This document shows, piece by piece, positions 1-64,000 of a DNA stretch of 64,000 nt. This DNA is from Flavobacteriales bacterium (GTDB lineage: Bacteria > Bacteroidota > Bacteroidia > Flavobacteriales > UBA1820). The notes under the pieces were generated by a model. It saw only the letters and a program-made list of their open reading frames with translations. It ran no database searches and was not told the origin of the DNA. The number at the start of each line of letters is the position of its first letter. The first letter of the stretch is position 1. The translations under genes were made by a program, and so were the position numbers. Location: positions 1 to 64,000 of the forward strand of contig QALN01000012.1 of the NCBI GenBank assembly GCA_003150615.1. Reading direction: 5' to 3'.

Positions 1-134
1 ATCGCAAGCATCTGATTCCAGCAAGTGAAATGTTTCACATATCGGTTGCCATCATACTTGCGAACATAATTGTTGAACTGAGTTCTGTTCAGAAAAGCGG
101 TTAGTTGAGAGAATACGTATTTGTCTTGGAACAT
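1..134 (-). CDS. IS4-family transposase with DUF4372 N-terminus, partial
   Basis: An ATG at 134-132 opens a frame that stays open to the window edge (44 codons seen). It starts MFQDKYVFSQLTAF and continues with a tyrosine/arginine-rich segment and FTCWNQMLA. This is the start expected of Bacteroidetes IS4-type transposases that carry the DUF4372 N-terminal domain (typically ...YVRxFTCWNQML...). The catalytic DDE residues would lie outside the window, so activity cannot be judged. Family assignment rests on recognising the N-terminal pattern, not on a search. Confidence 0.75.
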   Translation of the reverse strand, partial: MFQDKYVFSQLTAFLNRTQFNNYVRKYDGNRYVKHFTCWNQMLA

Positions 135-257
135 AGCAGCTATTTATATTAGACTGCAAAGTTGCAAAATCAAGTCCGTTTCATTTCAAAAAACCATGTA
201 AGTGACTATATTTCAATAATTTCAAAGAACTATTTATCCACTTTTACGGGACAGTAG
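1..257 (-). mobile_element. End of an IS4-type insertion sequence, cut by the window edge
   Basis: This stretch holds the first codons of a transposase reading leftward out of the window (1-134), then about 120 bases of AT-rich non-coding DNA. The element probably ends near 245-257, around TTACGGGACAGTAG: just past this point an acyltransferase frame starts abruptly, and its only upstream in-frame stop (TAG 255-257) lies in that string. The exact boundary and target duplication cannot be fixed because the other end of the element is outside the window. The element appears to have landed inside the first acyltransferase gene of the polysaccharide locus. Confidence 0.7.
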
Positions 258-722
258 TGGGCTCATTACAAGGAGTACAGGAGCTTGTTTTACTACCGTG
301 TAGGTAAGTGGAAGTATTTACTTTGTTATGTGCCTGCGCTCTCCAGTCTTCATATCGAGACTAAGAACATAGGCAGGGGGCTGTTTGTAGAACACGGAGA
401 CGCTACTTTCATTGCCGCCAGGAGCATAGGCGATAATTGTTACATAAACCAGTGCGTGACCATCGGTTATTCCAATGCTACCGATGCTCCGGTGCTGTTG
501 GACAATGTTCAGGTAAAGGCCGGAGCTAAGATAATCGGCAAAGTTACGGTGGGCAATAACTGTATAGTCGGAGCGAATGCTGTGGTAGTGAAGGATGTTC
601 CGGATAATTGTACTGTTGTTGGCGTCCCTGCGTATATAGTGAAAAAGGATGGAATTAATGTAAGGATGTCCTTACAAACGGGAGGGGGTGATCATAGTCT
701 TACCCTTGACGGCAAAGACTGA
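258..722 (+). pseudogene. Serine-acetyltransferase-like hexapeptide acyltransferase, 5' end removed by the IS
   Basis: The frame is open from 258 and reads ...HYKEYRSLFYYRVGK... before the left-handed beta-helix repeats. Family members have further alpha-helical residues before this point, and these are missing because the IS end abuts it. A TTG at 285 is the only start-like codon near the new 5' end, so a short product of about 145 residues is conceivable but unlikely to be normal. The helix repeats (IGDNCYINQCVTIG, VKAGAKIIGKVTVGNNCIVGANAVV) and the cap VPDNCTVVGVPAYIVKK match CysE-like sugar acetyltransferases that O-acetylate polysaccharide precursors. It was presumably an early gene of the surface polysaccharide operon that continues at 853. 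Confidence 0.75.
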
Positions 723-807
723 ACGTGAGGCTGTGCATATGCCTGAGAGTATTGGAGGAATGTACGGTTTGTCGGCTGTTGTCCGTAAATTCCCTATGGC
801 CGCATGA
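688..807 (+). other. Short open frame overlapping the acyltransferase 3' end, possible gene remnant
   Basis: A GTG at 688 sits directly behind a GGAGGGG purine run and opens 39 codons in a different frame from the acyltransferase, ending at 805-807. The product would start with a hydrophobic stretch (VIIVLPLTAK) and finish VVRKFPMAA. I do not recognise it. It could be the tail of a deleted gene, an alternative end of the acyltransferase after a frameshift, or chance. It occupies most of the spacer before the flippase. Confidence 0.2.
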
Positions 808-852
808 TTTTTTAATAATGATTGATTTAAAATCGGAATAAAACCGCAGAAT

Positions 853-2334
853 ATGCTCAATTCGGTAAAAACATTGTATTCCAGACAATCCGATGATTTG
901 AAAGGGCTGGTGAAAGGTGTTTTTTGGTCTTTGTTCGGTTCGGTACTCTCGAAAGCGTTGGTGTTTTTGTCGTGGATACTCGTGGCCCGGATTCTGGGCC
1001 GGGAAAGCTACGGCGAGTATGGGTTGATCCGTAATACCGTACTGATGTTTTCCGCGTTCGCCGGTTTCGGACTCAGTGTCACGGCTACCAGGTTCGTGGC
1101 CCGTTATATAAACGAAGATGTCGCCAAGTCGGGGAGGATAGCTTCGCTTACCTTATCTTTTTCAGTGATAATGGGTCTGTCCATATCGCTTATCGTATTT
1201 GCATTTTCGGATGTCATAGCCCAGTCGGTGATAAAGGACGCAAGGCTTGCCACTGATTTCAGGATAGCGTCATTTATATTGTTTTTCAGCGCATTGGAAG
1301 GTGCGCAGACAGGCGTGCTGCAAGGCATGAGGCAGTTCCGCAGGATAGCCGTGATAAACCTGGTAAACGCATTCGTTTCGTTTCCCGTATTTGTGGCCGG
1401 AGCTTATTATTTCGGTACAACGGGCAGTGTGGTGGCGCTTGGTATTACCACTATGGTATTGTGCATACAAAACCAGGCTGCGATATATTCTTTTGCTAAA
1501 AAAGGCCTCATTTCTCTTAATTTCAGGCAAGGATGGAAGGAATGGCGGCTTTTGTACATTTTCAGCCTTCCTGCAGCATTGGCGGGTATAATTTCCATAC
1601 CTTTAAAATGGTACACCGACGTGATGCTGGTGAACACTTCCGGTTTTTCGGCTATGGGGATTTATTCGGCGGCTTTTTTGATATATACTATAGTTGCCGT
1701 ACTTGCCAATACCATGAATGCCCCGTTCGTGTCGTTTATGTCCGGAAGTAAGGCGGATAACGATGTTATAGAAAAACTGAATATATTGGTTCCCTGGTTT
1801 CTGGGGATAATGATAGGATTGCCGTTCTTGTGTTTTCCGGAAGCGGGCGGATATCTCTTCGGAAAAGAATATCAAGGGGAGGAATTTAACAGCACACTCG
1901 TTTTTATCATACTGTACATGATAATAGTGATGTACAAACAGGGTATGAACAGGATATTCATAGTACATAACATGCAATGGATAAACCTTATGACGGTGAC
2001 GGCATGGGGGCTGATACTGATAGGCTCGTTTTACATGCTCAAGGAATATGCCTCCGTCGGTCTGGCTATAAGTTATTGCATATCCTATACTCTTGTCACG
2101 ATATTGATATACCCTTTATATGTTAAAAGGAAGCTGATGCCACTTGAGTTTATAATCTCCCGCAATGTGCTTACAATTTGGGGGACAATGGCTTTAGCGG
2201 CGTACTTGTCGCTTTCCCGCGTACATTGGGGATATAGGATTGCCGCTTATGTGGGTATAATGGCAGTCGTTGTTTTCACGTTTAAAAATATGCTTAAATC
2301 CAAAGTAAAATATAATTTGTTCAGTCATGAGTGA
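853..2334 (+). CDS. wzx: Wzx-type polysaccharide flippase (MOP superfamily)
   Basis: A 493-residue polytopic protein with about 14 hydrophobic segments spread evenly along it, the size and layout of Wzx/PST flippases. Near residues 40-55 it has the pattern RILGRESYGEYGLIRN, typical of MOP flippases after the first membrane helix. It should move undecaprenyl-diphosphate-linked repeat units across the inner membrane. The ATG at 853 is the first plausible start. The 3' end overlaps the next gene by 8 bases, suggesting translational coupling. The neighbouring acyltransferases, glycosyltransferases and a Wzy candidate place it in a Wzx/Wzy-dependent locus. The wzx symbol is given by role. Confidence 0.88.
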   Translation: MLNSVKTLYSRQSDDLKGLVKGVFWSLFGSVLSKALVFLSWILVARILGRESYGEYGLIRNTVLMFSAFAGFGLSVTATRFVARYINEDVAKSGRIASLTLSFSVIMGLSISLIVFAFSDVIAQSVIKDARLATDFRIASFILFFSALEGAQTGVLQGMRQFRRIAVINLVNAFVSFPVFVAGAYYFGTTGSVVALGITTMVLCIQNQAAIYSFAKKGLISLNFRQGWKEWRLLYIFSLPAALAGIISIPLKWYTDVMLVNTSGFSAMGIYSAAFLIYTIVAVLANTMNAPFVSFMSGSKADNDVIEKLNILVPWFLGIMIGLPFLCFPEAGGYLFGKEYQGEEFNSTLVFIILYMIIVMYKQGMNRIFIVHNMQWINLMTVTAWGLILIGSFYMLKEYASVGLAISYCISYTLVTILIYPLYVKRKLMPLEFIISRNVLTIWGTMALAAYLSLSRVHWGYRIAAYVGIMAVVVFTFKNMLKSKVKYNLFSHE

Positions 2335-3148
2335 TTTATTCAACAGAATATTCGGCAGGCTTGAAACGTTATTTTCCAAGCCGAGGTTGCGGATAATAAA
2401 GACATTGTATGTGAATTTCCGTCTTCTGCCGTTTTCCCAGGCCGTGAAGTTGCCTGTTTACGTGTACGGTCCTTTGAAGATAATTTCCCTCAAAGGGAAA
2501 ATGAAAATAGAAGCCGATACTATACGCAAGGGTATGGTGTGTTTCGGATATAAATCTTTCGGCCCGGGTTTTTCTGGTGTTAAGAGCAGACTCTTGATTG
2601 CAGGGACCATGGTCGTGCGTGGTGATTTGATAATATATAACGGTTTTTCTTTGTTAGTAAACAGCGGTGCTGTATTTGCCGTAGGAAATGGGATCACCGT
2701 AGGACATAATGCCATTATGATGTGTTACCATAGCATTAGTATGGGGGATTTTTCAAGATTTTCCACCGGTCTTTATATGATAGATACTAACGGCCATCAT
2801 ATAATGGATATTGAAAAACGCACTATAGACAGTATAGTGCGCAGGATAGACATAGGCGGATACAGCTGGATAGGGAACAATGTTTCCGTTGCTCGTGGGA
2901 CTGTGCTGCCGGGCCATACGATAGTTGCCAACAAGAGCCTTGTAAACAGGGATTATACGAAAGATGTCCCTGAATATTCGATAATAGCCGGTACGCCTGC
3001 AAAGTTGATAAAGACAGGTTTTGCCAGAGTATATAACGAAAAGAACGAAAGTATGCTCAGGAAATTTTTCGGAGATACCGGACACGATACTGTATTCCGT
3101 TACGAAGGAGACGATATAAAAGGCTTTTGCTATGGACACGAGATTTAA
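2327..3148 (+). CDS. Hexapeptide-repeat acyltransferase (WbbJ-like)
   Basis: A 273-residue protein with a central left-handed beta-helix. The repeats run through LLIAGTMVVRGDLIIYNG and GNGITVGHNAIMM to a late IGGYSWIGNNVSVARGTVLPGHTIV, followed by the cap YSIIAGTPAKLIKTG that is typical of maltose/galactoside O-acetyltransferase and WbbJ-like enzymes. HH at 'TNGHH' is the likely catalytic His region. It probably O-acetylates a sugar of the surface polysaccharide at the cytoplasmic face of the membrane. It overlaps wzx by 8 bases and the following esterase by 17, so it is firmly in the operon. The C-terminal 40 residues are acidic and outside the helix. Confidence 0.85.
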   Translation: MSDLFNRIFGRLETLFSKPRLRIIKTLYVNFRLLPFSQAVKLPVYVYGPLKIISLKGKMKIEADTIRKGMVCFGYKSFGPGFSGVKSRLLIAGTMVVRGDLIIYNGFSLLVNSGAVFAVGNGITVGHNAIMMCYHSISMGDFSRFSTGLYMIDTNGHHIMDIEKRTIDSIVRRIDIGGYSWIGNNVSVARGTVLPGHTIVANKSLVNRDYTKDVPEYSIIAGTPAKLIKTGFARVYNEKNESMLRKFFGDTGHDTVFRYEGDDIKGFCYGHEI

Positions 3149-3995
3149 GACGTTTGTTTCGGTGGTCTTGGCAGTATTTTTCGCTGCGTGTTCCAAGGCG
3201 GAGAATCATCCTTCGGAATATACGCTCGCCTGCGTACAGGACGTGAGTTATACGGCAGATGGCCAATGTATGGATATATATTATGCCGGTAATCTTGAAC
3301 CGGGAAAAAAACTGCCGGTAATGGTGTGTGTGCATGGCAGCGCCTGGATGTATGGCGACAAATCGCAATGGACAGGCTGGCATGCCGCGCATGCGTTGGA
3401 AAACGGGTATATGAGCGTATCCGTAAATTTCAACATGGCCGGACACCCTAAACAGGTCAGGGATATTTCCAAAGCGATAAAATGGGTTTATGAAAATATA
3501 GCTTTGTACGGAGGGGACAAACACAATATATTCTTGTTCGGGGTTTCCTCCGGTTCGCATCTGGTCTCTCTCGTATCTACCGATGAGAGGTATTTGAAGG
3601 AGGCGGGGCTGGATTTTTCATACATAAATGGTGTATGTGCTTATGACGGAGGAAGTTATTTGTATTCGCCGCATGAGATAACGATATACGAGTGGGGAGT
3701 TGCGTTTATTGATAATTTCGGACGCGATATGAGTAAATGGGAAGATGTGATACCGTATTATCATATTGCCAAAGGCAAAGGTATACCTGATTTTGTGCTG
3801 GTGGCGGAAAATGATGCGGATGAGAGGATAATACCTAACAAGGCGTTCGCGAAAAAACTCCGTAAAAATTCGATAGGTGTTAAGACCGTGTTTTTGGACG
3901 GTTACGATCACACTACATTATTTACTGATGCTTTTTTTAAGAAAGATGTATCCGAAGGGATTTTCATGTATTTCGATAAACATCTGAAAAAATAA
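3132..3995 (+). CDS. Lipoprotein alpha/beta-hydrolase, probable polysaccharide esterase
   Basis: The protein has 287 residues with an N-terminal lipoprotein signal (lipobox ending FFAAC, Cys20), so it is predicted to be membrane-anchored outside the cytoplasm. The alpha/beta-hydrolase landmarks are an oxyanion motif VCVHGSAW near residue 65, nucleophile motif GVSSGS near 137, an Asp in AENDADERI near 235, and a His in GYDHTTLF near 260. It resembles carboxylesterases and acetyl-esterases of the BD-FAE/CE10 type. The start overlaps the upstream acyltransferase by 17 bases. An acyltransferase directly followed by an exported esterase suggests the polymer is decorated and then trimmed. Its substrate is unknown. 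The frameshifted gene at 17824 is of the same general type. Confidence 0.8.
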   Translation: MDTRFKTFVSVVLAVFFAACSKAENHPSEYTLACVQDVSYTADGQCMDIYYAGNLEPGKKLPVMVCVHGSAWMYGDKSQWTGWHAAHALENGYMSVSVNFNMAGHPKQVRDISKAIKWVYENIALYGGDKHNIFLFGVSSGSHLVSLVSTDERYLKEAGLDFSYINGVCAYDGGSYLYSPHEITIYEWGVAFIDNFGRDMSKWEDVIPYYHIAKGKGIPDFVLVAENDADERIIPNKAFAKKLRKNSIGVKTVFLDGYDHTTLFTDAFFKKDVSEGIFMYFDKHLKK

Positions 3996-4010
3996 CAAAA
4001 TACCGATGGC

Positions 4011-5006
4011 ATGGGCAAAAGAAAGGTAATATTTTCATACGACTATGAGTTGTTCTTCGGCGTTCGTTCGGGAACCGTGCGTAAAACTCTTATAGAGCCG
4101 ACATCGCTTTTACTGGACGGTATGGAGCGGTGCGGAGCCAAGGGGAATTTCTTTGTAGACTGCTCCATGCTGACTGCCATGTCGCGCCAGGGAGAAGCCC
4201 TGATTGAAGATTATGGCCTTATATTGAACCAATTGAAAGATATAGTCCGTCGCGGACACCGCATAGAACTGCATCTTCATCCGCATTGGGAGGATGCGGT
4301 GTATAATGGCGACGGCACATGGGATTTCGACAATTTTTCCCGTTACAGTCTTTCCGCTTTTTCTTCCGAAGAAGTGTTGGATATGTTCGAAAAAGGGACG
4401 GAACTGCTAAACGGACTGGCTTCCCAGGTTAGTCCCGGTTACCGGGTTTGCGCTTTCCGTGCAGGAGGATGGGCCGTTCAGCCCTTTGCTAATCTGGCCG
4501 AAGCATTTTTTAAAACGGGAATAACGATAGACTCTTCTGTTGCGAGAGGGCTTGAATATAGGGATAACTATTCGGCATATGACTTTACCGGAGCTCCGGA
4601 TAAAAGTTTGTTCCGATTTGAAGGAGACGTATGCAGAGAAGACCGTTCAGGCCGTTTCATAGAAGTGCCGATAACCACTTATTCCCGCTGTCTGGCATAT
4701 AGAGGGGTGGATTTCATTTCACGCCGTATTTCAAGAAAGAAACTTTCGGTCATAACCGATGGGACTCATTGTCGTCCGGATTTATCCCCGGCGGCCACGC
4801 CACGTACATCCAAAGCCATGTTCACATTGTCCAGGATTTCACCTTTGTCCGTAGCAGCGGCATTTTTTCTCAACAACAGGAAAGGTGAAGTGTCTGTGTT
4901 TATAGACCGCCCCAAGGATTTTACGTATTCTGTTTTGGATGCTATGAAATATATAATGAAACATGCCGAAAGTATAACGTATAAAGATTGTCTGGAATTG
5001 GTATGA
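4011..5006 (+). CDS. NodB-like polysaccharide deacetylase
   Basis: A 331-residue protein with no signal peptide. It begins KVIFSYDYELFFG, where the Asp-Tyr-Glu replaces the usual TFDD/TFDVE motif, and has RGHRIELHLHPHW near residues 83-95 as the metal-binding His motif and VCAFRAGGWA near residue 147. These are landmarks of the NodB (CE4) fold. It probably removes N- or O-acetyl groups from a sugar precursor, or is a related metal-dependent hydrolase. It starts 15 bases after the esterase, and its last codons overlap the glycosyltransferase start as ATGA. Confidence 0.75.
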   Translation: MGKRKVIFSYDYELFFGVRSGTVRKTLIEPTSLLLDGMERCGAKGNFFVDCSMLTAMSRQGEALIEDYGLILNQLKDIVRRGHRIELHLHPHWEDAVYNGDGTWDFDNFSRYSLSAFSSEEVLDMFEKGTELLNGLASQVSPGYRVCAFRAGGWAVQPFANLAEAFFKTGITIDSSVARGLEYRDNYSAYDFTGAPDKSLFRFEGDVCREDRSGRFIEVPITTYSRCLAYRGVDFISRRISRKKLSVITDGTHCRPDLSPAATPRTSKAMFTLSRISPLSVAAAFFLNNRKGEVSVFIDRPKDFTYSVLDAMKYIMKHAESITYKDCLELV

Positions 5007-6190
5007 AAAATACAAAACGTGTTCTTCTGGTTTTCCCCGGTCTTGATGTAAGGATAGACGAAGGTGCCAGGCACCGCCTCAACAGTTTCATAGATTCATA
5101 TGCTAAAGCAGGATACAGAGTCAGTGTGCTTGCTTTTGTAAAAGGCGCTGCATGGCCTTTCGGCGTGGTGGAAAAGAGAAAACTGGACAAGCGTGCCGAT
5201 TGGATATTATTTCCGTATATTCTGCCGATATCCAGGAACAGGTTTCTGACATGGCTGTTGGTTTCGTACGTAAAGGTAATCCTCGGTGCGGTATCGCGTC
5301 TGAGGCGTTACGATATAATACAAAGCGAAATACTGGGAATATTTTTCGGGTTGTGCCGCAGAAAAGGAACTGTCATGGTTACCGATTTCCATGGAGATTT
5401 ATACAGTGAAGTTGTAGCCATGAAGAATATGGACCGACGAAACTGGTTTGTCAAATGGATGCTCGACGCCCAGGCTTTGTCCATTAAGGATTCCGACCAT
5501 TGCATATGTGTTTCCGAAAATCTTAAGGACCAGTTGGAGGCCAATACAGGCATGAAAATGGGCGATTATACGGTAATATCGTGCGGGGTGGATTTCGTCC
5601 GTTTTTCGGAAGCTCCTGTAGCGGATACGGGGATTGATCTTAAGGACAGGATTGTGCTGGGCTATTGCGGGGGACTTCAAAAATGGCAGAACATAGAGAG
5701 TATAATCTCCTTGTTCAGGATGTTGCAGGAGATGGACCGGAGGGTATTCCTTATGATATATACCAACAGTCCTACGGATGGCATAAGGGATTTGCTGGAT
5801 GGTTTGGGAAAGGAAAATTTCGCCGTGCTCCCGCTGAAGTTTTCACAAGTGCCTTCGCATTTGAAACTACTCGATGCCGGTTTTTTGCTCAGGGAGGATC
5901 TGGTTTTGAACAAGGTATCTTCTCCGACAAAGATATGCGAATACCTTGCCGCAGGTGTGCCTTTGGTTTGTACCCGGTATTCCGGCGACTATGCCCGCAG
6001 TGTCGGGCATGGCAGGGAAGGTTTCGTGCTGAACGGACTGGAACCATCGCAAAGCGAGGCCGAAAATCTTATGGCTTTTCTGCACAAAGTAAAGGCCGAC
6101 AGGGAGTTTTATGCCGGAATTTGTCGTGAAAGCGCATCGGGCAGGACGTTTTATTCTGAATTTGAACGATTAAAAATATTGAAACAGTGA
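5003..6190 (+). CDS. Glycosyltransferase family 4 (GT-B fold)
   Basis: 395 residues starting MKNTKRVLLVFPGLD. The ATG at 5003 overlaps the upstream stop as ATGA, so I chose it over the in-frame TTG at 4988. The C-terminal half has the donor-site pattern of GT4: YCGGLQKWQNIESII near residue 218 and VSSPTKICEYLAAGVPLV near 309-326, which carries the E-x7-E-type nucleotide-sugar binding region. It should add one sugar to the lipid-linked repeat unit at the inner membrane. The specific donor is not readable from sequence. It is coupled to the next gene by a 4-base GTGA overlap. Confidence 0.85.
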   Translation: MKNTKRVLLVFPGLDVRIDEGARHRLNSFIDSYAKAGYRVSVLAFVKGAAWPFGVVEKRKLDKRADWILFPYILPISRNRFLTWLLVSYVKVILGAVSRLRRYDIIQSEILGIFFGLCRRKGTVMVTDFHGDLYSEVVAMKNMDRRNWFVKWMLDAQALSIKDSDHCICVSENLKDQLEANTGMKMGDYTVISCGVDFVRFSEAPVADTGIDLKDRIVLGYCGGLQKWQNIESIISLFRMLQEMDRRVFLMIYTNSPTDGIRDLLDGLGKENFAVLPLKFSQVPSHLKLLDAGFLLREDLVLNKVSSPTKICEYLAAGVPLVCTRYSGDYARSVGHGREGFVLNGLEPSQSEAENLMAFLHKVKADREFYAGICRESASGRTFYSEFERLKILKQ

Positions 6191-7506
6191 ACAGGGTATT
6201 GTCCATTGCTTTATTTCTATATTTTTTCCTGTTCTCCTATTACGTCGTTACTGGGTATAAGGAGGCGATACCTGCTTATATGCTGTGGCTGGAAACGGTT
6301 TTTGCCGTAGTATATGTCTTTTTCATATATATCTCGTCCCGTATTAACAAGATGAGATATATTCTGCCGTTGATATTTGCGGTGTCAGCCGTAATGGCTT
6401 TTTCGACAAGGGCGGCTTTCCTTGCTGATGATCCAAGTATGCCTTTCGGACCTGCGCTCGGCGATGGATATGGATATCACGACCAGGGCCTGCTGTATGT
6501 AGGTAAGAGTTATGGCGAGGTGCTGAAATATATATGGACGTTTACAAATGATAATATAGACGATTTAGGTTATCCTACCATATTGTATCTGGTTTACAAT
6601 TTGTGTAACGACGAAACCGCTTCGTTGAATTTCATGATTTTCCTGAATGCGGCTGTAATAATGGTTTCGGCCTTTTATTTTTTCCGGTTTCTGCGGCTGC
6701 TGGCAATAGATAAAAAAACAACGTGCATTTATACTTCGGTGTGGGGATTTTCCCCGTTTTTATCCACTATAGCTGCCGTAGGGCTGAAAGAAAATATATT
6801 CTGTCTGCTGGTAATAATGGCGTTTTATTACATGTACCGTTATAAGAATTCAGGCGGTGTAAGTAATTTGATTTTGGCTTTAGTGAGCATAGTTGCCTGC
6901 TATTTTTTCAGGGTGGCTTTGGCGCTGATGCTCGTAATTTCGTTGTTCGCCATATTTGTGGCAAATGAAAAAAACAGGAAAAAACTGCTGTGGATAGGTC
7001 TTGCCGGGATGGTTGTAGGGCTTGTATTTATAGATATAATATTGGCTAGATTTACACACATGTCTCTTTCACAGGTGTTGGAGATGTCCAATTCCCGTTT
7101 CGGCGTTGTTTCGGATAATTCTTCGTTCAACTGGATGACACAGGTGGTGGGTGCGTTAATGGGGCCTTTTCCTAATTTCAACAGGACAAATGGTTATGCT
7201 ATAATATTCAGTGGAGCGCTTATTGTTAAAGTCCTGCTGTCGTACCATTTTATTTTAGGCATGCGGTATGTAATGCGCGGTTATGTCTATAAATTATATC
7301 CTATGATGGTGTTTATTTTCATGGGGTTTGTTATGTGGATACTCTCGGCAGTTTCGTTGGATATGCGTTACCAGATTACGTTCATCCCGATCATATTCGC
7401 GTTATGTGCCATTATGGATTCCGAAAAAAGGATAAAACTCGACTGGAAATACTATGCCTATGTAGTAATGGCTACAATGGTAATAATACTATACAACGGA
7501 AGATAG
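6187..7506 (+). CDS. Polytopic membrane protein, candidate Wzy polymerase
   Basis: 439 residues with roughly 10-12 membrane segments and a larger soluble loop after the third (about residues 85-125: GDGYGYHDQGLLYVGKSYGE). The position in a Wzx-containing operon and the topology fit an O-antigen/EPS polymerase (Wzy), and no other candidate is in view. Wzy proteins are too divergent to confirm by eye, and a membrane glycosyltransferase (GT-C type) is the main alternative. The start is a GTG overlapping the preceding stop codon (GTGA), which supports translational coupling. Confidence 0.6.
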   Translation: MNRVLSIALFLYFFLFSYYVVTGYKEAIPAYMLWLETVFAVVYVFFIYISSRINKMRYILPLIFAVSAVMAFSTRAAFLADDPSMPFGPALGDGYGYHDQGLLYVGKSYGEVLKYIWTFTNDNIDDLGYPTILYLVYNLCNDETASLNFMIFLNAAVIMVSAFYFFRFLRLLAIDKKTTCIYTSVWGFSPFLSTIAAVGLKENIFCLLVIMAFYYMYRYKNSGGVSNLILALVSIVACYFFRVALALMLVISLFAIFVANEKNRKKLLWIGLAGMVVGLVFIDIILARFTHMSLSQVLEMSNSRFGVVSDNSSFNWMTQVVGALMGPFPNFNRTNGYAIIFSGALIVKVLLSYHFILGMRYVMRGYVYKLYPMMVFIFMGFVMWILSAVSLDMRYQITFIPIIFALCAIMDSEKRIKLDWKYYAYVVMATMVIILYNGR

Positions 7507-7629
7507 TGTCCACCCTGAAAAGTAATAAAATGACATTCACATCATTCGTTTTTTTTGTATTTAAGACTGGAACCACCGGTTGTTCGGAGAAATCGGAATT
7601 TTGGCCTTGTCTGTAATAAATGTGAATTT

Positions 7630-8664
7630 ATGAAAAGAATATTGCAAATCGGTCCTGCACCGCAAAATATAGGCGGGGTCAGTATCCATATCAAACGTCT
7701 GGTTTCGTTGTTGAAAGGAGATTATTCGTTCGATTTCGTCGATGAGGGAAAAGTAAGGTACCCTGGTGTTTTTAATATTCGTTCATTGAATATTTTCTTG
7801 TATTTGAAGAAAGTTTTCCAGGCAGATATCGTTCATATACATAGCGGGCATTATATCTTGCGGCTGTTCAACGTGTTCATGTGCGCTATTATTTTGAGAA
7901 AACGCACAATAGTGACCATTCATAGAGATCTGTCCATCGAACCGTTTTTTAAATTTACAAGATGGGCTGTCGGTTGTTGTAATGTAGTCGTTTGCGTGAG
8001 TCAAGTCGTTTACAATATGTTATACAAGCAATCTTCGACCTGCCGTTATTATGTTATGCCTGCATTTTTGCCTCCCGACGTAGAGTCTGAACCTGATTTG
8101 CCGGCGGATTTGTTATCGTGGATTGACAATGTCAGGCAATCTGACAACAACGTATTGCTGGTGTCTAATGCCGGGAATTTGGTGTTGCATGAGAATGTCG
8201 ACTTATATGGATTGGACATGTGTATTGAAATGATCCGCATGTTGAAAACAAATGATAATTTAAAAAACTTTTATTTGTTGTTTGTTGTCGCTAACAATAC
8301 TGACCAGGTTTTGTTGATGGAACAATATAAAAACAATATAATCGAATATGGTATATCTGAAAATGTGTTGATTTGGGAATCCCCAGTTTCTTTTATACGA
8401 TTGATCCTTCGGGCGGATGTGGTACTGAGGCCGACCAATACCGATGGAGATGCAATTTCTATACGCGAGGCTTTATATTTAGGAAAATCTGTTGTAGCTT
8501 CCGATGTCGTGCCAAGACCTGGCGGAACCGTACTGTTCAGAAATAGGGATTGTGTGGATTTTGCAGATAAAATTGTAAGCGTGGTGAGTGGCGGGTGTTT
8601 AAAAAACGTTAATAATGAGTGTAAAGACTACCGCAAATTTTATCATGAAATATATAGAGTATAG
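7630..8664 (+). CDS. Glycosyltransferase family 4, AT-rich
   Basis: 344 residues from ATG 7630 (MKRILQIGPAPQNIGGVSIH), where the glycine-rich loop of the GT-B N-domain sits. A longer frame starting at 7555 lacks any family likeness before this point, so I used the ATG. The C-domain has LRADVVLRPTNTDGDAISIREALYLGKSVVASDV, with the E-x7 pattern of GT4 enzymes. Codons are visibly AT-richer (TTG/TTA/AAT) than in neighbours such as rfbB, suggesting separate acquisition. A 123-base gap precedes it, unlike the overlaps upstream. Confidence 0.82.
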   Translation: MKRILQIGPAPQNIGGVSIHIKRLVSLLKGDYSFDFVDEGKVRYPGVFNIRSLNIFLYLKKVFQADIVHIHSGHYILRLFNVFMCAIILRKRTIVTIHRDLSIEPFFKFTRWAVGCCNVVVCVSQVVYNMLYKQSSTCRYYVMPAFLPPDVESEPDLPADLLSWIDNVRQSDNNVLLVSNAGNLVLHENVDLYGLDMCIEMIRMLKTNDNLKNFYLLFVVANNTDQVLLMEQYKNNIIEYGISENVLIWESPVSFIRLILRADVVLRPTNTDGDAISIREALYLGKSVVASDVVPRPGGTVLFRNRDCVDFADKIVSVVSGGCLKNVNNECKDYRKFYHEIYRV

Positions 8665-8671
8665 TGAATAT

Positions 8672-8746
8672 ATGAAACTATTTGTACAAAAACAGGATTC
8701 CGGTAAAATACAGATACATAAGGACGGATGCCCTGTCAGATTCTGA
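8672..8746 (+). other. 24-codon open frame, possible gene remnant
   Basis: The frame starts ATG at 8672 and reads MKLFVQKQDSGKIQIHKDG to a TGA at 8744-8746, filling the gap between the glycosyltransferase and the six-hairpin gene. It has no ribosome-binding site I can see and no family I recognise. It may be a fragment of a lost gene in this mosaic locus, or chance. Confidence 0.15.
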
Positions 8747-8755
8747 ATTTAGATA

Positions 8756-10009
8756 ATGAGTGAAGAAATGGAAATAGGAACGACGGAAAATACAATGGCC
8801 GGAAAAACTTTAAAGGCATTTGAAAAACTGTGCCGGTATTGTCAGGCGGAGAAGTTCAAAGGTTGGGACCCTTATGACGGGCTCAATTCAAAGGTGTTTT
8901 CGAGCATTCCGCTTTTGAAAAAATCCGGGTTTCTCCGTTTGGTGATGATACAGGGATTCAAGCGCTCGCCGTTCAATCTGCGCCGTATGTTCATGGTCCC
9001 GAAAGAATACAATGCCAAAGGTATCGGCCTGTTTTTGCAAGGTTATTGCAACTTGTACGAAACCGTACATGCGCATCCTTTCATGGCCGGGTATCTTGGG
9101 ACTGAAGAAGAATTGATATCGCGGATAGACGAACTGGCCGGGATACTCATAGGGTTGAAGTCCGAGGGTTACAGCGGAGCTTGCTGGGGGTATAATTTCG
9201 ACTGGCAGGCGCGGCTGGAATTTCTTTTCCCCAAGAATACTCCTACGGTGGTGGCGACTGCATTTTGCGCTACCGCGCTCGAGGATGCCGCAAGGATTAC
9301 GGGCAACGGAAAATATCTCGACGTGGCATTGTCCTCGTCGCGGTTTGTGCTTAACGATCTGCATCGTACCGAGTTCGAAGGAGGATTCTTGTTTTCATAC
9401 AGCCCGCTTGAAGGAAACGATACCGTTTTCAATGCTTCTCTTTTGGGAAGCAAGCTGTTGGGTATGTGTTATGCGCATACCGGTGACAGGGAGTGCCTGG
9501 ATGCGGCGCAGGCTTCTGTCAGGGCATGTTGTCGCGCTCAGGCAGATGATGGTTCGTGGGTTTACGGCACTTCGCCGGTGCAGGGTTGGATAGACAGTTT
9601 TCATACGGGATATAATCTCGACGCTCTTGCTTGTTACGGTGAAACGACCGGCGATAAGTCTTTTGACGGCAATATGGAACGCGGATTTGAATTTTACGTG
9701 AATAATTTTTTCGAGCCCGACGGCACTCCGAAGTATTACCATGACAGGGCCTATCCGATAGACATACACTGTCCCGGACAATTGTTTGTGACACTCTCGC
9801 GTTTGCACAGGTTCGATGGGAAATGCCGCGATCTTGCCGATAAGGTAATGAATTGGACTATCGCCAATATGCAGGATGAAAAAGGGTATTTTTATTATCA
9901 GCTTAAAAAGGGCGTGAGTTCTAAAATACCTTACATGCGTTGGAGCAATGCGTTCATGTTCAATGCTATGTCACATTATATATTAAAACTAAATAAATTT
10001 CAATTATGA
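8756..10009 (+). CDS. Six-hairpin (alpha/alpha toroid) protein of polysaccharide locus, function unknown
   Basis: 417 residues without signal peptide or membrane segments. Repeating helical hairpins carry conserved motifs: GACWGYNFDWQAR near residue 142, VVATAFCATALEDAARITGNGKYLD near 163, DDGSWVYG near 265, IDSFHTGYNLDAL near 278 and DIHCPGQLFVTLSRL near 330. The pattern is that of six-hairpin glycosidase-like/terpenoid-cyclase-like toroids found in EPS loci. Such proteins are often labelled 'delta-aminolevulinic acid dehydratase' in databases, which nothing here supports. A role in trimming or modifying a lipid-linked glycan is an inference. It ends in ATGA overlapping the next gene start. 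Confidence 0.65.
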   Translation: MSEEMEIGTTENTMAGKTLKAFEKLCRYCQAEKFKGWDPYDGLNSKVFSSIPLLKKSGFLRLVMIQGFKRSPFNLRRMFMVPKEYNAKGIGLFLQGYCNLYETVHAHPFMAGYLGTEEELISRIDELAGILIGLKSEGYSGACWGYNFDWQARLEFLFPKNTPTVVATAFCATALEDAARITGNGKYLDVALSSSRFVLNDLHRTEFEGGFLFSYSPLEGNDTVFNASLLGSKLLGMCYAHTGDRECLDAAQASVRACCRAQADDGSWVYGTSPVQGWIDSFHTGYNLDALACYGETTGDKSFDGNMERGFEFYVNNFFEPDGTPKYYHDRAYPIDIHCPGQLFVTLSRLHRFDGKCRDLADKVMNWTIANMQDEKGYFYYQLKKGVSSKIPYMRWSNAFMFNAMSHYILKLNKFQL

Positions 10010-10435
10010 ATCTAAAAAGATTAAAAACGCTTTTATTCTTGCATCTTCAACATCTCCCGATGAAGAGTAGAGGAATAAGACCTTTATTTGTTAAGGGGGG
10101 GGGTAAATATTGTTAATGCGAAAAAGACATTTATCGGTGAAAATGTGATTTTCGATACTAACTATCCGGAAGATATAACCATAGAACCGGGAGTGCGTAT
10201 TACAGCAGGGTGTGTTATCATGACACATTTTATGGACCCTTCCATAAAAACTTATTCGCGCGGTAAAGTACACATCAAAAAAAATGCATACATAGGATGT
10301 AATTCGATAATATGCAAATCGGTGACTATAGGTGAAAATGCGATAATTGGAGCCGGTTCGATAATAAATAAGGATATCCCTGGTAATGAAGTTTGGGCGG
10401 GAAATCCCGTACGATTCATACGGAAATTAAAATAA
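10006..10435 (+). pseudogene. Hexapeptide acyltransferase frameshifted at a G9 tract, probably phase-variable
   Basis: An ATG at 10006 (overlapping the upstream stop as ATGA) opens MNLKRLKTLLFLHLQHLPM...RPLFVKGG, then runs into a stop at 10114-10116 just after nine consecutive G (10095-10103). One base fewer (G8) joins it to the downstream frame ...VNIVNAKKTFIGENVIFD..., giving a continuous 142-residue protein. That product is a complete small left-handed beta-helix O-acetyltransferase: IGCNSIICKSVTIGENAIIGAGSIINKDIPGN, cap EVWAGNPVRFIRKLK. As written the gene is OFF, giving a 36-residue peptide. The 3' part is still open from a TTG at 10088, but that start lacks the N-terminal helix. Confidence 0.8.
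10095..10103 (+). repeat. Homopolymeric G9 tract inside acyltransferase gene
   Basis: Nine G in a row, 90 bases after the start codon of the acyltransferase. Loss of one G (or gain of two) restores the reading frame. Tracts of this kind are classical slipped-strand mispairing sites in contingency genes, and are also a typical place for sequencing indels. Confidence 0.85.
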
Positions 10436-10444
10436 TGATTACAT

Positions 10445-11155
10445 ATGAGAGGAGTTTGTCCGGAATTCAGAGTTTTAAACGGCATAAAGGTTTATTCGTT
10501 CTCGGGTTTTGACGATATAATAGATGCTGCTGTAAGCACGCGAAGCATAATGGTGGCATGTAATTCCGATAAACTGTATTACAGCCAGCAAAGGCTCAAG
10601 GATATAATAAACGCGAATATCGGTTATTGCGACGGCGTGGGTGCGGTATGGGCTTTGGAAAGGAAAGGAGTAAAAGGAGCGGTAAAGATAGCCGGGTGCG
10701 ACTTGTGGCTGGAGATAATAAAGCGTTATCCGGAAGCGAAGTATTATCTGGTAGGCGCCGAACAGCAGGTGATAGATGAAGTGGTGAAAAAGCTGCATGT
10801 TGAATATCCTGAAATGGATATAGTCGGTTTTCGCAACGGTTTTCTCAAATCCGATCAGGAGAAAGACGTACTCGTAAAGGATATTTGCGAAAAGCGGCCC
10901 GATTTTGTGTTCGTGGCTATGGGATCTCCCAAACAGGAATATATGCTCGACGATATACACAGCGTCTATCCTGTGCCTATGATGGGCTTGGGAGGCAGTT
11001 TCAACGTATATGCCGGAAAGGTAAAACGCGCGCCGAAGTGGATACAGGATATAAAAATGGAAATGATCTACAGATATATTTTTAATAAAGTTAGCATTAA
11101 ACGTATATACTGTGACTTCAAGTTTTTTCTTATGTTAGTATTTAACAGATTATAG
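10445..11155 (+). CDS. WecG/TagA/CpsF-family glycosyltransferase (GT26)
   Basis: 236 residues with the family hallmarks in order: INANIGYCDGVGAVWA near residue 57, KIAGCDLWLEII near 80, YYLVGAEQQVIDEVVKKL near 100, VFVAMGSPKQEYML near 155, and GLGGSFNVYAGKVKRAPKWI near 179-198. Members transfer ManNAcA, ManNAc or a related sugar to undecaprenyl-PP-linked GlcNAc at the inner leaflet of the cytoplasmic membrane. The C-terminal basic/hydrophobic helix (about 205-236) probably binds the membrane. It probably adds the second sugar of the repeat unit. The initiating phosphoglycosyltransferase is not in this window. Confidence 0.9.
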   Translation: MRGVCPEFRVLNGIKVYSFSGFDDIIDAAVSTRSIMVACNSDKLYYSQQRLKDIINANIGYCDGVGAVWALERKGVKGAVKIAGCDLWLEIIKRYPEAKYYLVGAEQQVIDEVVKKLHVEYPEMDIVGFRNGFLKSDQEKDVLVKDICEKRPDFVFVAMGSPKQEYMLDDIHSVYPVPMMGLGGSFNVYAGKVKRAPKWIQDIKMEMIYRYIFNKVSIKRIYCDFKFFLMLVFNRL

Positions 11156-11156
11156 A

Positions 11157-12143
11157 GTGAAAGAAATAATATCCGATACATATTCATGGGATATCCTTGA
11201 CGATTTTATATCTTCTCTGGATCCCGTTGCCGGGGAGTACACCCTTGCCCATAATCCGTCGATCCCACGTATATTGTCAGGGTTGTTCGGATATGAGCCG
11301 CAATACCGCAAATACGTTGACGATGGCACTGGCCGTATGGCGGGATTTATGAACGGTGTGGTAATAAAAGGCCGGTTCGTTTCCATGCCGCATTTCTCTT
11401 ACGGAGGAGCCGCATGTGCCGATCCTGCGGTGGCTATGCAGATAGAAAGATCCGTTTCCGGAGAGTATGAAATAAGGTCTTTCCATCCGTCGTCGGAATA
11501 TTATTCCGATAAAAAGGTGACGGCTTATCTGGATCTCAGCGGCGGGCACGATAGTATATTTCCGGGGCTTAAATACAACGTAAGGAGGCAGATACGCATA
11601 GCTTCCGAAAACGGAATAGAGGTAAAACGCGGAAAATCCGAACTTCTGGACGATTTCCTGAAAGTGTATCGAAAGAATATGACGCGTCTCGGTTCTCCGC
11701 CCCAGCCAAAGCGGTTTTTTGCCGCCCTGTTGGATGGCTGGGAACACGGTGAGGCTACAATATTCTGTTCGTATTACAAGGGCAAGCCTGTCGGCGGATG
11801 TTTCCTGTTGTCGTTCGGCGGCATAATAGAGAATTGCTGGGCCGGTACACTTTACGAGTACAATAAATTGTTCGTGCCGTACCTGGCGTACAGCGAGATG
11901 ATAAAATACGCCATAGATAGCGGCTATAAGGTTTTCTCTTTCGGGCGGAGTTCCAAGGGCGAGGGTACGCTCGGTTTTAAAAAACATTGGAAACCGGAGA
12001 TAAAACAGTTGTATTTCAACCAGTCTGGTCCCGTTACGGGTGGCTTGAGAGATAAAAAAACGCTTCTGTCCGTTTATAAGAAGATAATGCCTCAGTGGGC
12101 TAATGTGCTGGTCGGGTCGGCCGTAACGAAATACATCTATTGA
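11157..12143 (+). CDS. FemAB-like GNAT-fold protein of polysaccharide locus
   Basis: 328 residues from a GTG at 11157, one base after the previous stop codon. The C-terminal half carries the FemAB/BioF2-like acyltransferase pattern: GLKYNVRRQIRIASENGIEV near residue 138, HGEATIFCSYYKGKPVGGCF near 193, FVPYLAYSEMIKYAIDSGY near 240 and FSFGRSSKGEGTLGFKKHW near 260. FemAB relatives move aminoacyl groups in peptidoglycan, and versions in EPS loci of the exosortase type are thought to modify the polymer. It may attach an amino acid or acyl group to an amino sugar made by the adjacent DegT enzyme; that link is inference. Confidence 0.75.
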   Translation: MKEIISDTYSWDILDDFISSLDPVAGEYTLAHNPSIPRILSGLFGYEPQYRKYVDDGTGRMAGFMNGVVIKGRFVSMPHFSYGGAACADPAVAMQIERSVSGEYEIRSFHPSSEYYSDKKVTAYLDLSGGHDSIFPGLKYNVRRQIRIASENGIEVKRGKSELLDDFLKVYRKNMTRLGSPPQPKRFFAALLDGWEHGEATIFCSYYKGKPVGGCFLLSFGGIIENCWAGTLYEYNKLFVPYLAYSEMIKYAIDSGYKVFSFGRSSKGEGTLGFKKHWKPEIKQLYFNQSGPVTGGLRDKKTLLSVYKKIMPQWANVLVGSAVTKYIY

Positions 12144-12147
12144 AATA

Positions 12148-13371
12148 ATGAGATTTCCAAAGTATCATATGATGGTGCCGTCTGTGGCTGTTCCTATCGC
12201 TTTTACTGATATTGTGAAAGTGATGGAACGGATTTTTACTCAGGATATTCGTGTATCTCGGGCAAAATTCAAACAGGGATTGGAAAAAACATTGGCGGTG
12301 AAAGAATCTGCGATTTTCCATAGCGGTATGGATGCGCTTTGTGCGTTGTTGAAAAGTCTCGCCGCGTCGCAACCGGAAAAGAAAGAGGTAATAATCCCCG
12401 CTTATACATGTCCTACGGTACTGATAGCGGTAGAAAATGCTGGACTTGTGCCTGTTTTTGCGGATATAAATATTAATACATTTTGTATTGATCCGTTGAA
12501 AACAGTCGAAAAGATTTCTAATAATACTTTAGCCGTAATTGTGGCTCATATGTTCGGAGCTGTTGCCGATATAAGTGCCATATTGAAGTCAAAGGCCGGG
12601 ATGAATTTTTCGGTGATAGAGGATTTCTGCCAAACTGCGATGACAGACATTTATAATCCGGGGATAATATCTCAAAGAGGAGATTTTGCAATATTGAGTT
12701 TTGGCCGCGCAAAGATGTTAAGCACTATCAATGGAGGAGCTGTGGTCACATACAAGGATGAATATGTAAGTGCGGTAAGAGAATTGGATGTGCAAAATGG
12801 CATATATGACGGTGGTTTTTTCTGCGACATGAAATATATTTTTAAAATGTCGGTTTTCGGACTTGCAGTGCGTCCTGTTTTTTATTGTTTGGCCGATAAA
12901 GTGTTGGCCCGCAAGAGAAGTTCGGATAAATTCAATCTTAAAGCTTATCGTAAAATAAGTTCAAATTCTGGATTATGCAATGCTCAGTACATTCTTGGAG
13001 CGATAATGCTTGATCGGCTTAAATCAATGAATGGCATCAGGAAGAAAAACGGGTCATATTATTTGTCGCATATGGCTGATAAAGATGTATTTCTGCAGGA
13101 TGCTATCTTGGATAATTATTATTTGCGTTTTGCCGCGGTGTTTAAGGATAAACGTTTTAAGAAGAAAGTGACAGATGTTATGAAATCTTCCGGAATGAAA
13201 TTATCCACAGGAGATTATCCTGTGCTAAGTACGGTAGCTGGCACAGAGGCGTGTACTGAAGATGCACGTTTCCCTATAGCTTCTTTGGTCGCCTCAGATA
13301 TATTGCTTTTCCCTACGCATCCTATGTTTGATGCTTGGGAGTATAATCCATTTAAAAATTTGGAAAGATGA
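12148..13371 (+). CDS. DegT/DnrJ/EryC1-family PLP aminotransferase
   Basis: 407 residues. Family marks: SAIFHSGMDALCALLKSL near residue 54 (phosphate-binding region), EVIIPAYTCPTVLIAVENAGLVPVFADI near 82-108, VIEDFCQTAM near 160 (the Asp that binds the PLP pyridine nitrogen), and FAILSFGRAKMLSTINGGAVV near 182-200, where Lys in RAKM is the expected Schiff-base lysine. The last motif departs from the usual SFH-x-K-x-GEGG, so substrate or mechanism may be unusual. It likely aminates a nucleotide keto-sugar. Codons are AT-richer than neighbours. It shares ATGA with the following deacetylase. Confidence 0.82.
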   Translation: MRFPKYHMMVPSVAVPIAFTDIVKVMERIFTQDIRVSRAKFKQGLEKTLAVKESAIFHSGMDALCALLKSLAASQPEKKEVIIPAYTCPTVLIAVENAGLVPVFADININTFCIDPLKTVEKISNNTLAVIVAHMFGAVADISAILKSKAGMNFSVIEDFCQTAMTDIYNPGIISQRGDFAILSFGRAKMLSTINGGAVVTYKDEYVSAVRELDVQNGIYDGGFFCDMKYIFKMSVFGLAVRPVFYCLADKVLARKRSSDKFNLKAYRKISSNSGLCNAQYILGAIMLDRLKSMNGIRKKNGSYYLSHMADKDVFLQDAILDNYYLRFAAVFKDKRFKKKVTDVMKSSGMKLSTGDYPVLSTVAGTEACTEDARFPIASLVASDILLFPTHPMFDAWEYNPFKNLER

Positions 13372-14225
13372 ACGTCCTGACATTTGACGTGGAGGAATGG
13401 TTCCACCTTTTGGACAACGACTCCACGCGCACCGAACAGCAGTGGAACGACTACGAAGTCCGTATCTATGAAAATATGGAGCGTATATTCCGCATACTGG
13501 AAGAAACGGACACGAAAGCTACGTTCTTCATTATAGGATGGGTGGCCAGGAAATATCCGGATATTGTACGCCGCATAGCTGAAAAATACGAAATAGGCTC
13601 GCACACGATGAGTCATCAGTTGATATGGCAGCAAGGACGCGAAGCCTTCCGCCGTGACCTCGAATCTTCCGTGAAGCTGCTTGAGGATATAACGGGCAAG
13701 TCTGTCCGTTGCTTCCGCGCTCCGGGATTTTCTATACGTGAAAGCGAGCCGTGGGCGTTTGAAGTTATGAGTGAATGCGGCATAGACGTCGACTGTTCGG
13801 TTTTTCCGGCTCATCATGCTCACGGAGGCATGCCATCGTACAGACAGGTTGTGCCCAGTGTCGTGCGGTACAACGGATGCGAGATAAAGGAATTCCCGGT
13901 GAGCGTAAAGAAAATGGCCGGTAAGAACATAATATTCTCCGGCGGAGGGTATTTTCGTCTTTTCCCGTATTTTCTGATAAAAAAATGGAGTTCCGGGCAG
14001 CCTTATCTTATGAGTTATATACATCCGCGTGATCTGGATGCCGGGCAACCGGTAGTCGAGGGCCTCCCGTTGGCGCGCAGGTTTAAATCGTATGTCGGGT
14101 TGAAGTCCGCCGCAGGTAAACTGACACGTTATCTTAACGAAGTGCGGTTTTCGGACGTTGCCTCGGCAGTTGCGGCTACGGACTGGAAAAATGCGCCTGT
14201 GGTAGATCTGGGACGTGAAAAATAG
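13368..14225 (+). CDS. Polysaccharide deacetylase, NodB domain with DUF3473-type C-terminus
   Basis: 285 residues, cytoplasmic by sequence. It starts MNVLTFDVEEWFH (metal-binding Asp), then ATFFIIGWVARKYPDIV near residue 54, EIGSHTMSHQL near 76 (H-x3-H metal motif), CFRAPGFSIRESEPWAFEVM near 112 and SYIHPRDLDAGQP near 217. The last element corresponds to the YxHPWE region of deacetylases associated with exosortase/PEP-CTERM EPS loci. It should de-N-acetylate or de-O-acetylate a glycan intermediate. Translational coupling to DegT (ATGA overlap) links the two reactions. Confidence 0.85.
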   Translation: MNVLTFDVEEWFHLLDNDSTRTEQQWNDYEVRIYENMERIFRILEETDTKATFFIIGWVARKYPDIVRRIAEKYEIGSHTMSHQLIWQQGREAFRRDLESSVKLLEDITGKSVRCFRAPGFSIRESEPWAFEVMSECGIDVDCSVFPAHHAHGGMPSYRQVVPSVVRYNGCEIKEFPVSVKKMAGKNIIFSGGGYFRLFPYFLIKKWSSGQPYLMSYIHPRDLDAGQPVVEGLPLARRFKSYVGLKSAAGKLTRYLNEVRFSDVASAVAATDWKNAPVVDLGREK

Positions 14226-14341
14226 ATCGTCCCGCACCGTCTGTATGTGCAATGCAATAATTATTATGCCGTATAGTTGTCGCGATTTTATTTACAAAAT
14301 CGTACCTTGCGGAGGAATATTTAAACCGAACCTTCTTTAAC

Positions 14342-15217
14342 ATGAAAGGAATAATTCTGGCCGGAGGCAGCGGCACGCGCCTTTATCCCATAACCAAGGG
14401 CGTGAGCAAACAACTGCTCCCCGTTTTCGACAAACCTATGGTGTATTACCCCCTGTCGGTGCTGATGCTGGCAGGGATACGCGACATACTGGTCATATCT
14501 ACCCCTGACGATGTGCCTTCGTTCAAAAGGCTGCTGGGCGACGGTTCAGATTTCGGTCTGAGGCTCAGTTACGCCGTACAGCCTTCTCCCGACGGACTGG
14601 CCCAGGCGTTCATAATAGGCGAGGAGTTCATCGGAGGCGATTCCGTGTGCCTCGTTCTGGGCGACAATATATTTTACGGGCAGAGTTTTTCACATATGCT
14701 CGAAGATGCCGCACGATCGGTGGAAAAAGACGGTAAAGCCACTGTGTTCGGATATTATGTGTCCGACCCGGAGCGTTACGGGGTGACCGAGTTCGACACG
14801 CATGGCAACGTCCTGTCGATAGAGGAAAAACCTTCCGCGCCGAAATCCAATTATGCTGTCACGGGGCTTTACTTTTATCCGAACAGCGTAGTGGACAAAG
14901 CGAAACGCATAAAACCGTCACCGCGCGGAGAACTGGAGATAACGTCCGTCAACCAGGCATTTTTGGACGAGAAAAAACTCACGGTACAATTGCTCGGACG
15001 CGGGTTCGCATGGCTGGACACCGGTACGTTCGACAGCCTTTCCCAAGCTTCGACGTTTGTCGAGGTGTTGGAAAAACGCCAAGGATTGAAGATAGCCTGT
15101 CTGGAAGAGATAGCTTACCGCCACGGGTGGATAACGCGCGAAAAACTCGAAGAAGTCGCCGCGCCGATGGCAAAAAACCAATACGGGCAATATCTGCTCA
15201 AATTAGCGGGGAAATGA
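14342..15217 (+). CDS. rfbA: Glucose-1-phosphate thymidylyltransferase (dTDP-glucose synthesis)
   Basis: 291 residues, full length for RmlA. It begins [20 protein letters not shown] with the nucleotide-binding signature, then [31 protein letters not shown] near 104 (Asp-binding metal) and [12 protein letters not shown] near 222. It makes dTDP-glucose from Glc-1-P and dTTP, the first step to dTDP-L-rhamnose. It follows a 116-base gap after the deacetylase, so it may have its own promoter, but I see no clear TAnnTTTG box. It leads a compact rfbACDB set. Confidence 0.96.
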
Positions 15218-15218
15218 C

Positions 15219-15797
15219 ATGGAAATAACCGAAACGGACATAGAAGGGGTTTTCGTGATAGAGCCTGCCATCCATGCCGACGGTCGTGGCTATTTTTACG
15301 AGAGCTACAACAAGGCGGAATTCGACAAAAAAGTATGCCCGGTCGATTTTGTGCAGGATAATCAGTCGAAATCTTCTTACGGTGTGTTGAGGGGGTTGCA
15401 TTACCAGAGGGGAAGTCATGCCCAGGCAAAACTCGTGCGCGTAGTGTCTGGGCGTGTGCTGGACGTGGCGGTGGACATCCGAGAGGGCTCGCCTACTTAC
15501 GGCAGGTACGTGACGGCAGAACTTTCAGGTGAAAATATGCGGCAGTTTTTTATTCCTCGCGGCTTCGCACATGGTTTTGCCGTTCTCAGTCGAGAGGCGG
15601 TTTTCCAGTACAAGTGCGACAATTATTACGCTCCGCAGGCCGAGGCCGGTATAGCTTACGACGATCCGGACATAGGCATAGACTGGAAAATGCCATTACA
15701 GGACATTATACTGTCGGAAAAAGACCGTAGACATCCGCGTTTGCGTGATGCCGCCGATTCCGGCTGCGAATACGAAAAGACACAGAAATTGCAATGA
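15219..15797 (+). CDS. rfbC: dTDP-4-dehydrorhamnose 3,5-epimerase
   Basis: 192 residues, cupin fold. Signatures: DGRGYFYESYNKAEF near residue 21, FVQDNQSKSSYGVLRGLHYQ near 46-65 (catalytic His of the RGLHYQ motif), AKLVRVVSGRVLDVAVDIR near 73 and FIPRGFAHGFAVLS near 113. It epimerises C3 and C5 of dTDP-4-keto-6-deoxyglucose. It starts one base after rfbA and shares ATGA with rfbD. Confidence 0.95.
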   Translation: MEITETDIEGVFVIEPAIHADGRGYFYESYNKAEFDKKVCPVDFVQDNQSKSSYGVLRGLHYQRGSHAQAKLVRVVSGRVLDVAVDIREGSPTYGRYVTAELSGENMRQFFIPRGFAHGFAVLSREAVFQYKCDNYYAPQAEAGIAYDDPDIGIDWKMPLQDIILSEKDRRHPRLRDAADSGCEYEKTQKLQ

Positions 15798-16654
15798 AGA
15801 TACTCGTCACCGGCGGATGCGGGCAATTGGGGTTATCGCTCAGGAAAATATCCGCCGAATATCCGGACCATATTTTCGTGTTTACGGATATGCCCGAAGG
15901 CGACATAACCGACCGGCGGGGTATAGCGCGGTTGATAGCTTCGGAAAAAGCTGATGCCGTGATAAACTGCGCGGCGTACACGGCGGTGGAAAAAGCCGAG
16001 ACGGACGAAGTAACGGCCCGCCTTGTAAATGCCGAAGGAGCGGGCAATGTAGCGCTTGCCTCATTTGAAAACGGCATACCTATGGTGCATATATCGACCG
16101 ATTACGTATTTCCCGGAACGGGACACTTGCCTCTCAAGGAAACCGACGCCACAGATCCTGTGAGCGTTTACGGGCGTACGAAGCTCGAAGGGGAGAGGCT
16201 CGTGGAAGCGTCAGGATGCCGGGCGGCGGTCATACGTACGGCGTGGCTGTATTCGGAATTCGGGAACAACTTCGTGAAGACGATGTTGCGCCTGGGCCGT
16301 GAAAAAGGTGAGGTGAAGGTTGTATGCGACCAGGTGGGTACGCCCACCTACGCCACAGACCTCGCACGCGCCGCTATGAAAATACTCGGAAACGGGGTGG
16401 ATGGTTTTTCCGTGTACCACTATACAGGCCGTGGGCATGCTTCGTGGTACGATTTTGCAGTGGAGATATTCCGTGTGGCTGGTATGGATGTGAGTGTGGA
16501 GGCTATCGGCTCGGACGTTTTCCCTTCGGCTGTCCGTCGCCCTGCATACAGCGTACTGGCGACTGATAAGATATTTAAGGCGGGCGTAAAAGTGCCCGAA
16601 TGGAAAGACTCTCTCCGGGAGTGTATGAAAATTTTGAAAAACGAAAGCGTATAA
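15794..16654 (+). CDS. rfbD: dTDP-4-dehydrorhamnose reductase
   Basis: 286-residue SDR-type reductase. It starts MKILVTGGCGQLGLSLRK (NAD(P) Rossmann loop), then DAVINCAAYTAVEKAETD near 56-72, VHISTDYVFPG near 98 (catalytic Thr/Tyr region), PVSVYGRTKLEGE near 118 (YxxxK) and VIRTAWLYSEFGNNFVKTML near 144. It makes the final dTDP-L-rhamnose. The ATG overlaps the end of rfbC, so the two are coupled. Confidence 0.95.
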   Translation: MKILVTGGCGQLGLSLRKISAEYPDHIFVFTDMPEGDITDRRGIARLIASEKADAVINCAAYTAVEKAETDEVTARLVNAEGAGNVALASFENGIPMVHISTDYVFPGTGHLPLKETDATDPVSVYGRTKLEGERLVEASGCRAAVIRTAWLYSEFGNNFVKTMLRLGREKGEVKVVCDQVGTPTYATDLARAAMKILGNGVDGFSVYHYTGRGHASWYDFAVEIFRVAGMDVSVEAIGSDVFPSAVRRPAYSVLATDKIFKAGVKVPEWKDSLRECMKILKNESV

Positions 16655-16664
16655 CATATTTGCT

Positions 16665-17741
16665 ATGGATGGTGATAAAAAATACGAACGCAATATTCTG
16701 GTTACGGGTGGGGCGGGCTTCATAGGCTCGCATGTGGTACGCCTGCTGGTGAACAAATACCCGCAGTACCGCGTGGTAAACCTCGACAAGCTTACATATG
16801 CCGGCAACCTGGAAAACCTGCGCGATGTGGAGAATGCTCCGAACTATGTGTTCGTAAAAGCCGATATATGCGATACAGGAGCACTGGATGAGGTTTTTCC
16901 CGTATACGGTATAGACGGGGTGATACACCTTGCCGCCGAAAGCCACGTGGACAGGAGCATCGAAGACCCTTCGGCGTTTGCAGTGACAAACGTCATCGGT
17001 ACGTTAAACCTGTTGCTTGCAGCGAAGAAGGCATGGGACGGGCATTTCGAGGGCCGTCGCTTTTATCATATTTCCACGGACGAGGTGTATGGCTCTCTGG
17101 AACCGGGAGCAGGTTTTTTCACCGAAGAGACCAAATACGACCCGCACAGTCCGTATTCGGCATCGAAGGCATCGTCGGATCATTTCGTGCGCGCGTTCCG
17201 CGATACATACGGTTTGCCGGCAGTCATATCCAACTGTTCGAACAACTACGGACCTAACCAGTTCCCGGAAAAACTGATACCGTTGTTCATAAATAACATA
17301 CTCCGCCGCCGCCCTCTTCCGGTTTACGGTACGGGCGAGAATGTACGCGACTGGTTGTATGTCGAGGATCACGCACGTGCGATAGACGTTATTTTCCATC
17401 GCGGGATTGACGGACGCACGTACAACGTGGGCGGTTTTAACGAGTGGAAAAATATAGACCTTGTAAAACTTCTGATAAAAGTTACGGACCGTGCCTTGGG
17501 GCGCCCTGAAGGCGCTTCGCTGGATCTTATAGCCTATGTTGAGGACAGGAAAGGGCATGACATGCGTTATGCGATAGATTCTTCGCGGCTCAAGGATGAG
17601 CTCGGCTGGGAGCCTTCCCTGCAATTCGAAGAAGGACTGGAAAAGACGGTACGCTGGTATCTGGACAACGGACAATGGATGGATAATGTCACCAGCGGCG
17701 CGTATGCCGAGTATTACGATAAAATGTACGGAGGGATTTAA
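16665..17741 (+). CDS. rfbB: dTDP-glucose 4,6-dehydratase
   Basis: 358-residue extended SDR. Signatures: [20 protein letters not shown] near 10, HLAAESHVDRSIEDPSAF near 86, FYHISTDEVYGSLE near 126 (Thr-Asp-Glu triad), YSASKASSDHFVRAFRDTYG near 162-181 (YxxxK) and NNYGPNQFPEKLIPL near 189. It converts dTDP-glucose to the 4-keto-6-deoxy sugar. It lies 10 bases downstream of rfbD. Codon use is GC-richer than in the glycosyltransferase and DegT genes upstream, consistent with the rhamnose block being a more resident part of the genome. Confidence 0.96.
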   Translation: MDGDKKYERNILVTGGAGFIGSHVVRLLVNKYPQYRVVNLDKLTYAGNLENLRDVENAPNYVFVKADICDTGALDEVFPVYGIDGVIHLAAESHVDRSIEDPSAFAVTNVIGTLNLLLAAKKAWDGHFEGRRFYHISTDEVYGSLEPGAGFFTEETKYDPHSPYSASKASSDHFVRAFRDTYGLPAVISNCSNNYGPNQFPEKLIPLFINNILRRRPLPVYGTGENVRDWLYVEDHARAIDVIFHRGIDGRTYNVGGFNEWKNIDLVKLLIKVTDRALGRPEGASLDLIAYVEDRKGHDMRYAIDSSRLKDELGWEPSLQFEEGLEKTVRWYLDNGQWMDNVTSGAYAEYYDKMYGGI

Positions 17742-17823
17742 AATCCTCGCGCACATATGGCATTTTCATGGGTGATATCCCCATCCTGAGCATGGAAAAG
17801 ATATTTCTTAATTTATAGCTGAC

Positions 17824-18944
17824 ATGAAAAATTTTTTTAACCCGGCGGTGAAATTGCTGGCTCCTGTCTTTTTGGGCCTCGTCGTCTTTTCTTGCGGAAA
17901 AGGATGCGAAACGGTGTATTTCACAGTCGATGTAAACACTTCGCTTCCTGGCGATACCGTAGCGCATCTGGAGAGTTCTCCGGGAGTGCTCATGGCTCCG
18001 CCTGAGGCCATGGACGCACAGTCCACCCCCCCCGTTTGGTAATATGCTTTAATTCAGGGGGTTGTAAATTTGAGCCCGGACATACTGAAATTGAAAACAG
18101 TATTCAGGCCAAGTACCTCGTGTCGAAAGGTTATGCCGTGATGTGTATGACCGGACTTCCGGAGCATTACAGCCGGAGACTGAAGATAGACCGCGCCCGC
18201 ACGGCAGGCAGTCATGTGATTCACCGGGCTTGTCTTGCAGGTTACGATTATGTATTGTCAAAGTACAACGTCCGGCATGACGGATGTTATCTGCTGTCCG
18301 TGTCGACGGGAGGCCTGGCGGCGTTGAACATTCTTAACCTTAGCGATATACCTGTATTGGCGGCGGCAGGGATAAATCCGCTTACCAGTACGGCTGAAAA
18401 TGCCTGGCATGTGCCTTCCGGCAGTTCTTCGGGCGGTGAGTTCGACAGTTTGCAGTACCGTTCGAATATCATACGTATTTTCGGAATGAAGGATGCGGCG
18501 ACGCTTTCCGAACTTGAAAATGCGCGGTATGAAAAAGACAAGGTAGGCATTTACGACCCTTACGATTATTGCCTTAACCGGTCGGACAAGCCGTTAAGGG
18601 CTCCGTATCTGGTATTCAGCCACACGGATGACAAGGTGGTAAGGCGCGGCATAGTCGATACGCTGGCCTGTGTGATGAACGCCCGCAGGGAAGGAAGCGT
18701 ATTGGTGAGCGATGTACAGGAATACGGTCACGGTATAGATTGCCCGCAGGAGTTTCAGGGCGTATTGCTTTTCGACGGGCATATACACAGGATCAACCTT
18801 ACTACCAGGCTAATATTCATGTTTTTTGAAAAGTACAGGTACGGCGGTGCGCGGGCGGTTAGGGGACGTGCCTTGCCGGCGGCGTATTTTTCAGAACACG
18901 CAGGAGATGTCCTCGGCCGTGTCCCCGGAGGGGGAAAGCCTTAA
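17824..18944 (+). pseudogene. Lipoprotein alpha/beta-hydrolase (esterase) frameshifted at a C8 tract, probably phase-variable
   Basis: ATG 17824 opens a lipoprotein signal (lipobox LVVFSC, Cys24), and the frame stops at 18040-18042 right after eight C (18026-18033). Adding one C gives a continuous 373-residue protein whose second part starts ...PPRLVICFNSGGCKFEPG. That part has a beta-strand/oxyanion segment, YAVMCMTGLPEHYSRR, nucleophile-elbow LLSVSTGGLAAL, an acid in SHTDDKVV and a His in YGHGID, which together are a plausible catalytic triad. As written only a 72-residue lipoprotein stub would be made. The downstream part is open from a TTG at 18036. It follows rfbB and probably deacylates the polymer in the periplasm or at the cell surface. 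The last 54 bases overlap nrdG on the opposite strand. Confidence 0.78.
18026..18033 (+). repeat. Homopolymeric C8 tract inside esterase gene
   Basis: Eight C in a row at the junction of the two open halves of the lipoprotein esterase. C9 (or C6) restores the frame. With the G9 run at 10095 it is one of only two G/C runs of seven or more that I find by eye in 64 kb. Confidence 0.8.
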
Positions 18945-19424
18945 TATTCTCTGATTGGACGAACCGCGAAAAGCCAGACGCGGGTCGTATAGACTCTTTA
19001 TGAAAGGCCCGTCCACCAGCACGTCTATGTATTCCAGTACAGGATAACGTGCGGGATCGGACACTATGCGCTCGTAAGTATAGCCGGTATAGCACCAAAT
19101 GTTATGCCCGGTATCTTCTTTTATGCGTTTTGCCAGTTCCCGGAAACGGTACGGGTTGTAAAAAGGGTCGCCACCGGAAAATGTCACCCCGTCGAGTATC
19201 GGATTGGAATTTATACGGGATGTTATTTCGCATACGATACTCTCGTCTATGATAGTGCCGTATGCCGGATCGTGACTTTCGGGATTGTGGCATCCGGGGC
19301 AGTTATGCGCGCAGCCGGACAGGTATATGGAAAAACGTATCCCCTCCCCGTCCGATATCGTTTCGGGAAATGTCCTGAGTATCCTCAGAGGGGGCAACTG
19401 TACGTTTTCTTCCTGTTTTTCCAC
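18891..19424 (-). CDS. nrdG: Anaerobic ribonucleotide reductase activating enzyme (radical SAM)
   Basis: 177 residues. The radical-SAM cluster motif appears as SGCAHNCPGCHNPES near residues 35-49 (C-x3-C-x2-C), followed by GVTFSGGDPFYNP near 78 and IWCYTGYTYE near 108, standard for NrdG. It uses SAM and a 4Fe-4S cluster to install the glycyl radical on NrdD. It lies 162 bases downstream of nrdD on the same strand, with a strong hairpin between them. The 3' end overlaps the esterase tail on the plus strand by 54 bases (convergent). Confidence 0.94.
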   Translation of the reverse strand: MEKQEENVQLPPLRILRTFPETISDGEGIRFSIYLSGCAHNCPGCHNPESHDPAYGTIIDESIVCEITSRINSNPILDGVTFSGGDPFYNPYRFRELAKRIKEDTGHNIWCYTGYTYERIVSDPARYPVLEYIDVLVDGPFIKSLYDPRLAFRGSSNQRILRLSPSGDTAEDISCVF

Positions 19425-19546
19425 GATTTTGACTCCGTCCGGGAGTTCCCGGCGGAACGGAAACGAATATCGGACGGTCTATGACCGTATCCGTAACGAT
19501 ATTGTCAATTAAAAGTGATTGAATTTAAGTATATAGTTTTTCTGCG

Positions 19547-19585
19547 GTTGTTTTCACCGGGGCAAAAGCCCCGTGTGAAAACAAC
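19547..19585 (-). terminator. Hairpin between nrdD and nrdG
   Basis: GTTGTTTTCACCGGGGC pairs with GCCCCGTGTGAAAACAAC across an AAAA loop, a 17-bp stem with a single bulged base. It sits two bases past the nrdD stop codon. Because nrdG follows on the same strand, it may act as a partial terminator or mRNA stabiliser that sets the NrdD:NrdG ratio. Confidence 0.65.
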
Positions 19586-19586
19586 G

Positions 19587-21974
19587 TCAGCAGTGTTTTA
19601 CGCGGTCTTTTTCCTCGGCCTGTTTTGCCGAGTTCCATGATTCGAGCGATCCGGTCAGATAACCCGTGATACGGCGCAGACGCGTGATCTCGTCGCTGCC
19701 GCAAACCGGGCACTTGGAATATATCACGCCTTTGTACCCGCAGGCGCGGCACGTATCTACCGGGTGGTTTATCGAGCCGTAGCCTATTCCTTCATCGTGC
19801 ATTACCTTTACTATTTTCAGTATCGACACGACATTTTTCTTTGCTTCGCCGTCCAGTTCGACGTAAGTTATATGCCCTCCCCTGGTTATGGCATGGAACG
19901 GCGCTTCCTTCTTTATCTTTTCTACGAAGCTCACGGGTTCTTTTACGTCTATGTGGAACGAATTGACGTAGTAATCACGATCGTTAACGCCTTCTATGAT
20001 GCCGTATTTTTTCTTGTCCATGCGCGTGAAACGGCCAGACAGCCCTTCGGCCGGGGTTGCCAGCACGGAGTAGTTCAGTTTGTAGCGGTGTTTGTATTCT
20101 TCGGCTACATCGCCTATGGCCGAAACGGCATCGTAAAGGGTTTGCCATGCTTCCTGGCTATGGGCGTGTCCTTCTCCGTAGATAGCGACCATTGCGTTAT
20201 GTCCGCCGATGAAACCTATGCCCAGCGTTCCGGAATCTATAACGCTTCCTACCTCTTCGTTCGGTTTGAGGGCTCCGCCTCCTTTCCATACGTCGTTGCC
20301 CATCATGAACGGGAATTGGCGGGCTAAAGCCGTGCGTTGATACAGGTAGCGCTCGTGCAGTTGTTCCGCTATCATCCGTGCCATCGAGCGTACGGACGAA
20401 ATGAAAATATCGCGGGCTTCGGCACGTACCGTGTGTTTGTCGCCGTCCGGATACATGTCTTCGGCCTGGCGCCGGGCTTCGATGGCCAGGCGCGGCATAT
20501 TCATCGAGGTGAACGACAGGTTTCCGCGTCCTACTGACGATTTTACTCCGTTGACATTTTCAAATACTCGTGTGCGGCAGCCCATGGTGGCTACTTCGTA
20601 AAGGTAGCGTTTGGGGTCGTTGGCCTGCCAGAGGTCGTTCTTGTTGTATTCGGTGTCCAAAAACAGGAAATTAGGGAATAATGCCGTGGCGGTAGTGTGG
20701 CACGCTTCGACCAGTAGATCGAAGTTGGGCGCTTTGAATTTCATGCCGCCTTTTACCGCCTTGGGGAAATCTTTCAGCGCCTTTTCATAGTCTTCATCGC
20801 TCCATGACACGCCGTCTTTGACTTTGAATATCTGGATGGGGAATACCGGCACTTCGCCGTTGCCCAATCCGTTCATCGTGGCGCGCAGCAATTCGCGTAT
20901 GACCATACGCCCTTCGGCCGAGGTGTCGGTGCCGTAGTTGACGGATGAAAATACCACCTGATTGCCTCCGCGCGAATGCATCGTGTTCAAGTTGTGGACG
21001 AAACCTTCCATTGCCTGAAGGGTGTCCCGGCGTGTGTTTTCGTAGGCTTTTTCCGTTATGGTTTTCAGTTCCACGTCGGAAATGGCTATCCCGCGGCCGT
21101 CGAGGAATTTTTTAAGTTCCCCGATGGCTTTGGCGTCGAGGTCTATGGATTTTACTGCTCCTTTCAGTCCGTCGCGCAGTTTTTCCTTAGGGTTTTCCCC
21201 GTTGTTCTTAAGGCTGTACAGGAAATTTATATTGGCTTCCAGATGTTTTATGAATGTTTTGTAAACGCCGGGAGCCATGAAGAAATCGAACGCGGGTATG
21301 GATTGTCCGCCGTGTTGTTCGTTTTGGTTGGTTTGGAAAATGATGGTTGCCAGCGTGGCGTAACTCTGTATCGACTGCGGAGTGCGTATGCTGCCGTTTT
21401 TGGTGTGGAAACCGCGTGCGAATATGTCGTCAAGGTCGTACTGGAGGCATGTGGTGGTTTTGGTCGGGTAATAGTCGAGGTCGTGTATGTGTATATCCCC
21501 CATGCGGTGCGCACGGGAGTATTTCACGCCGAGCAGGTATTTGTTGGCATAATCCTTGGTAACTTCTGAGGCGAAAGTCATCATCTGTCCGGCGGGAGTG
21601 TGGGACGACATATTGGCGTTCGACAGGTTTACGTCGTTTTTCTCTATCGAGACGATACCGTCCATGATGCGTTTCATGCCGGTTTTTTTGTCGCGTTCGG
21701 TGGTGCGCCATTCGCGGTAGATGATGTATTTTTTTGCCACGTATGGATTGCGGAACATCAGTTCTTTTTCTACCAGGTCCTGTATCTGTTCGACTGATAT
21801 CTCCGGAGTGGAGATGGCCGCGGCGACGTTGGCGGCGATGGAGTCTATCACGCTGCACTCGTCGACCACGCCCGATGCGCGGTATGCTTTGGCTATGGCG
21901 TTTTTTATCTTATCGATCGAAAATCCTTCGGTTTTCCCGTCCCGTTTGATGATGTGTATGCCGGAAGTGTCCAT
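19587..21974 (-). CDS. nrdD: Anaerobic ribonucleoside-triphosphate reductase (class III)
   Basis: 795 residues. An N-terminal ATP-cone (about residues 5-95) is followed by the large catalytic domain. Near the C-terminus four zinc cysteines (742, 745, 755, 758: CRACG...CPVCG) precede the glycyl-radical site RITGYLTG (Gly771). It reduces ribonucleoside triphosphates without oxygen, using formate in studied members. It is activated by NrdG, encoded just downstream. A cobalamin riboswitch lies in the leader (22131-22287), suggesting repression when B12 is plentiful. The start ATG at 21974 gives the usual family start. Confidence 0.96.
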   Translation of the reverse strand: MDTSGIHIIKRDGKTEGFSIDKIKNAIAKAYRASGVVDECSVIDSIAANVAAAISTPEISVEQIQDLVEKELMFRNPYVAKKYIIYREWRTTERDKKTGMKRIMDGIVSIEKNDVNLSNANMSSHTPAGQMMTFASEVTKDYANKYLLGVKYSRAHRMGDIHIHDLDYYPTKTTTCLQYDLDDIFARGFHTKNGSIRTPQSIQSYATLATIIFQTNQNEQHGGQSIPAFDFFMAPGVYKTFIKHLEANINFLYSLKNNGENPKEKLRDGLKGAVKSIDLDAKAIGELKKFLDGRGIAISDVELKTITEKAYENTRRDTLQAMEGFVHNLNTMHSRGGNQVVFSSVNYGTDTSAEGRMVIRELLRATMNGLGNGEVPVFPIQIFKVKDGVSWSDEDYEKALKDFPKAVKGGMKFKAPNFDLLVEACHTTATALFPNFLFLDTEYNKNDLWQANDPKRYLYEVATMGCRTRVFENVNGVKSSVGRGNLSFTSMNMPRLAIEARRQAEDMYPDGDKHTVRAEARDIFISSVRSMARMIAEQLHERYLYQRTALARQFPFMMGNDVWKGGGALKPNEEVGSVIDSGTLGIGFIGGHNAMVAIYGEGHAHSQEAWQTLYDAVSAIGDVAEEYKHRYKLNYSVLATPAEGLSGRFTRMDKKKYGIIEGVNDRDYYVNSFHIDVKEPVSFVEKIKKEAPFHAITRGGHITYVELDGEAKKNVVSILKIVKVMHDEGIGYGSINHPVDTCRACGYKGVIYSKCPVCGSDEITRLRRITGYLTGSLESWNSAKQAEEKDRVKHC

Positions 21975-22130
21975 AATAAATAATATTGGGTATGTGTTTT
22001 ATGTTATTGTCCCTGTATGATGGAAGCTCAGGTAAAAGCGGACAAAATGCCGGCCTGCCGTATTGTCTGACGGTGGTCTTTGTGGTGACAAGTGCGCTTT
22101 TTTCGCGAAAGCCCCCTGCCTTTCGAATTG

Positions 22131-22287
22131 CTTCCGGAGCCGGTCTCCTGACTTTGCGCCTCCACATGCGCGGCCTTCCCGGATGTTGTGCCGGTGGCTT
22201 AAAATGCGCGCTGGGATGATTCTATGGCGCTCACAGTTGCGCGACAGTCCGCGATTCACACGCGGTTCCCATGTTTTTCCCCGGAAG
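22131..22287 (-). promoter_or_regulatory. Cobalamin (B12) riboswitch in the nrdD leader
   Basis: Read on the minus strand this contains the conserved cobalamin-aptamer elements in order: GGGAAcc...TGtgAAT, CGCGCAACTGTGAG, AAGCCACCGG, GGGAAGGCCGCG and GTCAGGAGACCGGC (B12 box, plus-strand 22139-22152). The closing P1 helix is visible as CTTCCGG (22287-22281) with CCGGAAG (22137-22131). The aptamer ends 157 bases before the nrdD ATG. B12 binding should turn off nrdDG expression. Such control is known for B12-independent isozymes in bacteria that also have a B12-dependent enzyme (class II NrdJ), which is outside this window. Confidence 0.88.
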
Positions 22288-22315
22288 AAAAAGAAAGAAC
22301 TGTTGATTGCGAAGA

Positions 22316-22346
22316 CAAAAATAGAAAACAAAAAAAGCAGAAACAA
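22316..22346 (-). promoter_or_regulatory. Candidate promoter for nrdDG
   Basis: On the minus strand a TATTTTTG box (22323-22316) with TTG at the -33 position (22346-22344) fits the Bacteroidetes sigma-ABfr pattern, in very AT-rich DNA. A second TATATTTG lies farther upstream at about 22479-22472. Either would give a transcript starting 5' of the B12 riboswitch. Confidence 0.5.
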
Positions 22347-22476
22347 TAATTTTTTTGTTTTTATTTTGGAAAAAATAATTAAAGCGACGAAAAATTTTTA
22401 TTTTTTAAAAAAAAAAATCACTCTTTTTAACTTAATGGTTTTGCTGTTCCCCAGGTACGGATATCTATGGGCAAAT

Positions 22477-22534
22477 ATACTCAAGTGAAGAAAAGGCAGT
22501 GCCATTCGGCACTGCCTTTTCTTCACTTGAGTAT
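22477..22534 (-). terminator. 27-bp perfect palindrome downstream of tlpA
   Basis: ATACTCAAGTGAAGAAAAGG (and seven more bases to 22503) pairs perfectly with 22508-22534 around a four-base ATTC loop. It lies 72 bases past the TlpA gene on the minus strand and upstream of the nrdD promoter, so it should insulate the two. There is no trailing U-run, but the stem itself contains CTTTTCTTC. Confidence 0.65.
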
Positions 22535-22605
22535 GGTTAAAGTTTATTAGCGGTATGTGTTTTACAGCTTTTGTTTAAAGCGGCAATATCGCAATTCGTG
22601 AAGGG

Positions 22606-23760
22606 TCATTTCCCCACGTAGTTTTCGAGTTGCTGCTCTATGTATGCAGGATGGCCGCGATATACGATAATTCCTTCAGTATTTATCAGGAACGACGTGG
22701 GTACTGAATTTATGACGTATGTTTCGGATACGTTGTCCTGGCCTTTGACTTTTTCTGCTGAGTTGACATTTATCCACGGCAGGCCGTCTTCATCGACGGC
22801 TTTTTTCCAATCTTCGTCCTTGTCCCATGATGCTATGCCTATCACTTCAACTCCTTTGGGGTTGTATTTTTCATAAATGCCGACCATGTGCGGATTGTTG
22901 GAGCGGCACGGTTTGCACCATGAAGCCCAGAACTCCAGTATCACCCATTTTCCCCTGAGCGAAGAAAGCGAAACCGTATCGCCCTCTATCGACGTCAGGG
23001 TAAAATCCGGAGCGGTGCTGCCGACCACTGTCGAGTTGATGTTGTCCATACGTTTTTTGGCGGTTTTGGCATAGGACGTTTTCAATGCCTTTTCACCTAG
23101 TTTGCCGTATAGTTCCTGTATGCCGCTGACTGTTTCGGCCGAGGCCGTGAAGCACATGCCATTGAGGATGTATGCTGCGTAAGCATCGTTGTTGTGGTTT
23201 TCTATCAGGGCTTTTCTCGTTTCGGCATCTTTTTTCCACAGTTCGTTCCACCGGCGGTTGAATTCGGCTACCGCTGCTGTATCGGGCGTTTCGTTTTTGC
23301 GCAATTCCATGGATTGTGCCCGCATATTCTCTATTGCGGCATTCAGAGAATCCAAGGTTTTCTGTTCGGGATATTCATATACGCCTCCCGAAACCGATGA
23401 GGATGAGAAGTTTTCAGCCGTGCCGTTTACGGTGTATTTACCCAGTCCTTCGAGAAATACCTGAAGAGCCTTTTGTCTTGCGGAAATATCCAGCGTATCG
23501 CCTTTGGGGACCAGAAAAAGAAGGGTCAGTTCGTTCTTGTCCTGTGTTTTTATGGTGAAGGTTCCGTCGGAAGCCACCTTAGCCGAATCGTCCGTTACGA
23601 ATTTATCCTTTGACGCATGATACGATGCGAGGAATATCCTGTCGCCTTCCCCGGCGCCTGTTATTTGTCCTGATATGGTATTTTTCCTTATCTGGGTGAA
23701 AGAGAAAAATGCGCACAGCACCAGGAATACCAGTGCGCCCCATTTGATGTATTTTTTCAT
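22606..23760 (-). CDS. TlpA-like thiol-disulfide oxidoreductase with DUF4369-type N-domain
   Basis: 384 residues from ATG 23760 (MKKYIKWGALVFLVL), where a signal or anchor helix begins. A longer frame to 23805 only adds polar residues before it. An N-terminal beta-rich domain (about 30-120, starting TISGQITGAGEGDRI) matches the DUF4369 lipoprotein domain, followed by a helical linker. The thioredoxin fold starts near 250 (GSTAPDFTLTSIEGDTVSL) with active site WASWCKPC near 278 and cis-Pro SVPTSFLI near 350. It works outside the cytoplasm in disulfide reduction or cytochrome/protein maturation. It appears to be monocistronic. Confidence 0.88.
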   Translation of the reverse strand: MKKYIKWGALVFLVLCAFFSFTQIRKNTISGQITGAGEGDRIFLASYHASKDKFVTDDSAKVASDGTFTIKTQDKNELTLLFLVPKGDTLDISARQKALQVFLEGLGKYTVNGTAENFSSSSVSGGVYEYPEQKTLDSLNAAIENMRAQSMELRKNETPDTAAVAEFNRRWNELWKKDAETRKALIENHNNDAYAAYILNGMCFTASAETVSGIQELYGKLGEKALKTSYAKTAKKRMDNINSTVVGSTAPDFTLTSIEGDTVSLSSLRGKWVILEFWASWCKPCRSNNPHMVGIYEKYNPKGVEVIGIASWDKDEDWKKAVDEDGLPWINVNSAEKVKGQDNVSETYVINSVPTSFLINTEGIIVYRGHPAYIEQQLENYVGK

Positions 23761-24029
23761 GGCTGTATGTGTTGTTTGTTGTTGTGTGTCTTGTTTTTTA
23801 TGCACATATCGACAAATGTATGTATAAAAACCGATATCTGAGTGTCTGTCAGGTATGTTTTTGCCGTTTGTCCTGGACGGTATGTCAGGGCAAATGGTTT
23901 TCGGGCGGGCGTGTTGTTTGCGCTATACGAATGCTCCGGCGTAAATTTATGTGAAATTCCGTACTCTGAAAACAGGGGGTCTTCGGTAAAAACGGTAATT
24001 TTGCCGGTAACAATAAATAGGATGACGAA
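23761..24029. other. Intergenic spacer upstream of tlpA and rnhB
   Basis: This 269-base spacer separates two divergent genes and must carry promoters in both directions. I see no clear TTTG-N19-TAnnTTTG pair, no hairpin and no credible small gene. Confidence 0.4.
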
Positions 24030-24632
24030 ATGGCTTTAAGACATTGGGAAGATGCTTCCGTGGTTGTGGCCGGGACCGACGAGGCCGGACGCGGATGCCT
24101 TGCCGGCCCTGTAACGGCAGCTGCGGTGGTATTGCCGCCGGATTATGTCAACGGAATGCTGAACGACTCCAAACAATTGACCGTCCGCCAACGCAATATA
24201 CTTCGTGCCGAAATAGAGCGTGAGGCGGTGAGCTGGGCCGTCACCCACAATCCTCCCGGCAGGATAGACGAGATAAATATTCTATGGGCTTCGGTCGAAG
24301 CGATGCAGTCGAGCGTTGGCAAATTGTCCGTAGTACCCGCAATGTTGTTGGTGGATGGCAATAAATTCCGTCCTTATGCCGGAATACCGTACAGATGCAT
24401 AGTCAAAGGGGATGCTACGTATTACGAGATAGCCGCCGCTTCGGTTCTTGCAAAAACGCACCGCGATGAACTTATGGAGGTAATGGCCGGGGAATATCCG
24501 CAGTATTGCTGGGACAAGAACAAAGGTTATCCTACTGCCGACCATCGCCGTGCGATAGAGAAATTCGGGCCTTGCCCGCTTCACAGGATGTCTTTCCGCC
24601 TTTTGAACGGGCAGACCGCACTCGATTTGTGA
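24030..24632 (+). CDS. rnhB: Ribonuclease HII
   Basis: 200 residues. Catalytic signature VVAGTDEAGRGCLAGPV (Asp17, Glu18), LLVDGNKF near 108 (third acidic residue), ASVLAKTHRDELM near 138 and the C-terminal GYPTADHRRAIEKFGPCPLHRMSF. It cuts RNA of RNA:DNA hybrids, including single ribonucleotides in DNA. It stands alone between tlpA (divergent) and the DoxX gene. Confidence 0.96.
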   Translation: MALRHWEDASVVVAGTDEAGRGCLAGPVTAAAVVLPPDYVNGMLNDSKQLTVRQRNILRAEIEREAVSWAVTHNPPGRIDEINILWASVEAMQSSVGKLSVVPAMLLVDGNKFRPYAGIPYRCIVKGDATYYEIAAASVLAKTHRDELMEVMAGEYPQYCWDKNKGYPTADHRRAIEKFGPCPLHRMSFRLLNGQTALDL

Positions 24633-24831
24633 GTGTGAAGCCGGTATTTTCGCACCGAACGGATGATATTTAGGATTTGTATTCCCGGCGGGTTGATTTT
24701 CTACTGTTTTTTTTCGGCTTTAAAAAAACGGATAATCAATTATTAATAGTACATTTATGACCTGGCGCCGGCCGTCGGGATACGGCTGTGCATTTGCCGG
24801 AAGAAAAATACATTTTAAAACCTGAACTGAT

Positions 24832-25266
24832 ATGAAAGATTTTTTCCTTCTCGATTCGTCCCTGTCCAAAAAGGCGTATCCTTTTCTGGCGTTGTGCGCA
24901 AGGGTGTTCATCGGATTTTTGATGCTCACTCACGGAATACCGAAAATATTTTCTTTTAACCTGTTGTCTGCGACGTTTCCGGACCCTATAGGTTTGGGCA
25001 GTTATCTTTCGCTCGTTTTGGCCATACTTGCCGAGGTGGGATGTTCGCTGCTGCTGATACTGGGGGTGATGACTCGCCTGGCCGTGCTTCCTCTGATATT
25101 CAACATGGCGGTGGCCGTAACTGTGGTACACGGGTCGGATGTGTTTGCCGTGAAAGAACTTGCCGTAATGTACCTTGGCTTCTACGTGCTGGTATTGTTT
25201 TTAGGCGGAGGAAAATACTCTTTCGACAGGGTTATTTTCAGCCGTTATTTTTCGGGAGTGGTGTAG
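24832..25266 (+). CDS. DoxX-family membrane protein
   Basis: 144 residues with four hydrophobic helices. The DoxX pattern is clear: ARVFIGFLMLTHGIPKI near 23, GLGSYLSLVLAILAEVGCSLLLILGVMTRLAVLPLIFNM near 52-90 and a C-terminal FLGGGKYSFDR. DoxX proteins are integral membrane proteins linked to thiol or redox stress, with poorly defined biochemistry. It has a 199-base upstream gap and no coupled neighbours. Confidence 0.88.
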   Translation: MKDFFLLDSSLSKKAYPFLALCARVFIGFLMLTHGIPKIFSFNLLSATFPDPIGLGSYLSLVLAILAEVGCSLLLILGVMTRLAVLPLIFNMAVAVTVVHGSDVFAVKELAVMYLGFYVLVLFLGGGKYSFDRVIFSRYFSGVV

Positions 25267-25313
25267 TATAGTCCGCGCCGTCCGTAAACGGTATTCCGGC
25301 ACGTTCCGGCTGT

Positions 25314-25345
25314 TTTGTCTATGTTCATAAATGTCCGTACATTTG
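25314..25345 (+). promoter_or_regulatory. Candidate promoter of the propeller lipoprotein gene
   Basis: TTTG at 25314-25317, a 20-base spacer and TACATTTG at 25338-25345 fit the Bacteroidetes -33/-7 consensus. It lies 66 bases before the ATG at 25411. Confidence 0.6.
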
Positions 25346-25410
25346 AATTCCTTTAAAGCAGGATTTAGGGCGGGTAGCCGCCGCTTTGCAAATAGAAAAC
25401 GGAAAATCGT

Positions 25411-27654
25411 ATGGGCAGTATTAAAATATTGACAGTCGGCGTGTTGTGCTCTGTGGCCGCTGTCTTTGCCGCGGGATGTTCGGGAGAGAAAAAAACGCCG
25501 GAGGAAATATCGGTCGAAGCTGTGCCGGTAGGTACAATGATAGTGTGTAAAATCCGCAATCCGGAGGCGTTTTCCGTTTCGGCATCAGAGTCGAAATATC
25601 TGGAGGCATTCGGCGGTACGGATGCCAAAAAGGATGCCGCGCGAGGATACGGTATGATGCTTAGGTTGGGAGGGGACAGGGTTTCGTCGCGCCCTATGAC
25701 CGTTGCCGTGTCGAAGGTGGGAGCGAAAGGTCTTTCTTTTCTGTATATATCTGAAGTAGGAAACCGTTTTCAGGCTCCTTCGTTTGGGGCCGATACGACA
25801 TTGGCGGATTCCGAATACGAAAAAACGGCCGTCACGACCGTTACCGCGCCGGACGGGGACTTTTCGTACTACGTGTCGTCGGGAGTGCTGGTGGGCTCTA
25901 CCGACAGGCTTTATCTTGAGCAATCCGTGCTTCAGAGCGCGTCCGGGGCCACTCTTTCTTCCGACGGATCGTTTGCCAAGGCTTTTTCCGCGCTGCCTTC
26001 GGGACGGGAGGCTGTCGTGCTGGTAAATTTGCCGGCAGTGTCTTCGTATGTGGAAAAATCTTTGGGTTTCAGGGAAATGGGCCTTCCGGGAAGGCTTTCT
26101 CCGTGGCTTTCGGCAGAATTGGCCGTCGATACGGCAATGGTGACGGTAGAAGGGATGTTCTGCGCTTCGGATTCGACGTCATCTTTCGCACGTGTGCTTT
26201 CGGCGCAAAAATCCGGTGCGATGACGTTGGATTCTTATTTCCCTGCGTCTACACAGGCATATACATATCTCGGCGTGTCCGATTGGAAAAAGTTCTTCGC
26301 CGACAATATGCAATACCTCAAGGCTTCGTCGCATTTTCATTTGTACAACAATGCCGTACAGAAATACAACAAACTGTTCGGCGGTGATTTCGTGAAGTTT
26401 TTCACACCCTGGGCCGGCAAAGGCATTGCCGTGGTGAGAGTTGCCGGCGAGCCGTATTATGATGCGCGTAACAGCGTTTTCGTAGGTGTGTCGGATGCCG
26501 AAGCCGCCCGCAACGCGCTGGAGATGTTGAGGGATTCGTCGGTCGTGCCTCCGGACAAATATGGAGGATACGACATCGTGCCTGTCGGCCGCAGGACGGT
26601 GTTTTCCGAATTGGTGGAAAAATCTATGGGTCCCAAAGGCGTCGGTTACGGGGCCGTGTTGGGCGATGTGGCTGTGTTTTCCCACGATTTGTCTGTGTTG
26701 AAGACTGTGATAGACGATGTGAATTCGGGGACTACTTTGGCTTCTTCCCAGCAGTACAAGCAGGCAAAATCGTCCCTGGCGACCAATACCAACATGCTGG
26801 CCATGGTACGCGGCGATTTGTGGAGTGCGGATATGGCTGCGGCCGCGTCGGCAAAACTGAAGGCCAGGGATTATTCTCTGAGCGAAGTGGAGAAGTATAT
26901 GCGTTCCAACTTCAGGATGTTCTCGAAACTCAAATACAATTTCTTCCAGGTCAGCTCCACCGGCGGCGTGCCTTTTTTGAACAGCCGTTTCATGTGGGAC
27001 GACAGTGTGCCGCGCGAGGCGGTAAAGGCATGGTCTTTTAAAATGGATGCCGCTCCGGCCGCTGACCCGGTGGCCTTTCCGAATCATAAAACGGGGCGTT
27101 ACGATGTGCTTGCGTTCGATGTTTCGGGCAATATGTATCTGATTTCGGACCAGGGTAAGCTATTCTGGAAAAAGAAACTGGCATCGGCAGTGTCTTCGCC
27201 CGTAATAGCCGCCGATCTATACGACAACAAAAAATACCAGATGGTGTTCTCGACAGCCGACGGACGTTTCCATGTGATAGACCGCAACGGAAATTATGTC
27301 ACGTCGGCCGATAAAGTGGCGCGCGCCAAGAAAATGAAGCCCTCGTCGCCCGATGCGAGGATATCTTCTACCAACGAGATAAGCGTTCTGCTTTCCGGTA
27401 AGATGCAGAAAGTGAAAACCCCGCATTCACCCGTTTCGCATGCGGTCTATGTAGGGCGTACAAGTGCCGTGGTATATTCCGTGTCGGGCGGTAAAATATA
27501 CGGTATCGGTATGAACGGACAGGCTCTTCCCGGTTATCCGGTTCCTGGGGGCGGCCGCTTTACCGCTGCGGAGTTTTCCAAGAACGGACAGGTATGCGTG
27601 GTTACCGCTTCGCCCGAAGGTTCGCTGTCGATGTACCGTATGCCGGGAAAATGA
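25411..27654 (+). CDS. Large lipoprotein, DUF3352-like N-part and beta-propeller-like C-terminus
   Basis: 747 residues with a lipoprotein signal (VFAAGC, Cys23). The long N-terminal part (about 30-520) has the feel of DUF3352/DUF4836-type proteins: YTYLGVSDWKKFFADNM, GKGIAVVRV and a segment measuring FSHDLSVLKTVIDDVNSG. The last 180 residues contain propeller-like blades (YDVLAFDVSGNMYLISDQGKL..., YQMVFSTADGRFHVIDRNG, SGGKIYGIGMNGQALPGYPV). Function is unknown. It is presumably anchored in the outer or inner membrane, facing the periplasm or surface. Confidence 0.65.
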   Translation: MGSIKILTVGVLCSVAAVFAAGCSGEKKTPEEISVEAVPVGTMIVCKIRNPEAFSVSASESKYLEAFGGTDAKKDAARGYGMMLRLGGDRVSSRPMTVAVSKVGAKGLSFLYISEVGNRFQAPSFGADTTLADSEYEKTAVTTVTAPDGDFSYYVSSGVLVGSTDRLYLEQSVLQSASGATLSSDGSFAKAFSALPSGREAVVLVNLPAVSSYVEKSLGFREMGLPGRLSPWLSAELAVDTAMVTVEGMFCASDSTSSFARVLSAQKSGAMTLDSYFPASTQAYTYLGVSDWKKFFADNMQYLKASSHFHLYNNAVQKYNKLFGGDFVKFFTPWAGKGIAVVRVAGEPYYDARNSVFVGVSDAEAARNALEMLRDSSVVPPDKYGGYDIVPVGRRTVFSELVEKSMGPKGVGYGAVLGDVAVFSHDLSVLKTVIDDVNSGTTLASSQQYKQAKSSLATNTNMLAMVRGDLWSADMAAAASAKLKARDYSLSEVEKYMRSNFRMFSKLKYNFFQVSSTGGVPFLNSRFMWDDSVPREAVKAWSFKMDAAPAADPVAFPNHKTGRYDVLAFDVSGNMYLISDQGKLFWKKKLASAVSSPVIAADLYDNKKYQMVFSTADGRFHVIDRNGNYVTSADKVARAKKMKPSSPDARISSTNEISVLLSGKMQKVKTPHSPVSHAVYVGRTSAVVYSVSGGKIYGIGMNGQALPGYPVPGGGRFTAAEFSKNGQVCVVTASPEGSLSMYRMPGK

Positions 27655-27720
27655 TGCCTGAATACGTGTTTGTGGACGGTTTTATTCAATAGCTATACAA
27701 CATACGACAAAACGCTGCTT

Positions 27721-28860
27721 ATGACAAGGGAAGAGTTGATAGATACCTTGACGCTTTTAAAGGTCAGAAGGTTGTCGTCGCGATGGGTGGGACGGATGAT
27801 AGAGGAGGCCGGCAGCCCTGCGGCGGTTTTCGGCATTCCCTACCGCACTTTGAGGTCATGGGGCGTACAGGATGAGGCGGCCCGTGCCGTGCTTGCGCGC
27901 AACGTGCCCGCCGAAGTGTTGGCCGAGGCTGATTTCTGTGAAAAAAACGGCATACGGGCCGTAGGCTTTTGGGAAGACGACTACCCTGCGCTGCTCAAAC
28001 TTTGCACGGATGCGCCTGTTATGCTTTTTGTGCGGGGCAGTGTGGGTTCTATGACTGACAGGATTGTGCTGGCGGTAGTAGGAACTCGTTCCGTAACGCC
28101 TTACGGCGCGGCGTTAACGGCAGAAATAATAGACGCCCTCGCGCCGTACAATCCGGTAATCGTCAGCGGACTGGCACAGGGAGTGGATGTGGCGGCCCAC
28201 CGTGCGGCACTCAAAAACGGACTGGATACCGTGGGCGTACTCGGCCAGGGTCTCGGCACTCCGTTGTATCCGTCGGATAACAGGGATGTGGCGCGCCAGA
28301 TGTGTTCTGCCGAAGGCTGCGGCGTTATGACCGAATATTGTCATAAACAGGCTCCGTTGCCGGGGCTTTTTCCGGTAAGGAACAGGATTGTGGCCGGGAT
28401 GGCCCGCGCTACCATTGTGGTGGAAGCCAAAGCCAAGGCCGGCGCGCTGATTACGGCAGAACTTGCGTCGGGTTACCAAAGGGAAGTGTTTGCCGTGCCC
28501 GGACGCACTACCGATCTGTGTTCGGCCGGGTGCAATGCCCTGATAAGGCATAACAAAGCGGTAATGCTCGATTGCCCGAAAACGGTAATAGAAGAACTGG
28601 GACTCGATGTTTTGCCGAAGTCCGGCGCAGCATCGTCCGCTCAAACCGTTGCATTCGTTGAGATAAGCCCGCAGGCACGGCCTGTTGCCGATATATTGTC
28701 GAAGGTTGAAAAACTGCATATAGACGAGTTGTGCGCACAGACAGGTCTTCCGCCGTTCCGGCTGTCCCCGCTTTTGCTCGATATGGAACTGGACGGGGTG
28801 GTGGAATCGCTGCCAGGAAAATACTATGGGCTTACGCCGGGAGCAAGGGCATCATATTAA
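27721..28860 (+). CDS. dprA: DNA-processing protein DprA
   Basis: 379 residues from ATG 27721 (MTREELIDTLTLLK). A GTG 17 codons upstream opens a longer frame but adds nothing family-like. The Rossmann-like core has RIVLAVVGTRSVTPYG near 110, IVSGLAQGVDVAAHRAAL near 147, GQGLGTPLYPSDNRDVARQM near 176 and FPVRNRIVAGMA near 215, then a C-terminal winged-helix (about 315-379). DprA loads RecA on incoming single-stranded DNA during transformation. Confidence 0.94.
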   Translation: MTREELIDTLTLLKVRRLSSRWVGRMIEEAGSPAAVFGIPYRTLRSWGVQDEAARAVLARNVPAEVLAEADFCEKNGIRAVGFWEDDYPALLKLCTDAPVMLFVRGSVGSMTDRIVLAVVGTRSVTPYGAALTAEIIDALAPYNPVIVSGLAQGVDVAAHRAALKNGLDTVGVLGQGLGTPLYPSDNRDVARQMCSAEGCGVMTEYCHKQAPLPGLFPVRNRIVAGMARATIVVEAKAKAGALITAELASGYQREVFAVPGRTTDLCSAGCNALIRHNKAVMLDCPKTVIEELGLDVLPKSGAASSAQTVAFVEISPQARPVADILSKVEKLHIDELCAQTGLPPFRLSPLLLDMELDGVVESLPGKYYGLTPGARASY

Positions 28861-28946
28861 AAATGACCGCTTTTTTCTTTGTGTTATATTAATTTTAGTA
28901 TCTTTACCTCATTCACAGGCGCGTAAGTGCGATAAAACTGTTTATT

Positions 28947-30494
28947 ATGTTGATAGACAAATATGTAGAAAATGCGCTTTATCTGTACCAGTGTGTCATC
29001 ATACCCGGTTTCGGCGGGTTTGTGGCCCGCGAGGAAGATTCGTTTGAAAGTGCGGAACACGGTAAATATTCGCCGCGTTCAAAGAAGTTCGTCTTCAACC
29101 GCTCCCTGCGCGTGAACGACGGCGTGTTGGCCTCGTATATCGCAGGAATGAGGGATATAACTTATGCCGAAGCGCTTTCCGAGATAAGTCATGCGGTCGA
29201 TTTTTATATTTCGCAGTTGGAAAAAGGCGATGCGGTGGAAATATCCGGTGTCGGTGTCATAAAAGCAGAAGGCGGACGATGGACATTCGAGCCGTCGGAA
29301 GTGAAAAATTTCTCGCGTGAAGAATACGGACTGGTTTCCAGTGTTCCCTCTGCGGAGTCGGGCGACGGTCAAATCCCTGTGAAACACGAACATATTTCCG
29401 ATCAGATGTCCCGGATGCCTTCGCAGGCCGACCACGCTGAAATAAAGGTCAAAGCCGTCAATCTGGTGGTCGATGCCGCCACTAATGCGGGTATAGAAGA
29501 CAATGCCGTGGAAAACCGCGCCATAGGGAACATCGTCAATGCCGTGCTCATGGAGGCTATGGAAAAAGCTACGCTGGATAATTATGTCGATAGCGACCAT
29601 GCTGCGCGTTCGCTCATTTCCTCTGTCGTCGGAAAGGTGAGGCGTACCGAAGACGATGCGCAGCGGGAGGCTATGGACAGCATATTGCGTGCCGTTATGA
29701 CCGAGGCGGTTGAAAAAGCGCTTCTGGAACAGCAGGCGGGATGTGTGCCTCCTGCCTCCGGAATGTCTGAAAGCGGTATTCCGGCACGGGAAGACCATGA
29801 TGTGCCGCAAAATCCCGAAGAGAATAACGATGATATCATTGCTGCGGAAGAACAATATACTGCCGTAATAGAAGAAATTTCAGGTGGAAGCTCAGTCGAT
29901 GAAAGTGAAAAACGGAAACTCAGTTGGGGCGAAGGGGAAAAAATGGATGACGAACCGCACAGAAAACGCGGACTGAGTAAGATAATATGGGCCGGACTGG
30001 CTGTTGCAGTGGCATTCATACTCCTTTTGGTGTATATGTACTGGGCGGAAATAAACCATTATTTCTACTATGCTGCCGAAGATTCCAGAAATACTGCGGT
30101 ACAACAGGATGCCGTTGCTCCCGTGCCGCAAACGTCCGTTCCTGCGGTGTCCGACAGTGTTAAAAACGTGTCTGATACTGTAGTCAAGGCACAGGCTCCG
30201 GCTGTCGATTTTGTTTCGCAGACCGGAGATTTCGACCCCGGATACGTGCCGGGCGAACCTTATTACGTTATCGCAGGTTCCATGCGTTCTCTCGAAAAAG
30301 CGCGTGCGCTGCTGGCCGATCTCAAGTCCAAGGGTTACGATGCCGTGTATGCGGGCCGTCAGGGCAGCTTGTATATGGTGGCCTACGGAGGTTTCGCTTC
30401 CATGCAGCAGGCCGAAGAACTGCGGGAGAAGATAGAGGAAAGCGAAAACCCTGAAGTATGGATAAAAGTATATCCGAAAAACAGGAAGAAATAA
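28947..30494 (+). CDS. HU-CCDC81 and SPOR domain membrane protein
   Basis: 515 residues. The N-terminus (about 1-130) starts DKYVENALYLYQCVIIPGFGGFVARE and includes LEKGDAVEISGVGVIKAEGG, the two HU-like domains called HU-CCDC81 in Bacteroidetes. An acidic low-complexity linker follows (about 130-340), then one membrane helix (IIWAGLAVAVAFILLLVYMY, about 348-367), and a C-terminal SPOR domain (about 430-510) that binds denuded peptidoglycan strands at septa. The topology puts the DNA-binding-like domain in the cytoplasm and SPOR in the periplasm, so it may link nucleoid and division site. That role is inference. Confidence 0.85.
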   Translation: MLIDKYVENALYLYQCVIIPGFGGFVAREEDSFESAEHGKYSPRSKKFVFNRSLRVNDGVLASYIAGMRDITYAEALSEISHAVDFYISQLEKGDAVEISGVGVIKAEGGRWTFEPSEVKNFSREEYGLVSSVPSAESGDGQIPVKHEHISDQMSRMPSQADHAEIKVKAVNLVVDAATNAGIEDNAVENRAIGNIVNAVLMEAMEKATLDNYVDSDHAARSLISSVVGKVRRTEDDAQREAMDSILRAVMTEAVEKALLEQQAGCVPPASGMSESGIPAREDHDVPQNPEENNDDIIAAEEQYTAVIEEISGGSSVDESEKRKLSWGEGEKMDDEPHRKRGLSKIIWAGLAVAVAFILLLVYMYWAEINHYFYYAAEDSRNTAVQQDAVAPVPQTSVPAVSDSVKNVSDTVVKAQAPAVDFVSQTGDFDPGYVPGEPYYVIAGSMRSLEKARALLADLKSKGYDAVYAGRQGSLYMVAYGGFASMQQAEELREKIEESENPEVWIKVYPKNRKK

Positions 30495-30653
30495 CATTTA
30501 CGGGGCAGGGCTGTTCCGGATGTGTCTTTCCGGGGAATATCATGGCGGGTATCCCCCGGAAAGGTTTTTTTAGGACAAGTAACGGCCCTAATTCGTATCT
30601 TTGCACATCTTGAATACTTTGCAAATAAAAACTTATTCTTATAAAAGGTAAAG

Positions 30654-33080
30654 ATGAAGATATCTTACAACTGGCTCAGGCAGTTCGCTCCCGTTACGTT
30701 AGGGGGCGAAGAAGCGGCGGAAATACTCACCGACCTGGGACTTGAAATAGAAGGTCTGGAAGAATGGGAAAGCCTTCGCGGAGGTCTTAAAGGAGTCGTT
30801 ATAGGGAAAGTGCTTACGTGTGTGGACCATCCTAATTCGGACCATCTGCACATAACTACAGTGGATCTTGGCGACGGGCAGCCCGTACAGATAGTGTGCG
30901 GTGCGCCGAACGTGGCTTCAGGACAGACCGTACCCGTGGCTACGATAGGCACGGTACTGTACGATGACAAAGGAGATTCGTTTACCATAAAAGAAAGCAA
31001 GATACGCGGCGAAAAATCCTTCGGTATGATATGTGCCGAAGACGAATTGGGCTTGGGAGCATCGCACGATGGCATAATGGTGTTGCCGGACGACATACCG
31101 GCCGGGACTCCGGCGGCGGAAGTGTTCGGGATAGAGAACGACACTGTGTTCGAAATAGGTCTTACGCCTAACCGTGCCGATGCGATGAGCCACTTGGGCG
31201 TCGTACGCGACCTTCTGGCGCGTCTCAAGTACCATGGGCAGGATTATAAAATAACGATGCCTGAAAATACGATAACCGAATCGGATGAAGATACTGTAAA
31301 AATAACGGTCGAGTCCCCCGAACGCGCACCGCGTTATGCTGGTGTTGTGGTCAAAGGGGTAAAGGTGGCCCCGTCGCCATCGTGGCTTGCCAACCGATTG
31401 CGCGCCATAGGTCTGAACCCGATAAACAACGTAGTGGACATAACCAATTATGTTCTGCATTCGCTCGGACAACCGCTGCATGCTTTCGATATGCGCCAGG
31501 CAGGCAGTGAAATTATAGTCAAGACCTGCCCGGATGGAACTCAGTTCGTTACTTTGGACGGGGTGGAGCGCAAACTTTCGTCTCAGGATCTTATGATATG
31601 TTCGGCCGACGGGCCTATGTGCATAGCCGGAGTTTTCGGAGGCATCGAATCCGGAATAAAGGACGATACGACCGATGTTTTCATCGAAAGCGCTTATTTC
31701 GATCCCGTATCAGTGCGCCGCACGGCCAAACGCCACGGACTTCATACGGATGCTTCGTTCCGTTTTGAAAGGGGTATAGACCCGAATATCACTGTAGAGG
31801 CTCTGAAACTGGCCGCGCGCCTTATGTGCGAAGTGGCGGGCGGGCACGTAGCTTCGCGGATAGCGGACGTATGTTCCGACGAGGGGGTTAAAAAACCGTT
31901 CGATGTGGTGTTCCGTCTTTCCCATGCGGAAAAATTGCTCGGTAAGAAAATACCGGCAGCCGATATCAAGAGAATACTGGCTGCACTGGAAATAGAAATA
32001 GTCGGAGAAAACGGCGACGAACTTTTGCTTAAAGTCCCGCCTTACCGCGTGGATGTACAGCGCGAGGCCGATGTGGTGGAAGACATACTCCGTGTGTACG
32101 GTTACAACAATGTCGAGGTAAGTCCTTATCTGCACACATCCATTGTCTCGGACGACAAACGAAGTCCGGAACGCCTTTTCAATGTGGCGGCGGATATCCT
32201 TGCGGCCAATGGGTACAACGAGATGATGTCTAATTCGCTCACCAAAGGTTCGTATGCCGAACTTACTGGGGATATAGACCGGTCGGCATCGGTAAAACTG
32301 CTCAACCCGCTCAGCAGCGACCTGGACACACTGCGCCAGAGTCTTCTTTTCAGCGGTCTGGAGGCGGTGGCGCGCAATATCAGTTTCCGCAATTCGGACC
32401 TTCGTCTTTTTGAACTTGGCAAAACGTACAACAAGTTCTCGGATAAATACGTGGAAGAGTTCCATGTATCGATGCTTATTACCGGCAAAAAGAATACTGA
32501 ATCGTGGCGCGGGGCGCAACAGGATTGTTCGTTCTACGACCTTCGCGCCGATTTTGACAGGGTTATGGGGGCTTTGGGTGTTAAGAACCTTTCGTGCAAA
32601 CCGTGCGATAGCGACATATTCGCCGAAGCGGTGGAAATATTCAGCAGGAAAACTCCTGTGGCCAGGATAGGAAAAGTGGCTCGCCGGATACTCAAGGCTT
32701 TCGATATAGACCAGGATGTATTCTATTGCGACGTTCTTTGGGAAAACGTACTCAAAATATCGCGCGGAGTGAAAACCGTATGTTCGGATCTGCCGAAATT
32801 CCCTTCCGTGCGCCGCGACCTGGCGCTGGTGGTGGACAAAGACGTTACATACCAACAGCTGTACGATACGGCTTTTTCGGCCGAGCGCTCCATACTCAGG
32901 TGTGTCAACTTGTTCGATGTGTATCAGGGTGCTGGCATACCTGCGGGGAAAAAATCGTACGCGTTGAGTTTTACTCTTTGCGATGACGAAAAAACACTCG
33001 ACGACAAACGAATAGACGGCGCTATGAAAAAGCTCGTTTCGGCGTTTGAAAAACAACTCGGCGCGTCTGTCCGCGCTTAA
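30654..33080 (+). CDS. pheT: Phenylalanyl-tRNA synthetase beta subunit
   Basis: 808 residues, full length. The domains run in order: N-terminal B1 (MKISYNWLRQFAPV), tRNA-binding EMAP-like fold (GVVIGKVLTCVDHPNSDHL, about 42-150), B3/4 editing region (INNVVDITNYVLHSLGQPLHAFD near 260), B5 (about 405-475), catalytic-like core with LFELGKTYNKF near 583, and C-terminal FDX-ACB (SDLPKFPSVRRDLALVVD near 710). It forms the alpha2-beta2 enzyme with PheS, which is not adjacent. A TATCTTTG box at 30596-30603 is a likely -7 element. Confidence 0.97.
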   Translation: MKISYNWLRQFAPVTLGGEEAAEILTDLGLEIEGLEEWESLRGGLKGVVIGKVLTCVDHPNSDHLHITTVDLGDGQPVQIVCGAPNVASGQTVPVATIGTVLYDDKGDSFTIKESKIRGEKSFGMICAEDELGLGASHDGIMVLPDDIPAGTPAAEVFGIENDTVFEIGLTPNRADAMSHLGVVRDLLARLKYHGQDYKITMPENTITESDEDTVKITVESPERAPRYAGVVVKGVKVAPSPSWLANRLRAIGLNPINNVVDITNYVLHSLGQPLHAFDMRQAGSEIIVKTCPDGTQFVTLDGVERKLSSQDLMICSADGPMCIAGVFGGIESGIKDDTTDVFIESAYFDPVSVRRTAKRHGLHTDASFRFERGIDPNITVEALKLAARLMCEVAGGHVASRIADVCSDEGVKKPFDVVFRLSHAEKLLGKKIPAADIKRILAALEIEIVGENGDELLLKVPPYRVDVQREADVVEDILRVYGYNNVEVSPYLHTSIVSDDKRSPERLFNVAADILAANGYNEMMSNSLTKGSYAELTGDIDRSASVKLLNPLSSDLDTLRQSLLFSGLEAVARNISFRNSDLRLFELGKTYNKFSDKYVEEFHVSMLITGKKNTESWRGAQQDCSFYDLRADFDRVMGALGVKNLSCKPCDSDIFAEAVEIFSRKTPVARIGKVARRILKAFDIDQDVFYCDVLWENVLKISRGVKTVCSDLPKFPSVRRDLALVVDKDVTYQQLYDTAFSAERSILRCVNLFDVYQGAGIPAGKKSYALSFTLCDDEKTLDDKRIDGAMKKLVSAFEKQLGASVRA

Positions 33081-33107
33081 TGACCGTTACGGGGAAAATA
33101 TAAATTT

Positions 33108-33710
33108 TTGCATCGGGAAGTGAAGAAATTTTTTACTAACAAATATGTGCTCGAAATACTGAAGGCCGCTGTATTGGTGGTGGCGCTTATGGTTGGCTTT
33201 ATGTTCTGGATGGACTATTACACCAGGCATGACGAGACAACCCCTGCGCCCGATTTGACCGGTATGGACGCTACGACGGCCGTAAGGCTGTTGGAGTCTT
33301 CGGGGTTCAAATGGACGATAATAGATTCGTCGCGCTACGAGCCTTCGCGTCCGCCTCGAGCAGTGCTATCGCAGGACCCTGAAGCCGGAGTGCAGATAAA
33401 ACAGGGGCGTAAAGTTTATATCAAGATAAACCGTTCCTCGTGGGAGGATGCGGCGGTTCCTGCCGTCGATTTCGAGAACGACAAGGTGGATAACGTATCC
33501 AAACGTTTGGCTGCCGCCGGTTTTCGCGTCGGAGAGGTTATATACCAGCCGCACATAGGCCGCGATGTCGTACTTGGGCTTAGTTCTTCCGGCAGGGAGA
33601 TACATCCAGGGCAAAAACTGCCTAAGACTACGGTTATAAACATAATCGCCGGTCAGGGCGAGGATACCGGAATAGACGAGGATACCACATTTGACGAAGA
33701 GGACTTTTAA
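33108..33710 (+). CDS. Single-pass membrane protein with two PASTA domains
   Basis: About 200 residues. A membrane helix (LKAAVLVVALMVGFMFWM) lies near the N-terminus, then two PASTA domains (about 45-110: PAPDLTGMDATTAVRLLESSGFKW; about 115-180: VPAVDFENDKVDNVSKRLAAAG). PASTA modules bind peptidoglycan or muropeptides in other proteins; there is no kinase or transpeptidase part here. The start is uncertain: TTG 33108, or GTG 33120 (VKKFFTNKYV). It lies between pheT and rluD in one direction, with 1 base to the next start. Confidence 0.8.
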   Translation: MHREVKKFFTNKYVLEILKAAVLVVALMVGFMFWMDYYTRHDETTPAPDLTGMDATTAVRLLESSGFKWTIIDSSRYEPSRPPRAVLSQDPEAGVQIKQGRKVYIKINRSSWEDAAVPAVDFENDKVDNVSKRLAAAGFRVGEVIYQPHIGRDVVLGLSSSGREIHPGQKLPKTTVINIIAGQGEDTGIDEDTTFDEEDF

Positions 33711-33711
33711 T

Positions 33712-34788
33712 ATGGCCCTGCAGCAGGACGAAGATACATACGAAGGAGAAGAATACGGCCGGACGGACCAGGAAGACGAGCTGTACGAACATTACCGTTT
33801 TACGGCGGATAAGGGGCAGGATCCTCTCAGGATAGATAAATACCTGGTCAATTTCGTACAGAACGCTACACGCAACAAGGTACAGAACGCCATACGCAGC
33901 GGCAGTGTGCTGGTAAACGGACAGGCGGTAAAACCTAACTACAAGGTAAAGCCGTTGGATGTTATCCGTGTGGTGCTTCCTACTCCGGTACGCACGGGCG
34001 AGATAATTCCGGAGAACATTCCACTGGACATAGTTTATGAAGATGCGGACCTTATCGTAGTCGATAAACCCGCCGGCATGGTGGTGCATCCCGGTCACGG
34101 AAATTATTCCGGTACTCTGGTAAACGCGCTGGCATGGAGATTCGACAATTTCCCGACTATGGGTGCTATGGACCGTCCCGGACTGGTACACCGAATAGAC
34201 AAAGATACCAGCGGGCTGTTGGTGGTGGCCAAGACTGAATATGCCATGACGCATTTGGCACGGCAGTTTTTTGACCATACGATAAAAAGACGATATAAAG
34301 CGCTCGTATGGGGTGATTTTGCCGAGGACGAAGGAACTTACACAGGTAATATCGGCCGCAATCCTGCCGACCGAATGCAAATGACTGTTTTCCCGGACGG
34401 TAGCGATGGCAAGCCGGCCGTAACGCATTACCGAGTAGCTCAGCGTTTCGGCTATGTCACTTTGGTGGAATGCCGGTTGGAAACAGGTCGTACACACCAG
34501 ATACGCGCACATTTTACATTCAATAAACATCCTCTTTTTTCAGACTCACGCTATGGCGGTCACCACATACTGAAAGGAACTACTTCCGGGGCATACAAGT
34601 TATTCATAAGAAATGTGATGGAAGCGCTCCCGCGTCAGGGGTTGCATGCCGAAGTATTAGGCTTCGTACATCCTTCCACCGGGAAATACATGGAGTTTTC
34701 CAGTCCTTTGCCTGAAGATTTCTCCAGCGCGATAGACATGTGGGAAGAGTACTCCAGAAAAAGCATGGATGCGCGTACGCGAAAATAA
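33712..34788 (+). CDS. rluD: RluD-type 23S rRNA pseudouridine synthase
   Basis: 358 residues from ATG 33712, one base after the PASTA gene stop. An S4 RNA-binding domain (about 45-105: RIDKYLVNFVQNATRNKVQ...VKPNYKVKPLDVI) is followed by the catalytic domain with HRIDKDTSGLLVVAKT near 162 (catalytic Asp), GRNPADRMQM near 217 and ETGRTHQIRAHF near 262. It modifies uridines in helix 69-type regions of 23S rRNA. RluD versus a sister RluA-family enzyme cannot be separated with certainty, but length and the S4 domain favour RluD. Confidence 0.9.
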   Translation: MALQQDEDTYEGEEYGRTDQEDELYEHYRFTADKGQDPLRIDKYLVNFVQNATRNKVQNAIRSGSVLVNGQAVKPNYKVKPLDVIRVVLPTPVRTGEIIPENIPLDIVYEDADLIVVDKPAGMVVHPGHGNYSGTLVNALAWRFDNFPTMGAMDRPGLVHRIDKDTSGLLVVAKTEYAMTHLARQFFDHTIKRRYKALVWGDFAEDEGTYTGNIGRNPADRMQMTVFPDGSDGKPAVTHYRVAQRFGYVTLVECRLETGRTHQIRAHFTFNKHPLFSDSRYGGHHILKGTTSGAYKLFIRNVMEALPRQGLHAEVLGFVHPSTGKYMEFSSPLPEDFSSAIDMWEEYSRKSMDARTRK

Positions 34789-34888
34789 ATTCGTATGACA
34801 AACCCGGCGAAGGTTTCCAGGGGTAAAAAAACGAACTGCTATACGGATATTAATCTATTAATAAATAGGTATATCCGTTATTTTTAAA

Positions 34889-34896
34889 TAAATTTG
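34889..34896 (+). promoter_or_regulatory. Candidate -7 box upstream of pnp
   Basis: TAAATTTG lies 89 bases before the pnp ATG, leaving a leader that could carry autoregulation. An 8-base inverted repeat (ACGGATAT ... ATATCCGT, about 34842-34878) lies just upstream. No good TTTG at -33 is visible. Confidence 0.4.
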
Positions 34897-34984
34897 CACG
34901 CAAAATATTTAAGGATTAGAAATTCAAAGGTAGAGAGTACCTCCCTTGGCGCACTGGCCGGGGGTTTTTAAAAAAACAAAGATT

Positions 34985-37312
34985 ATGCAGGTTCCACAAC
35001 CATTTTCCCAGACCGTAACGCTCAAGGACGGTCGTACCATCACCATCGAAACAGGGGTGCTGGCAAAACAGGCAGGGGGCGCCGTACTTATCCGCATGGG
35101 CGGAACGGTGTTGCTGGCTACTATCACTACAGCGCCGGAAGGTAAGGAAGGAGCTGATTTCCTCCCGCTTACCGTAGAATACAAGGAACAGTTCCCCGCA
35201 GCGGGACGTTTTCCCGGCGGTTTTATGAAGCGCGAAATGCGCCCTTCAGACGAAGAAATACTCGTAGCGCGTCTTGTAGACCGCATATTGCGCCCGATGT
35301 TCCCTTCGGACTATCATGCCGAAACACAGGTGATAATACAGTTGCTTTCCTACGATAACGAAACCATGCCGGATTCGTTGGCAGGATTTGCCGCATCTGC
35401 GGCCCTGGCTGTTTCCGACATACCTTTCGACGGACCCATTTCCGAGGTGCGCGTGGCGCGTATCGGCGGCGAGTTCGTAATCAACCCCACCAAGAGCCAG
35501 CTGGCGGATGCCGATATAGACCTTATGGTCGGTGCATCGGCCGATTCTATCGCTATGGTGGAAGGCGAAATGAAGGAAGTGTCCGAAGCTGAAATGGTCG
35601 AAGCCATCAAAGCAGCCCACGAAGCAATAAAGGACCAGGTTGCAGCACAGAAAGCACTTGCGGCTATGGTCGAAAAATCTTCGCCCAAGCGCACTTACTG
35701 CCATGAAACCAACGATGAAGAGCTGCGCGGGAAAGTAAAGAAAGAGACTTACGACAAAACTTATGCCGTGGCCAAAATGGGTCTTGGCAAACAGGAACGT
35801 TCCGAAAAATTCGCCGAAGTGCTGAACGAATTCGTGGAAAACAACATTCCCGAAGACGCCGAGGACAGGGATGCGAAAGTGGCGCTTGCCAAACTATACT
35901 ACCACGATGTCGAAAAAGAAGCCGTACGCAACCTGATACTCGACGAAGGCATACGTCTGGACGGCCGCAAAACGAACCAGATACGTCCCATCTGGGGCAT
36001 GGTCAATGCACTGCCTATGCCTCACGGTTCGTCCGTTTTCACACGCGGCGAAACACAGGCGCTCGGAACCGTAACTCTCGGTACGAGTCTGGATGCTAAC
36101 GAAGTGGACGGCGTGTCGTTCAAATACAAGGAAAGTTTTTACCTGCATTATAACTTCCCTCCGTATTCCACCGGTGAAACCAAGCCTATGCGCGGGGTTT
36201 CCCGCCGCGAGATAGGCCACGGTAATCTGGCTTTCCGCGCTCTTAAGCCCGTAATACCGGAGGATTGCCCTTACACGGTGCGCGTTGTCTCCAATGTTCT
36301 GGAGTCCAACGGTTCTTCTTCGATGGCTACTGTTTGCGCAGGTACTCTGGCGCTTATGGATGCCGGTATCCAGATAAAGAAGCCGGTATCCGGCATAGCT
36401 ATGGGCCTTATCACCGATACTGAGACCGGAAAATACGCCATACTGTCCGATATTCTCGGCGATGAAGACCACTTGGGCGATATGGACTTTAAAGTAACCG
36501 GAACGGAAGACGGTATCACTGCCTGCCAGATGGATATCAAGATAAAAGGCCTTTCGTACGAGGTGCTTACCAAAGCATTGGCACAGGCTCATGAAGGTCG
36601 TATGCACATATTGGGCAAGATACTTGAAGTGATACCGGCTCCGCGTGAAACTGTCAAGGAACATGCCCCGAAGATATTCACTATGGATGTTCCTAAGGAT
36701 TCCATCGGCGGTATAATAGGAACTGGCGGCAAGGTGATACAGCGTATTCAGGCGGAAACGGGAACTACGGTCACCATCGAAGAAAAGGATGGGGTAGGTC
36801 ATGTGGAAATACTCGGTACTTCGCCCAAGGGAATGGAAGACGCAATAGCCATGATAAAGATGATAGCGTTCGATCCGGAGATAGGACAGGAATTCGACGT
36901 TACGGTAATGGATGTACGCGATTTCGGCGCCATAGTCGAACTCGGCCCGAACCGCGATGCAATGCTCCATATTTCGGAACTCGACTGGAAACGCGTGGAT
37001 AATGCCGAAGATTACGTTCATGTGGGAGATAAAATAAGGGTGCGCCTTATCGAGATAGATAAGGAAAAAGGCCGCCTGAAAGTATCGCTCCGTGCCATGA
37101 AGGAAAAACCGGCGGACTGGGTGGACCGTCCTGCACGTCCTCGTGAGGACCGCCCGCGCAGGGATTATGACCGTCGTGACGACCGCCGCCGCGATGACCG
37201 TCGTCGTGACGACCGTCCGCGCAGGGATCATGACCGTCGTGACGACCGCCGCCGTGACGACCGTCCGGCCCGCAGCGACGAGTCAAACGGCAATTCCGAA
37301 AATCAGGAATAA
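34985..37312 (+). CDS. pnp: Polynucleotide phosphorylase with Arg/Asp-rich tail
   Basis: 775 residues from ATG 34985 ([19 protein letters not shown]). Two RNase PH domains (first about 10-230; second about 330-560, with SILSD...[16 protein letters not shown]) are joined by a helical linker. A KH domain ([19 protein letters not shown] near 575) and an S1 domain (about 630-705) follow. The last 60 residues are a polyampholyte of RRDD/DRRDD repeats (DNA 37130-37290), absent from E. coli PNPase and probably an RNA-binding or condensate-promoting tail. It degrades RNA phosphorolytically from the 3' end. Confidence 0.96.
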
Positions 37313-37341
37313 AATCTGTACCCTGAAAAAGAGGGAATAAT

Positions 37342-37380
37342 AAAAACAAGGCTGTCCAATTTCTGGATAGCCTTGTTTTT
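37342..37380. terminator. Bidirectional terminator between pnp and the DUF4301 gene
   Basis: AAAAACAAGGCTGTCCA pairs with TGGATAGCCTTGTTTTT (one G-U pair) around a five-base loop, with A-run and U-run flanks, so it works on both strands of the convergent pair. Confidence 0.85.
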
Positions 37381-37409
37381 TTGTGGTTTTATATGATTAA
37401 TTACGCTGT

Positions 37410-38957
37410 TTATCCCTGGTGTGCCGGTCGTAGCAGGTCGTTGACAGTTTTTACCGGATTGAATGTTTCGGCAGGCACTTCGACGAATATGGTTGTCCAA
37501 CGGCTCATGGCCCCGTTCCACAATCCGGGGAGTTCCAACGCTTTCAGATCGCGGCCCTCCATGCTTTTTTTGGATATGAAACCTGTGTTGTGGTCCACGA
37601 ATTGCGTAAGGTCGAATTTATCTCCCGTATATGATTTTACGGCGCATACCAGATCGACGGGGTTGAAATGGCTTGAGTTTTCGAAAACTGCGCGTTTTTC
37701 CGGGTCGGAAAGGTCTATCTGTGCGCTTTCGACTATTTGAAGAGATACGGCACCGTCTTCGTCACGTACCCAGAAAGGACCTCCGCCAGGCTCTCCTTCG
37801 TTCTTCACCATACCGCATACACGGATAGGGCGGTCGAGTACACGGATGAGGTATTCTTTCTTGTCATGTCCGTCCATATTGTGGTATGAGTCCGGCAGAT
37901 GAAGGCAAAGGGTGTCCTCGACAAATTCTTCCACATGATTCAGGTTTTCTTCCGAAGTCTCGAAATCAAATGCCCGCAGGTATTTCTGTATGTCCGCCTG
38001 TACTTCGAGCAATTTTCCGGCCAGTACTTTTTTATAGGTTACGGTAGGTTCCTTGAGGTTGTCCGGTACTACGTTGTCTATGTTTTTTATGAAAATCACG
38101 TCGGCATCTATAGCGTCGAGGTTTTTTATCAGGGCGCCGTGTCCTCCGGGGCGGAAAACGAGTTTGCCCTGGCTGTCGCGGAAAGGCTCGTTGTCCATAT
38201 CGACGGCTATCGTGTCGGTTGATTTGCTTTGTCGGGAAAATTCGGCTTCGAGCGTCACGTGGAACTCTTTTTCAATCTCCGGGCGTGCCGAACGTACGAG
38301 AGCCTCGAAAAGTATCTCGTGTTCCGGCGATACGGTGTAGTGTATTTTTACTACCCGTGAGGCGCCTGCGGCGTACATTGCGCCTTCCACGAGCTGTTCT
38401 TCTGCCGCTTTGCGGGCTTTTTCGGGGTATTTGTGAAACGATATGAGCCCTTTAGGCAGACTACCGTAGCCCAATCCTTCCGGGTGCAATATTTTCCGTG
38501 CGATATCTAGCCAGTCTTCCTGTTCTATGTGTTTTTCTATATTGTCCCCCGCCGAAGAATAAACGCAGGCAAGTTCGTCGAAAAACGGAACGCTGCGTAT
38601 GTTTTTCATCAGTGCGGCTACGGATTTTAGACCGTTGGCTTCGATGAAATCGGCCTGCGGCAGTTCCGAATGGGGGAATTTTTCCACAAAAACGAATAGA
38701 TCCTTGAACATGCGCGTGGCAGCACCGCTTGCCGGAACGAATTTGACAATGTTTTTCTGAGGGCTTTCCTTGGAGTACAGGGCTGCGTAATGTTCGACCT
38801 GCTCCGGTGTCATGCGAAGTATCCCGTTGCCCACGGAAGCGGCCTGGGTTATTTCCAGAGGCGGGAAACCGCTTTTAAAGTAAGATATTTGTTTTTCTAC
38901 CGCTTCGGGAGAAAGTTCCCTTTGCGTTATCTGTTCCAAATCGTTGTCTGTAAACAT
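37410..38957 (-). CDS. DUF4301 family protein
   Basis: 515 residues, cytoplasmic. It matches the Bacteroidetes DUF4301 pattern: IVKFVPASGAATRMFKDLF near 69, GYGSLPKGLISFHKYP near 154, VVKIHYTVSPEHEILF near 195, FRPGGHGALIKNLDAIDADVIFIKNIDNVVPDN near 265-297 and a conserved C-terminus with DRPIRVCGMVKNEGEPGGGPFWV near 370. The layout recalls sugar-1-phosphate nucleotidyltransferases, but no activity is established. It follows the glycogen synthase gene on the same strand by 40 bases, so it may serve glycogen or sugar-nucleotide metabolism. Confidence 0.85.
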   Translation of the reverse strand: MFTDNDLEQITQRELSPEAVEKQISYFKSGFPPLEITQAASVGNGILRMTPEQVEHYAALYSKESPQKNIVKFVPASGAATRMFKDLFVFVEKFPHSELPQADFIEANGLKSVAALMKNIRSVPFFDELACVYSSAGDNIEKHIEQEDWLDIARKILHPEGLGYGSLPKGLISFHKYPEKARKAAEEQLVEGAMYAAGASRVVKIHYTVSPEHEILFEALVRSARPEIEKEFHVTLEAEFSRQSKSTDTIAVDMDNEPFRDSQGKLVFRPGGHGALIKNLDAIDADVIFIKNIDNVVPDNLKEPTVTYKKVLAGKLLEVQADIQKYLRAFDFETSEENLNHVEEFVEDTLCLHLPDSYHNMDGHDKKEYLIRVLDRPIRVCGMVKNEGEPGGGPFWVRDEDGAVSLQIVESAQIDLSDPEKRAVFENSSHFNPVDLVCAVKSYTGDKFDLTQFVDHNTGFISKKSMEGRDLKALELPGLWNGAMSRWTTIFVEVPAETFNPVKTVNDLLRPAHQG

Positions 38958-38997
38958 ATCAGGTATAGTTTTGATTTTAGAATTAATTCTTTGTTTT

Positions 38998-40836
38998 TTA
39001 TGGACGTTTTGCGGAATGAACCGTTTTTCCGGGCTGGCATATGTAGTCGTAAGCGTCGAAATAATAACGTATCAGGCTTTTCCAGTCGAACTCCACCGAG
39101 AAATCCTCTGCGCCTGTACGCATCATTATACGTTCGCGTGAAGTGGACGTGGCGAACCTGAGCAGGAAGTTGGACAGGTCTTCGGCCGACTGGTCGAACG
39201 CCCGTCCGCGCCTGTGCAGGACTTTTATGCCGCGCGACTCGTCGCCCGAGGTGAAATTTTCTACGTAGTCGCCAAATCCGGCCAAATCGGAGGTGACGGC
39301 GGGAACGCCGCTTGCCAGACTCTCGCACGGGGTATATCCCCACGGTTCATAGTAGCTGGGGAATACTCCCAGGTGGCATCCGCGGACGAACTCGCTGTAT
39401 TCCATCCCGAACAACGGATTGTCGGGAGATATGAACGCAGGGTGGTAAACGACCTTCACGCGGTCGTCTTTTTTGTTTATAAGCCCTGCCGAACGCACGA
39501 AACCGAGTATTTCATCCTTGTAGTCGTCGACGATGTTGTGTGTCACCACCGGCGGCAGTGTGTTTGTATTCCAAGATTGGAGCGTACGTTTAATCCGGAA
39601 TTTGGTTGTCTCGTTTATGAAATCGTTAAGGTCAGGCAGATTGCTGTTGCCTGAATGCGAAGACAGATAGTTGAACAGTTTTTCTCCTACATCGCGTCCC
39701 ATTCCTTCGCTGCTCTTGCGAAGTTCTTCCATTACCGCGCGGGAATTGAGCACGTCAGGGTTTATGCTGTGGCACGGGCGGTTGGTTATAAAGAACATGA
39801 CCACCGTCATGTCCGAGCCTATCATTTTAAGTTTGTAATTCAGCCTGGCAAGCGCTTCGAGGGTCATGTCGAAGCCTTTGTTTTTGTATTCGTAACGCCC
39901 TGAAGTGAAAAAGTAAAGCGTGCGTGAAAGGTCGAACGAATAAGAGCCGAAAAAATGTCCGCGCACGAACTGGTGTATTTTGTTTTTCAGTTCCTGGTGC
40001 AGTATCTCTACTTTGTAAAATGAAGAGAACTTGTTGATGTTTAGTCCGTTCGGGGTTATGTGGTCGGGTTCGCGACCAAGAAGTTGGCGGCATTCGGCCG
40101 ACATGACCCGGCTTACGGTGGTAAACGAATCGGCCGCGCCGGCAGCGGCTCGTTCCAGTTGGGCTTCTGTCAGGATATTGAAATAAACGGCTTCCTTGTG
40201 CCAGTCTATGTACGGCAGACGCGAATAGAAATTCGGATCGTTGAATGCCAGGTAACGGCCGAGTAATGTTGCGTGCGTGGTAAATACCGTTTTGTACGGC
40301 ATTTTTTCATTTTTTATAAACGGCAGTGGTACGCCGGCCATCCACTCGTGGAACTGTACCATGACCGGAGAGTCGAAAAAGCTCTTTTTTTCGGCCAGTT
40401 TTTTGAAAAAGACATATGTCGCGTACCCGAACGATATGACCTGGTCGGCAAGAGGCGATATGTTTCCCGAATCGACCGACGAGTCCTTCCACAGGTAGTA
40501 TTTGAAGTCGCCGGTATTTTGCGCAGGTCCGGATGTGTTGAAGAGTATGGTGTTCGGTTTACCGGTGATAAGCCATGTGCCGTAGTGTACGTCGAATCCC
40601 TCGTTCCACATTTCGCGTATGGTCTGCCCTATTTCGTCGTCGGGCAGGTCTGCGTATTCGAATTCGGCGCGGGCTTTTTCCGTGTACGGGCCTATGGCGT
40701 GGTAGTTTTTTGAGAAATATTCCGAAACGGACGGCATTTTGGAGCGCAGGACGGTATAAATACCACCCATCTGGTTGCATACCTCCCACGATACTTCGAA
40801 CAGTTTGCGGGAGTCTTTGGTGTGAGTCTTAGGCAT
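38998..40836 (-). CDS. Glycogen synthase, GYS-type (GT3-like)
   Basis: 612 residues. N-terminal LFEVSWEVCNQMGGIYTVLRSK (donor phosphate loop) is the signature of eukaryote-like glycogen synthases found in Bacteroides relatives. It is followed by VMVQFHEWMAGVPLPFI near 155, VFTTHATLLGRYLAF near 180, ITPNGLNINKF near 270, and C-terminal SYYEPWGYTPCESLASGVPAVTSDLAGFG near 515-543 (donor-binding Glu). It extends alpha-1,4-glucan from a nucleotide-glucose. It leads a two-gene operon with the DUF4301 gene. Upstream lies a 202-base divergent region shared with an ECF sigma factor. Confidence 0.93.
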   Translation of the reverse strand: MPKTHTKDSRKLFEVSWEVCNQMGGIYTVLRSKMPSVSEYFSKNYHAIGPYTEKARAEFEYADLPDDEIGQTIREMWNEGFDVHYGTWLITGKPNTILFNTSGPAQNTGDFKYYLWKDSSVDSGNISPLADQVISFGYATYVFFKKLAEKKSFFDSPVMVQFHEWMAGVPLPFIKNEKMPYKTVFTTHATLLGRYLAFNDPNFYSRLPYIDWHKEAVYFNILTEAQLERAAAGAADSFTTVSRVMSAECRQLLGREPDHITPNGLNINKFSSFYKVEILHQELKNKIHQFVRGHFFGSYSFDLSRTLYFFTSGRYEYKNKGFDMTLEALARLNYKLKMIGSDMTVVMFFITNRPCHSINPDVLNSRAVMEELRKSSEGMGRDVGEKLFNYLSSHSGNSNLPDLNDFINETTKFRIKRTLQSWNTNTLPPVVTHNIVDDYKDEILGFVRSAGLINKKDDRVKVVYHPAFISPDNPLFGMEYSEFVRGCHLGVFPSYYEPWGYTPCESLASGVPAVTSDLAGFGDYVENFTSGDESRGIKVLHRRGRAFDQSAEDLSNFLLRFATSTSRERIMMRTGAEDFSVEFDWKSLIRYYFDAYDYICQPGKTVHSAKRP

Positions 40837-41038
40837 AGTAGTATTGTCGTGGTTCTTATTTTCCCTTTAGGTTACGGGCGGAGGCTAAATGCTCTTCTCC
40901 GGTACGGGGCCCGTACAATTTGCCTAAAGTTGCAAAAAAAAACGAAATAACATATATTTTTTTAAGTGAAATTATTTTCACTCCCCGTGTGACTTATCCT
41001 TCGCCCGTAGCGACTAATTACAGGTTACCGGCCTGTAA
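40837..41038. other. Divergent promoter region, glycogen synthase and ECF sigma
   Basis: This 202-base AT-rich spacer must hold both promoters. It contains a short palindrome GTACGGGGCCCGTAC near 40901-40915 that could be an operator or short hairpin in the leader of the minus-strand gene. I see no full -33/-7 pair. Confidence 0.35.
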
Positions 41039-41524
41039 ATGAAAAAAAAGGATGAAGACGAGTTTACCGTGTTTATAAAAGAGCACAAACGGAGGATATA
41101 TAAGTTGTGCTACCTGTACCGCAGCGACAGCATGGGACCCGACGATTTGTATCAGGAAGTGCTTATAAACCTGTGGCGCTGTTGGGGCAGTTTCGCCGGC
41201 AGGAGCGCGATGTCCACGTATGTTCACCGTATAACACTCAATACTGCGTTTACATTCCTGAGAAAAAAGTACCGAGAAGTTCCCACATGTGTCTTGGGCG
41301 AACCTGATGACTTGCCTTTGGATGAACAGGCCGAAGATCCGCATGAGGATATGCTTTGCGAACTTCGCCGCAGAATATCCTGCCTGGGGGAAACCGACAG
41401 GAAAATAGTGTCCATGTATGCGGACGGGAAAAGTTGCCGCGAGATAGCCGAAATTATGAAAATGAGTCTGACCAATACTTCCACGCGCCTTTCCCGCATA
41501 AAGGAAAAACTCCGGCGTTTGTAA
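41039..41524 (+). CDS. ECF-family RNA polymerase sigma factor
   Basis: 161 residues. Region 2 (about 10-75) has RRIYKLCYLYRSDSMGPDDLYQEVLINLWRCWGSF; region 4 (about 105-160) has ISCLGETDRKIVSMYADGKSCREIAEIMKMS followed by TNTSTRLSRIKEKLRRL, the helix-turn-helix for -35/-33 recognition. No anti-sigma gene is adjacent, so control is unclear. Downstream are ugd and uxs, but a 147-base gap with its own -7 box separates them. Confidence 0.9.
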   Translation: MKKKDEDEFTVFIKEHKRRIYKLCYLYRSDSMGPDDLYQEVLINLWRCWGSFAGRSAMSTYVHRITLNTAFTFLRKKYREVPTCVLGEPDDLPLDEQAEDPHEDMLCELRRRISCLGETDRKIVSMYADGKSCREIAEIMKMSLTNTSTRLSRIKEKLRRL

Positions 41525-41619
41525 CGTGCAATGCCGTATCGGGCGGCGCAGTAAATTGCATATTTGAGATTTCGGTTTTAAATAACTGCGTTTGAATGCT
41601 TTTTTATCCGAACAATTCT

Positions 41620-41627
41620 TAAATTTG
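41620..41627 (+). promoter_or_regulatory. Candidate -7 box upstream of ugd
   Basis: TAAATTTG lies 45 bases before the ugd ATG. A TTTG at 41591-41594 is the nearest -33-like element, but its 25-base spacing is longer than consensus. Confidence 0.4.
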
Positions 41628-41671
41628 TGCCTTGGATTTTTAGTATAACATACCCAAAATTAAAAAAGCAT

Positions 41672-42997
41672 ATGAAAATAGCCATTGTCGGAACAGGTTA
41701 TGTCGGCCTTGTGAGCGGAACCTGTTTTGCCGAAATGGGAACGGAAGTTACCTGTGTCGATATAGACAAAGAGAAGATAGAGCGCCTCAATAACGGTTTT
41801 GTTCCTATATTCGAACCCGGACTGGACGAACTTGTCGCAAAAAACGTCCGTGAAGGCCGCCTGAAATTCACAACCGATTTAAAGGAATGTCTCGACGATG
41901 TGTCGGTAGTGTTCAGTGCAGTGGGAACCCCTCCCGACGAAGACGGAAGCGCCGACCTGAAATATGTTCTGGATGTTGCGCGGACCGTAGGACAAAACAT
42001 AAATAACTATGTGGTATTGGTGACAAAAAGTACCGTGCCTGTGGGGACTGCGTCGAAAGTCAAGGAAGCGATACGCGAGGAACTTCGAAAGAGAGGCCGG
42101 GAAGATGTGGAATTCGACGTGGCATCGAATCCTGAATTCCTTAAGGAAGGTGCGGCGGTAAAGGATTTTATGTCCCCGGACCGTGTCGTGGTCGGGGTGG
42201 ACAGCGAAAGGGCGCGCAAATTGCTCGAAAAGTTGTATAAACCGTTTACCCTCAACGGTTATCCGATAATATTTATGGATATACATTCGGCCGAAATGAC
42301 CAAATACGCCGCAAATGCCATGCTCGCGACCAGAATAAGTTTTATGAACGACATAGCCAACCTGTGCGAGCTGATAGGTGCCGATGTCGATATGGTGCGC
42401 AAAGGTATGGGGGCCGATGAACGTATAGGATCCAAATTCCTTTATGCCGGGGCCGGTTACGGAGGTTCGTGTTTTCCCAAGGATGTGAAAGCTCTTTCAC
42501 ACATAGGACTGGAGGCCGGATATAAAATGAGGGTGATAGATGCGGTGGACAAGGTAAACAACAGCCAGAAAGAGATAGTCGCCGTAAAGCTTTCGGATGC
42601 TTTCGGAGGTAATATTTCCGGGAAGGTCATAGCCCTGTGGGGTCTTGCATTCAAACCGGAAACGGATGACATGCGCGAGGCTCCTTCGCTGACGGTGATA
42701 AAAAGACTTGTGGATGCAGGGGCTAAAGTAAAGGCTTTTGACCCGGTGGCCATGGATGAGGCAAAACGCCGTATGGGGGATATTATCGAATATTGTCCGA
42801 GCAAATACGAGGCCGCACGAGGGGCCGATGCTTTGGCCATAATGACCGAGTGGAGGCAATTCCGTCTTCCGGATTGGGCGGAAATAAAGAAAATAATGAA
42901 AGGCAGCATAATCGTCGACGGTCGCAATATATACGATCCGCAGGAACTCCGCGAATACGGATTCATGTATAGCTGCATAGGTAAAAAACTGGAATAA
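41672..42997 (+). CDS. ugd: UDP-glucose 6-dehydrogenase
   Basis: 441 residues from ATG 41672 ([23 protein letters not shown] loop). Other signatures: [14 protein letters not shown] near 120, [25 protein letters not shown] near 148-172 (catalytic region) and [16 protein letters not shown] near 251-266, which contains the catalytic Cys. It oxidises UDP-glucose to UDP-glucuronate. The stop overlaps the next ATG (TAATG), coupling it to the UDP-xylose synthase gene, so the pair makes UDP-xylose. Confidence 0.95.
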
Positions 42998-43935
42998 TGA
43001 AAAGAGTACTCATTACCGGCGGTGCCGGCTTCATAGGCTCCCATCTCTGCGAAAGGCTGTTGGGTGATGGTTGCGATGTGATATGCCTGGACAATTACTT
43101 TACGGGCAGCAAGGATAACGTACGACATCTTCTGGACAATCACAATTTCGAACTGGTGCGCCACGATGTGACGGAGCCGTTTTATGCCGAGGTGGATGAG
43201 ATATATAACCTGGCATGTCCAGCATCTCCCGTGCATTACCAGTACAATCCGATAAAAACCATGAAAACGTCCTTTTACGGGGCTATGAACATGCTGGGGC
43301 TGGCCAAACGTACCAAGGCTAAGATACTTCAGGCCTCGACCAGTGAAGTTTACGGAGACCCTGCTGTACATCCCCAGCAGGAGGGTTATTGGGGGAATGT
43401 CAACCCGATAGGGCTGCGTTCGTGTTACGACGAAGGAAAACGCGCCTCGGAAACTCTTTTTATGGATTATCACCGGCAAAACGGTGTCAGGATAAAGATA
43501 GTGCGTATATTCAATACCTACGGTCCGAGGATGAATCCTTCGGACGGGCGCGTGGTCAGCAATTTCATTGTCCAGGCATTGCGCGGAGAGGATATAACCA
43601 TTTATGGAGACGGTATGCAGACGCGCAGTTTCCAGTATGTCGACGATCTGGTAGAAGCTATGGTGCGTATGATGGCTACCGGCGATGATTTCACAGGGCC
43701 TGTTAATACCGGTAATCCAGGAGAGTTCACGATGTTGGAATTGGCTGAAAAAGTGATAAGCATGACAGGTTCTAAATCCAAACTTGTATTCATGCCTCTG
43801 CCTTCGGATGACCCGAAACAACGCAAACCGGACATAAGCCTTGCCTATGAAAAATTAGGGGGCTGGCAGCCGTCAGTAAAGCTCGAGGACGGTCTGGCCA
43901 AAACGATAGCATATTTTAAAGATATCCTCGATTGA
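42997..43935 (+). CDS. uxs: UDP-glucuronate decarboxylase (UDP-xylose synthase)
   Basis: 312-residue extended SDR. It has [38 protein letters not shown] near 30-45, [20 protein letters not shown] near 69-88, [18 protein letters not shown] near 108, [17 protein letters not shown] near 143 (YxxxK) and [21 protein letters not shown] near 168. This is the UXS pattern rather than a 4-epimerase. It forms UDP-xylose plus CO2, presumably for a glycan elsewhere in the genome. No transferase is next to it. Confidence 0.93.
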
Positions 43936-44019
43936 CGATATCCTGAATAGCTAAGTAAATATCGAACGGCCGATGTCCGCAACAGGGTGTAATGTCGCAG
44001 TACGGATTATAAATTAAGA

Positions 44020-44379
44020 ATGATCGTGACGCCTAAAGAAGTTTTGAGAAAATGGATAGATTTCTTTAATGCTGCCGATGCGGCCTGTATCGCTGAATTA
44101 TATGCAGAAGATGCGGTAAACCATCAAATTGCAAATAAACCGGTAGTAGGTAAGGCGGCTATTTACGAAATGTTTGTAAATGAATTTGCGGCAGCTAAAA
44201 TGGTTTGCATCGTCGAAAATATTTTTGAAGATGGGCAGTGGGCGATAATGGAATGGAAAGACCCTCTTGGACTTCGTGGGAGTGGATTTTTTCATGTAAA
44301 AAACGATAAAATCGTATTTCAAAGAGGATATTGGGATAAACTATCGTTTTTGAAGCAGCATAATCTTCCGATTGAGTGA
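44020..44379 (+). CDS. SnoaL-like/NTF2-fold small protein
   Basis: 119 residues starting MIVTPKEVLRKWIDFFNAADAACIAELYAEDAVNHQ, the SnoaL-type alpha+beta barrel pattern of polyketide-cyclase-like and nuclear-transport-factor-2-like proteins, ending with GFFHVKNDKIVFQRGYWDKLSFLKQH. Ligand or activity cannot be told. It stands alone with AT-rich codons unlike ugd-uxs upstream, hinting at recent acquisition. Confidence 0.8.
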   Translation: MIVTPKEVLRKWIDFFNAADAACIAELYAEDAVNHQIANKPVVGKAAIYEMFVNEFAAAKMVCIVENIFEDGQWAIMEWKDPLGLRGSGFFHVKNDKIVFQRGYWDKLSFLKQHNLPIE

Positions 44380-44538
44380 AAGCAGTGAAATTCTTTGTTC
44401 CGTCAAATAATTTTACATTTCTTGTATCGAGTTGTCTGACGGTATGGCGCTGTTGATAATCGTTGCCAATGTTTATCAAATACTTTGCCAAAAGGTTGTT
44501 CCTCGATAGGTTGAATGCAGCAGTTGAAAGTCTGAAAT

Positions 44539-44576
44539 AAAAAAACTCCGTATGGTAAGGCCATACGGAGTTTTTT
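44539..44576 (-). terminator. Terminator of tRNA-Arg
   Basis: AACTCCGTATGG pairs with CCATACGGAGTT around TAAGG, flanked by A and T runs. On the minus strand it comes directly after the tRNA 3' end, followed by a U-run. It may also stop transcription from the plus strand. Confidence 0.85.
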
Positions 44577-44577
44577 G

Positions 44578-44649
44578 TACCCCCGGCGGGAATCGAACCC
44601 ACATCAATGGTACCGGAAACCATCATTCTATCCTTTGAACTACGGAGGC
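44578..44649 (-). tRNA. tRNA-Arg (anticodon CCG)
   Basis: 72 bases that fold as a cloverleaf: acceptor GCCTCCG/CGGGGGT, D-stem GTTC/GAAT, anticodon stem ATGGT/ACCAT with loop TTCCGGT, T-arm GTGGG TTCGATT CCCGC. The anticodon CCG reads CGG. CCA is not encoded. A TATATTTG -7 box lies upstream on the minus strand (44673-44666). Confidence 0.93.
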
Positions 44650-44800
44650 AGTATTTCCGGACGCACAAATATACGGTTTTTTCCATGTATGAAGCCTGTA
44701 CCGTGCGGTAAATTATATCAAGGTCGTTGTGAACGGCTATACGCTGTTTGCAAACCGATTCTGTTTTATTCGGGCACATCACTATGTCATGTGTAAATCG

Positions 44801-44808
44801 TACTTTTG
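44801..44808 (+). promoter_or_regulatory. Candidate -7 box for the lipocalin-like lipoprotein
   Basis: TACTTTTG matches TAnnTTTG, 44 bases before the ATG at 44853. A TTTG at the ideal -33 spacing is not visible. Confidence 0.4.
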
Positions 44809-44852
44809 TGCCGTATAACAATGTGTGTCCATTTCAAAATAAAGGTACAAAG

Positions 44853-45437
44853 ATGACAAAAATACATTATTCTGTTTTGTTTATGGCTATGGCAGCCGTT
44901 TTCTCACTGTCGTCATGCGCAGGGGACAAGGAACATTCGGCCGAAGGCACTGTGGCGGACGCTACTATGAACGGAATGTCGATAGATACGGGTTCCGATA
45001 CGGTATTCGTAAGCACTATGTATTCGGATCCGGATAAAGTGCCGGGTGTTTTGATAGGCGATTCTGTGGCGGTGAAATATGTGATGAAAGATACGGACGG
45101 TGTGACGGTTCCGATGGTGGTATCGCTTATCGTCATCAAACATTCGCCGTATTACTACATACAGGGTACGTGGGTGGAACCCAATCCGATAGACAGCGCT
45201 CAGGTACAGGGCGTGATTCTCGGCGGGGACGGTACTGCCGTGTCGGTAGGCATGGAAACGTTATTGTTTAAAGACTGGTCTATGGATGGCGGCATGCTTT
45301 TACTGGGTTATAAAAGTATTGGTAACGGACATGTGTTCGACGGTACTGATACTCTGAAAATAGACAGATTGGATGCCGATTCCCTCGTTTTGTCACGAAA
45401 CGGCAATGTTGTGTGGAAATTCGGCCGTGGGAAATAG
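44853..45437 (+). CDS. Lipoprotein with lipocalin-like C-terminal domain
   Basis: 194 residues from ATG 44853. Signal peptide with lipobox (FSLSSC, Cys22). The second half (about 108-190: IQGTWVEPNPIDSAQVQGVILGGDG..., LLLGYKSIGNG, DTLKIDRLDADSLVLSR) looks like the small Bacteroidetes Lipocalin_3-type domain. The first half is beta-rich and acidic (SIDTGSDTVFVSTMYSDPD). It is predicted to be anchored outside the cytoplasm. Function is unknown. A perfect 23-bp palindrome follows the stop. Confidence 0.7.
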   Translation: MTKIHYSVLFMAMAAVFSLSSCAGDKEHSAEGTVADATMNGMSIDTGSDTVFVSTMYSDPDKVPGVLIGDSVAVKYVMKDTDGVTVPMVVSLIVIKHSPYYYIQGTWVEPNPIDSAQVQGVILGGDGTAVSVGMETLLFKDWSMDGGMLLLGYKSIGNGHVFDGTDTLKIDRLDADSLVLSRNGNVVWKFGRGK

Positions 45438-45451
45438 GTATGTACACGGCG

Positions 45452-45502
45452 CGGCATATAAAGAATGCGCAGGGCTATACCCTGCGCATTCTTTATATGC
45501 CG
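45452..45502 (+). terminator. 23-bp perfect palindrome downstream of the lipoprotein
   Basis: CGGCATATAAAGAATGCGCA plus three more bases pairs perfectly with 45480-45502 around a CTATA loop. It begins 15 bases after the stop codon. There is no U-run after the stem. Confidence 0.7.
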
Positions 45503-45563
45503 AAGTTTCCAGGAAAATATTATAGAAATGTGTTCTGTTTGATGTAGAGGGGGGCTTATAAAA

Positions 45564-45593
45564 AAAACCATGCCTGATTGTGGGCATGGTTTT
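45564..45593 (-). terminator. Terminator of the downstream tRNA-Gly gene
   Basis: AAAACCATGCC pairs with GGCATGGTTTT around an eight-base loop. On the minus strand it follows the tRNA at 45618 and ends in a long U-run (A-run at 45561-45567 on the plus strand). Confidence 0.82.
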
Positions 45594-45617
45594 GTGTGAC
45601 ATCGTTTTAAAAAGTTG

Positions 45618-45689
45618 AGCGGAAAACGGGATTCGGACCCGCGACCCCCACCTTGGCAAGGTGGTGCTCTACCACTGAGCTATTTCCGC
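45618..45689 (-). tRNA. tRNA-Gly (anticodon GCC), copy 1
   Basis: 72-base cloverleaf: GCGGAAA acceptor, D-arm GCTC/GAGC, anticodon loop TTGCCAA, T-loop TCCGAAT. CCA is not encoded. It is identical to the copy at 46074-46145. It has its own upstream -7 box (TACATTTG, minus strand 45764-45757) and CTTG at the -33 position. Confidence 0.95.
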
Positions 45690-45916
45690 AATATTTTTAG
45701 CGAAAGTCCCTTGTTGCCCCTTAGTAAGAACGCAACAAGAACGCAACAACGAGGTGCAAATGTATATATTAGTCGGTAAAAAAACAAGGAGCGGACAGAT
45801 GTTTTTTTCAGTTCATAGGGGAGTATTTGCCTGCGCATCTGTGTTTGAATTCGTTTGTCGTCAATATCCGTTATGAATTTATTGGTCCCTGCGATGTGTT
45901 GTGGTAAGATATGAAA
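45690..45916. other. Spacer with tandem 11-mers between tRNA-Gly units
   Basis: No gene. It holds the promoter of the tRNA-Gly at 45618, and between promoter and tRNA a tandem repeat of GAACGCAACAA (45728-45738 and 45739-45749) with an inverted TTGTTGC at 45711-45717. The arrangement next to a tRNA resembles an integrase arm- or att-site scar, but this is not proven. Confidence 0.4.
45757..45787 (-). promoter_or_regulatory. Promoter of the tRNA-Gly gene at 45618
   Basis: On the minus strand, CTTG (45787-45784), a 19-base spacer, then TACATTTG (45764-45757). The tRNA begins about 68 bases downstream of the -7 box. Confidence 0.6.
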
Positions 45917-45947
45917 AACCCCATTGAATCAATGTTTCAATGGGGTT
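45917..45947 (-). terminator. Terminator of the two-gene tRNA-Gly operon
   Basis: AACCCCATTGAA pairs with TTCAATGGGGTT, with a U-run after it on the minus strand. It follows the tRNA-Gly(CCC) gene. Confidence 0.82.
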
Positions 45948-45983
45948 GTCCTAGTTCTGTCCGTTTGTGTTTTCGGCATTTTG

Positions 45984-46056
45984 AGCGAAAAACGGGGCTC
46001 GAACCCGCGACCCCGACCTTGGGAAGGTCGTGCTCTACCAACTGAGCTATTTTCGC
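45984..46056 (-). tRNA. tRNA-Gly (anticodon CCC)
   Basis: 73 bases: acceptor GCGAAAA, D-arm with AGTTGGTA loop, anticodon stem CGACC/GGTCG with loop TTCCCAA, T-loop TTCGAGC. Anticodon CCC reads GGG. It lies 17 bases downstream of the tRNA-Gly(GCC) at 46074, in the same transcript. Confidence 0.93.
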
Positions 46057-46073
46057 GGCGTTAAATTAATCTG

Positions 46074-46145
46074 AGCGGAAAACGGGATTCGGACCCGCGA
46101 CCCCCACCTTGGCAAGGTGGTGCTCTACCACTGAGCTATTTCCGC
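46074..46145 (-). tRNA. tRNA-Gly (anticodon GCC), copy 2
   Basis: Sequence identical to the copy at 45618-45689. It is first in a transcript with tRNA-Gly(CCC), driven by the consensus promoter at 46183-46213. Confidence 0.95.
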
Positions 46146-46182
46146 AAAATCGTGCATGAAGTACTCCGTACGCACGGGATTG

Positions 46183-46213
46183 CAAATATAATCACGATAA
46201 GATTATACTCAAA
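46183..46213 (-). promoter_or_regulatory. Consensus promoter of the tRNA-Gly operon
   Basis: On the minus strand TTTG (46213-46210), exactly 19 bases, then TATATTTG (46190-46183): a full match to the Bacteroidetes -33/-7 consensus, about 38 bases upstream of the first tRNA. Confidence 0.8.
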
Positions 46214-46280
46214 GTTTTTTCTGTTTTTTTAATATTTTGCCCCGTGGATCCGCCCCTAAGCCTTCTGCGGTAAAATTCGC

Positions 46281-46311
46281 TTTCATTTCAAATATAAAAA
46301 AACTACCTTTG
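46281..46311 (+). promoter_or_regulatory. Promoter of gpsA
   Basis: TTTC at 46281-46284, 19 bases, then TACCTTTG at 46304-46311. The ATG at 46338 is 26 bases beyond the -7 box, giving a very short leader. Confidence 0.65.
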
Positions 46312-46337
46312 CCGGTATATTCCTTGATTCGAATAAG

Positions 46338-47339
46338 ATGGACGATAGTAGCTATAAAGTGGCGGTTATTGGCGGTGGCAGTTGGGCCACGGCCATAGTC
46401 AAGATGCTGTGCGAGACCCAGGAAAAAGTGGGTTGGTACATCCGTTCCGAACAAACGGTAGAATATATCCTGCAGGACCATCACAATCCGAACTACCTCT
46501 CCTCGGTAGAATTCGATACGGACAAACTCCATATCAGCAACGACATAAACGAGATAATAGAAGGTGCGGAAACTATAATTTTTGCCATACCGTCGGCGTT
46601 TATCACCAAAGAAATACGCGGACTGAAAGCCTCTATGCATGGGAAAACGCTATTTTCGGCCATAAAAGGTCTCGTGCCCGACAAAAACATAGTGATGGGA
46701 CAGTATCTCTCGAAGAGGTTTAAGATAGCTCCTTCACGGATAGGGGCGATAACAGGCCCGTGTCATGCGGAAGAAGTGGCTATGGAGCGTCTCTCGTACC
46801 TGACGGTAGCCTGCCAGAGCCTGCCTTTGGCTGAAAAAATGTCTTCTTACCTTAGCGGCCCGTATATAAAATGCAAGTTGTCCAAGGACGTAATAGGCGT
46901 CGAGTACGCGGCGGTTATAAAAAACGTTTATGCGATAGCGGCCGGCATAGCCCATGGGCTTAACTACGGCGATAATTTCCAGGCGGTGCTCATGTCGAAT
47001 TCTATACGCGAGATGGATACTTTTCTTTCGGCCGTATATCCTATGGAGGGCCGTAACATAATGGATTCCGCCTATTTGGGTGATTTGTTGGTTACGGGAT
47101 ACAGTTACTTCAGCCGTAACCGTATGTTCGGAACGATGATAGGCAAAGGCTATACAGTGAAGTCGGCCATGTTGGAAATGAACATGGTGGCCGAAGGCTA
47201 TTATGCCACGTACGGGGTCTATCAGCTCATGCGCAAACACGATATAGAAATGCCGATACTTGAAACGGTGTACAGCATACTTTACGACGGACGTGACCGC
47301 CGTCCCAAATTCAAAAAATTAACTGAAGTTCTGGACTGA
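46338..47339 (+). CDS. gpsA: NAD(P)H-dependent glycerol-3-phosphate dehydrogenase
   Basis: 333 residues. NAD loop VAVIGGGSWATAIVKML near 8, IIFAIPSAFITKEIRGL near 79, SAIKGLVPDKNIVMGQYL near 103, IGAITGPCHAEEVAMERLSYLTVA near 133-156, DVIGVEYAAVIKNVYAIAAGIAHGLNYGDN near 184 (catalytic Lys) and a C-terminal AEGYYATYGVYQL. It makes sn-glycerol-3-phosphate for phospholipids. It is followed by idi after 6 bases, so the two are likely co-transcribed. Confidence 0.94.
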   Translation: MDDSSYKVAVIGGGSWATAIVKMLCETQEKVGWYIRSEQTVEYILQDHHNPNYLSSVEFDTDKLHISNDINEIIEGAETIIFAIPSAFITKEIRGLKASMHGKTLFSAIKGLVPDKNIVMGQYLSKRFKIAPSRIGAITGPCHAEEVAMERLSYLTVACQSLPLAEKMSSYLSGPYIKCKLSKDVIGVEYAAVIKNVYAIAAGIAHGLNYGDNFQAVLMSNSIREMDTFLSAVYPMEGRNIMDSAYLGDLLVTGYSYFSRNRMFGTMIGKGYTVKSAMLEMNMVAEGYYATYGVYQLMRKHDIEMPILETVYSILYDGRDRRPKFKKLTEVLD

Positions 47340-47345
47340 CAGGAA

Positions 47346-47879
47346 ATGGCAGACGAAGATGACAGCCGGTGTGTGATACTGGTGGACGAAAACGATAACC
47401 AGACGGGCACGGCCGGAAAAATGGAAGCCCACTTGAACGGAGGCAAACTGCACCGCGCTTTTTCCGTTATAATAACAGACAGCAAGGGCAGGATAATGCT
47501 GCAAAAACGCGCCGCCGCCAAGTATCATTCTCAGGGACTGTGGACCAATACATGCTGTTCCCACCCGGAACCGGGCGAAAGTACCGAGGATGCTGCGCAC
47601 CGTCGTCTGAAAGAAGAAATGGGTTTCGATACGCCTCTTAAGGAAGTGTTTTCGTTCGTGTACAAAGCCACGCTCGATACCGGCCTTACCGAACATGAAT
47701 ATGACCATGTATTTATCGGAACGTACGACGGCGTTCCTGTGTGCGACCCGGCCGAGGTCGAGGACTGGCGTTTGGCCGAGCCTGAAGAACTGCGTATGGA
47801 TATGAATGCGCATCCGGAGGAATTTTCCGAGTGGTTCAGGATAATTATAAACCGGTATTTCGGTTTTATTTCCAAGTAA
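47346..47879 (+). CDS. idi: Isopentenyl-diphosphate delta-isomerase, type I
   Basis: 177-residue Nudix-fold protein. Active-site motifs: GLWTNTCCSHPEPGES near 64-79 (Cys71 catalytic by comparison with E. coli Cys67), RRLKEEMGFDTPL near 86, and TEHEYDHVFIGTY near 114 (catalytic Glu). It interconverts IPP and DMAPP. It is essential when isoprenoids come from the mevalonate route, which matches mvaD at 49843-50928. Confidence 0.95.
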   Translation: MADEDDSRCVILVDENDNQTGTAGKMEAHLNGGKLHRAFSVIITDSKGRIMLQKRAAAKYHSQGLWTNTCCSHPEPGESTEDAAHRRLKEEMGFDTPLKEVFSFVYKATLDTGLTEHEYDHVFIGTYDGVPVCDPAEVEDWRLAEPEELRMDMNAHPEEFSEWFRIIINRYFGFISK

Positions 47880-47947
47880 CGAACGGTTGTGGAATTGTCT
47901 CCTCTGTCTTTGACGTCGGGAACTTATCGGGTTTAATGATAAATAAA

Positions 47948-47980
47948 AAAGACGTGGCTGAAAAAGTCACGTCTTTTTAT
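47948..47980. terminator. Bidirectional terminator between idi and the CE1-like esterase
   Basis: AAAAAGACGTGGCT pairs with AGTCACGTCTTTTT (one G-U pair) around GAAAA; A- and T-rich flanks suit both strands of this convergent pair. Confidence 0.85.
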
Positions 47981-47997
47981 GTTATGTATGAGAACTG

Positions 47998-48849
47998 TTA
48001 TTTAGTTTTTTCCGCCGCTTTTTTTGCTGCCATGTCCTTGAAATAATTGTCAAAGAACACCAGTTGGAATTTTATGGAGTTTGTCCAGTAAGACCAGCTG
48101 TGGTTCCCTGGGCGCGAGATGAAATCGTGTTCGATGCGGCGGTATTCCATCTGTTCGTGCAGGCGTTTGTTTACCGTGTAGAAGAAGTCATCCGTGCCGC
48201 AGTCGAATATGATTTTTATGCTCGTCGGTTTCAAACGGTACAGCTGGTTCATTATGCTGTACTCGGCCCAGCGTTCCGGGTTTTCAGCCTGCGAGCCAAG
48301 TTTCTGCTCCATGTACCAGCTCGACGGGAAAGACTGGATGTCCACGCCGCCGGATATCGAACCGCATGCCCCGTAGAGGTCCAGGTGGCGGAATGCAAGG
48401 AAAAGAGCTCCCTGGCCGCCCATCGAAAGGCCTGTTATGGCGCGGCCTTCGCGGGAATCTACCGTGCGGTACGTTTTGTCTATGAATTCGCGCAATTCTT
48501 TCGATACGTAAGTCTCGTAACGGCTCGTGGTGTCGACAGGGGAATCCCAGTACCAGCTGTGCGTGTTACCGTCAGGGCATACTATTATCATGCCGTAGCG
48601 CGATGCCAGTTCGGGCAGGAAAGGTGTCTTTTTTATCCAGTTTGAGTAGTTGCCTCCGGCTCCGTGCAGAAGGTATACCACAGGAAAACGCTCGTTTTTG
48701 GCCGTCTTGTAATTCGCCGGTGTTATCACCACGTTTTTGACGTTCTTTTTCATCGACTGGCTCCACACGGCAACCGTGTCCACACTCTGCGCCCATACTC
48801 CGGATACGGAAGCGGCCAGGATGAATAGTGTAAGTTTCAGATGTTTCAT
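47998..48849 (-). CDS. Secreted esterase, CE1/esterase-D-like
   Basis: 283 residues with a cleavable signal peptide (about 1-20, VWA/Q). Alpha/beta-hydrolase signatures: FPVVYLLHGAGGNYSNW near 54-70, ITGLSMGGQGALFLA near 138-152 (nucleophile Ser), an Asp in IIFDCGTDDFF near 213 and a His in SRPGNHSWSYW near 245. Related Bacteroidetes enzymes are feruloyl/acetyl esterases of polysaccharide breakdown. It sits 12 bases downstream of the DUF4886 gene on the same strand, so both exported hydrolases are probably made together. Confidence 0.87.
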   Translation of the reverse strand: MKHLKLTLFILAASVSGVWAQSVDTVAVWSQSMKKNVKNVVITPANYKTAKNERFPVVYLLHGAGGNYSNWIKKTPFLPELASRYGMIIVCPDGNTHSWYWDSPVDTTSRYETYVSKELREFIDKTYRTVDSREGRAITGLSMGGQGALFLAFRHLDLYGACGSISGGVDIQSFPSSWYMEQKLGSQAENPERWAEYSIMNQLYRLKPTSIKIIFDCGTDDFFYTVNKRLHEQMEYRRIEHDFISRPGNHSWSYWTNSIKFQLVFFDNYFKDMAAKKAAEKTK

Positions 48850-48861
48850 TTCTTTCGTTTT

Positions 48862-49824
48862 TTACTTGTGTTCGTGTTGTTTTTTATGTTCTTTGAATAT
48901 TTTCGATGCTGTTCTTTTCAGTTCTGAGGCGAATTTTGGCGATACTCCTTCCGGAATGTATTTTACGCTTGCAGGGTTTTCCCCGAAAAAGAACGAATAC
49001 CATACCAGTCCGCCGAGATAACATCCGGCCTGGTTGGCATGGTTGGGGTCGAGGATGAATTTTTTGTCCTTGTTCCAGTAATAGCCCACGTTAAGCGAGT
49101 TATCCTGTGCAGGCAGGGCTGGATAAACGGGGTTTTTGAAATCGAACGCCGGGTCCTTGCCGTAAGATGTCCTTTTCCCGCACCGGATATCCTGGAAAGC
49201 CTCGCCCACGGGGATTACTTCAAGCGGTAGTTTTCCGGTGAGTTTTTCGGTCGACAAGACTATTCCATCCCACATCTGCCGGTCGTTTCGGGCCCTTACG
49301 GGTTTGCCAGTGGCGGTATCCGTACCTATCTGTCCGAATATGCGGGCGTCGTTGCGGTAGGCCCATGTCTGGTGCCATACTATTTTAGCGCCGGGACATA
49401 ATTCTTTCATGTAATTGTACAGGCTGTCGGCCCAGGGCATGTACGTGTCGTAGTCGGACGAATGCATCGAATATTGCTGCATGGTGATGAAATCCCATCT
49501 CTCCGATTCGAGCATTTGCCGCAGGGAACGTCCTTTGTAGGGACGCCCGGCAAGGCTGTCGGGGTATCGTTCGCTTATCATGGCGCGGTTCCAGTGCCGC
49601 TCCACCGGGCAGGCCGGAAGTTCGGCGTGTCCCAGTACGAGTGTATAACCTCCGTCAGAGGCCATTCGCGTAAGATAGCGTGTGGCGTTCTGTGAAAAAC
49701 TATTTCCTACCAAAAGTATTTTCAGCGTGTCGCTGTCAGGTTTTACCCATTGGGCATTGACGCAGGAAAATGAAAATAAGGCCAACGCTGTGAAAATGGC
49801 CGCTATTGTCTTGTGTTTTTTCAT
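48862..49824 (-). CDS. DUF4886 exported SGNH-like hydrolase
   Basis: 320 residues with a signal peptide (cut after VNA). KILLVGNSFSQNATRYL near 35-51 carries the SGNH-type Ser in GNSFS, and DPNHANQAGCYLGGLVWY near 272 offers Asp/His at the C-terminus. This pattern is that of DUF4886 proteins, which in Bacteroidetes sit in polysaccharide-use gene sets and are thought to be esterases. Function is not experimentally clear. It is the first gene of a pair with the CE1-like esterase. Confidence 0.82.
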   Translation of the reverse strand: MKKHKTIAAIFTALALFSFSCVNAQWVKPDSDTLKILLVGNSFSQNATRYLTRMASDGGYTLVLGHAELPACPVERHWNRAMISERYPDSLAGRPYKGRSLRQMLESERWDFITMQQYSMHSSDYDTYMPWADSLYNYMKELCPGAKIVWHQTWAYRNDARIFGQIGTDTATGKPVRARNDRQMWDGIVLSTEKLTGKLPLEVIPVGEAFQDIRCGKRTSYGKDPAFDFKNPVYPALPAQDNSLNVGYYWNKDKKFILDPNHANQAGCYLGGLVWYSFFFGENPASVKYIPEGVSPKFASELKRTASKIFKEHKKQHEHK

Positions 49825-49842
49825 GTATGCATTGTGTTTTTG

Positions 49843-50928
49843 TTAATCCAGTTTTCCGGGCCCGGTACCTGCATTGTCGTGTATGAAACCGCAGTTCCCG
49901 CACGCAGGAGAAAGGGTTTTTTCTATGAAGTCACGTATTTTGTCTTTTTCGGCCTCCGGGTAGAGGATGTGTACGTTGGCCCCGGCATCGAGCGTAAAAT
50001 ACACCTGTGCGCCTGTGTCGCGGCGGTAAGCCCATATCGCCTGTATCGCGGTTATTGTAAACGGTTTGAAAAGTATGTAGTAAGGCTCGCCCGTCATCAT
50101 CATGGCATGCAGTGTCAGGGCTTCCGCTTCGGCCATATGTCCGAATGCTTCGGTGTCGCCTTCGCGCAGTATGGCAGCCAGGGCTTCTACGTTGTTCCCG
50201 GCCTGGACGAAGCGCTGCCGGGCGAACGGATGACCGTCCATAAGCGCGTGACCTTCGGTACTCGACACGCTTTTGCTTCCGCTTTCTATCAGCAGTACCG
50301 TATCGCACATGTTCCGGAATACCGGATGTACCGAATCGTACGGAACAGGTACGGCGTACAAATCCGACGAGTTTTCCACAGCCGGCGTCTTTCCCCAAAC
50401 GGCTGCACATCCGTAAATGCTGCGGGATGCGCTGCCCGAACCCAGCCGGGCGTAGAAAGATGCGCGGCGGGAAAAATCCTGGCCGGCGGTTGTTTGTCCG
50501 CATGTCCTCTCGAAATCCGTAAGGCATAGCGCCAATGCGCTCATGCCCGATGCTGAGGACGCTATGCCGGAAGAATGTGGAAATGTATTGTCTGTGCGCA
50601 CAGTAAAACAGTAATCCTTGAGGTACGGAGCATATGGTTCGATGCGTGAAAAGAACTTTTCTATCTTAGGTGCGAACGAGGGTTTTTCCTGTCCCCCGAA
50701 GTATATTTTTACATCGAAGCCTTCTTTTGCCGTGTCGCGGCGGGACATTTCCAGTCGTGTTTCGGTATGGCATTTTTCCAGTGTGAGGCTCAGCGAAGGG
50801 TTAGCCGGCAACTGGCCGGGGAGTTTTCCCCAGTATTTTACTATCGCTATGTTGGACGGGCTTTGCCATGCGGAAGAAAAACTTCCGGGCAAACATTTTA
50901 TATCCGTCGGTTTGAAAGTATCGTCCAT
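49843..50928 (-). CDS. mvaD: Diphosphomevalonate decarboxylase
   Basis: 361 residues from ATG 50928 (MDDTFKPTDIK); an upstream in-frame ATG at 51036 adds 36 residues with no family likeness. GHMP-kinase fold: SPSNIAIVKYWGKLPGQLPANPSLSLTL near 23-50 is the MvaD signature, FPHSSGIASSASGMSALALCL near 130 the ATP loop, and GSGSASRSIYGCAAVWG near 170 the substrate Ser/Arg region. It turns mevalonate-5-PP into IPP with ATP and CO2 loss. With idi 2 kb away it indicates a mevalonate pathway. The other mva genes are not in the window. Confidence 0.93.
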   Translation of the reverse strand: MDDTFKPTDIKCLPGSFSSAWQSPSNIAIVKYWGKLPGQLPANPSLSLTLEKCHTETRLEMSRRDTAKEGFDVKIYFGGQEKPSFAPKIEKFFSRIEPYAPYLKDYCFTVRTDNTFPHSSGIASSASGMSALALCLTDFERTCGQTTAGQDFSRRASFYARLGSGSASRSIYGCAAVWGKTPAVENSSDLYAVPVPYDSVHPVFRNMCDTVLLIESGSKSVSSTEGHALMDGHPFARQRFVQAGNNVEALAAILREGDTEAFGHMAEAEALTLHAMMMTGEPYYILFKPFTITAIQAIWAYRRDTGAQVYFTLDAGANVHILYPEAEKDKIRDFIEKTLSPACGNCGFIHDNAGTGPGKLD

Positions 50929-51358
50929 CGTATATCGAAAGTTTTTCCGGATCGGCGCCTTGTACGGTTTACGGCTTGCCTGAGAAAGACCGCTCCGTAA
51001 TAGTTTAACGCCGAAATGGTGTTTTATGCAGGCCATAAGGCGTCACTTTGCAGACAAATATAGCGAAAGCCGAATACAGAACTCAAGTTTATTTGAAGTT
51101 ATGCTCAAGGCGTATCCTATATCATGCAAATATAGTGAAAGCAGGGTGGAAACCGAAAAAAGCCGGAGTATTTTTATAGGTTTGCCAAGGCACACCCTAT
51201 ATTAGACAAGATATGCGGATATTATGCAGGGCTTTATTATTGTGGCGGGCGAAAACGATTTTTTTATGGCTATATTTGCATCTGGCGGTCATGTTTTACA
51301 CGGTTGCCGTAAGAAAACAGGTAAATACATAAGTATCATATAAAAATAAAAGCATCGT
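50929..51358. other. Gene-free region with degenerate repeats
   Basis: 430 bases between mvaD and the GH20 gene. It contains CAAATATAGyGAAAGC twice (51055-51070, 51127-51142), and CAAGGC-n3-CCTATAT twice (about 51106-51123 and 51186-51202). Each CAAATATA is also a minus-strand TATATTTG box that could start mvaD transcripts. TATATTTG at 51271-51278 is a likely -7 box for the GH20 gene. Confidence 0.55.
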
Positions 51359-52987
51359 ATGAAAAAAACACTACTATTTGCGGTTATGCTGTTTTGTGCG
51401 GCCGTATGGGGTCAGGATCGTCCGGCTCCGCTGAACATTATCCCCGAACCGGTAAAGGTCGAGCGCGGCGAGGGAGCATTTACCATAGACCGCAACACCA
51501 AGGTTTACGCCGCCGACAAAGAGGCGCTTAAATCGGCGCGTTATTTCATCGACTATTTCAACCGCAATTTCGGGTACGAACTGAGCCTTGTGAAAAAGCC
51601 CAAAGGCGAAGGGGTTATCGTCCTTTCGGATGCTAAAAACGGGGGAGTTTCCGGCGGATACGCGCTTAAGGTAACGCCCGAAGGTATTTCCATAGACGGT
51701 AACGATGCTTCCGGAGTGTTTTACGGTGTACAGACGCTTATACAGTTGCTGCCTACCCGTGCCGGCAACCATGCGGTGATACCTGCCGTAACGGTGAACG
51801 ATTATCCGCGTTTCGAGTACCGGGGCATGCACTTCGACGTGGTGCGTCATTTTTTCCCGGTGGAGTACATCAAAAAATACATAGATTATCTGGCGTTGCA
51901 CAAGATGAACTATTTCCACTGGCATCTGACGGACGACCAGGCCTGGCGTATCGAGATGAAGTCGCATCCCGAACTTACGCATAAAGGCTCCGACCGAGAA
52001 GGCGAGATACTGGGGCTGTATCCCGGTACGTACGTAAAACGCCCTTACGGCGGTTACTACACGCAGGAGCAGGCGCGCGAGATAGTCGAATATGCCGCTG
52101 AGCGTTATATCACGGTGATCCCTGAGATAGACATACCGGGACACTGCATGGCTGTGCTGGCCGTACATCCTGAGTTCGGCACCGAGCCTGACAAGGAACA
52201 CAAAACGGCCCAGACGTGGGGCATTTACAATAAATTCAACAACGTGCTGGCTCCGAAACCCGAAGTGTTCGCTTTCCTTGAGGACGTGTTTTCCGAGTTG
52301 TGCGATATTTTCCCGTCGCAGTACATACACGTTGGCGGCGACGAATGCGCCAAGAAGTGGTGGAAAGAATCGGCACAGGCCCAGCAATTCATGAAGGATA
52401 ATAACCTGAAGGATGAAGATGAGCTGCAAAGTTATTTCATCCATTACGTGGATGATGTGATAAATAAAAAAGGCAAGACGGTGGTAGGCTGGAACGAAAT
52501 TCTCGAAGGCGGTCTGGCTCCGGACGCTATTGTTATGAGCTGGCAGGGAACTTCCGGAGGCATAACGGCTGCCAAATCCGGTCATCGCGTAATTATGACG
52601 CCTTCCGGATATTCGTACTACAATAATATGCAGTCCCGCAACCAGACACAGGTGACACATCAGGGTTATCTTCCTGTAGATAAGGTGTACGGTTACCAGG
52701 TGATACCGGACGAACTGACAAAAGACCAGGCAGGGAACATAATAGGCGTACAGGCATGCCTGTGGACGGAATATTTCCCGACTACGGCTAAGGTCGAGTG
52801 GGCATTGTTCCCCCGTTTGTCCGCCTTGGCGGAGAATGCATGGTCGCAGCCCGATGTCAAGGGTTGGGATAAGTTCCTGCGTAAGATGCCTTCGCAGTTC
52901 GAACGTTACGATTTGTGGGGCGTCCGCTATTCGGATGATTTCTTCCGCATGTACGATATAAAGAAGAACGATCCTACCACCAGATAG
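51359..52987 (+). CDS. Beta-N-acetylhexosaminidase (GH20)
   Basis: 542 residues. Signal peptide (1-19, VWG/Q), then the GH20b domain (about 20-145), then the TIM barrel with FEYRGMHFDVVRHFFPVEYIKKYIDYLALHKMN, FHWHLTDDQAWRIE near 192, YIHVGGDECAKKWW (Asp328-Glu329, the catalytic pair) and SWQGTSGG near 397. It releases terminal GlcNAc/GalNAc from glycans by substrate-assisted catalysis, in the periplasm or outside. It stands alone and may serve host mucin glycans or cell-wall recycling. Confidence 0.94.
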   Translation: MKKTLLFAVMLFCAAVWGQDRPAPLNIIPEPVKVERGEGAFTIDRNTKVYAADKEALKSARYFIDYFNRNFGYELSLVKKPKGEGVIVLSDAKNGGVSGGYALKVTPEGISIDGNDASGVFYGVQTLIQLLPTRAGNHAVIPAVTVNDYPRFEYRGMHFDVVRHFFPVEYIKKYIDYLALHKMNYFHWHLTDDQAWRIEMKSHPELTHKGSDREGEILGLYPGTYVKRPYGGYYTQEQAREIVEYAAERYITVIPEIDIPGHCMAVLAVHPEFGTEPDKEHKTAQTWGIYNKFNNVLAPKPEVFAFLEDVFSELCDIFPSQYIHVGGDECAKKWWKESAQAQQFMKDNNLKDEDELQSYFIHYVDDVINKKGKTVVGWNEILEGGLAPDAIVMSWQGTSGGITAAKSGHRVIMTPSGYSYYNNMQSRNQTQVTHQGYLPVDKVYGYQVIPDELTKDQAGNIIGVQACLWTEYFPTTAKVEWALFPRLSALAENAWSQPDVKGWDKFLRKMPSQFERYDLWGVRYSDDFFRMYDIKKNDPTTR

Positions 52988-53011
52988 CGGTGTGATTTAT
53001 CGGATACGAAT

Positions 53012-53050
53012 AAAAAACAGGCGCGGCCCATCGGGCCGCGCCTGTTTTTT
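53012..53050. terminator. Bidirectional terminator between GH20 gene and upp
   Basis: AAAAAACAGGCGCGGCCC pairs perfectly (18 bp) with GGGCCGCGCCTGTTTTTT around ATC, with A and U runs on either strand. Confidence 0.92.
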
Positions 53051-53082
53051 ATTTGCAATGATGTTGCGGTACGAGGCGGGAA

Positions 53083-53742
53083 TTACAGTTTTTCCCCGAA
53101 CGCCAAATCGCCGGCGTCGCCCAGACCGGGAACTATGTATTTGTCCGCGTTTAAATCGGGATCGACAGTGGCTATCCACATTTGCGAGTCGTAATCCCGG
53201 AAAAAGTCGGCTATATTGCGCACTCCGAGTTGCGAGCCTATCACCGACACCACGTGTACTTTTTTCGGCGTGCCGCGTTTTTTCAGCGCTTCGAATACGG
53301 ACATTATGGACGAACCGGTGGCCAGCATCGGATCTGCTATTACCAGTACTTTGCCTTCTATCGACGGTGAGGCGAGGTATTCTACTACTATATCGAAATC
53401 GTGCGAGCCTTCCTTATGCCGTCTGTAAGCGGATATGAACGTGTTCTCTGCGTCGTCGAAACATTCCAGAAGGCCGTTGTGCAGCGGCAGTCCGGCGCGC
53501 AGGATGGAACATATGACCACTTCGTCTTTTTGTGTGGCGCACTCTTTCGTTCCCAGAGGTGTTTTTACAGTCTTGTATTCGTATTCGAGTGTTTTGGACA
53601 GTTCGTAACCCAGTATTTCGCCTATGCGTCCCAGATTGTAGCGGAAACGCATGCGGTCCTTTTGTACATCGATGTCCCTAAGACGTGCGATGTAAGTGCT
53701 CAGGATTGATTTTTCACCGCTGAAATCGTTTATCTTCATCAT
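53083..53742 (-). CDS. upp: Uracil phosphoribosyltransferase
   Basis: About 219 residues from ATG 53742 (MMKINDF...; ATG 53739 is equally possible). Signatures: STYIARLRDIDVQKDRMRFRYNL near the N-terminus, ICSILRAGLPLHNGLL near 78, VLVIADPMLATGSSIMSVFEAL near 132 (PRPP loop) and the C-terminal uracil-binding YIVPGLGDAGDLAFG. It salvages uracil to UMP. It is somewhat divergent from the Upp of Proteobacteria, as is usual in Bacteroidetes. Confidence 0.93.
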   Translation of the reverse strand: MMKINDFSGEKSILSTYIARLRDIDVQKDRMRFRYNLGRIGEILGYELSKTLEYEYKTVKTPLGTKECATQKDEVVICSILRAGLPLHNGLLECFDDAENTFISAYRRHKEGSHDFDIVVEYLASPSIEGKVLVIADPMLATGSSIMSVFEALKKRGTPKKVHVVSVIGSQLGVRNIADFFRDYDSQMWIATVDPDLNADKYIVPGLGDAGDLAFGEKL

Positions 53743-53839
53743 TTTTATATAGCTGTGTTTACCTGAAAACAAAAATAACGATTAATTTTACACCCGGATT
53801 TACATACATGGTAAAAACACGAAAAATACATAATAAAAC

Positions 53840-54130
53840 ATGGTAAAGCATATCGTAATGTTCAAACTCAAGGCCGAAGCCAAAAACGACGCTCCGGCCC
53901 GTGCGAAAAAAGAACTCGAAAGTATGGTAGGAGTGGCTCCTTCGCTGCGTTCGATGGAAGTGGGAATAGACTTTGCGCATGACAACCCGTCGGCCGATCT
54001 TGTTCTCACCTCTACGTTCGACGACCGTGAAGGCCTTGCCGCATATGCCGTACATCCGGTTCATCTGGCTTTTCTGGAATGGTTCAAGCCGTTGATAACC
54101 ATACGTTCGGTAGTGGATTACGAGTATTGA
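53840..54130 (+). CDS. Dabb-family (stress-responsive A/B barrel) protein
   Basis: 96 residues: MVKHIVMFKLKAEAK..., LRSMEVGIDFAHDNPSADLVLTSTF and a C-terminal HPVHLAFLEWFKPLI, the dimeric ferredoxin-like Dabb pattern. No activity is known for most members. It is divergent from upp and ends before a 32-bp palindrome. Confidence 0.88.
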   Translation: MVKHIVMFKLKAEAKNDAPARAKKELESMVGVAPSLRSMEVGIDFAHDNPSADLVLTSTFDDREGLAAYAVHPVHLAFLEWFKPLITIRSVVDYEY

Positions 54131-54175
54131 CGGTTGATTCTAACCGGAAGTGACCACGCTGATGCGATAATCGAT

Positions 54176-54207
54176 AGGCGGGCCGGCAGTTAACTGCCGG
54201 CCCGCCT
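54176..54207. terminator. Perfect 32-bp palindrome between Dabb and HTH genes
   Basis: AGGCGGGCCGGCAGTT is followed directly by its own reverse complement with no loop base. It lies between convergent genes and should act as a bidirectional terminator, although no U-run follows. The centre GTTAAC can open as a loop. Confidence 0.7.
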
Positions 54208-54321
54208 CGTTTACGGCACTGCCGGTAACATATACGCACACTCCCGGCATTCTTTCGGGAAAGGCCGGGAGGAACGTCCGATAATAAAAGAATGAGTTTT
54301 TCGGCGTCGGGAAAATATCTT

Positions 54322-54606
54322 TTACTTGTCTATATAGCTTTTTAGCGCATCCACGTACCGGGCGAAAGCATCGGCTCCGGCCGTGGTGAGTTTTACTACC
54401 GTTCGCGGCATTTTACCTTTGAATGTTTTTTCCACGTCCACGTATCCGGCCTTTTGCAGTTTGTCCAGTTGTACCGACAGGTTGCCTGCCGTAGCCCCTG
54501 TCTGTTCGCGGAGGTATGTGAAATCGGCGCTCTCCGCCCCTACCAGTATGGACACCACCGCCAGGCGTAGTTCGGAGTGCAGCAGAGGGTCCAGTTGTTT
54601 AAGCAT
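54322..54606 (-). CDS. Small winged-helix transcriptional regulator
   Basis: 94 residues: LLHSELRLAVVSILVGAESADFTYLREQTGATAGNLSVQLDKLQKAGYVDVEKTFKGKMPRTVVKLT, the DUF2087/HTH_34 (MarR/ArsR-like) pattern seen in regulators that sit with small membrane proteins. The start overlaps the end of the membrane protein gene upstream by 8 bases, so it is last in a three-gene operon. It probably represses its own operon; the ligand is unknown. Confidence 0.88.
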   Translation of the reverse strand: MLKQLDPLLHSELRLAVVSILVGAESADFTYLREQTGATAGNLSVQLDKLQKAGYVDVEKTFKGKMPRTVVKLTTAGADAFARYVDALKSYIDK

Positions 54607-55180
54607 TTCTTGAAACGGATTTACGGGATTTGTAATTGAGCATATGTCCTGGCACTACCAGTACCAGCAGGTCGAGAAAGGCGAATACCAGTATCTGGTC
54701 CAGTCCGCGAATGAAAATGAGAGCTAACGCGCCCGCTATTCCTATTGCGCCGGCAATGGTGAATACACGGTACTTTACTACGAGCCCTGTTTGCATCATG
54801 GCTATGCTGAAAAGCAGCGTTACCATTGTAAGCGCCGTACGGCCTATGAAAAACGGGAATATGCACAATGATATTCCAACCGGTATCCACAGTTTGTTTA
54901 CTGCCGTATCGACGAACGTGCGTACCGGTTTTTCGCGGTTGCGGTCGCTTATCAGCATTATTGGCATGCCGATTACGGGTATTGCGGCCCACATGTAGTT
55001 CCATCTGTAATCCCCGGTGTAATATACGCAAAAATATACCGCAAGAGCTGTAAGGAATGTGATGTAGCCCCATAGTACCGAGTACGAGCCCGCATTTTTC
55101 TGTATCGTATTTTGCGTGTTGCGGATCATCGACGCTATCAGGTCGAGGCTTTCCTGTGAGTTTAATTTTCTGTCTTCCAT
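54599..55180 (-). CDS. Polytopic membrane protein, unknown
   Basis: 193 residues with about five or six hydrophobic segments after a polar N-terminal stretch (MEDRKLNSQESLDLIASMIRNTQNTI). I recognise no catalytic motif. The combination of N-terminal 'LDLIASMI' helix, membrane part and a following small winged-helix regulator is recurrent in Bacteroidetes. It overlaps the regulator by 8 bases. Confidence 0.7.
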   Translation of the reverse strand: MEDRKLNSQESLDLIASMIRNTQNTIQKNAGSYSVLWGYITFLTALAVYFCVYYTGDYRWNYMWAAIPVIGMPIMLISDRNREKPVRTFVDTAVNKLWIPVGISLCIFPFFIGRTALTMVTLLFSIAMMQTGLVVKYRVFTIAGAIGIAGALALIFIRGLDQILVFAFLDLLVLVVPGHMLNYKSRKSVSRNA

Positions 55181-55233
55181 TTTTTTTCGGTGTGTAAATC
55201 GTTATTGTTTTTCGTTTTTTTCAGCGGCTCGCT

Positions 55234-55446
55234 TTAATGCCGGCTGTCCGGTTCTGTTTCAAAGAATGTGTTCACGGCGTGTACGGCAATGCCTATGCCC
55301 CATATCCATGCCACCCACAGGTGTCCGGGTGAGGTATATATGTTGAGTGCGGTTAACAGGCCGCAAACGGACAGGTATGTCAAAAAACTGCGGTAAAACT
55401 GTCTTGCGGAGAGATTTTGTGTGTGTTGTCTGTAATATTCTTCCAT
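55234..55446 (-). CDS. 2TM-domain protein
   Basis: 70 residues from ATG 55446 (MEEYYRQHTQ...). Two hydrophobic helices (about 18-35 and 43-62) with the 2TM-domain pattern F-x-x-H/Y...W-x-x-x-L-x-x-H (here VAWIWGIGIAVHAVNTF). It is first gene of the operon with the membrane protein and HTH regulator. A longer frame from 55521 adds a polar non-conserved extension in the leader. Confidence 0.75.
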   Translation of the reverse strand: MEEYYRQHTQNLSARQFYRSFLTYLSVCGLLTALNIYTSPGHLWVAWIWGIGIAVHAVNTFFETEPDSRH

Positions 55447-55518
55447 TTTTTTCAGATTTTTAGAGTTAGTATCATTTTTAGGATGTCGGTACGCGACCGG
55501 ATGTGTGTGTTTGTTTTG

Positions 55519-55550
55519 CAAACATAAAGTAGTTTATGAAATAAACCAAA
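55519..55550 (-). promoter_or_regulatory. Promoter of the 2TM-membrane-HTH operon
   Basis: On the minus strand TTTG (55550-55547), 20 bases, then TATGTTTG (55526-55519), about 73 bases before the ATG at 55446. Confidence 0.6.
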
Positions 55551-55719
55551 TATATTCTCGGTTTTTTCCATATTTTCCATAAAAAAGGTTTCAGAGCGTT
55601 TTAAAACCGGACTTTTATGACAGGCCGTGGTGTGTGGTGTTTTAATGCCGGAATAGCGGAAAATGTCCGAAGGACTCCGCACTAAACGGATGTTTGTTTT
55701 CTTTTTACCGTGTTTTCCT

Positions 55720-55727
55720 TATATTTG
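55720..55727 (+). promoter_or_regulatory. Candidate -7 box of the NlpE-like lipoprotein gene
   Basis: TATATTTG lies 33 bases before the ATG at 55761. A TTTG at 55693-55696 is present with 23-base spacing. Confidence 0.5.
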
Positions 55728-55760
55728 ATATCGGTATGTTTAATTAAAAACTGTCAAAAT

Positions 55761-56261
55761 ATGAAAAATACCTTATTTACTTTGGCGGTGACCGCATTGT
55801 TCTGTGTTGCGTGCGGCAGCGATGAGGTGCAGGATGCCGGAAGTGCATCCGTGCATAAGGAACGCCTTGAGGCGCTGAATGCAAAATTCCCGATAAAGGA
55901 CGATCTGGGACCTGTGGAGACGAGGGTTTTCGAGGGGGTTGTGCCGTGTGCCGACTGTCCGGGAATAAAGTACGAGTTGGCTCTTACTTCACAGAAACAT
56001 AGCGGAGACGGAGTGTATTCTCTGTCGATGACATACCTCGAGGCTGACCGTGGTAAGGATGCGCAGTTCAAATCCGCAGGTACGTGGACTACACAGCGCG
56101 GCGATGCAGTCGATCCGGATGCGACGGTATATGAGCTGACGGAGGAAAGCACCGGTTATAAAACATATTTCCTGTATGAGAAAGACAGCCTGACGATGCT
56201 TGGCAATGACCTCAAAAAGGCGGAAAGCGACCTTAATTACACGATCAGGCTGGTGAAATGA
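55761..56261 (+). CDS. NlpE-like lipoprotein
   Basis: 166 residues from ATG 55761. Lipobox with Cys18 (LFCVAC). The mature part has VFEGVVPCADCPGIKYELALT (Cys63 and Cys66), the C-x2-C of the NlpE N-terminal domain, followed by beta-strands ending in NYTIRLVK. E. coli NlpE is an outer-membrane lipoprotein that signals surface contact, copper and lipoprotein stress through Cpx; whether that holds here is unknown. It is monocistronic. Confidence 0.85.
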   Translation: MKNTLFTLAVTALFCVACGSDEVQDAGSASVHKERLEALNAKFPIKDDLGPVETRVFEGVVPCADCPGIKYELALTSQKHSGDGVYSLSMTYLEADRGKDAQFKSAGTWTTQRGDAVDPDATVYELTEESTGYKTYFLYEKDSLTMLGNDLKKAESDLNYTIRLVK

Positions 56262-56346
56262 GTGTTTTGCCATCGTGTTTTTTTTCATGTTGTAAAGCGG
56301 GTATGTTTTACTTGCTTTTAAACAAGTATTCTCGTGTTTACTTTCG

Positions 56347-56354
56347 TACATTTG
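56347..56354 (+). promoter_or_regulatory. Candidate -7 box of the hydroxyacid dehydrogenase gene
   Basis: TACATTTG lies 34 bases before the ATG at 56389; no TTTG at ideal -33 spacing. Confidence 0.4.
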
Positions 56355-56388
56355 GGGTGGTTCAAGATATAAATCGGTAAAAAAACGT

Positions 56389-57324
56389 ATGGATATACTT
56401 TTCATAGACACTACGGATCCTTACCTGTGGGATACGCTTGTAGGACAGGGGCATAATTGTACGCTGGACAATACTTCCGCTAAAAAGGAATTGCAGCAGT
56501 CTCTGCATATGTATGACGGTTTTATAATCCGCAGCAGGTTTAAGATAGACAGGGAGTTCATAGATGCCGGCACAAAACTGAAATTCATCGCCCGTGTGGG
56601 TGCCGGTCTTGAAAATATAGACTGCGAATACGCCGCTTCCAAGGGGATAAAACTCATTTCCGCTCCAGAGGGTAACCGGCAGGCCGTGGGCGAGCACGCC
56701 GTCGGAATGCTTCTTGCGCTTATGCGAAATATCCTTGTAGCCGATAGTGAGGTGCGCCACGGCAAATGGATACGCGAGGGTAACCGTGGTTACGAGATAA
56801 ACGGCCGCACGGTGGGTATAATAGGCTACGGCAATATGGGAAGTTCGTTTGCAAGGTGCGTTTCCGGTTTCGGCCCTGAAGAAGTACTCGCTTATGATAT
56901 AAAGCCCGGAGATTACTCGGACGATTATGCACGCCGCGCCACGATGGACGAATTGTTTGAAAAGGCCGATATCGTAAGTCTGCACGTACCGCTCACTAAC
57001 CTCACGCGCGGAATGATAAACGGAGAATTTTTCTCGCGGTTCAAAAAACCGATATATTTTATAAACACGGCTCGCGGAGCATGCTGTGTGACGGAAGACC
57101 TGGTAACCGCTATACGCGAAGGGCGTGTGACGGGTGCGGCTCTCGATGTGCTGGAATACGAAAAGTCGTCTTTCGAGGATTTCTTCACCGGTACGTTACC
57201 CGATGCGTTTACGTTTCTCATAGATTCCCCCAGGGTGGTACTTACTCCGCACATAGGCGGTTGGACGCACGAGGCAAACCGCAAAATGGCGGAGGCTATC
57301 GTCCGGAAAATAGGGGAATTGTGA
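56389..57324 (+). CDS. D-2-hydroxyacid dehydrogenase (phosphoglycerate-dehydrogenase-like)
   Basis: 311 residues, two Rossmann domains. LKFIARVGAGLENIDCEYAASKGIKL near 64-89 (substrate Arg), GRTVGIIGYGNMGSSFARCV near 141 (NAD loop), ADIVSLHVPLTNLTRGMI near 190, FINTARGACCVTEDLV near 223 and the catalytic His in LTPHIGGWTHEANRKMAEAI near 286-305. It lacks the ACT domain of long SerA, so it could be a short-type SerA or another 2-hydroxyacid dehydrogenase. A decayed copy of its last codons lies at 59198-59266. Confidence 0.88.
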   Translation: MDILFIDTTDPYLWDTLVGQGHNCTLDNTSAKKELQQSLHMYDGFIIRSRFKIDREFIDAGTKLKFIARVGAGLENIDCEYAASKGIKLISAPEGNRQAVGEHAVGMLLALMRNILVADSEVRHGKWIREGNRGYEINGRTVGIIGYGNMGSSFARCVSGFGPEEVLAYDIKPGDYSDDYARRATMDELFEKADIVSLHVPLTNLTRGMINGEFFSRFKKPIYFINTARGACCVTEDLVTAIREGRVTGAALDVLEYEKSSFEDFFTGTLPDAFTFLIDSPRVVLTPHIGGWTHEANRKMAEAIVRKIGEL

Positions 57325-57342
57325 TATATGTTTAAATCCGGT

Positions 57343-58443
57343 CTATTTGAATTTATATAGCATCAGAGCTGTGTTTTCATCGTCTTTGAGCAAGTATTCA
57401 TGCGTTTTTTCCGGGGCTTTGGGCCAGATGTCGTGTTTGATGGCCTGACGGTAATACCTGCCGTTTACGGTAGTAGCTATTTTCCCTTTGTACCCGGCCT
57501 GGGGCATGTCAAAAACCGGGTATTTGCCGTTCGAGTATATATATCCCTGTTCCGTGTCCAGCACGTAAGCGCGCATGGAAACCGTAAAAACTAAGTATTT
57601 CCCTACTGTTACTGCCGTATTGTTGCCAAGGAATTGGTAACCCCTGTTTCCAAAATCCAGGCCTGAGCGTAGTTCTTCGGGTACTTTATTGTTGAAATCG
57701 AATCCTATAAAATTGTAATTGCCATTGCCGGCATCGAACACGACTACGGTGTCCTGGATGTAATTCTGGTATGTAATTTTGTCCCCGGAATGTACGAAGT
57801 AATAGTCCATGCCTATTTCGGAATCGGTTTCGTTCATGGGGAATAGTTCTTTTTTGAGGTTCATGTCCTTGTCCAGGATTTCAATCCTGTAGGCGCTTTC
57901 CATCCTTTTGGGTTGGATGTGATAGGCTAACAGAAAATCTCCATTGTCGAGAACGGCAATATCGTATGGATGTTTTTCGGTCTTCAGTTCGCGTATGTAA
58001 TTTCCGGAATAGTCGTATATCAGGACGCTTTTCCTGGGGGCGTCCAGTATGTACAGATAGTTATCGTCAGCGGTAAAGGCCATTATCATCGTATATTCAC
58101 CGGGGCCCTGTCCTCTTTTTCCTATCCTGCGTTCGAATCTGCCGTTCATATCGAACATAAGAAGGGCTCCTGTTCCAACTCTTTCCAAAATCAGGATTTT
58201 TTCACCCGCGATCATCAGTTTGGTAATTCTTTCGCTGTTGAACAATCCGTCGGAATGTGTTTCGATGGGTATGTAACTTACATCTTCTATAATTGTCGAT
58301 ATGTCGCGCAAAGATTCGGCATCCCACTTTACAGTTAAATTTTCCGAGCTTTTCTCCATGCCGGATTGTCCGGTGTGGTTTTTGCAGGATACAGTCAAAA
58401 GCGCCGCTACCGAGATACAGTATATTATTATTTTGTTGTTCAT
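57343..58443 (-). CDS. Six-bladed beta-propeller lipoprotein next to NVEALA genes
   Basis: 366 residues from ATG 58443, with lipobox LLTVSC (Cys20). After IEDVSYIPIETHSDGLF (start of blade 1) come repeats such as LLMFDMNGRFERRIGKRGQGPGEYTMI near 95-120, NYLYILDAPRKSVLIYDYSGNYIREL near 130 and VVVFDAGNGNYNFIGF near 248. This is the 6-bladed (NHL-like, DUF4934/BF3164-type) propeller common in Bacteroidales. It is co-directional with two NVEALA genes just upstream, a partnership that recurs in gut Bacteroidales. Function is unknown; it should sit on the outer membrane or periplasmic face. Confidence 0.83.
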   Translation of the reverse strand: MNNKIIIYCISVAALLTVSCKNHTGQSGMEKSSENLTVKWDAESLRDISTIIEDVSYIPIETHSDGLFNSERITKLMIAGEKILILERVGTGALLMFDMNGRFERRIGKRGQGPGEYTMIMAFTADDNYLYILDAPRKSVLIYDYSGNYIRELKTEKHPYDIAVLDNGDFLLAYHIQPKRMESAYRIEILDKDMNLKKELFPMNETDSEIGMDYYFVHSGDKITYQNYIQDTVVVFDAGNGNYNFIGFDFNNKVPEELRSGLDFGNRGYQFLGNNTAVTVGKYLVFTVSMRAYVLDTEQGYIYSNGKYPVFDMPQAGYKGKIATTVNGRYYRQAIKHDIWPKAPEKTHEYLLKDDENTALMLYKFK

Positions 58444-58466
58444 GTTGTAGTTCGGATGTATTTTTG

Positions 58467-58763
58467 CTATTTGATGATTTTCTGGTGATCTTCGCAGATT
58501 TTCGTTTCGCATTCTTCGTCCGGGTAATGAGCCAGGCATAGCCTTACCACTTCGATACATTTGAAATCGGAATCGGGCTCCCGGTAGTAGCAGAACGTAT
58601 CGAATGCCGGGCCGGTGGCTGAAGAGGCTTCTCCCGAGGCTATTGTTTCGACGTTTTGTAAAAGCAAATCATTGCCTACACCGAATAGGTTAGACACATA
58701 CATATGTATAGCTACCACGACTCCGGCCAGTAAAGCGATGGATATCATTGTTTTTTTCAACAT
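58467..58763 (-). CDS. NVEALA-family Cys-rich exported peptide
   Basis: 98 residues: one N-terminal hydrophobic helix, the marker LLLQNVETIASGE (residues 33-45, the NVEALA motif) that follows it, then a short mature part with five Cys (58, 69, 76, 85, 90). NVEALA proteins are short Bacteroidales exported peptides of unknown role, processed after the motif in the current view. It lies 23 bases upstream of the propeller lipoprotein and downstream of a second, frameshifted NVEALA gene. Confidence 0.86.
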   Translation of the reverse strand: MLKKTMISIALLAGVVVAIHMYVSNLFGVGNDLLLQNVETIASGEASSATGPAFDTFCYYREPDSDFKCIEVVRLCLAHYPDEECETKICEDHQKIIK

Positions 58764-58787
58764 GTTTTCAGAAAATTTAAATGATAT

Positions 58788-59074
58788 TTAATCTTTATCG
58801 TGTATGCATACTACCTCCTCGCATTCACCGTATTCCGGGAAGTTTAGACATTCCAGGCACCTGACCTCACATGGCATGTCGCCTTCATATGCCCTGTAGC
58901 AACAGAGATAAATATGACCCGGACGGTTTTGTTTCCGCCGCTTTCACTCTCGGCAAGGGCTTCAGCATTCAGAAGGGTTAAATCTGGGGTTTTGTCGCTT
59001 TTGAAGAGGTATATTCTGGATATGGAAAATGCCGAAAATGCTAAAAGAAATAATAGCAGATTTCTTTTATTCAT
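58788..59074 (-). pseudogene. Second NVEALA-family gene, frameshifted
   Basis: ATG 59074 opens MNKRNLLLFLLAFSAFSI... with the motif LLNAEALAESESGG, then runs in a frame with no Cys cluster to a stop near 58847. Read one base out from about 58915, the same DNA gives HIYLCCYRAYEGDMPCEVRC continuing to a seven-Cys tail that ends at 58788-58790, matching the intact NVEALA gene next door in spacing and Cys content. One base is therefore missing near the GGCGGAAACAAAACC stretch. No long homopolymer is present, so decay or a sequence error is likelier than phase variation. Confidence 0.75.
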
Positions 59075-59197
59075 AATGGTAGTAGTGATAGTTATTATAC
59101 AAACATATGGGAAAAAAATCACTTTATGAAAATATTAACAATGTCTTATTGTAATAGAAATATTATGGTGCCGTATTGTAGCCTGAACTTCCCCAGG

Positions 59198-59266
59198 GAT
59201 TGGACGCACAAGTCTAACCGAAAGATGACTGAGGCCATAATACGGAAAATAGGTGATGTCAGATAA
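59198..59266 (+). pseudogene. Decayed duplicate of the 3' end of the dehydrogenase gene
   Basis: The DNA reads DWTHKSNRKMTEAIIRKIGD then VR and a stop. It aligns with GWTHEANRKMAEAIVRKIGE then L and a stop at the end of the gene at 56389-57324. Upstream, TTCCCCAGGG (about 59189-59198) matches TTCCCCCAGGG at 57226, with about 25 bases between the two matches deleted. So a partial copy of the gene end lies 1.9 kb downstream, on the far side of the NVEALA/propeller cassette. Its stop codon is inside the palindrome at 59264. Confidence 0.82.
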
Positions 59267-59315
59267 GCCGAATGCCGGAATTGATGGAAAACCATCAATT
59301 CCGGCATTCGGCTTA
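59264..59315 (-). terminator. 24-bp perfect palindrome beyond namZ
   Basis: TAAGCCGAATGCCGGAATTG plus four bases pairs perfectly with 59292-59315 around AAAA. It begins about 21 bases past the namZ stop on the minus strand and should terminate it. It also marks the border of the decayed dehydrogenase copy. Confidence 0.75.
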
Positions 59316-59336
59316 TTTCCGATAGTTTATCGGCAG

Positions 59337-60545
59337 TTATTCAAAATCCTTGTACAAAAGGTATTTCTTGCGGATTTCTTTGAATTTTTCTATGCCAGGC
59401 TGCCATGTGGCTTTGATCTCATCGGCCGTCATGCCGGCTTCTATCTGTTTTTGAAGTTCGTAGTTGCCCACGCGTATTGCGAAGTCACGGCTGCCTTTTT
59501 CGGGATTGTTGTTGAGGAAAAAGTTTTCCTTGTCTGTGCTGTTCCGGTATGCCCAAATGAGCCAGTCGATATTTACCTGTGCTTGTTCCGGAGCATTACG
59601 GAGGTCCAGCCCCCAGCATTTTTCACCGAAATTTTTCGATTTCATACTTCCGAAAGAAGGATTGGGGACAAACCAAAAATATGTTTTTGTGGAATCTATT
59701 TGCGGCCCTCCGAAAAGCTGGAACGGCGATGTGGTTCCACGGCCTTCGGAAAGGCTCGTGCCCTCGAAAAGGCAAAGGCTGCCGAAGAGGTTGACGGCTC
59801 TGTCGTTAGGAAGGTTTGGCGAAGGAAGCACGGGAAGGCTGTAGCGGGTATTGTGGTCGTAATCCTTCAGGGGGATTACGGTAAGGTCGCATTTTGCGCC
59901 GTTTTCAGCCCAACCCTCGCCGTTGAGCATAAGGGCGTATTCGCCTATGGTCATGCCGTAAACGCAAGGAACTGGCTGGTAGCCTATGCCAGATTTCAAT
60001 TCGGGTTCCAGAACGGGTCCGTCTATGAAAAAACCGTTGGGGTTCGGGCGGTCCATCACTATTACGGGTATGTTGTTTTCCGCTCCGGCCTCCATTATGT
60101 GCTGCATCGTGTTTATGTAAGTGTAAAAACGGCATCCCACATCCTGAATGTCGAAAAGGAGTATATCTACGCCTTCGAGAAGCTCGGGTTTCGGTTTTTT
60201 GGTTTCACCGCCGTAAAGCGAAAGCACGGGAATGCCTGTCTTTTTGTCCACATCGCTGTTTATTATGGCTCCGTCGTCGGCCAAGTCCCTGAAACCGTGT
60301 TCGGGTGCGAATATCTTGACTACGTTTACACCGCTTTTCACAAGGAAATCGATGAGATGGCTTCCGTCACTAAGCAAAGCGGTTTGATTGCTCACAAGGG
60401 CGACTTTTTTCCCCTCGAGAAGATGGAGGTAAAGTTCGGGACGGTCGGCTGCGGGAATTGCAGGCCCTTTTGTTTCCTGCGGACAACAGCCGATTAAAAT
60501 CATGGCGGTTGTGAAAAACAGAAAAACGGATAGTTTTGTTTTCAT
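59337..60545 (-). CDS. namZ: DUF1343 lipoprotein, exo-beta-N-acetylmuramidase NamZ-like (GH171)
   Basis: 402 residues, lipobox ending Cys20 (MILIGC). The family is clear from KVALVSNQTALLSDGSHLIDFL near 46, KIFAPEHGFRDLADDG near 77, DILLFDIQDVGCRFYTYINTM near 120, VIVMDRPNPN near 155 and LCLFEGTSLSEGRGTTSPFQLFGGP near 250-275. NamZ of Tannerella forsythia cuts terminal MurNAc from peptidoglycan fragments, which suggests wall recycling or scavenging. The enzyme is anchored outside the cytoplasm. It lies 3 bases downstream of yidD. Confidence 0.88.
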   Translation of the reverse strand: MKTKLSVFLFFTTAMILIGCCPQETKGPAIPAADRPELYLHLLEGKKVALVSNQTALLSDGSHLIDFLVKSGVNVVKIFAPEHGFRDLADDGAIINSDVDKKTGIPVLSLYGGETKKPKPELLEGVDILLFDIQDVGCRFYTYINTMQHIMEAGAENNIPVIVMDRPNPNGFFIDGPVLEPELKSGIGYQPVPCVYGMTIGEYALMLNGEGWAENGAKCDLTVIPLKDYDHNTRYSLPVLPSPNLPNDRAVNLFGSLCLFEGTSLSEGRGTTSPFQLFGGPQIDSTKTYFWFVPNPSFGSMKSKNFGEKCWGLDLRNAPEQAQVNIDWLIWAYRNSTDKENFFLNNNPEKGSRDFAIRVGNYELQKQIEAGMTADEIKATWQPGIEKFKEIRKKYLLYKDFE

Positions 60546-60548
60546 ATA

Positions 60549-60794
60549 TTATAATTGGTTTTTATGTTTCACGGGCGGTACAGGGTCGTATCCCGAACCT
60601 CCCCATGGACTGCAACGCAGAATGCGCCGTGCCGCCAGGTAAGAACCTTTGAAAAGGCCGTGTTTTTCCAGCGCCTCCAAAGCGTAAGCGGAACACGTAG
60701 GCGTATAGCGGCAGTTAGCACCCAGATGAGGCGATATGGCCCATTGGTAAAATTTGATAAGCGCCACTAGCGGGAAAATGAGCACGCGTCTCAT
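60549..60794 (-). CDS. yidD: Membrane protein insertion efficiency factor YidD
   Basis: 81 residues: [62 protein letters not shown], the full DUF37/YidD signature with its three Cys. It helps YidC insert membrane proteins at the inner membrane. Its start overlaps the cysS stop by 4 bases, so it is coupled to cysS rather than to rnpA-yidC as in many bacteria. Confidence 0.95.
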
Positions 60795-62287
60795 CGTTCT
60801 ATCGAATAGGTAGTCCCGTCCCGCCCGTCTTTGAGCGATATGCCCAGAGCCGCCAGGCGGTCGCGTATTTGGTCCGAAAGCGCCCAGTTGCGCTCTTCTC
60901 GTGCCTGCAGACGTTGTTCGATGAGGATTTTTATAAGCCCGTCCGTAATGTCCCCGTCGCCGGATTTTTCTATGTTTTCGATACCCATTACTTCGTACAC
61001 GAATCCTTTGATAGTGTCGCAGAGCAGTTCTTTGTCATCTGAGGCAAATGCTGCTTGTCCGGCGGCGGCTTTGTTTATCTCACCGACAGCCTCGAATATA
61101 TGTGACAGCAATACCGGGGTATTGAAATCGTCGTTCATGGCGGCATAGCACTTTTTACGCCACTGTTTTATATCGAACGTGCTTTCATCCGAAACGGGCA
61201 GACCGGGCAGTTTGTCGATAGCCTCCATAAGGCGGTAGTAACCTTTTTCGGCGGCTTCCAGCGCATCGGACGAGAAATCCAGTACCGAACGGTAATGCGC
61301 CTGCATGATGAAAAAGCGGACTATGGCCGGAGGGAAAGCTTTTTTCAGTATGTCGTTTTCACCGGAGAAAAGTTCGCGCGGGTTCAGTATGTTGCCTGTG
61401 GATTTGCTCATGCGGCGCCCGTTGAGCGTCAGCATGTTCGCGTGCATCCAGTAACGTGCCCCGCGGCTGTGCGAGTGTACCTGATTCTGGGCTATCTCGC
61501 ATTCGTGGTGAGGGAATTTCAGGTCCATGCCACCGCCGTGTATGTCGAACGTTTCGCCCAGATATTTCGTGCTCATGGCCGAGCATTCCATATGCCAGCC
61601 GGGAAATCCTTCGCCCCAGGGCGAAGGCCAGTGCATTATATGGTAAGGCGATGCCTTTTTCCACAGTGCGAAGTCGCGTGGCGAGCGCTTTTCGCTCTGT
61701 CCGTCCAGCGCGCGCGTCCCTTCGAGCAGTTCGTCTATGTTGCGTCCCGACAGTTCGCCGTACGAACCTGCGCCGCTTGGGTGTTCGCGGTTGTATTTTT
61801 CCACGTCGAAATATACCGAGCCGTTCGATACGTATGCGTATCCCTTGTCGAGTATGTCCTGCGTTATGCCTATTTGTTCGATTATGTGCCCCGTTGCCGT
61901 GGGTTCTATCGACGGTATGCGGTTGCCCAGAAGACGTAGTACGCAGTGGAAATCGTCCGTGTAACGCTGAACTATTTCCATCGGTTCGAGGGCTTCGAGC
62001 CGCGCTTTTTTCGCTATTTTGTCCTCGCCCTGGTCGGCGTCGTTTTCCAGATGTCCGGCATCGGTGATATTGCGTACATAACGCACTTTGTAACCCAGAA
62101 AAGAAAGGTATCTGAACACCATGTCGAACGATATGAAAGTGCGGCAGTTGCCAAGATGGACGTTGGAGTACACGGTCGGGCCGCATACGTACATGCCTAC
62201 ACGTCCAGGCACGAGGGTTGTGAATTTCTCTTTCCGCCCGGAAAGGGAGTTGTATACGTAAAGCTCGTTCTCTTCGTACGGTTCCAT
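60791..62287 (-). CDS. cysS: Cysteinyl-tRNA synthetase
   Basis: 498 residues. Class I motif [16 protein letters not shown] near 35-50 (HIGH-like HLGN), zinc ligands in YVCGPTVY and GWHMECSAM near 236, [21 protein letters not shown] near 252-272, and KMSKS-like [17 protein letters not shown] near 294. The C-terminus has the DALR anticodon-binding region. It is first in an operon with yidD and perhaps namZ. Confidence 0.97.
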
Positions 62288-62372
62288 TTTTCTTCTGTTA
62301 TGGTATTGATGGTGGTATGTGTAAGATTCCCCTTCAGGTACTTCCGATATGCGCCGATGCGATGTGCGGCGG

Positions 62373-63053
62373 CTACTGGTACTGAGTGTCCAGTTCTATC
62401 ATGCGGAGGAATTCGCGGCGGACTTCGTCTTTCTCGAACATCCCGCCGTATTCGGCCGTGACGGTGCTCGATGCTACATCGCGTATGCCGCGTGAATTGA
62501 CGCATAGGTGTTTGGCGTCGATTATGCAAGCGACGTCGTCCGTGCCGAGGGCCTTTTGCAGTTCCCGTACTATTTGCATGGTCAGCCGTTCCTGCACCTG
62601 CGGGCGGCGCGCATAATAATCGACTATGCGGTTGAGCTTGGACAGCCCTATCACCGAGCCGTGCGAGATGTAAGCCACGTGCGCCTTGCCTACTATCGGC
62701 AGAAAATGGTGTTCGCAGGTCGAATAAAGCGTTATGTTCTTTTCGACCAGCATCTGCCCGTAGCGGTATTTGTTTTCAAAGGACGACATGCGGGGCTTCT
62801 TTTCGGGGTTGAGCCCGGAGAATATTTCCCGGACGAACATTTTTGCAACGCGGCGCGGAGTATTGCGCAGCGAATCGTCCGTAAGGTCGAGCCCCAGTGT
62901 GTGCATTATATGCCGGAAATCGTTCTCTATGGACTGTATTTTGTCGTCGTCGCTCATCTCGAACGCATCGGGACGCAACGGCGTGCATGTATTTCCGGAT
63001 GCGGCGCAGCAGTCGTCGTCGCAGTATCTGTCTTCCGTATCTTCGTGTTTCAT
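62373..63053 (-). CDS. folE: GTP cyclohydrolase I
   Basis: 226 residues from ATG 63053 ([16 protein letters not shown]); the frame extends upstream but that part is unlike the family. Catalytic and zinc marks: [18 protein letters not shown] near 64, [19 protein letters not shown] near 110-128 (zinc Cys/His), [22 protein letters not shown] near 137 and [21 protein letters not shown] near 181. An odd Cys/Asp-rich N-tail (about 1-25: [13 protein letters not shown]) is not typical. It makes 7,8-dihydroneopterin triphosphate for folate or deazapurines. Confidence 0.95.
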
Positions 63054-63293
63054 TTTTTTTGCTCCTCGTCTTAAAAAAGTAAGTTTGACGTATGCCGGCG
63101 GTGCGCATGCAGTGCCGCCGGCGCGGCCGCCTATGGCGGCAAAGATAACCATTATGCAGGTTTTTAGCACTATTTTCCCGCCTGAAAAATCGTTTTTACC
63201 TCTCTGCTCCTTTTGAATTATACGGACATAACCTTACCTTTGCATTTTGTGTCTCTTTATAGGGGCGGAACTTTAAGCAAAAAAGAATAAGAT
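63054..63293. other. Divergent promoter region between folE and argS
   Basis: 240 bases. It holds the strong argS promoter at 63212-63242. For folE on the minus strand I see no clear pair. Confidence 0.45.
63212..63242 (+). promoter_or_regulatory. Consensus promoter of argS
   Basis: TTTG (63212-63215), exactly 19 bases, TACCTTTG (63235-63242): a full Bacteroidetes -33/-7 match, 51 bases before the ATG. Confidence 0.8.
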
Positions 63294-64000
63294 ATGGACA
63301 TACAGACAGTTCTGAAAGAAAATATATCCGCCGTGTTGTCGGATATTTACGGATTGGAAAACCAGCGTGCCGACCTTCAGGCCACGCGACCGGAATTTGC
63401 CGGCGACCTGACGCTGCTGGCATTTCCGTATGTCAGGGCATCGCACAAAAGCCCTGAGGATACGGCGCGCGAGATAGGCGCCGCGCTTAAAGAACGCATC
63501 CCTTCGGTTGTGAAGGATTTCAATGTTGTCAAAGGTTTTCTTAACATAGAATTGTCGCAGGACATATTCATAGACGAGTTTAAAAAAGCGTATTCGACAC
63601 CCGATTACGGTTATGTGAAAGCCGATGAAAACGCAAAGGCCGTGATGGTGGAGTATTCTTCGCCTAATACGAACAAGCCGCTGCATTTGGGCCATGTGCG
63701 CAACAATTTGCTTGGATATTCGGTGGCTAAACTGTTGGAGGCTTCAGGTAAGAAAGTGTACAAGACGCAGATAATCAACGACCGGGGCATACACATATGC
63801 AAGTCGATGCTTGCATGGGAGCTTTTCGGCGGCGGTGAAACGCCCGAAAGTTCCGGCATGAAAGGCGACAAACTGGTGGGCAAGTACTATGTGGAGTTCG
63901 ACAAGGCATACAAAAAGGAAGTCGACGAACTCAAGGCCGCAGGAATGACGGAAGAAGAAGCGAAGAAAAACGCCCCCCTGATGAAACGCGCCCAACAGAT
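63294..64000 (+). CDS. argS: Arginyl-tRNA synthetase, partial at window end
   Basis: 235 codons seen, open to the window edge. ATG 63294 starts MDIQTVLKENISAVLSDIYG. The N-terminal Add-1 domain (about 1-110) includes FAGDLTLLAFPYVRASHKSP, and the class I catalytic site is VEYSSPNTNKPLHLGHVRNN near 118-137 (HIGH-like HLGH). Full-length enzymes are about 590 residues, so roughly 60 percent is missing. A strong consensus promoter precedes it. Confidence 0.96.
   Translation, partial: MDIQTVLKENISAVLSDIYGLENQRADLQATRPEFAGDLTLLAFPYVRASHKSPEDTAREIGAALKERIPSVVKDFNVVKGFLNIELSQDIFIDEFKKAYSTPDYGYVKADENAKAVMVEYSSPNTNKPLHLGHVRNNLLGYSVAKLLEASGKKVYKTQIINDRGIHICKSMLAWELFGGGETPESSGMKGDKLVGKYYVEFDKAYKKEVDELKAAGMTEEEAKKNAPLMKRAQQ

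Follow-up and report, generated by a model that had tools for sequence, protein, structure and literature searches.

A G9 tract at the frame break of a hexapeptide-repeat acyltransferase gene in a surface-glycan locus: a candidate slipped-strand contingency locus

The window analysed here, the whole 64-kb stretch of DNA, carries a surface-glycan locus in which several genes could be named by Pfam and flippase-like and dTDP-sugar genes were recognised by eye. Its PNPase reaches at most 64% identity among the matches listed from 393 Bacteroidales genomes, 363 of which had a match, so that the window can be placed in a Bacteroidales-like lineage without close representatives in that set. Within it, on the plus strand, a gene for a GH88-like protein (8756..10009; Pfam PF07470, 1.1e-4, below its cut-off) is followed by an acyltransferase gene in two pieces and then by a gene for a WecG/TagA/CpsF-family glycosyltransferase (10445..11155, plus strand; PF03808, 8.9e-44). 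The N-terminal piece of the acyltransferase gene (10006..10116, plus strand) starts with an ATG at 10006 that shares the sequence ATGA with the TGA stop of the preceding gene. It comprises 36 codons, with the product MNLKRLKTLLFLHLQHLPMKSRGIRPLFVKGGGKYC, and ends at a stop codon at 10114-10116. Its 30th codon, AAG, gives its G to a run of nine Gs (G9; 10095..10103, plus strand), which is where the frame breaks. The core of the enzyme is intact but lies in a different frame (10088..10435, plus strand), its ORF of 115 amino acids opening with a TTG at 10088. The initial annotation had described a start overlapping the upstream gene, 30 sense codons ahead of nine Gs, a stop soon after them and a complete hexapeptide-repeat core downstream in another frame, and each of these elements was found again, with the qualification that the 30th codon and the tract have one G in common.

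The two pieces represent one gene in two frames, because the first matches the N-termini of related proteins (20 of 33 residues identical to the N-terminus of P0012) and the second matches their core (62-74% identity to the cores of loci L001-L012). The G9 tract is the longest G run of the window, the next longest being G6, and a first-order Markov estimate gives 0.34 runs of at least nine Gs per window by chance, so that the tract alone is statistically unremarkable. As far as the sequences tell, the weight of the evidence is in its position at an intragenic frame break and in the tracts that relatives carry at the corresponding site. The tract is a simple repeat placed where a change in length alters the reading frame, as is characteristic of contingency loci. 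A run of eight As within the core (10277-10284) causes no frame damage.

The two neighbouring genes are conserved, with 66% identity (GH88-like) and 46% identity (WecG-type) to their counterparts in P. vulgatus. Among 15 relative loci, some of whose misses fall at contig ends, a GH88-like gene (59-68% identical) is found beside the acyltransferase gene in 11, with a 24% match besides in L001, and a WecG-type transferase gene is found near it in 10. As both neighbours recur, the acyltransferase appears to be part of a recurring glycan module, and the enzyme would therefore acylate a sugar of that glycan. The glycan-locus context proposed in the initial annotation is supported. The regular presence of a GH88-like hydrolase fold in glycan synthesis loci, together with an acyltransferase and a WecG-type transferase, is an unusual placement for such a protein. 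As for mobility, one plasmid record carries a relative, with 45% identity over 79% of the query, and 22 viral contigs contain partial matches (34-51%). At 1e-15, a set of 50,697 phage records contained no relative, and by this measure the gene is not one of the phage-borne acetyltransferases of the NeuO kind.

The window core matches the Hexapep family (PF00132, 4.8e-12) and is a hexapeptide-repeat protein, with a left-handed beta-helix. In the structural model of the full-length relative P0012 (mean pLDDT 96.6, 40 aligned relatives), helices 3-14 and 24-31 form an N-terminal cap that precedes the beta-helix. The codons of the tract correspond to residues 31-34 of this protein, which the model places at the hinge where the two-helix cap meets the beta-helix. 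The alignment of 40 full-length proteins shows the cap to be conserved, and H75 of P0012 is invariant across the 40 aligned relatives, so that it may have a part in an acyl-CoA-dependent transfer to a sugar. The model matches maltose and galactoside O-acetyltransferases, and the core has the fold and sequence of the LacA/Maa type (e.g. 4isx, 3ftt and 1kqa), with sequence matches that cover mainly the core and identities to these and other structures of 16-28% among the 50 structural matches listed. Superposition on the NeuO structure 3jqy_C gave a TMq of 0.60 and an rmsd of 2.9. The window core scored below the cut-off of every one of the 25 best-matching NCBIfam families compared, and the scores for xenobiotic acetyltransferases of the Vat and CatB types stayed below theirs (Vat_ABCDEFH, 44.0 bits vs 300; CatB, 36 vs 350). 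An assignment to the hexapeptide-repeat sugar-acetyltransferase type, in a glycan locus, is supported, and the group moved is most likely an O-acetyl group.

We read the Gly-Gly-Val site in the DNA of 17 loci, namely the window, L001-L012, L081, L159, L162 and L163, of which L005 and L006 are two copies in one complete genome, that of P. vulgatus ATCC 8482. Nine of the 17 have G8-G9 at this site, i.e. the window and eight others. The frame is broken in five of the nine (the window, G9; L001, G8; L002, G9; L005 and L006, both G8) and open in four (L003, G8; L008, G9; L011, G9; and L159, G8, with a protein identity of about 50%). The run is interrupted, shorter or absent in the remaining eight loci (L004, L007, L009, L010, L012, L081, L162, where it is G7, and L163, which lacks the Gly-Gly pair), and all eight are open. 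With L163 left out, Fisher's test on these related loci gave a p value of 0.034 for the link between tract and broken frame (5/9 vs 0/7), and of 0.077 when the second P. vulgatus copy was also omitted. The association runs in the expected direction but is weak, the loci being few and related. A tree of 15 acyltransferase cores, whose sequences are too short to resolve it, has one starred branch of 12, and in 8 of 200 label shuffles on this tree the value for all three groups was as low. The shuffles show some clustering of labels by descent, and hence the loci are not independent. Regarding codon usage, GGGGGG encodes 23 of the 650 Gly-Gly pairs in long ORFs, counted over the window and the loci L001-L012 and L114-L157, which is an overestimate because most loci in this set were picked for their tracts, the true background being lower. 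The acyltransferase gene itself is sparsely distributed: it was detected in 2 of 393 order-wide genomes at 1e-25, in 2 of 61 genomes from the P. vulgatus genus and in 3 of 249 from the family to which L001 belongs. Both copies in P. vulgatus ATCC 8482 have the same G8 and are broken, and since their tract lengths are equal these duplicates provide no direct evidence of slippage.

Broken and open alleles of the same gene were identified in relatives. The broken L001 (G8) and the unbroken P0012 (143 amino acids, 10 members) are identical at 33/33 N-terminal and 112/112 core residues, and the broken L002 (G9) shares its N-terminal peptide and 112/112 core residues with the unbroken P0046 (143 amino acids, 32 members). 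Three pairs of proteins have identical cores and differ only before them, P0003/P0004 (112/112), P0017/P0023 (115/115) and P0028/P0034 (111/111). A looser pair consists of P0174 and L008, with 110/113 core residues in common and an N-terminus of P0174 that comes from another frame of L008. To judge from their sequences, such allele pairs are the outcome of a recent change of frame, without implying that the change is reversible. The pair P0146/P0150 was dropped because P0146 starts with V and may be at a contig edge, and so was P0088, the core of which is 99% identical to those of its partners. Altogether, 182 family proteins were collected from two protein searches (the best 120 matches of each). 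In a rough automatic sort of the 182, 27 begin at or near the tract and 105 are full length; this sort errs both ways, as P0005 and P0117 do not start at the tract, and the full-length P0006 and P0009 were missed.

In-frame and out-of-frame alleles thus occur in the relatives, whereas in the window's own species the broken form alone was found among the best 120 of 432 protein matches. It is represented there by P0001 (37 members) and P0002 (1 member), and no unbroken form was found among the same matches. A single residue separates P0001 from the window core, and P0001 starts with MLRGGV, as expected from a G9 reading. Among the best 120 of 902 matches, the close relatives in P. vulgatus are the short forms P0129, P0131 and P0140, the last of which (34 members) is without the start of the core, and none is a clean full-length form. 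P0130 and P0133, from the same 120 matches, have N-termini that match nothing in the family and were dropped as evidence. The species of L081 has seven junction variants without a pure tract (P0087, P0089, P0102, P0108, P0111, P0112 and P0120). In these, an alternative upstream frame joins the core in seven ways, as if deletions at the hinge had arisen repeatedly, and the junctions look more like repeated loss than slippage. Such results fit a repeated loss of activity as well as they fit a switch.

A second gene of the window is also split. Its N-terminal piece (17824..18042, plus strand; 72 codons) has a lipoprotein-like start by eye and is identical to residues 34-60 of P0126 at 13 of 27 positions. 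A C8 tract (18026..18033, plus strand), the only other G/C run of at least 7 in the window, lies at the frame break, and a piece of 302 codons that is hydrolase-like by eye and bears no NCBIfam name (18036..18944, plus strand) continues in another frame, with 120 of 270 residues identical to P0126. Six relatives are single proteins of 338-352 amino acids, and the two closest of 8 database entries are short forms, P0121 (208 members) and P0122 (4 members). No relative was found at 1e-30 in 295 genomes, but as this set had no positive control the negative carries no weight.

In P. vulgatus, we counted 21 G/C runs of at least 8, five of which touch acyltransferase genes. Two duplicated loci with a pair of hexapeptide enzymes apiece account for four of these, and an Acyl_transf_3 enzyme for the fifth. 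Other runs of at least 8 lie in intact ordinary genes, such as those for glutamine synthetase, peptidases and a TonB receptor, and a G8 run by itself is therefore no proof of a switch. An automatic classing of tracts in G002 and G003 as split or open was not used for counts, since it is misled by apparent ORFs on the opposite strands.

Several of the P. vulgatus tracts lie at or near apparent frame changes. The Acyl_transf_3 gene (L126:2054-3013; PF01757, 1.2e-18) has a G8 at 3000-3007, which is its 5' end, and an ATG touching this run reads in a frame other than that of the gene. The second hexapeptide acyltransferase, beside the first one (L117:4324-4773 and L114:5970-6416), has a G8 near its 3' end, and its frame stops a few bases after the run, leaving the C-terminal portion of the matching EpsC/CysE profiles uncovered. 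At L125:2772-3642, a C13 tract (2999-3011), the longest G/C run listed for this genome, has an open piece of 80 codons on one side and, in a different frame on the other, a piece that matches pectinesterase. Finally, two regions that are 94% alike differ in run length, with G11 at L115:3928 and G10 at L116:6768, and no ORF of 100 codons covers the run; the flank before the G11 resembles the flank before the acyltransferase tract.

We consider it probable that the acyltransferase gene of the window is a poly-G contingency locus, present here in its OFF state, that controls a hexapeptide-repeat acyltransferase of surface-glycan synthesis. Slipped-strand mispairing during replication would alter the length of the G tract, and only one frame in three would link the helical cap at the N-terminus with the beta-helix; with the broken frame of the window, translation ends four codons after the tract. 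Within a clone, cells would then differ in an acyl group, most likely O-acetyl, on a sugar of the surface glycan, and the benefit would probably be the evasion of phages or of host recognition. Slippage, its reversibility, the O-acetyl group, the substrate and the benefit are the components that we infer. Long tracts at this site in other Bacteroidales, with broken and open states in close alleles, are as predicted for a slipped-strand contingency locus, and the second G/C tract that breaks a second gene in the same window counts in favour of a switch. The proposal of phase variation made in the initial annotation thus gains from the recurrence of the tract and from the alleles of relatives, but not from the window's own species, given the broken form only among the best 120 of 432 matches.

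The same observations might be explained by strain-level loss of function, the G run being a site prone to mutation at which the gene breaks time and again, usually without being restored. We regard this as unlikely, albeit deserving serious attention in view of the exclusively broken forms among the matches compared for the window's species (best 120 of 432) and for P. vulgatus (best 120 of 902), and of the seven junction variants in the species of L081. However, the cores of the broken alleles are undecayed, as the window core is one residue away from P0001 and those of L001 and L002 equal their unbroken copies, and divergent species have kept a long tract at these codons, the unbroken L003, L008, L011 and L159 among them. 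A G9 fixed in all isolates together with decay downstream was one of the two outcomes that the initial annotation held to be incompatible with its proposal. There is no such decay, the downstream half being intact, whereas with respect to fixation the broken form is the only one among the best 120 of 432 matches. The other outcome was an assembly error, and homopolymers are indeed where sequencing errors gather. This explanation has become very improbable, since the 37 members of P0001, with their one different residue, encode the same broken reading from MLRGGV onwards, the complete genome of P. vulgatus has broken copies, and the A8 run in the same core leaves the frame intact.

Two further explanations assign a function to the break itself. 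Under programmed recoding, the broken gene would still yield some full-length protein, either because ribosomes shift frame at the G run or through slippage during its transcription. The slippery run that several species share at this site speaks for it, and homopolymers of at least 8 are quoted as sites of transcriptional realignment (PMC3711429), although the cited passage names poly-A/T as the usual slip sites. One frame relation between the two halves would be expected, but this relation is not conserved, as open and broken genes each occur with G8 and with G9, and we find this explanation barely plausible. We give even less credence to an isoform switch, in which a start codon bordering the tract would also give rise to the core by itself, so that tract length would select a capped or an uncapped enzyme. 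P0008, P0025, P0028 and P0129 do begin with MGGV, a start picked by gene callers, an ATG in frame with the core touches the tract in L001 and L005, and the core carries hexapeptide repeats by itself. In the window, however, the start is TTG, a weak start codon, and the conservation of the cap in the 40 aligned full-length proteins implies that the core alone may not work.

Surface variation in the Bacteroidales is known mainly from DNA inversion. It is tempting to speculate that these bacteria also own a poly-G system, in which a glycan module of several lineages is under the control of the hinge tract and other acyltransferases, such as the second hexapeptide enzyme of P. vulgatus and the Acyl_transf_3 enzyme, each with G8 at an apparent frame break, are controlled likewise. 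Surface acylation would then be common and stochastically switched in gut Bacteroidales, an extension that we put forward tentatively and would not yet endorse. If the contingency reading of the tract is correct, populations of gut Bacteroidales, possibly including the P. vulgatus type strain, would mix acyl-plus and acyl-minus cells, which might account for differences in phage sensitivity and antibody binding among the cells of a clone. A second switching mechanism would thereby exist beside DNA inversion, one invisible to inversion-finding programs. As the readout is the length of a single tract, switching is checkable in existing deep metagenomes.

Poly-G switching of an acyltransferase in Bacteroidales was not reported among the top-ranked open-access full-text matches, which is no proof of absence, and comparable systems are found elsewhere. 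In the poly-G loci of Campylobacter, Neisseria and Helicobacter, as they are described in part of the literature, an intragenic G tract likewise sets the halves of surface genes in or out of frame. Those loci belong to a different phylum and gene family, and the tracts in our loci are G8-G9, whereas those of the pathogens are often longer. The LacA/Maa-type sugar O-acetyltransferases have their core fold and sequence in common with the window enzyme. NeuO, the polysialic acid O-acetyltransferase of E. coli K1, is like the window enzyme a surface-glycan acetyltransferase, and the passages cited describe its O-acetylation as phase-variable (PMC3046976, PMC13001214). It is prophage-borne according to such passages, unlike the window acyltransferase with its lack of relatives in the phage records searched, and it varies by heteropolymeric repeats (PMC3090145), whereas a single-base G run lies inside our gene. 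In Bacteroides fragilis, acetyltransferase genes of the PSI/9 polysaccharide locus are disrupted in one strain, as here, and slippage is one origin of variation that the authors consider possible (PMC3090145). One gene is frameshifted at four consecutive Cs, and the other has a point-mutation stop; the PSI/9 passage describes neither a long tract nor recurrence across species, unlike what we found for the acyltransferase. The pilus switch of Bifidobacterium breve is similarly an intragenic G tract in a gut commensal, turned on and off by replication slippage according to the passage cited (PMC9187656). It concerns pilus genes and was measured by maximum depth sequencing (PMC9187656), whereas the present case is a Bacteroidales glycan acyltransferase known from sequence comparison. 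The kind of switch is well known, and its lineage and gene family appear to be new in the top-ranked open-access literature.
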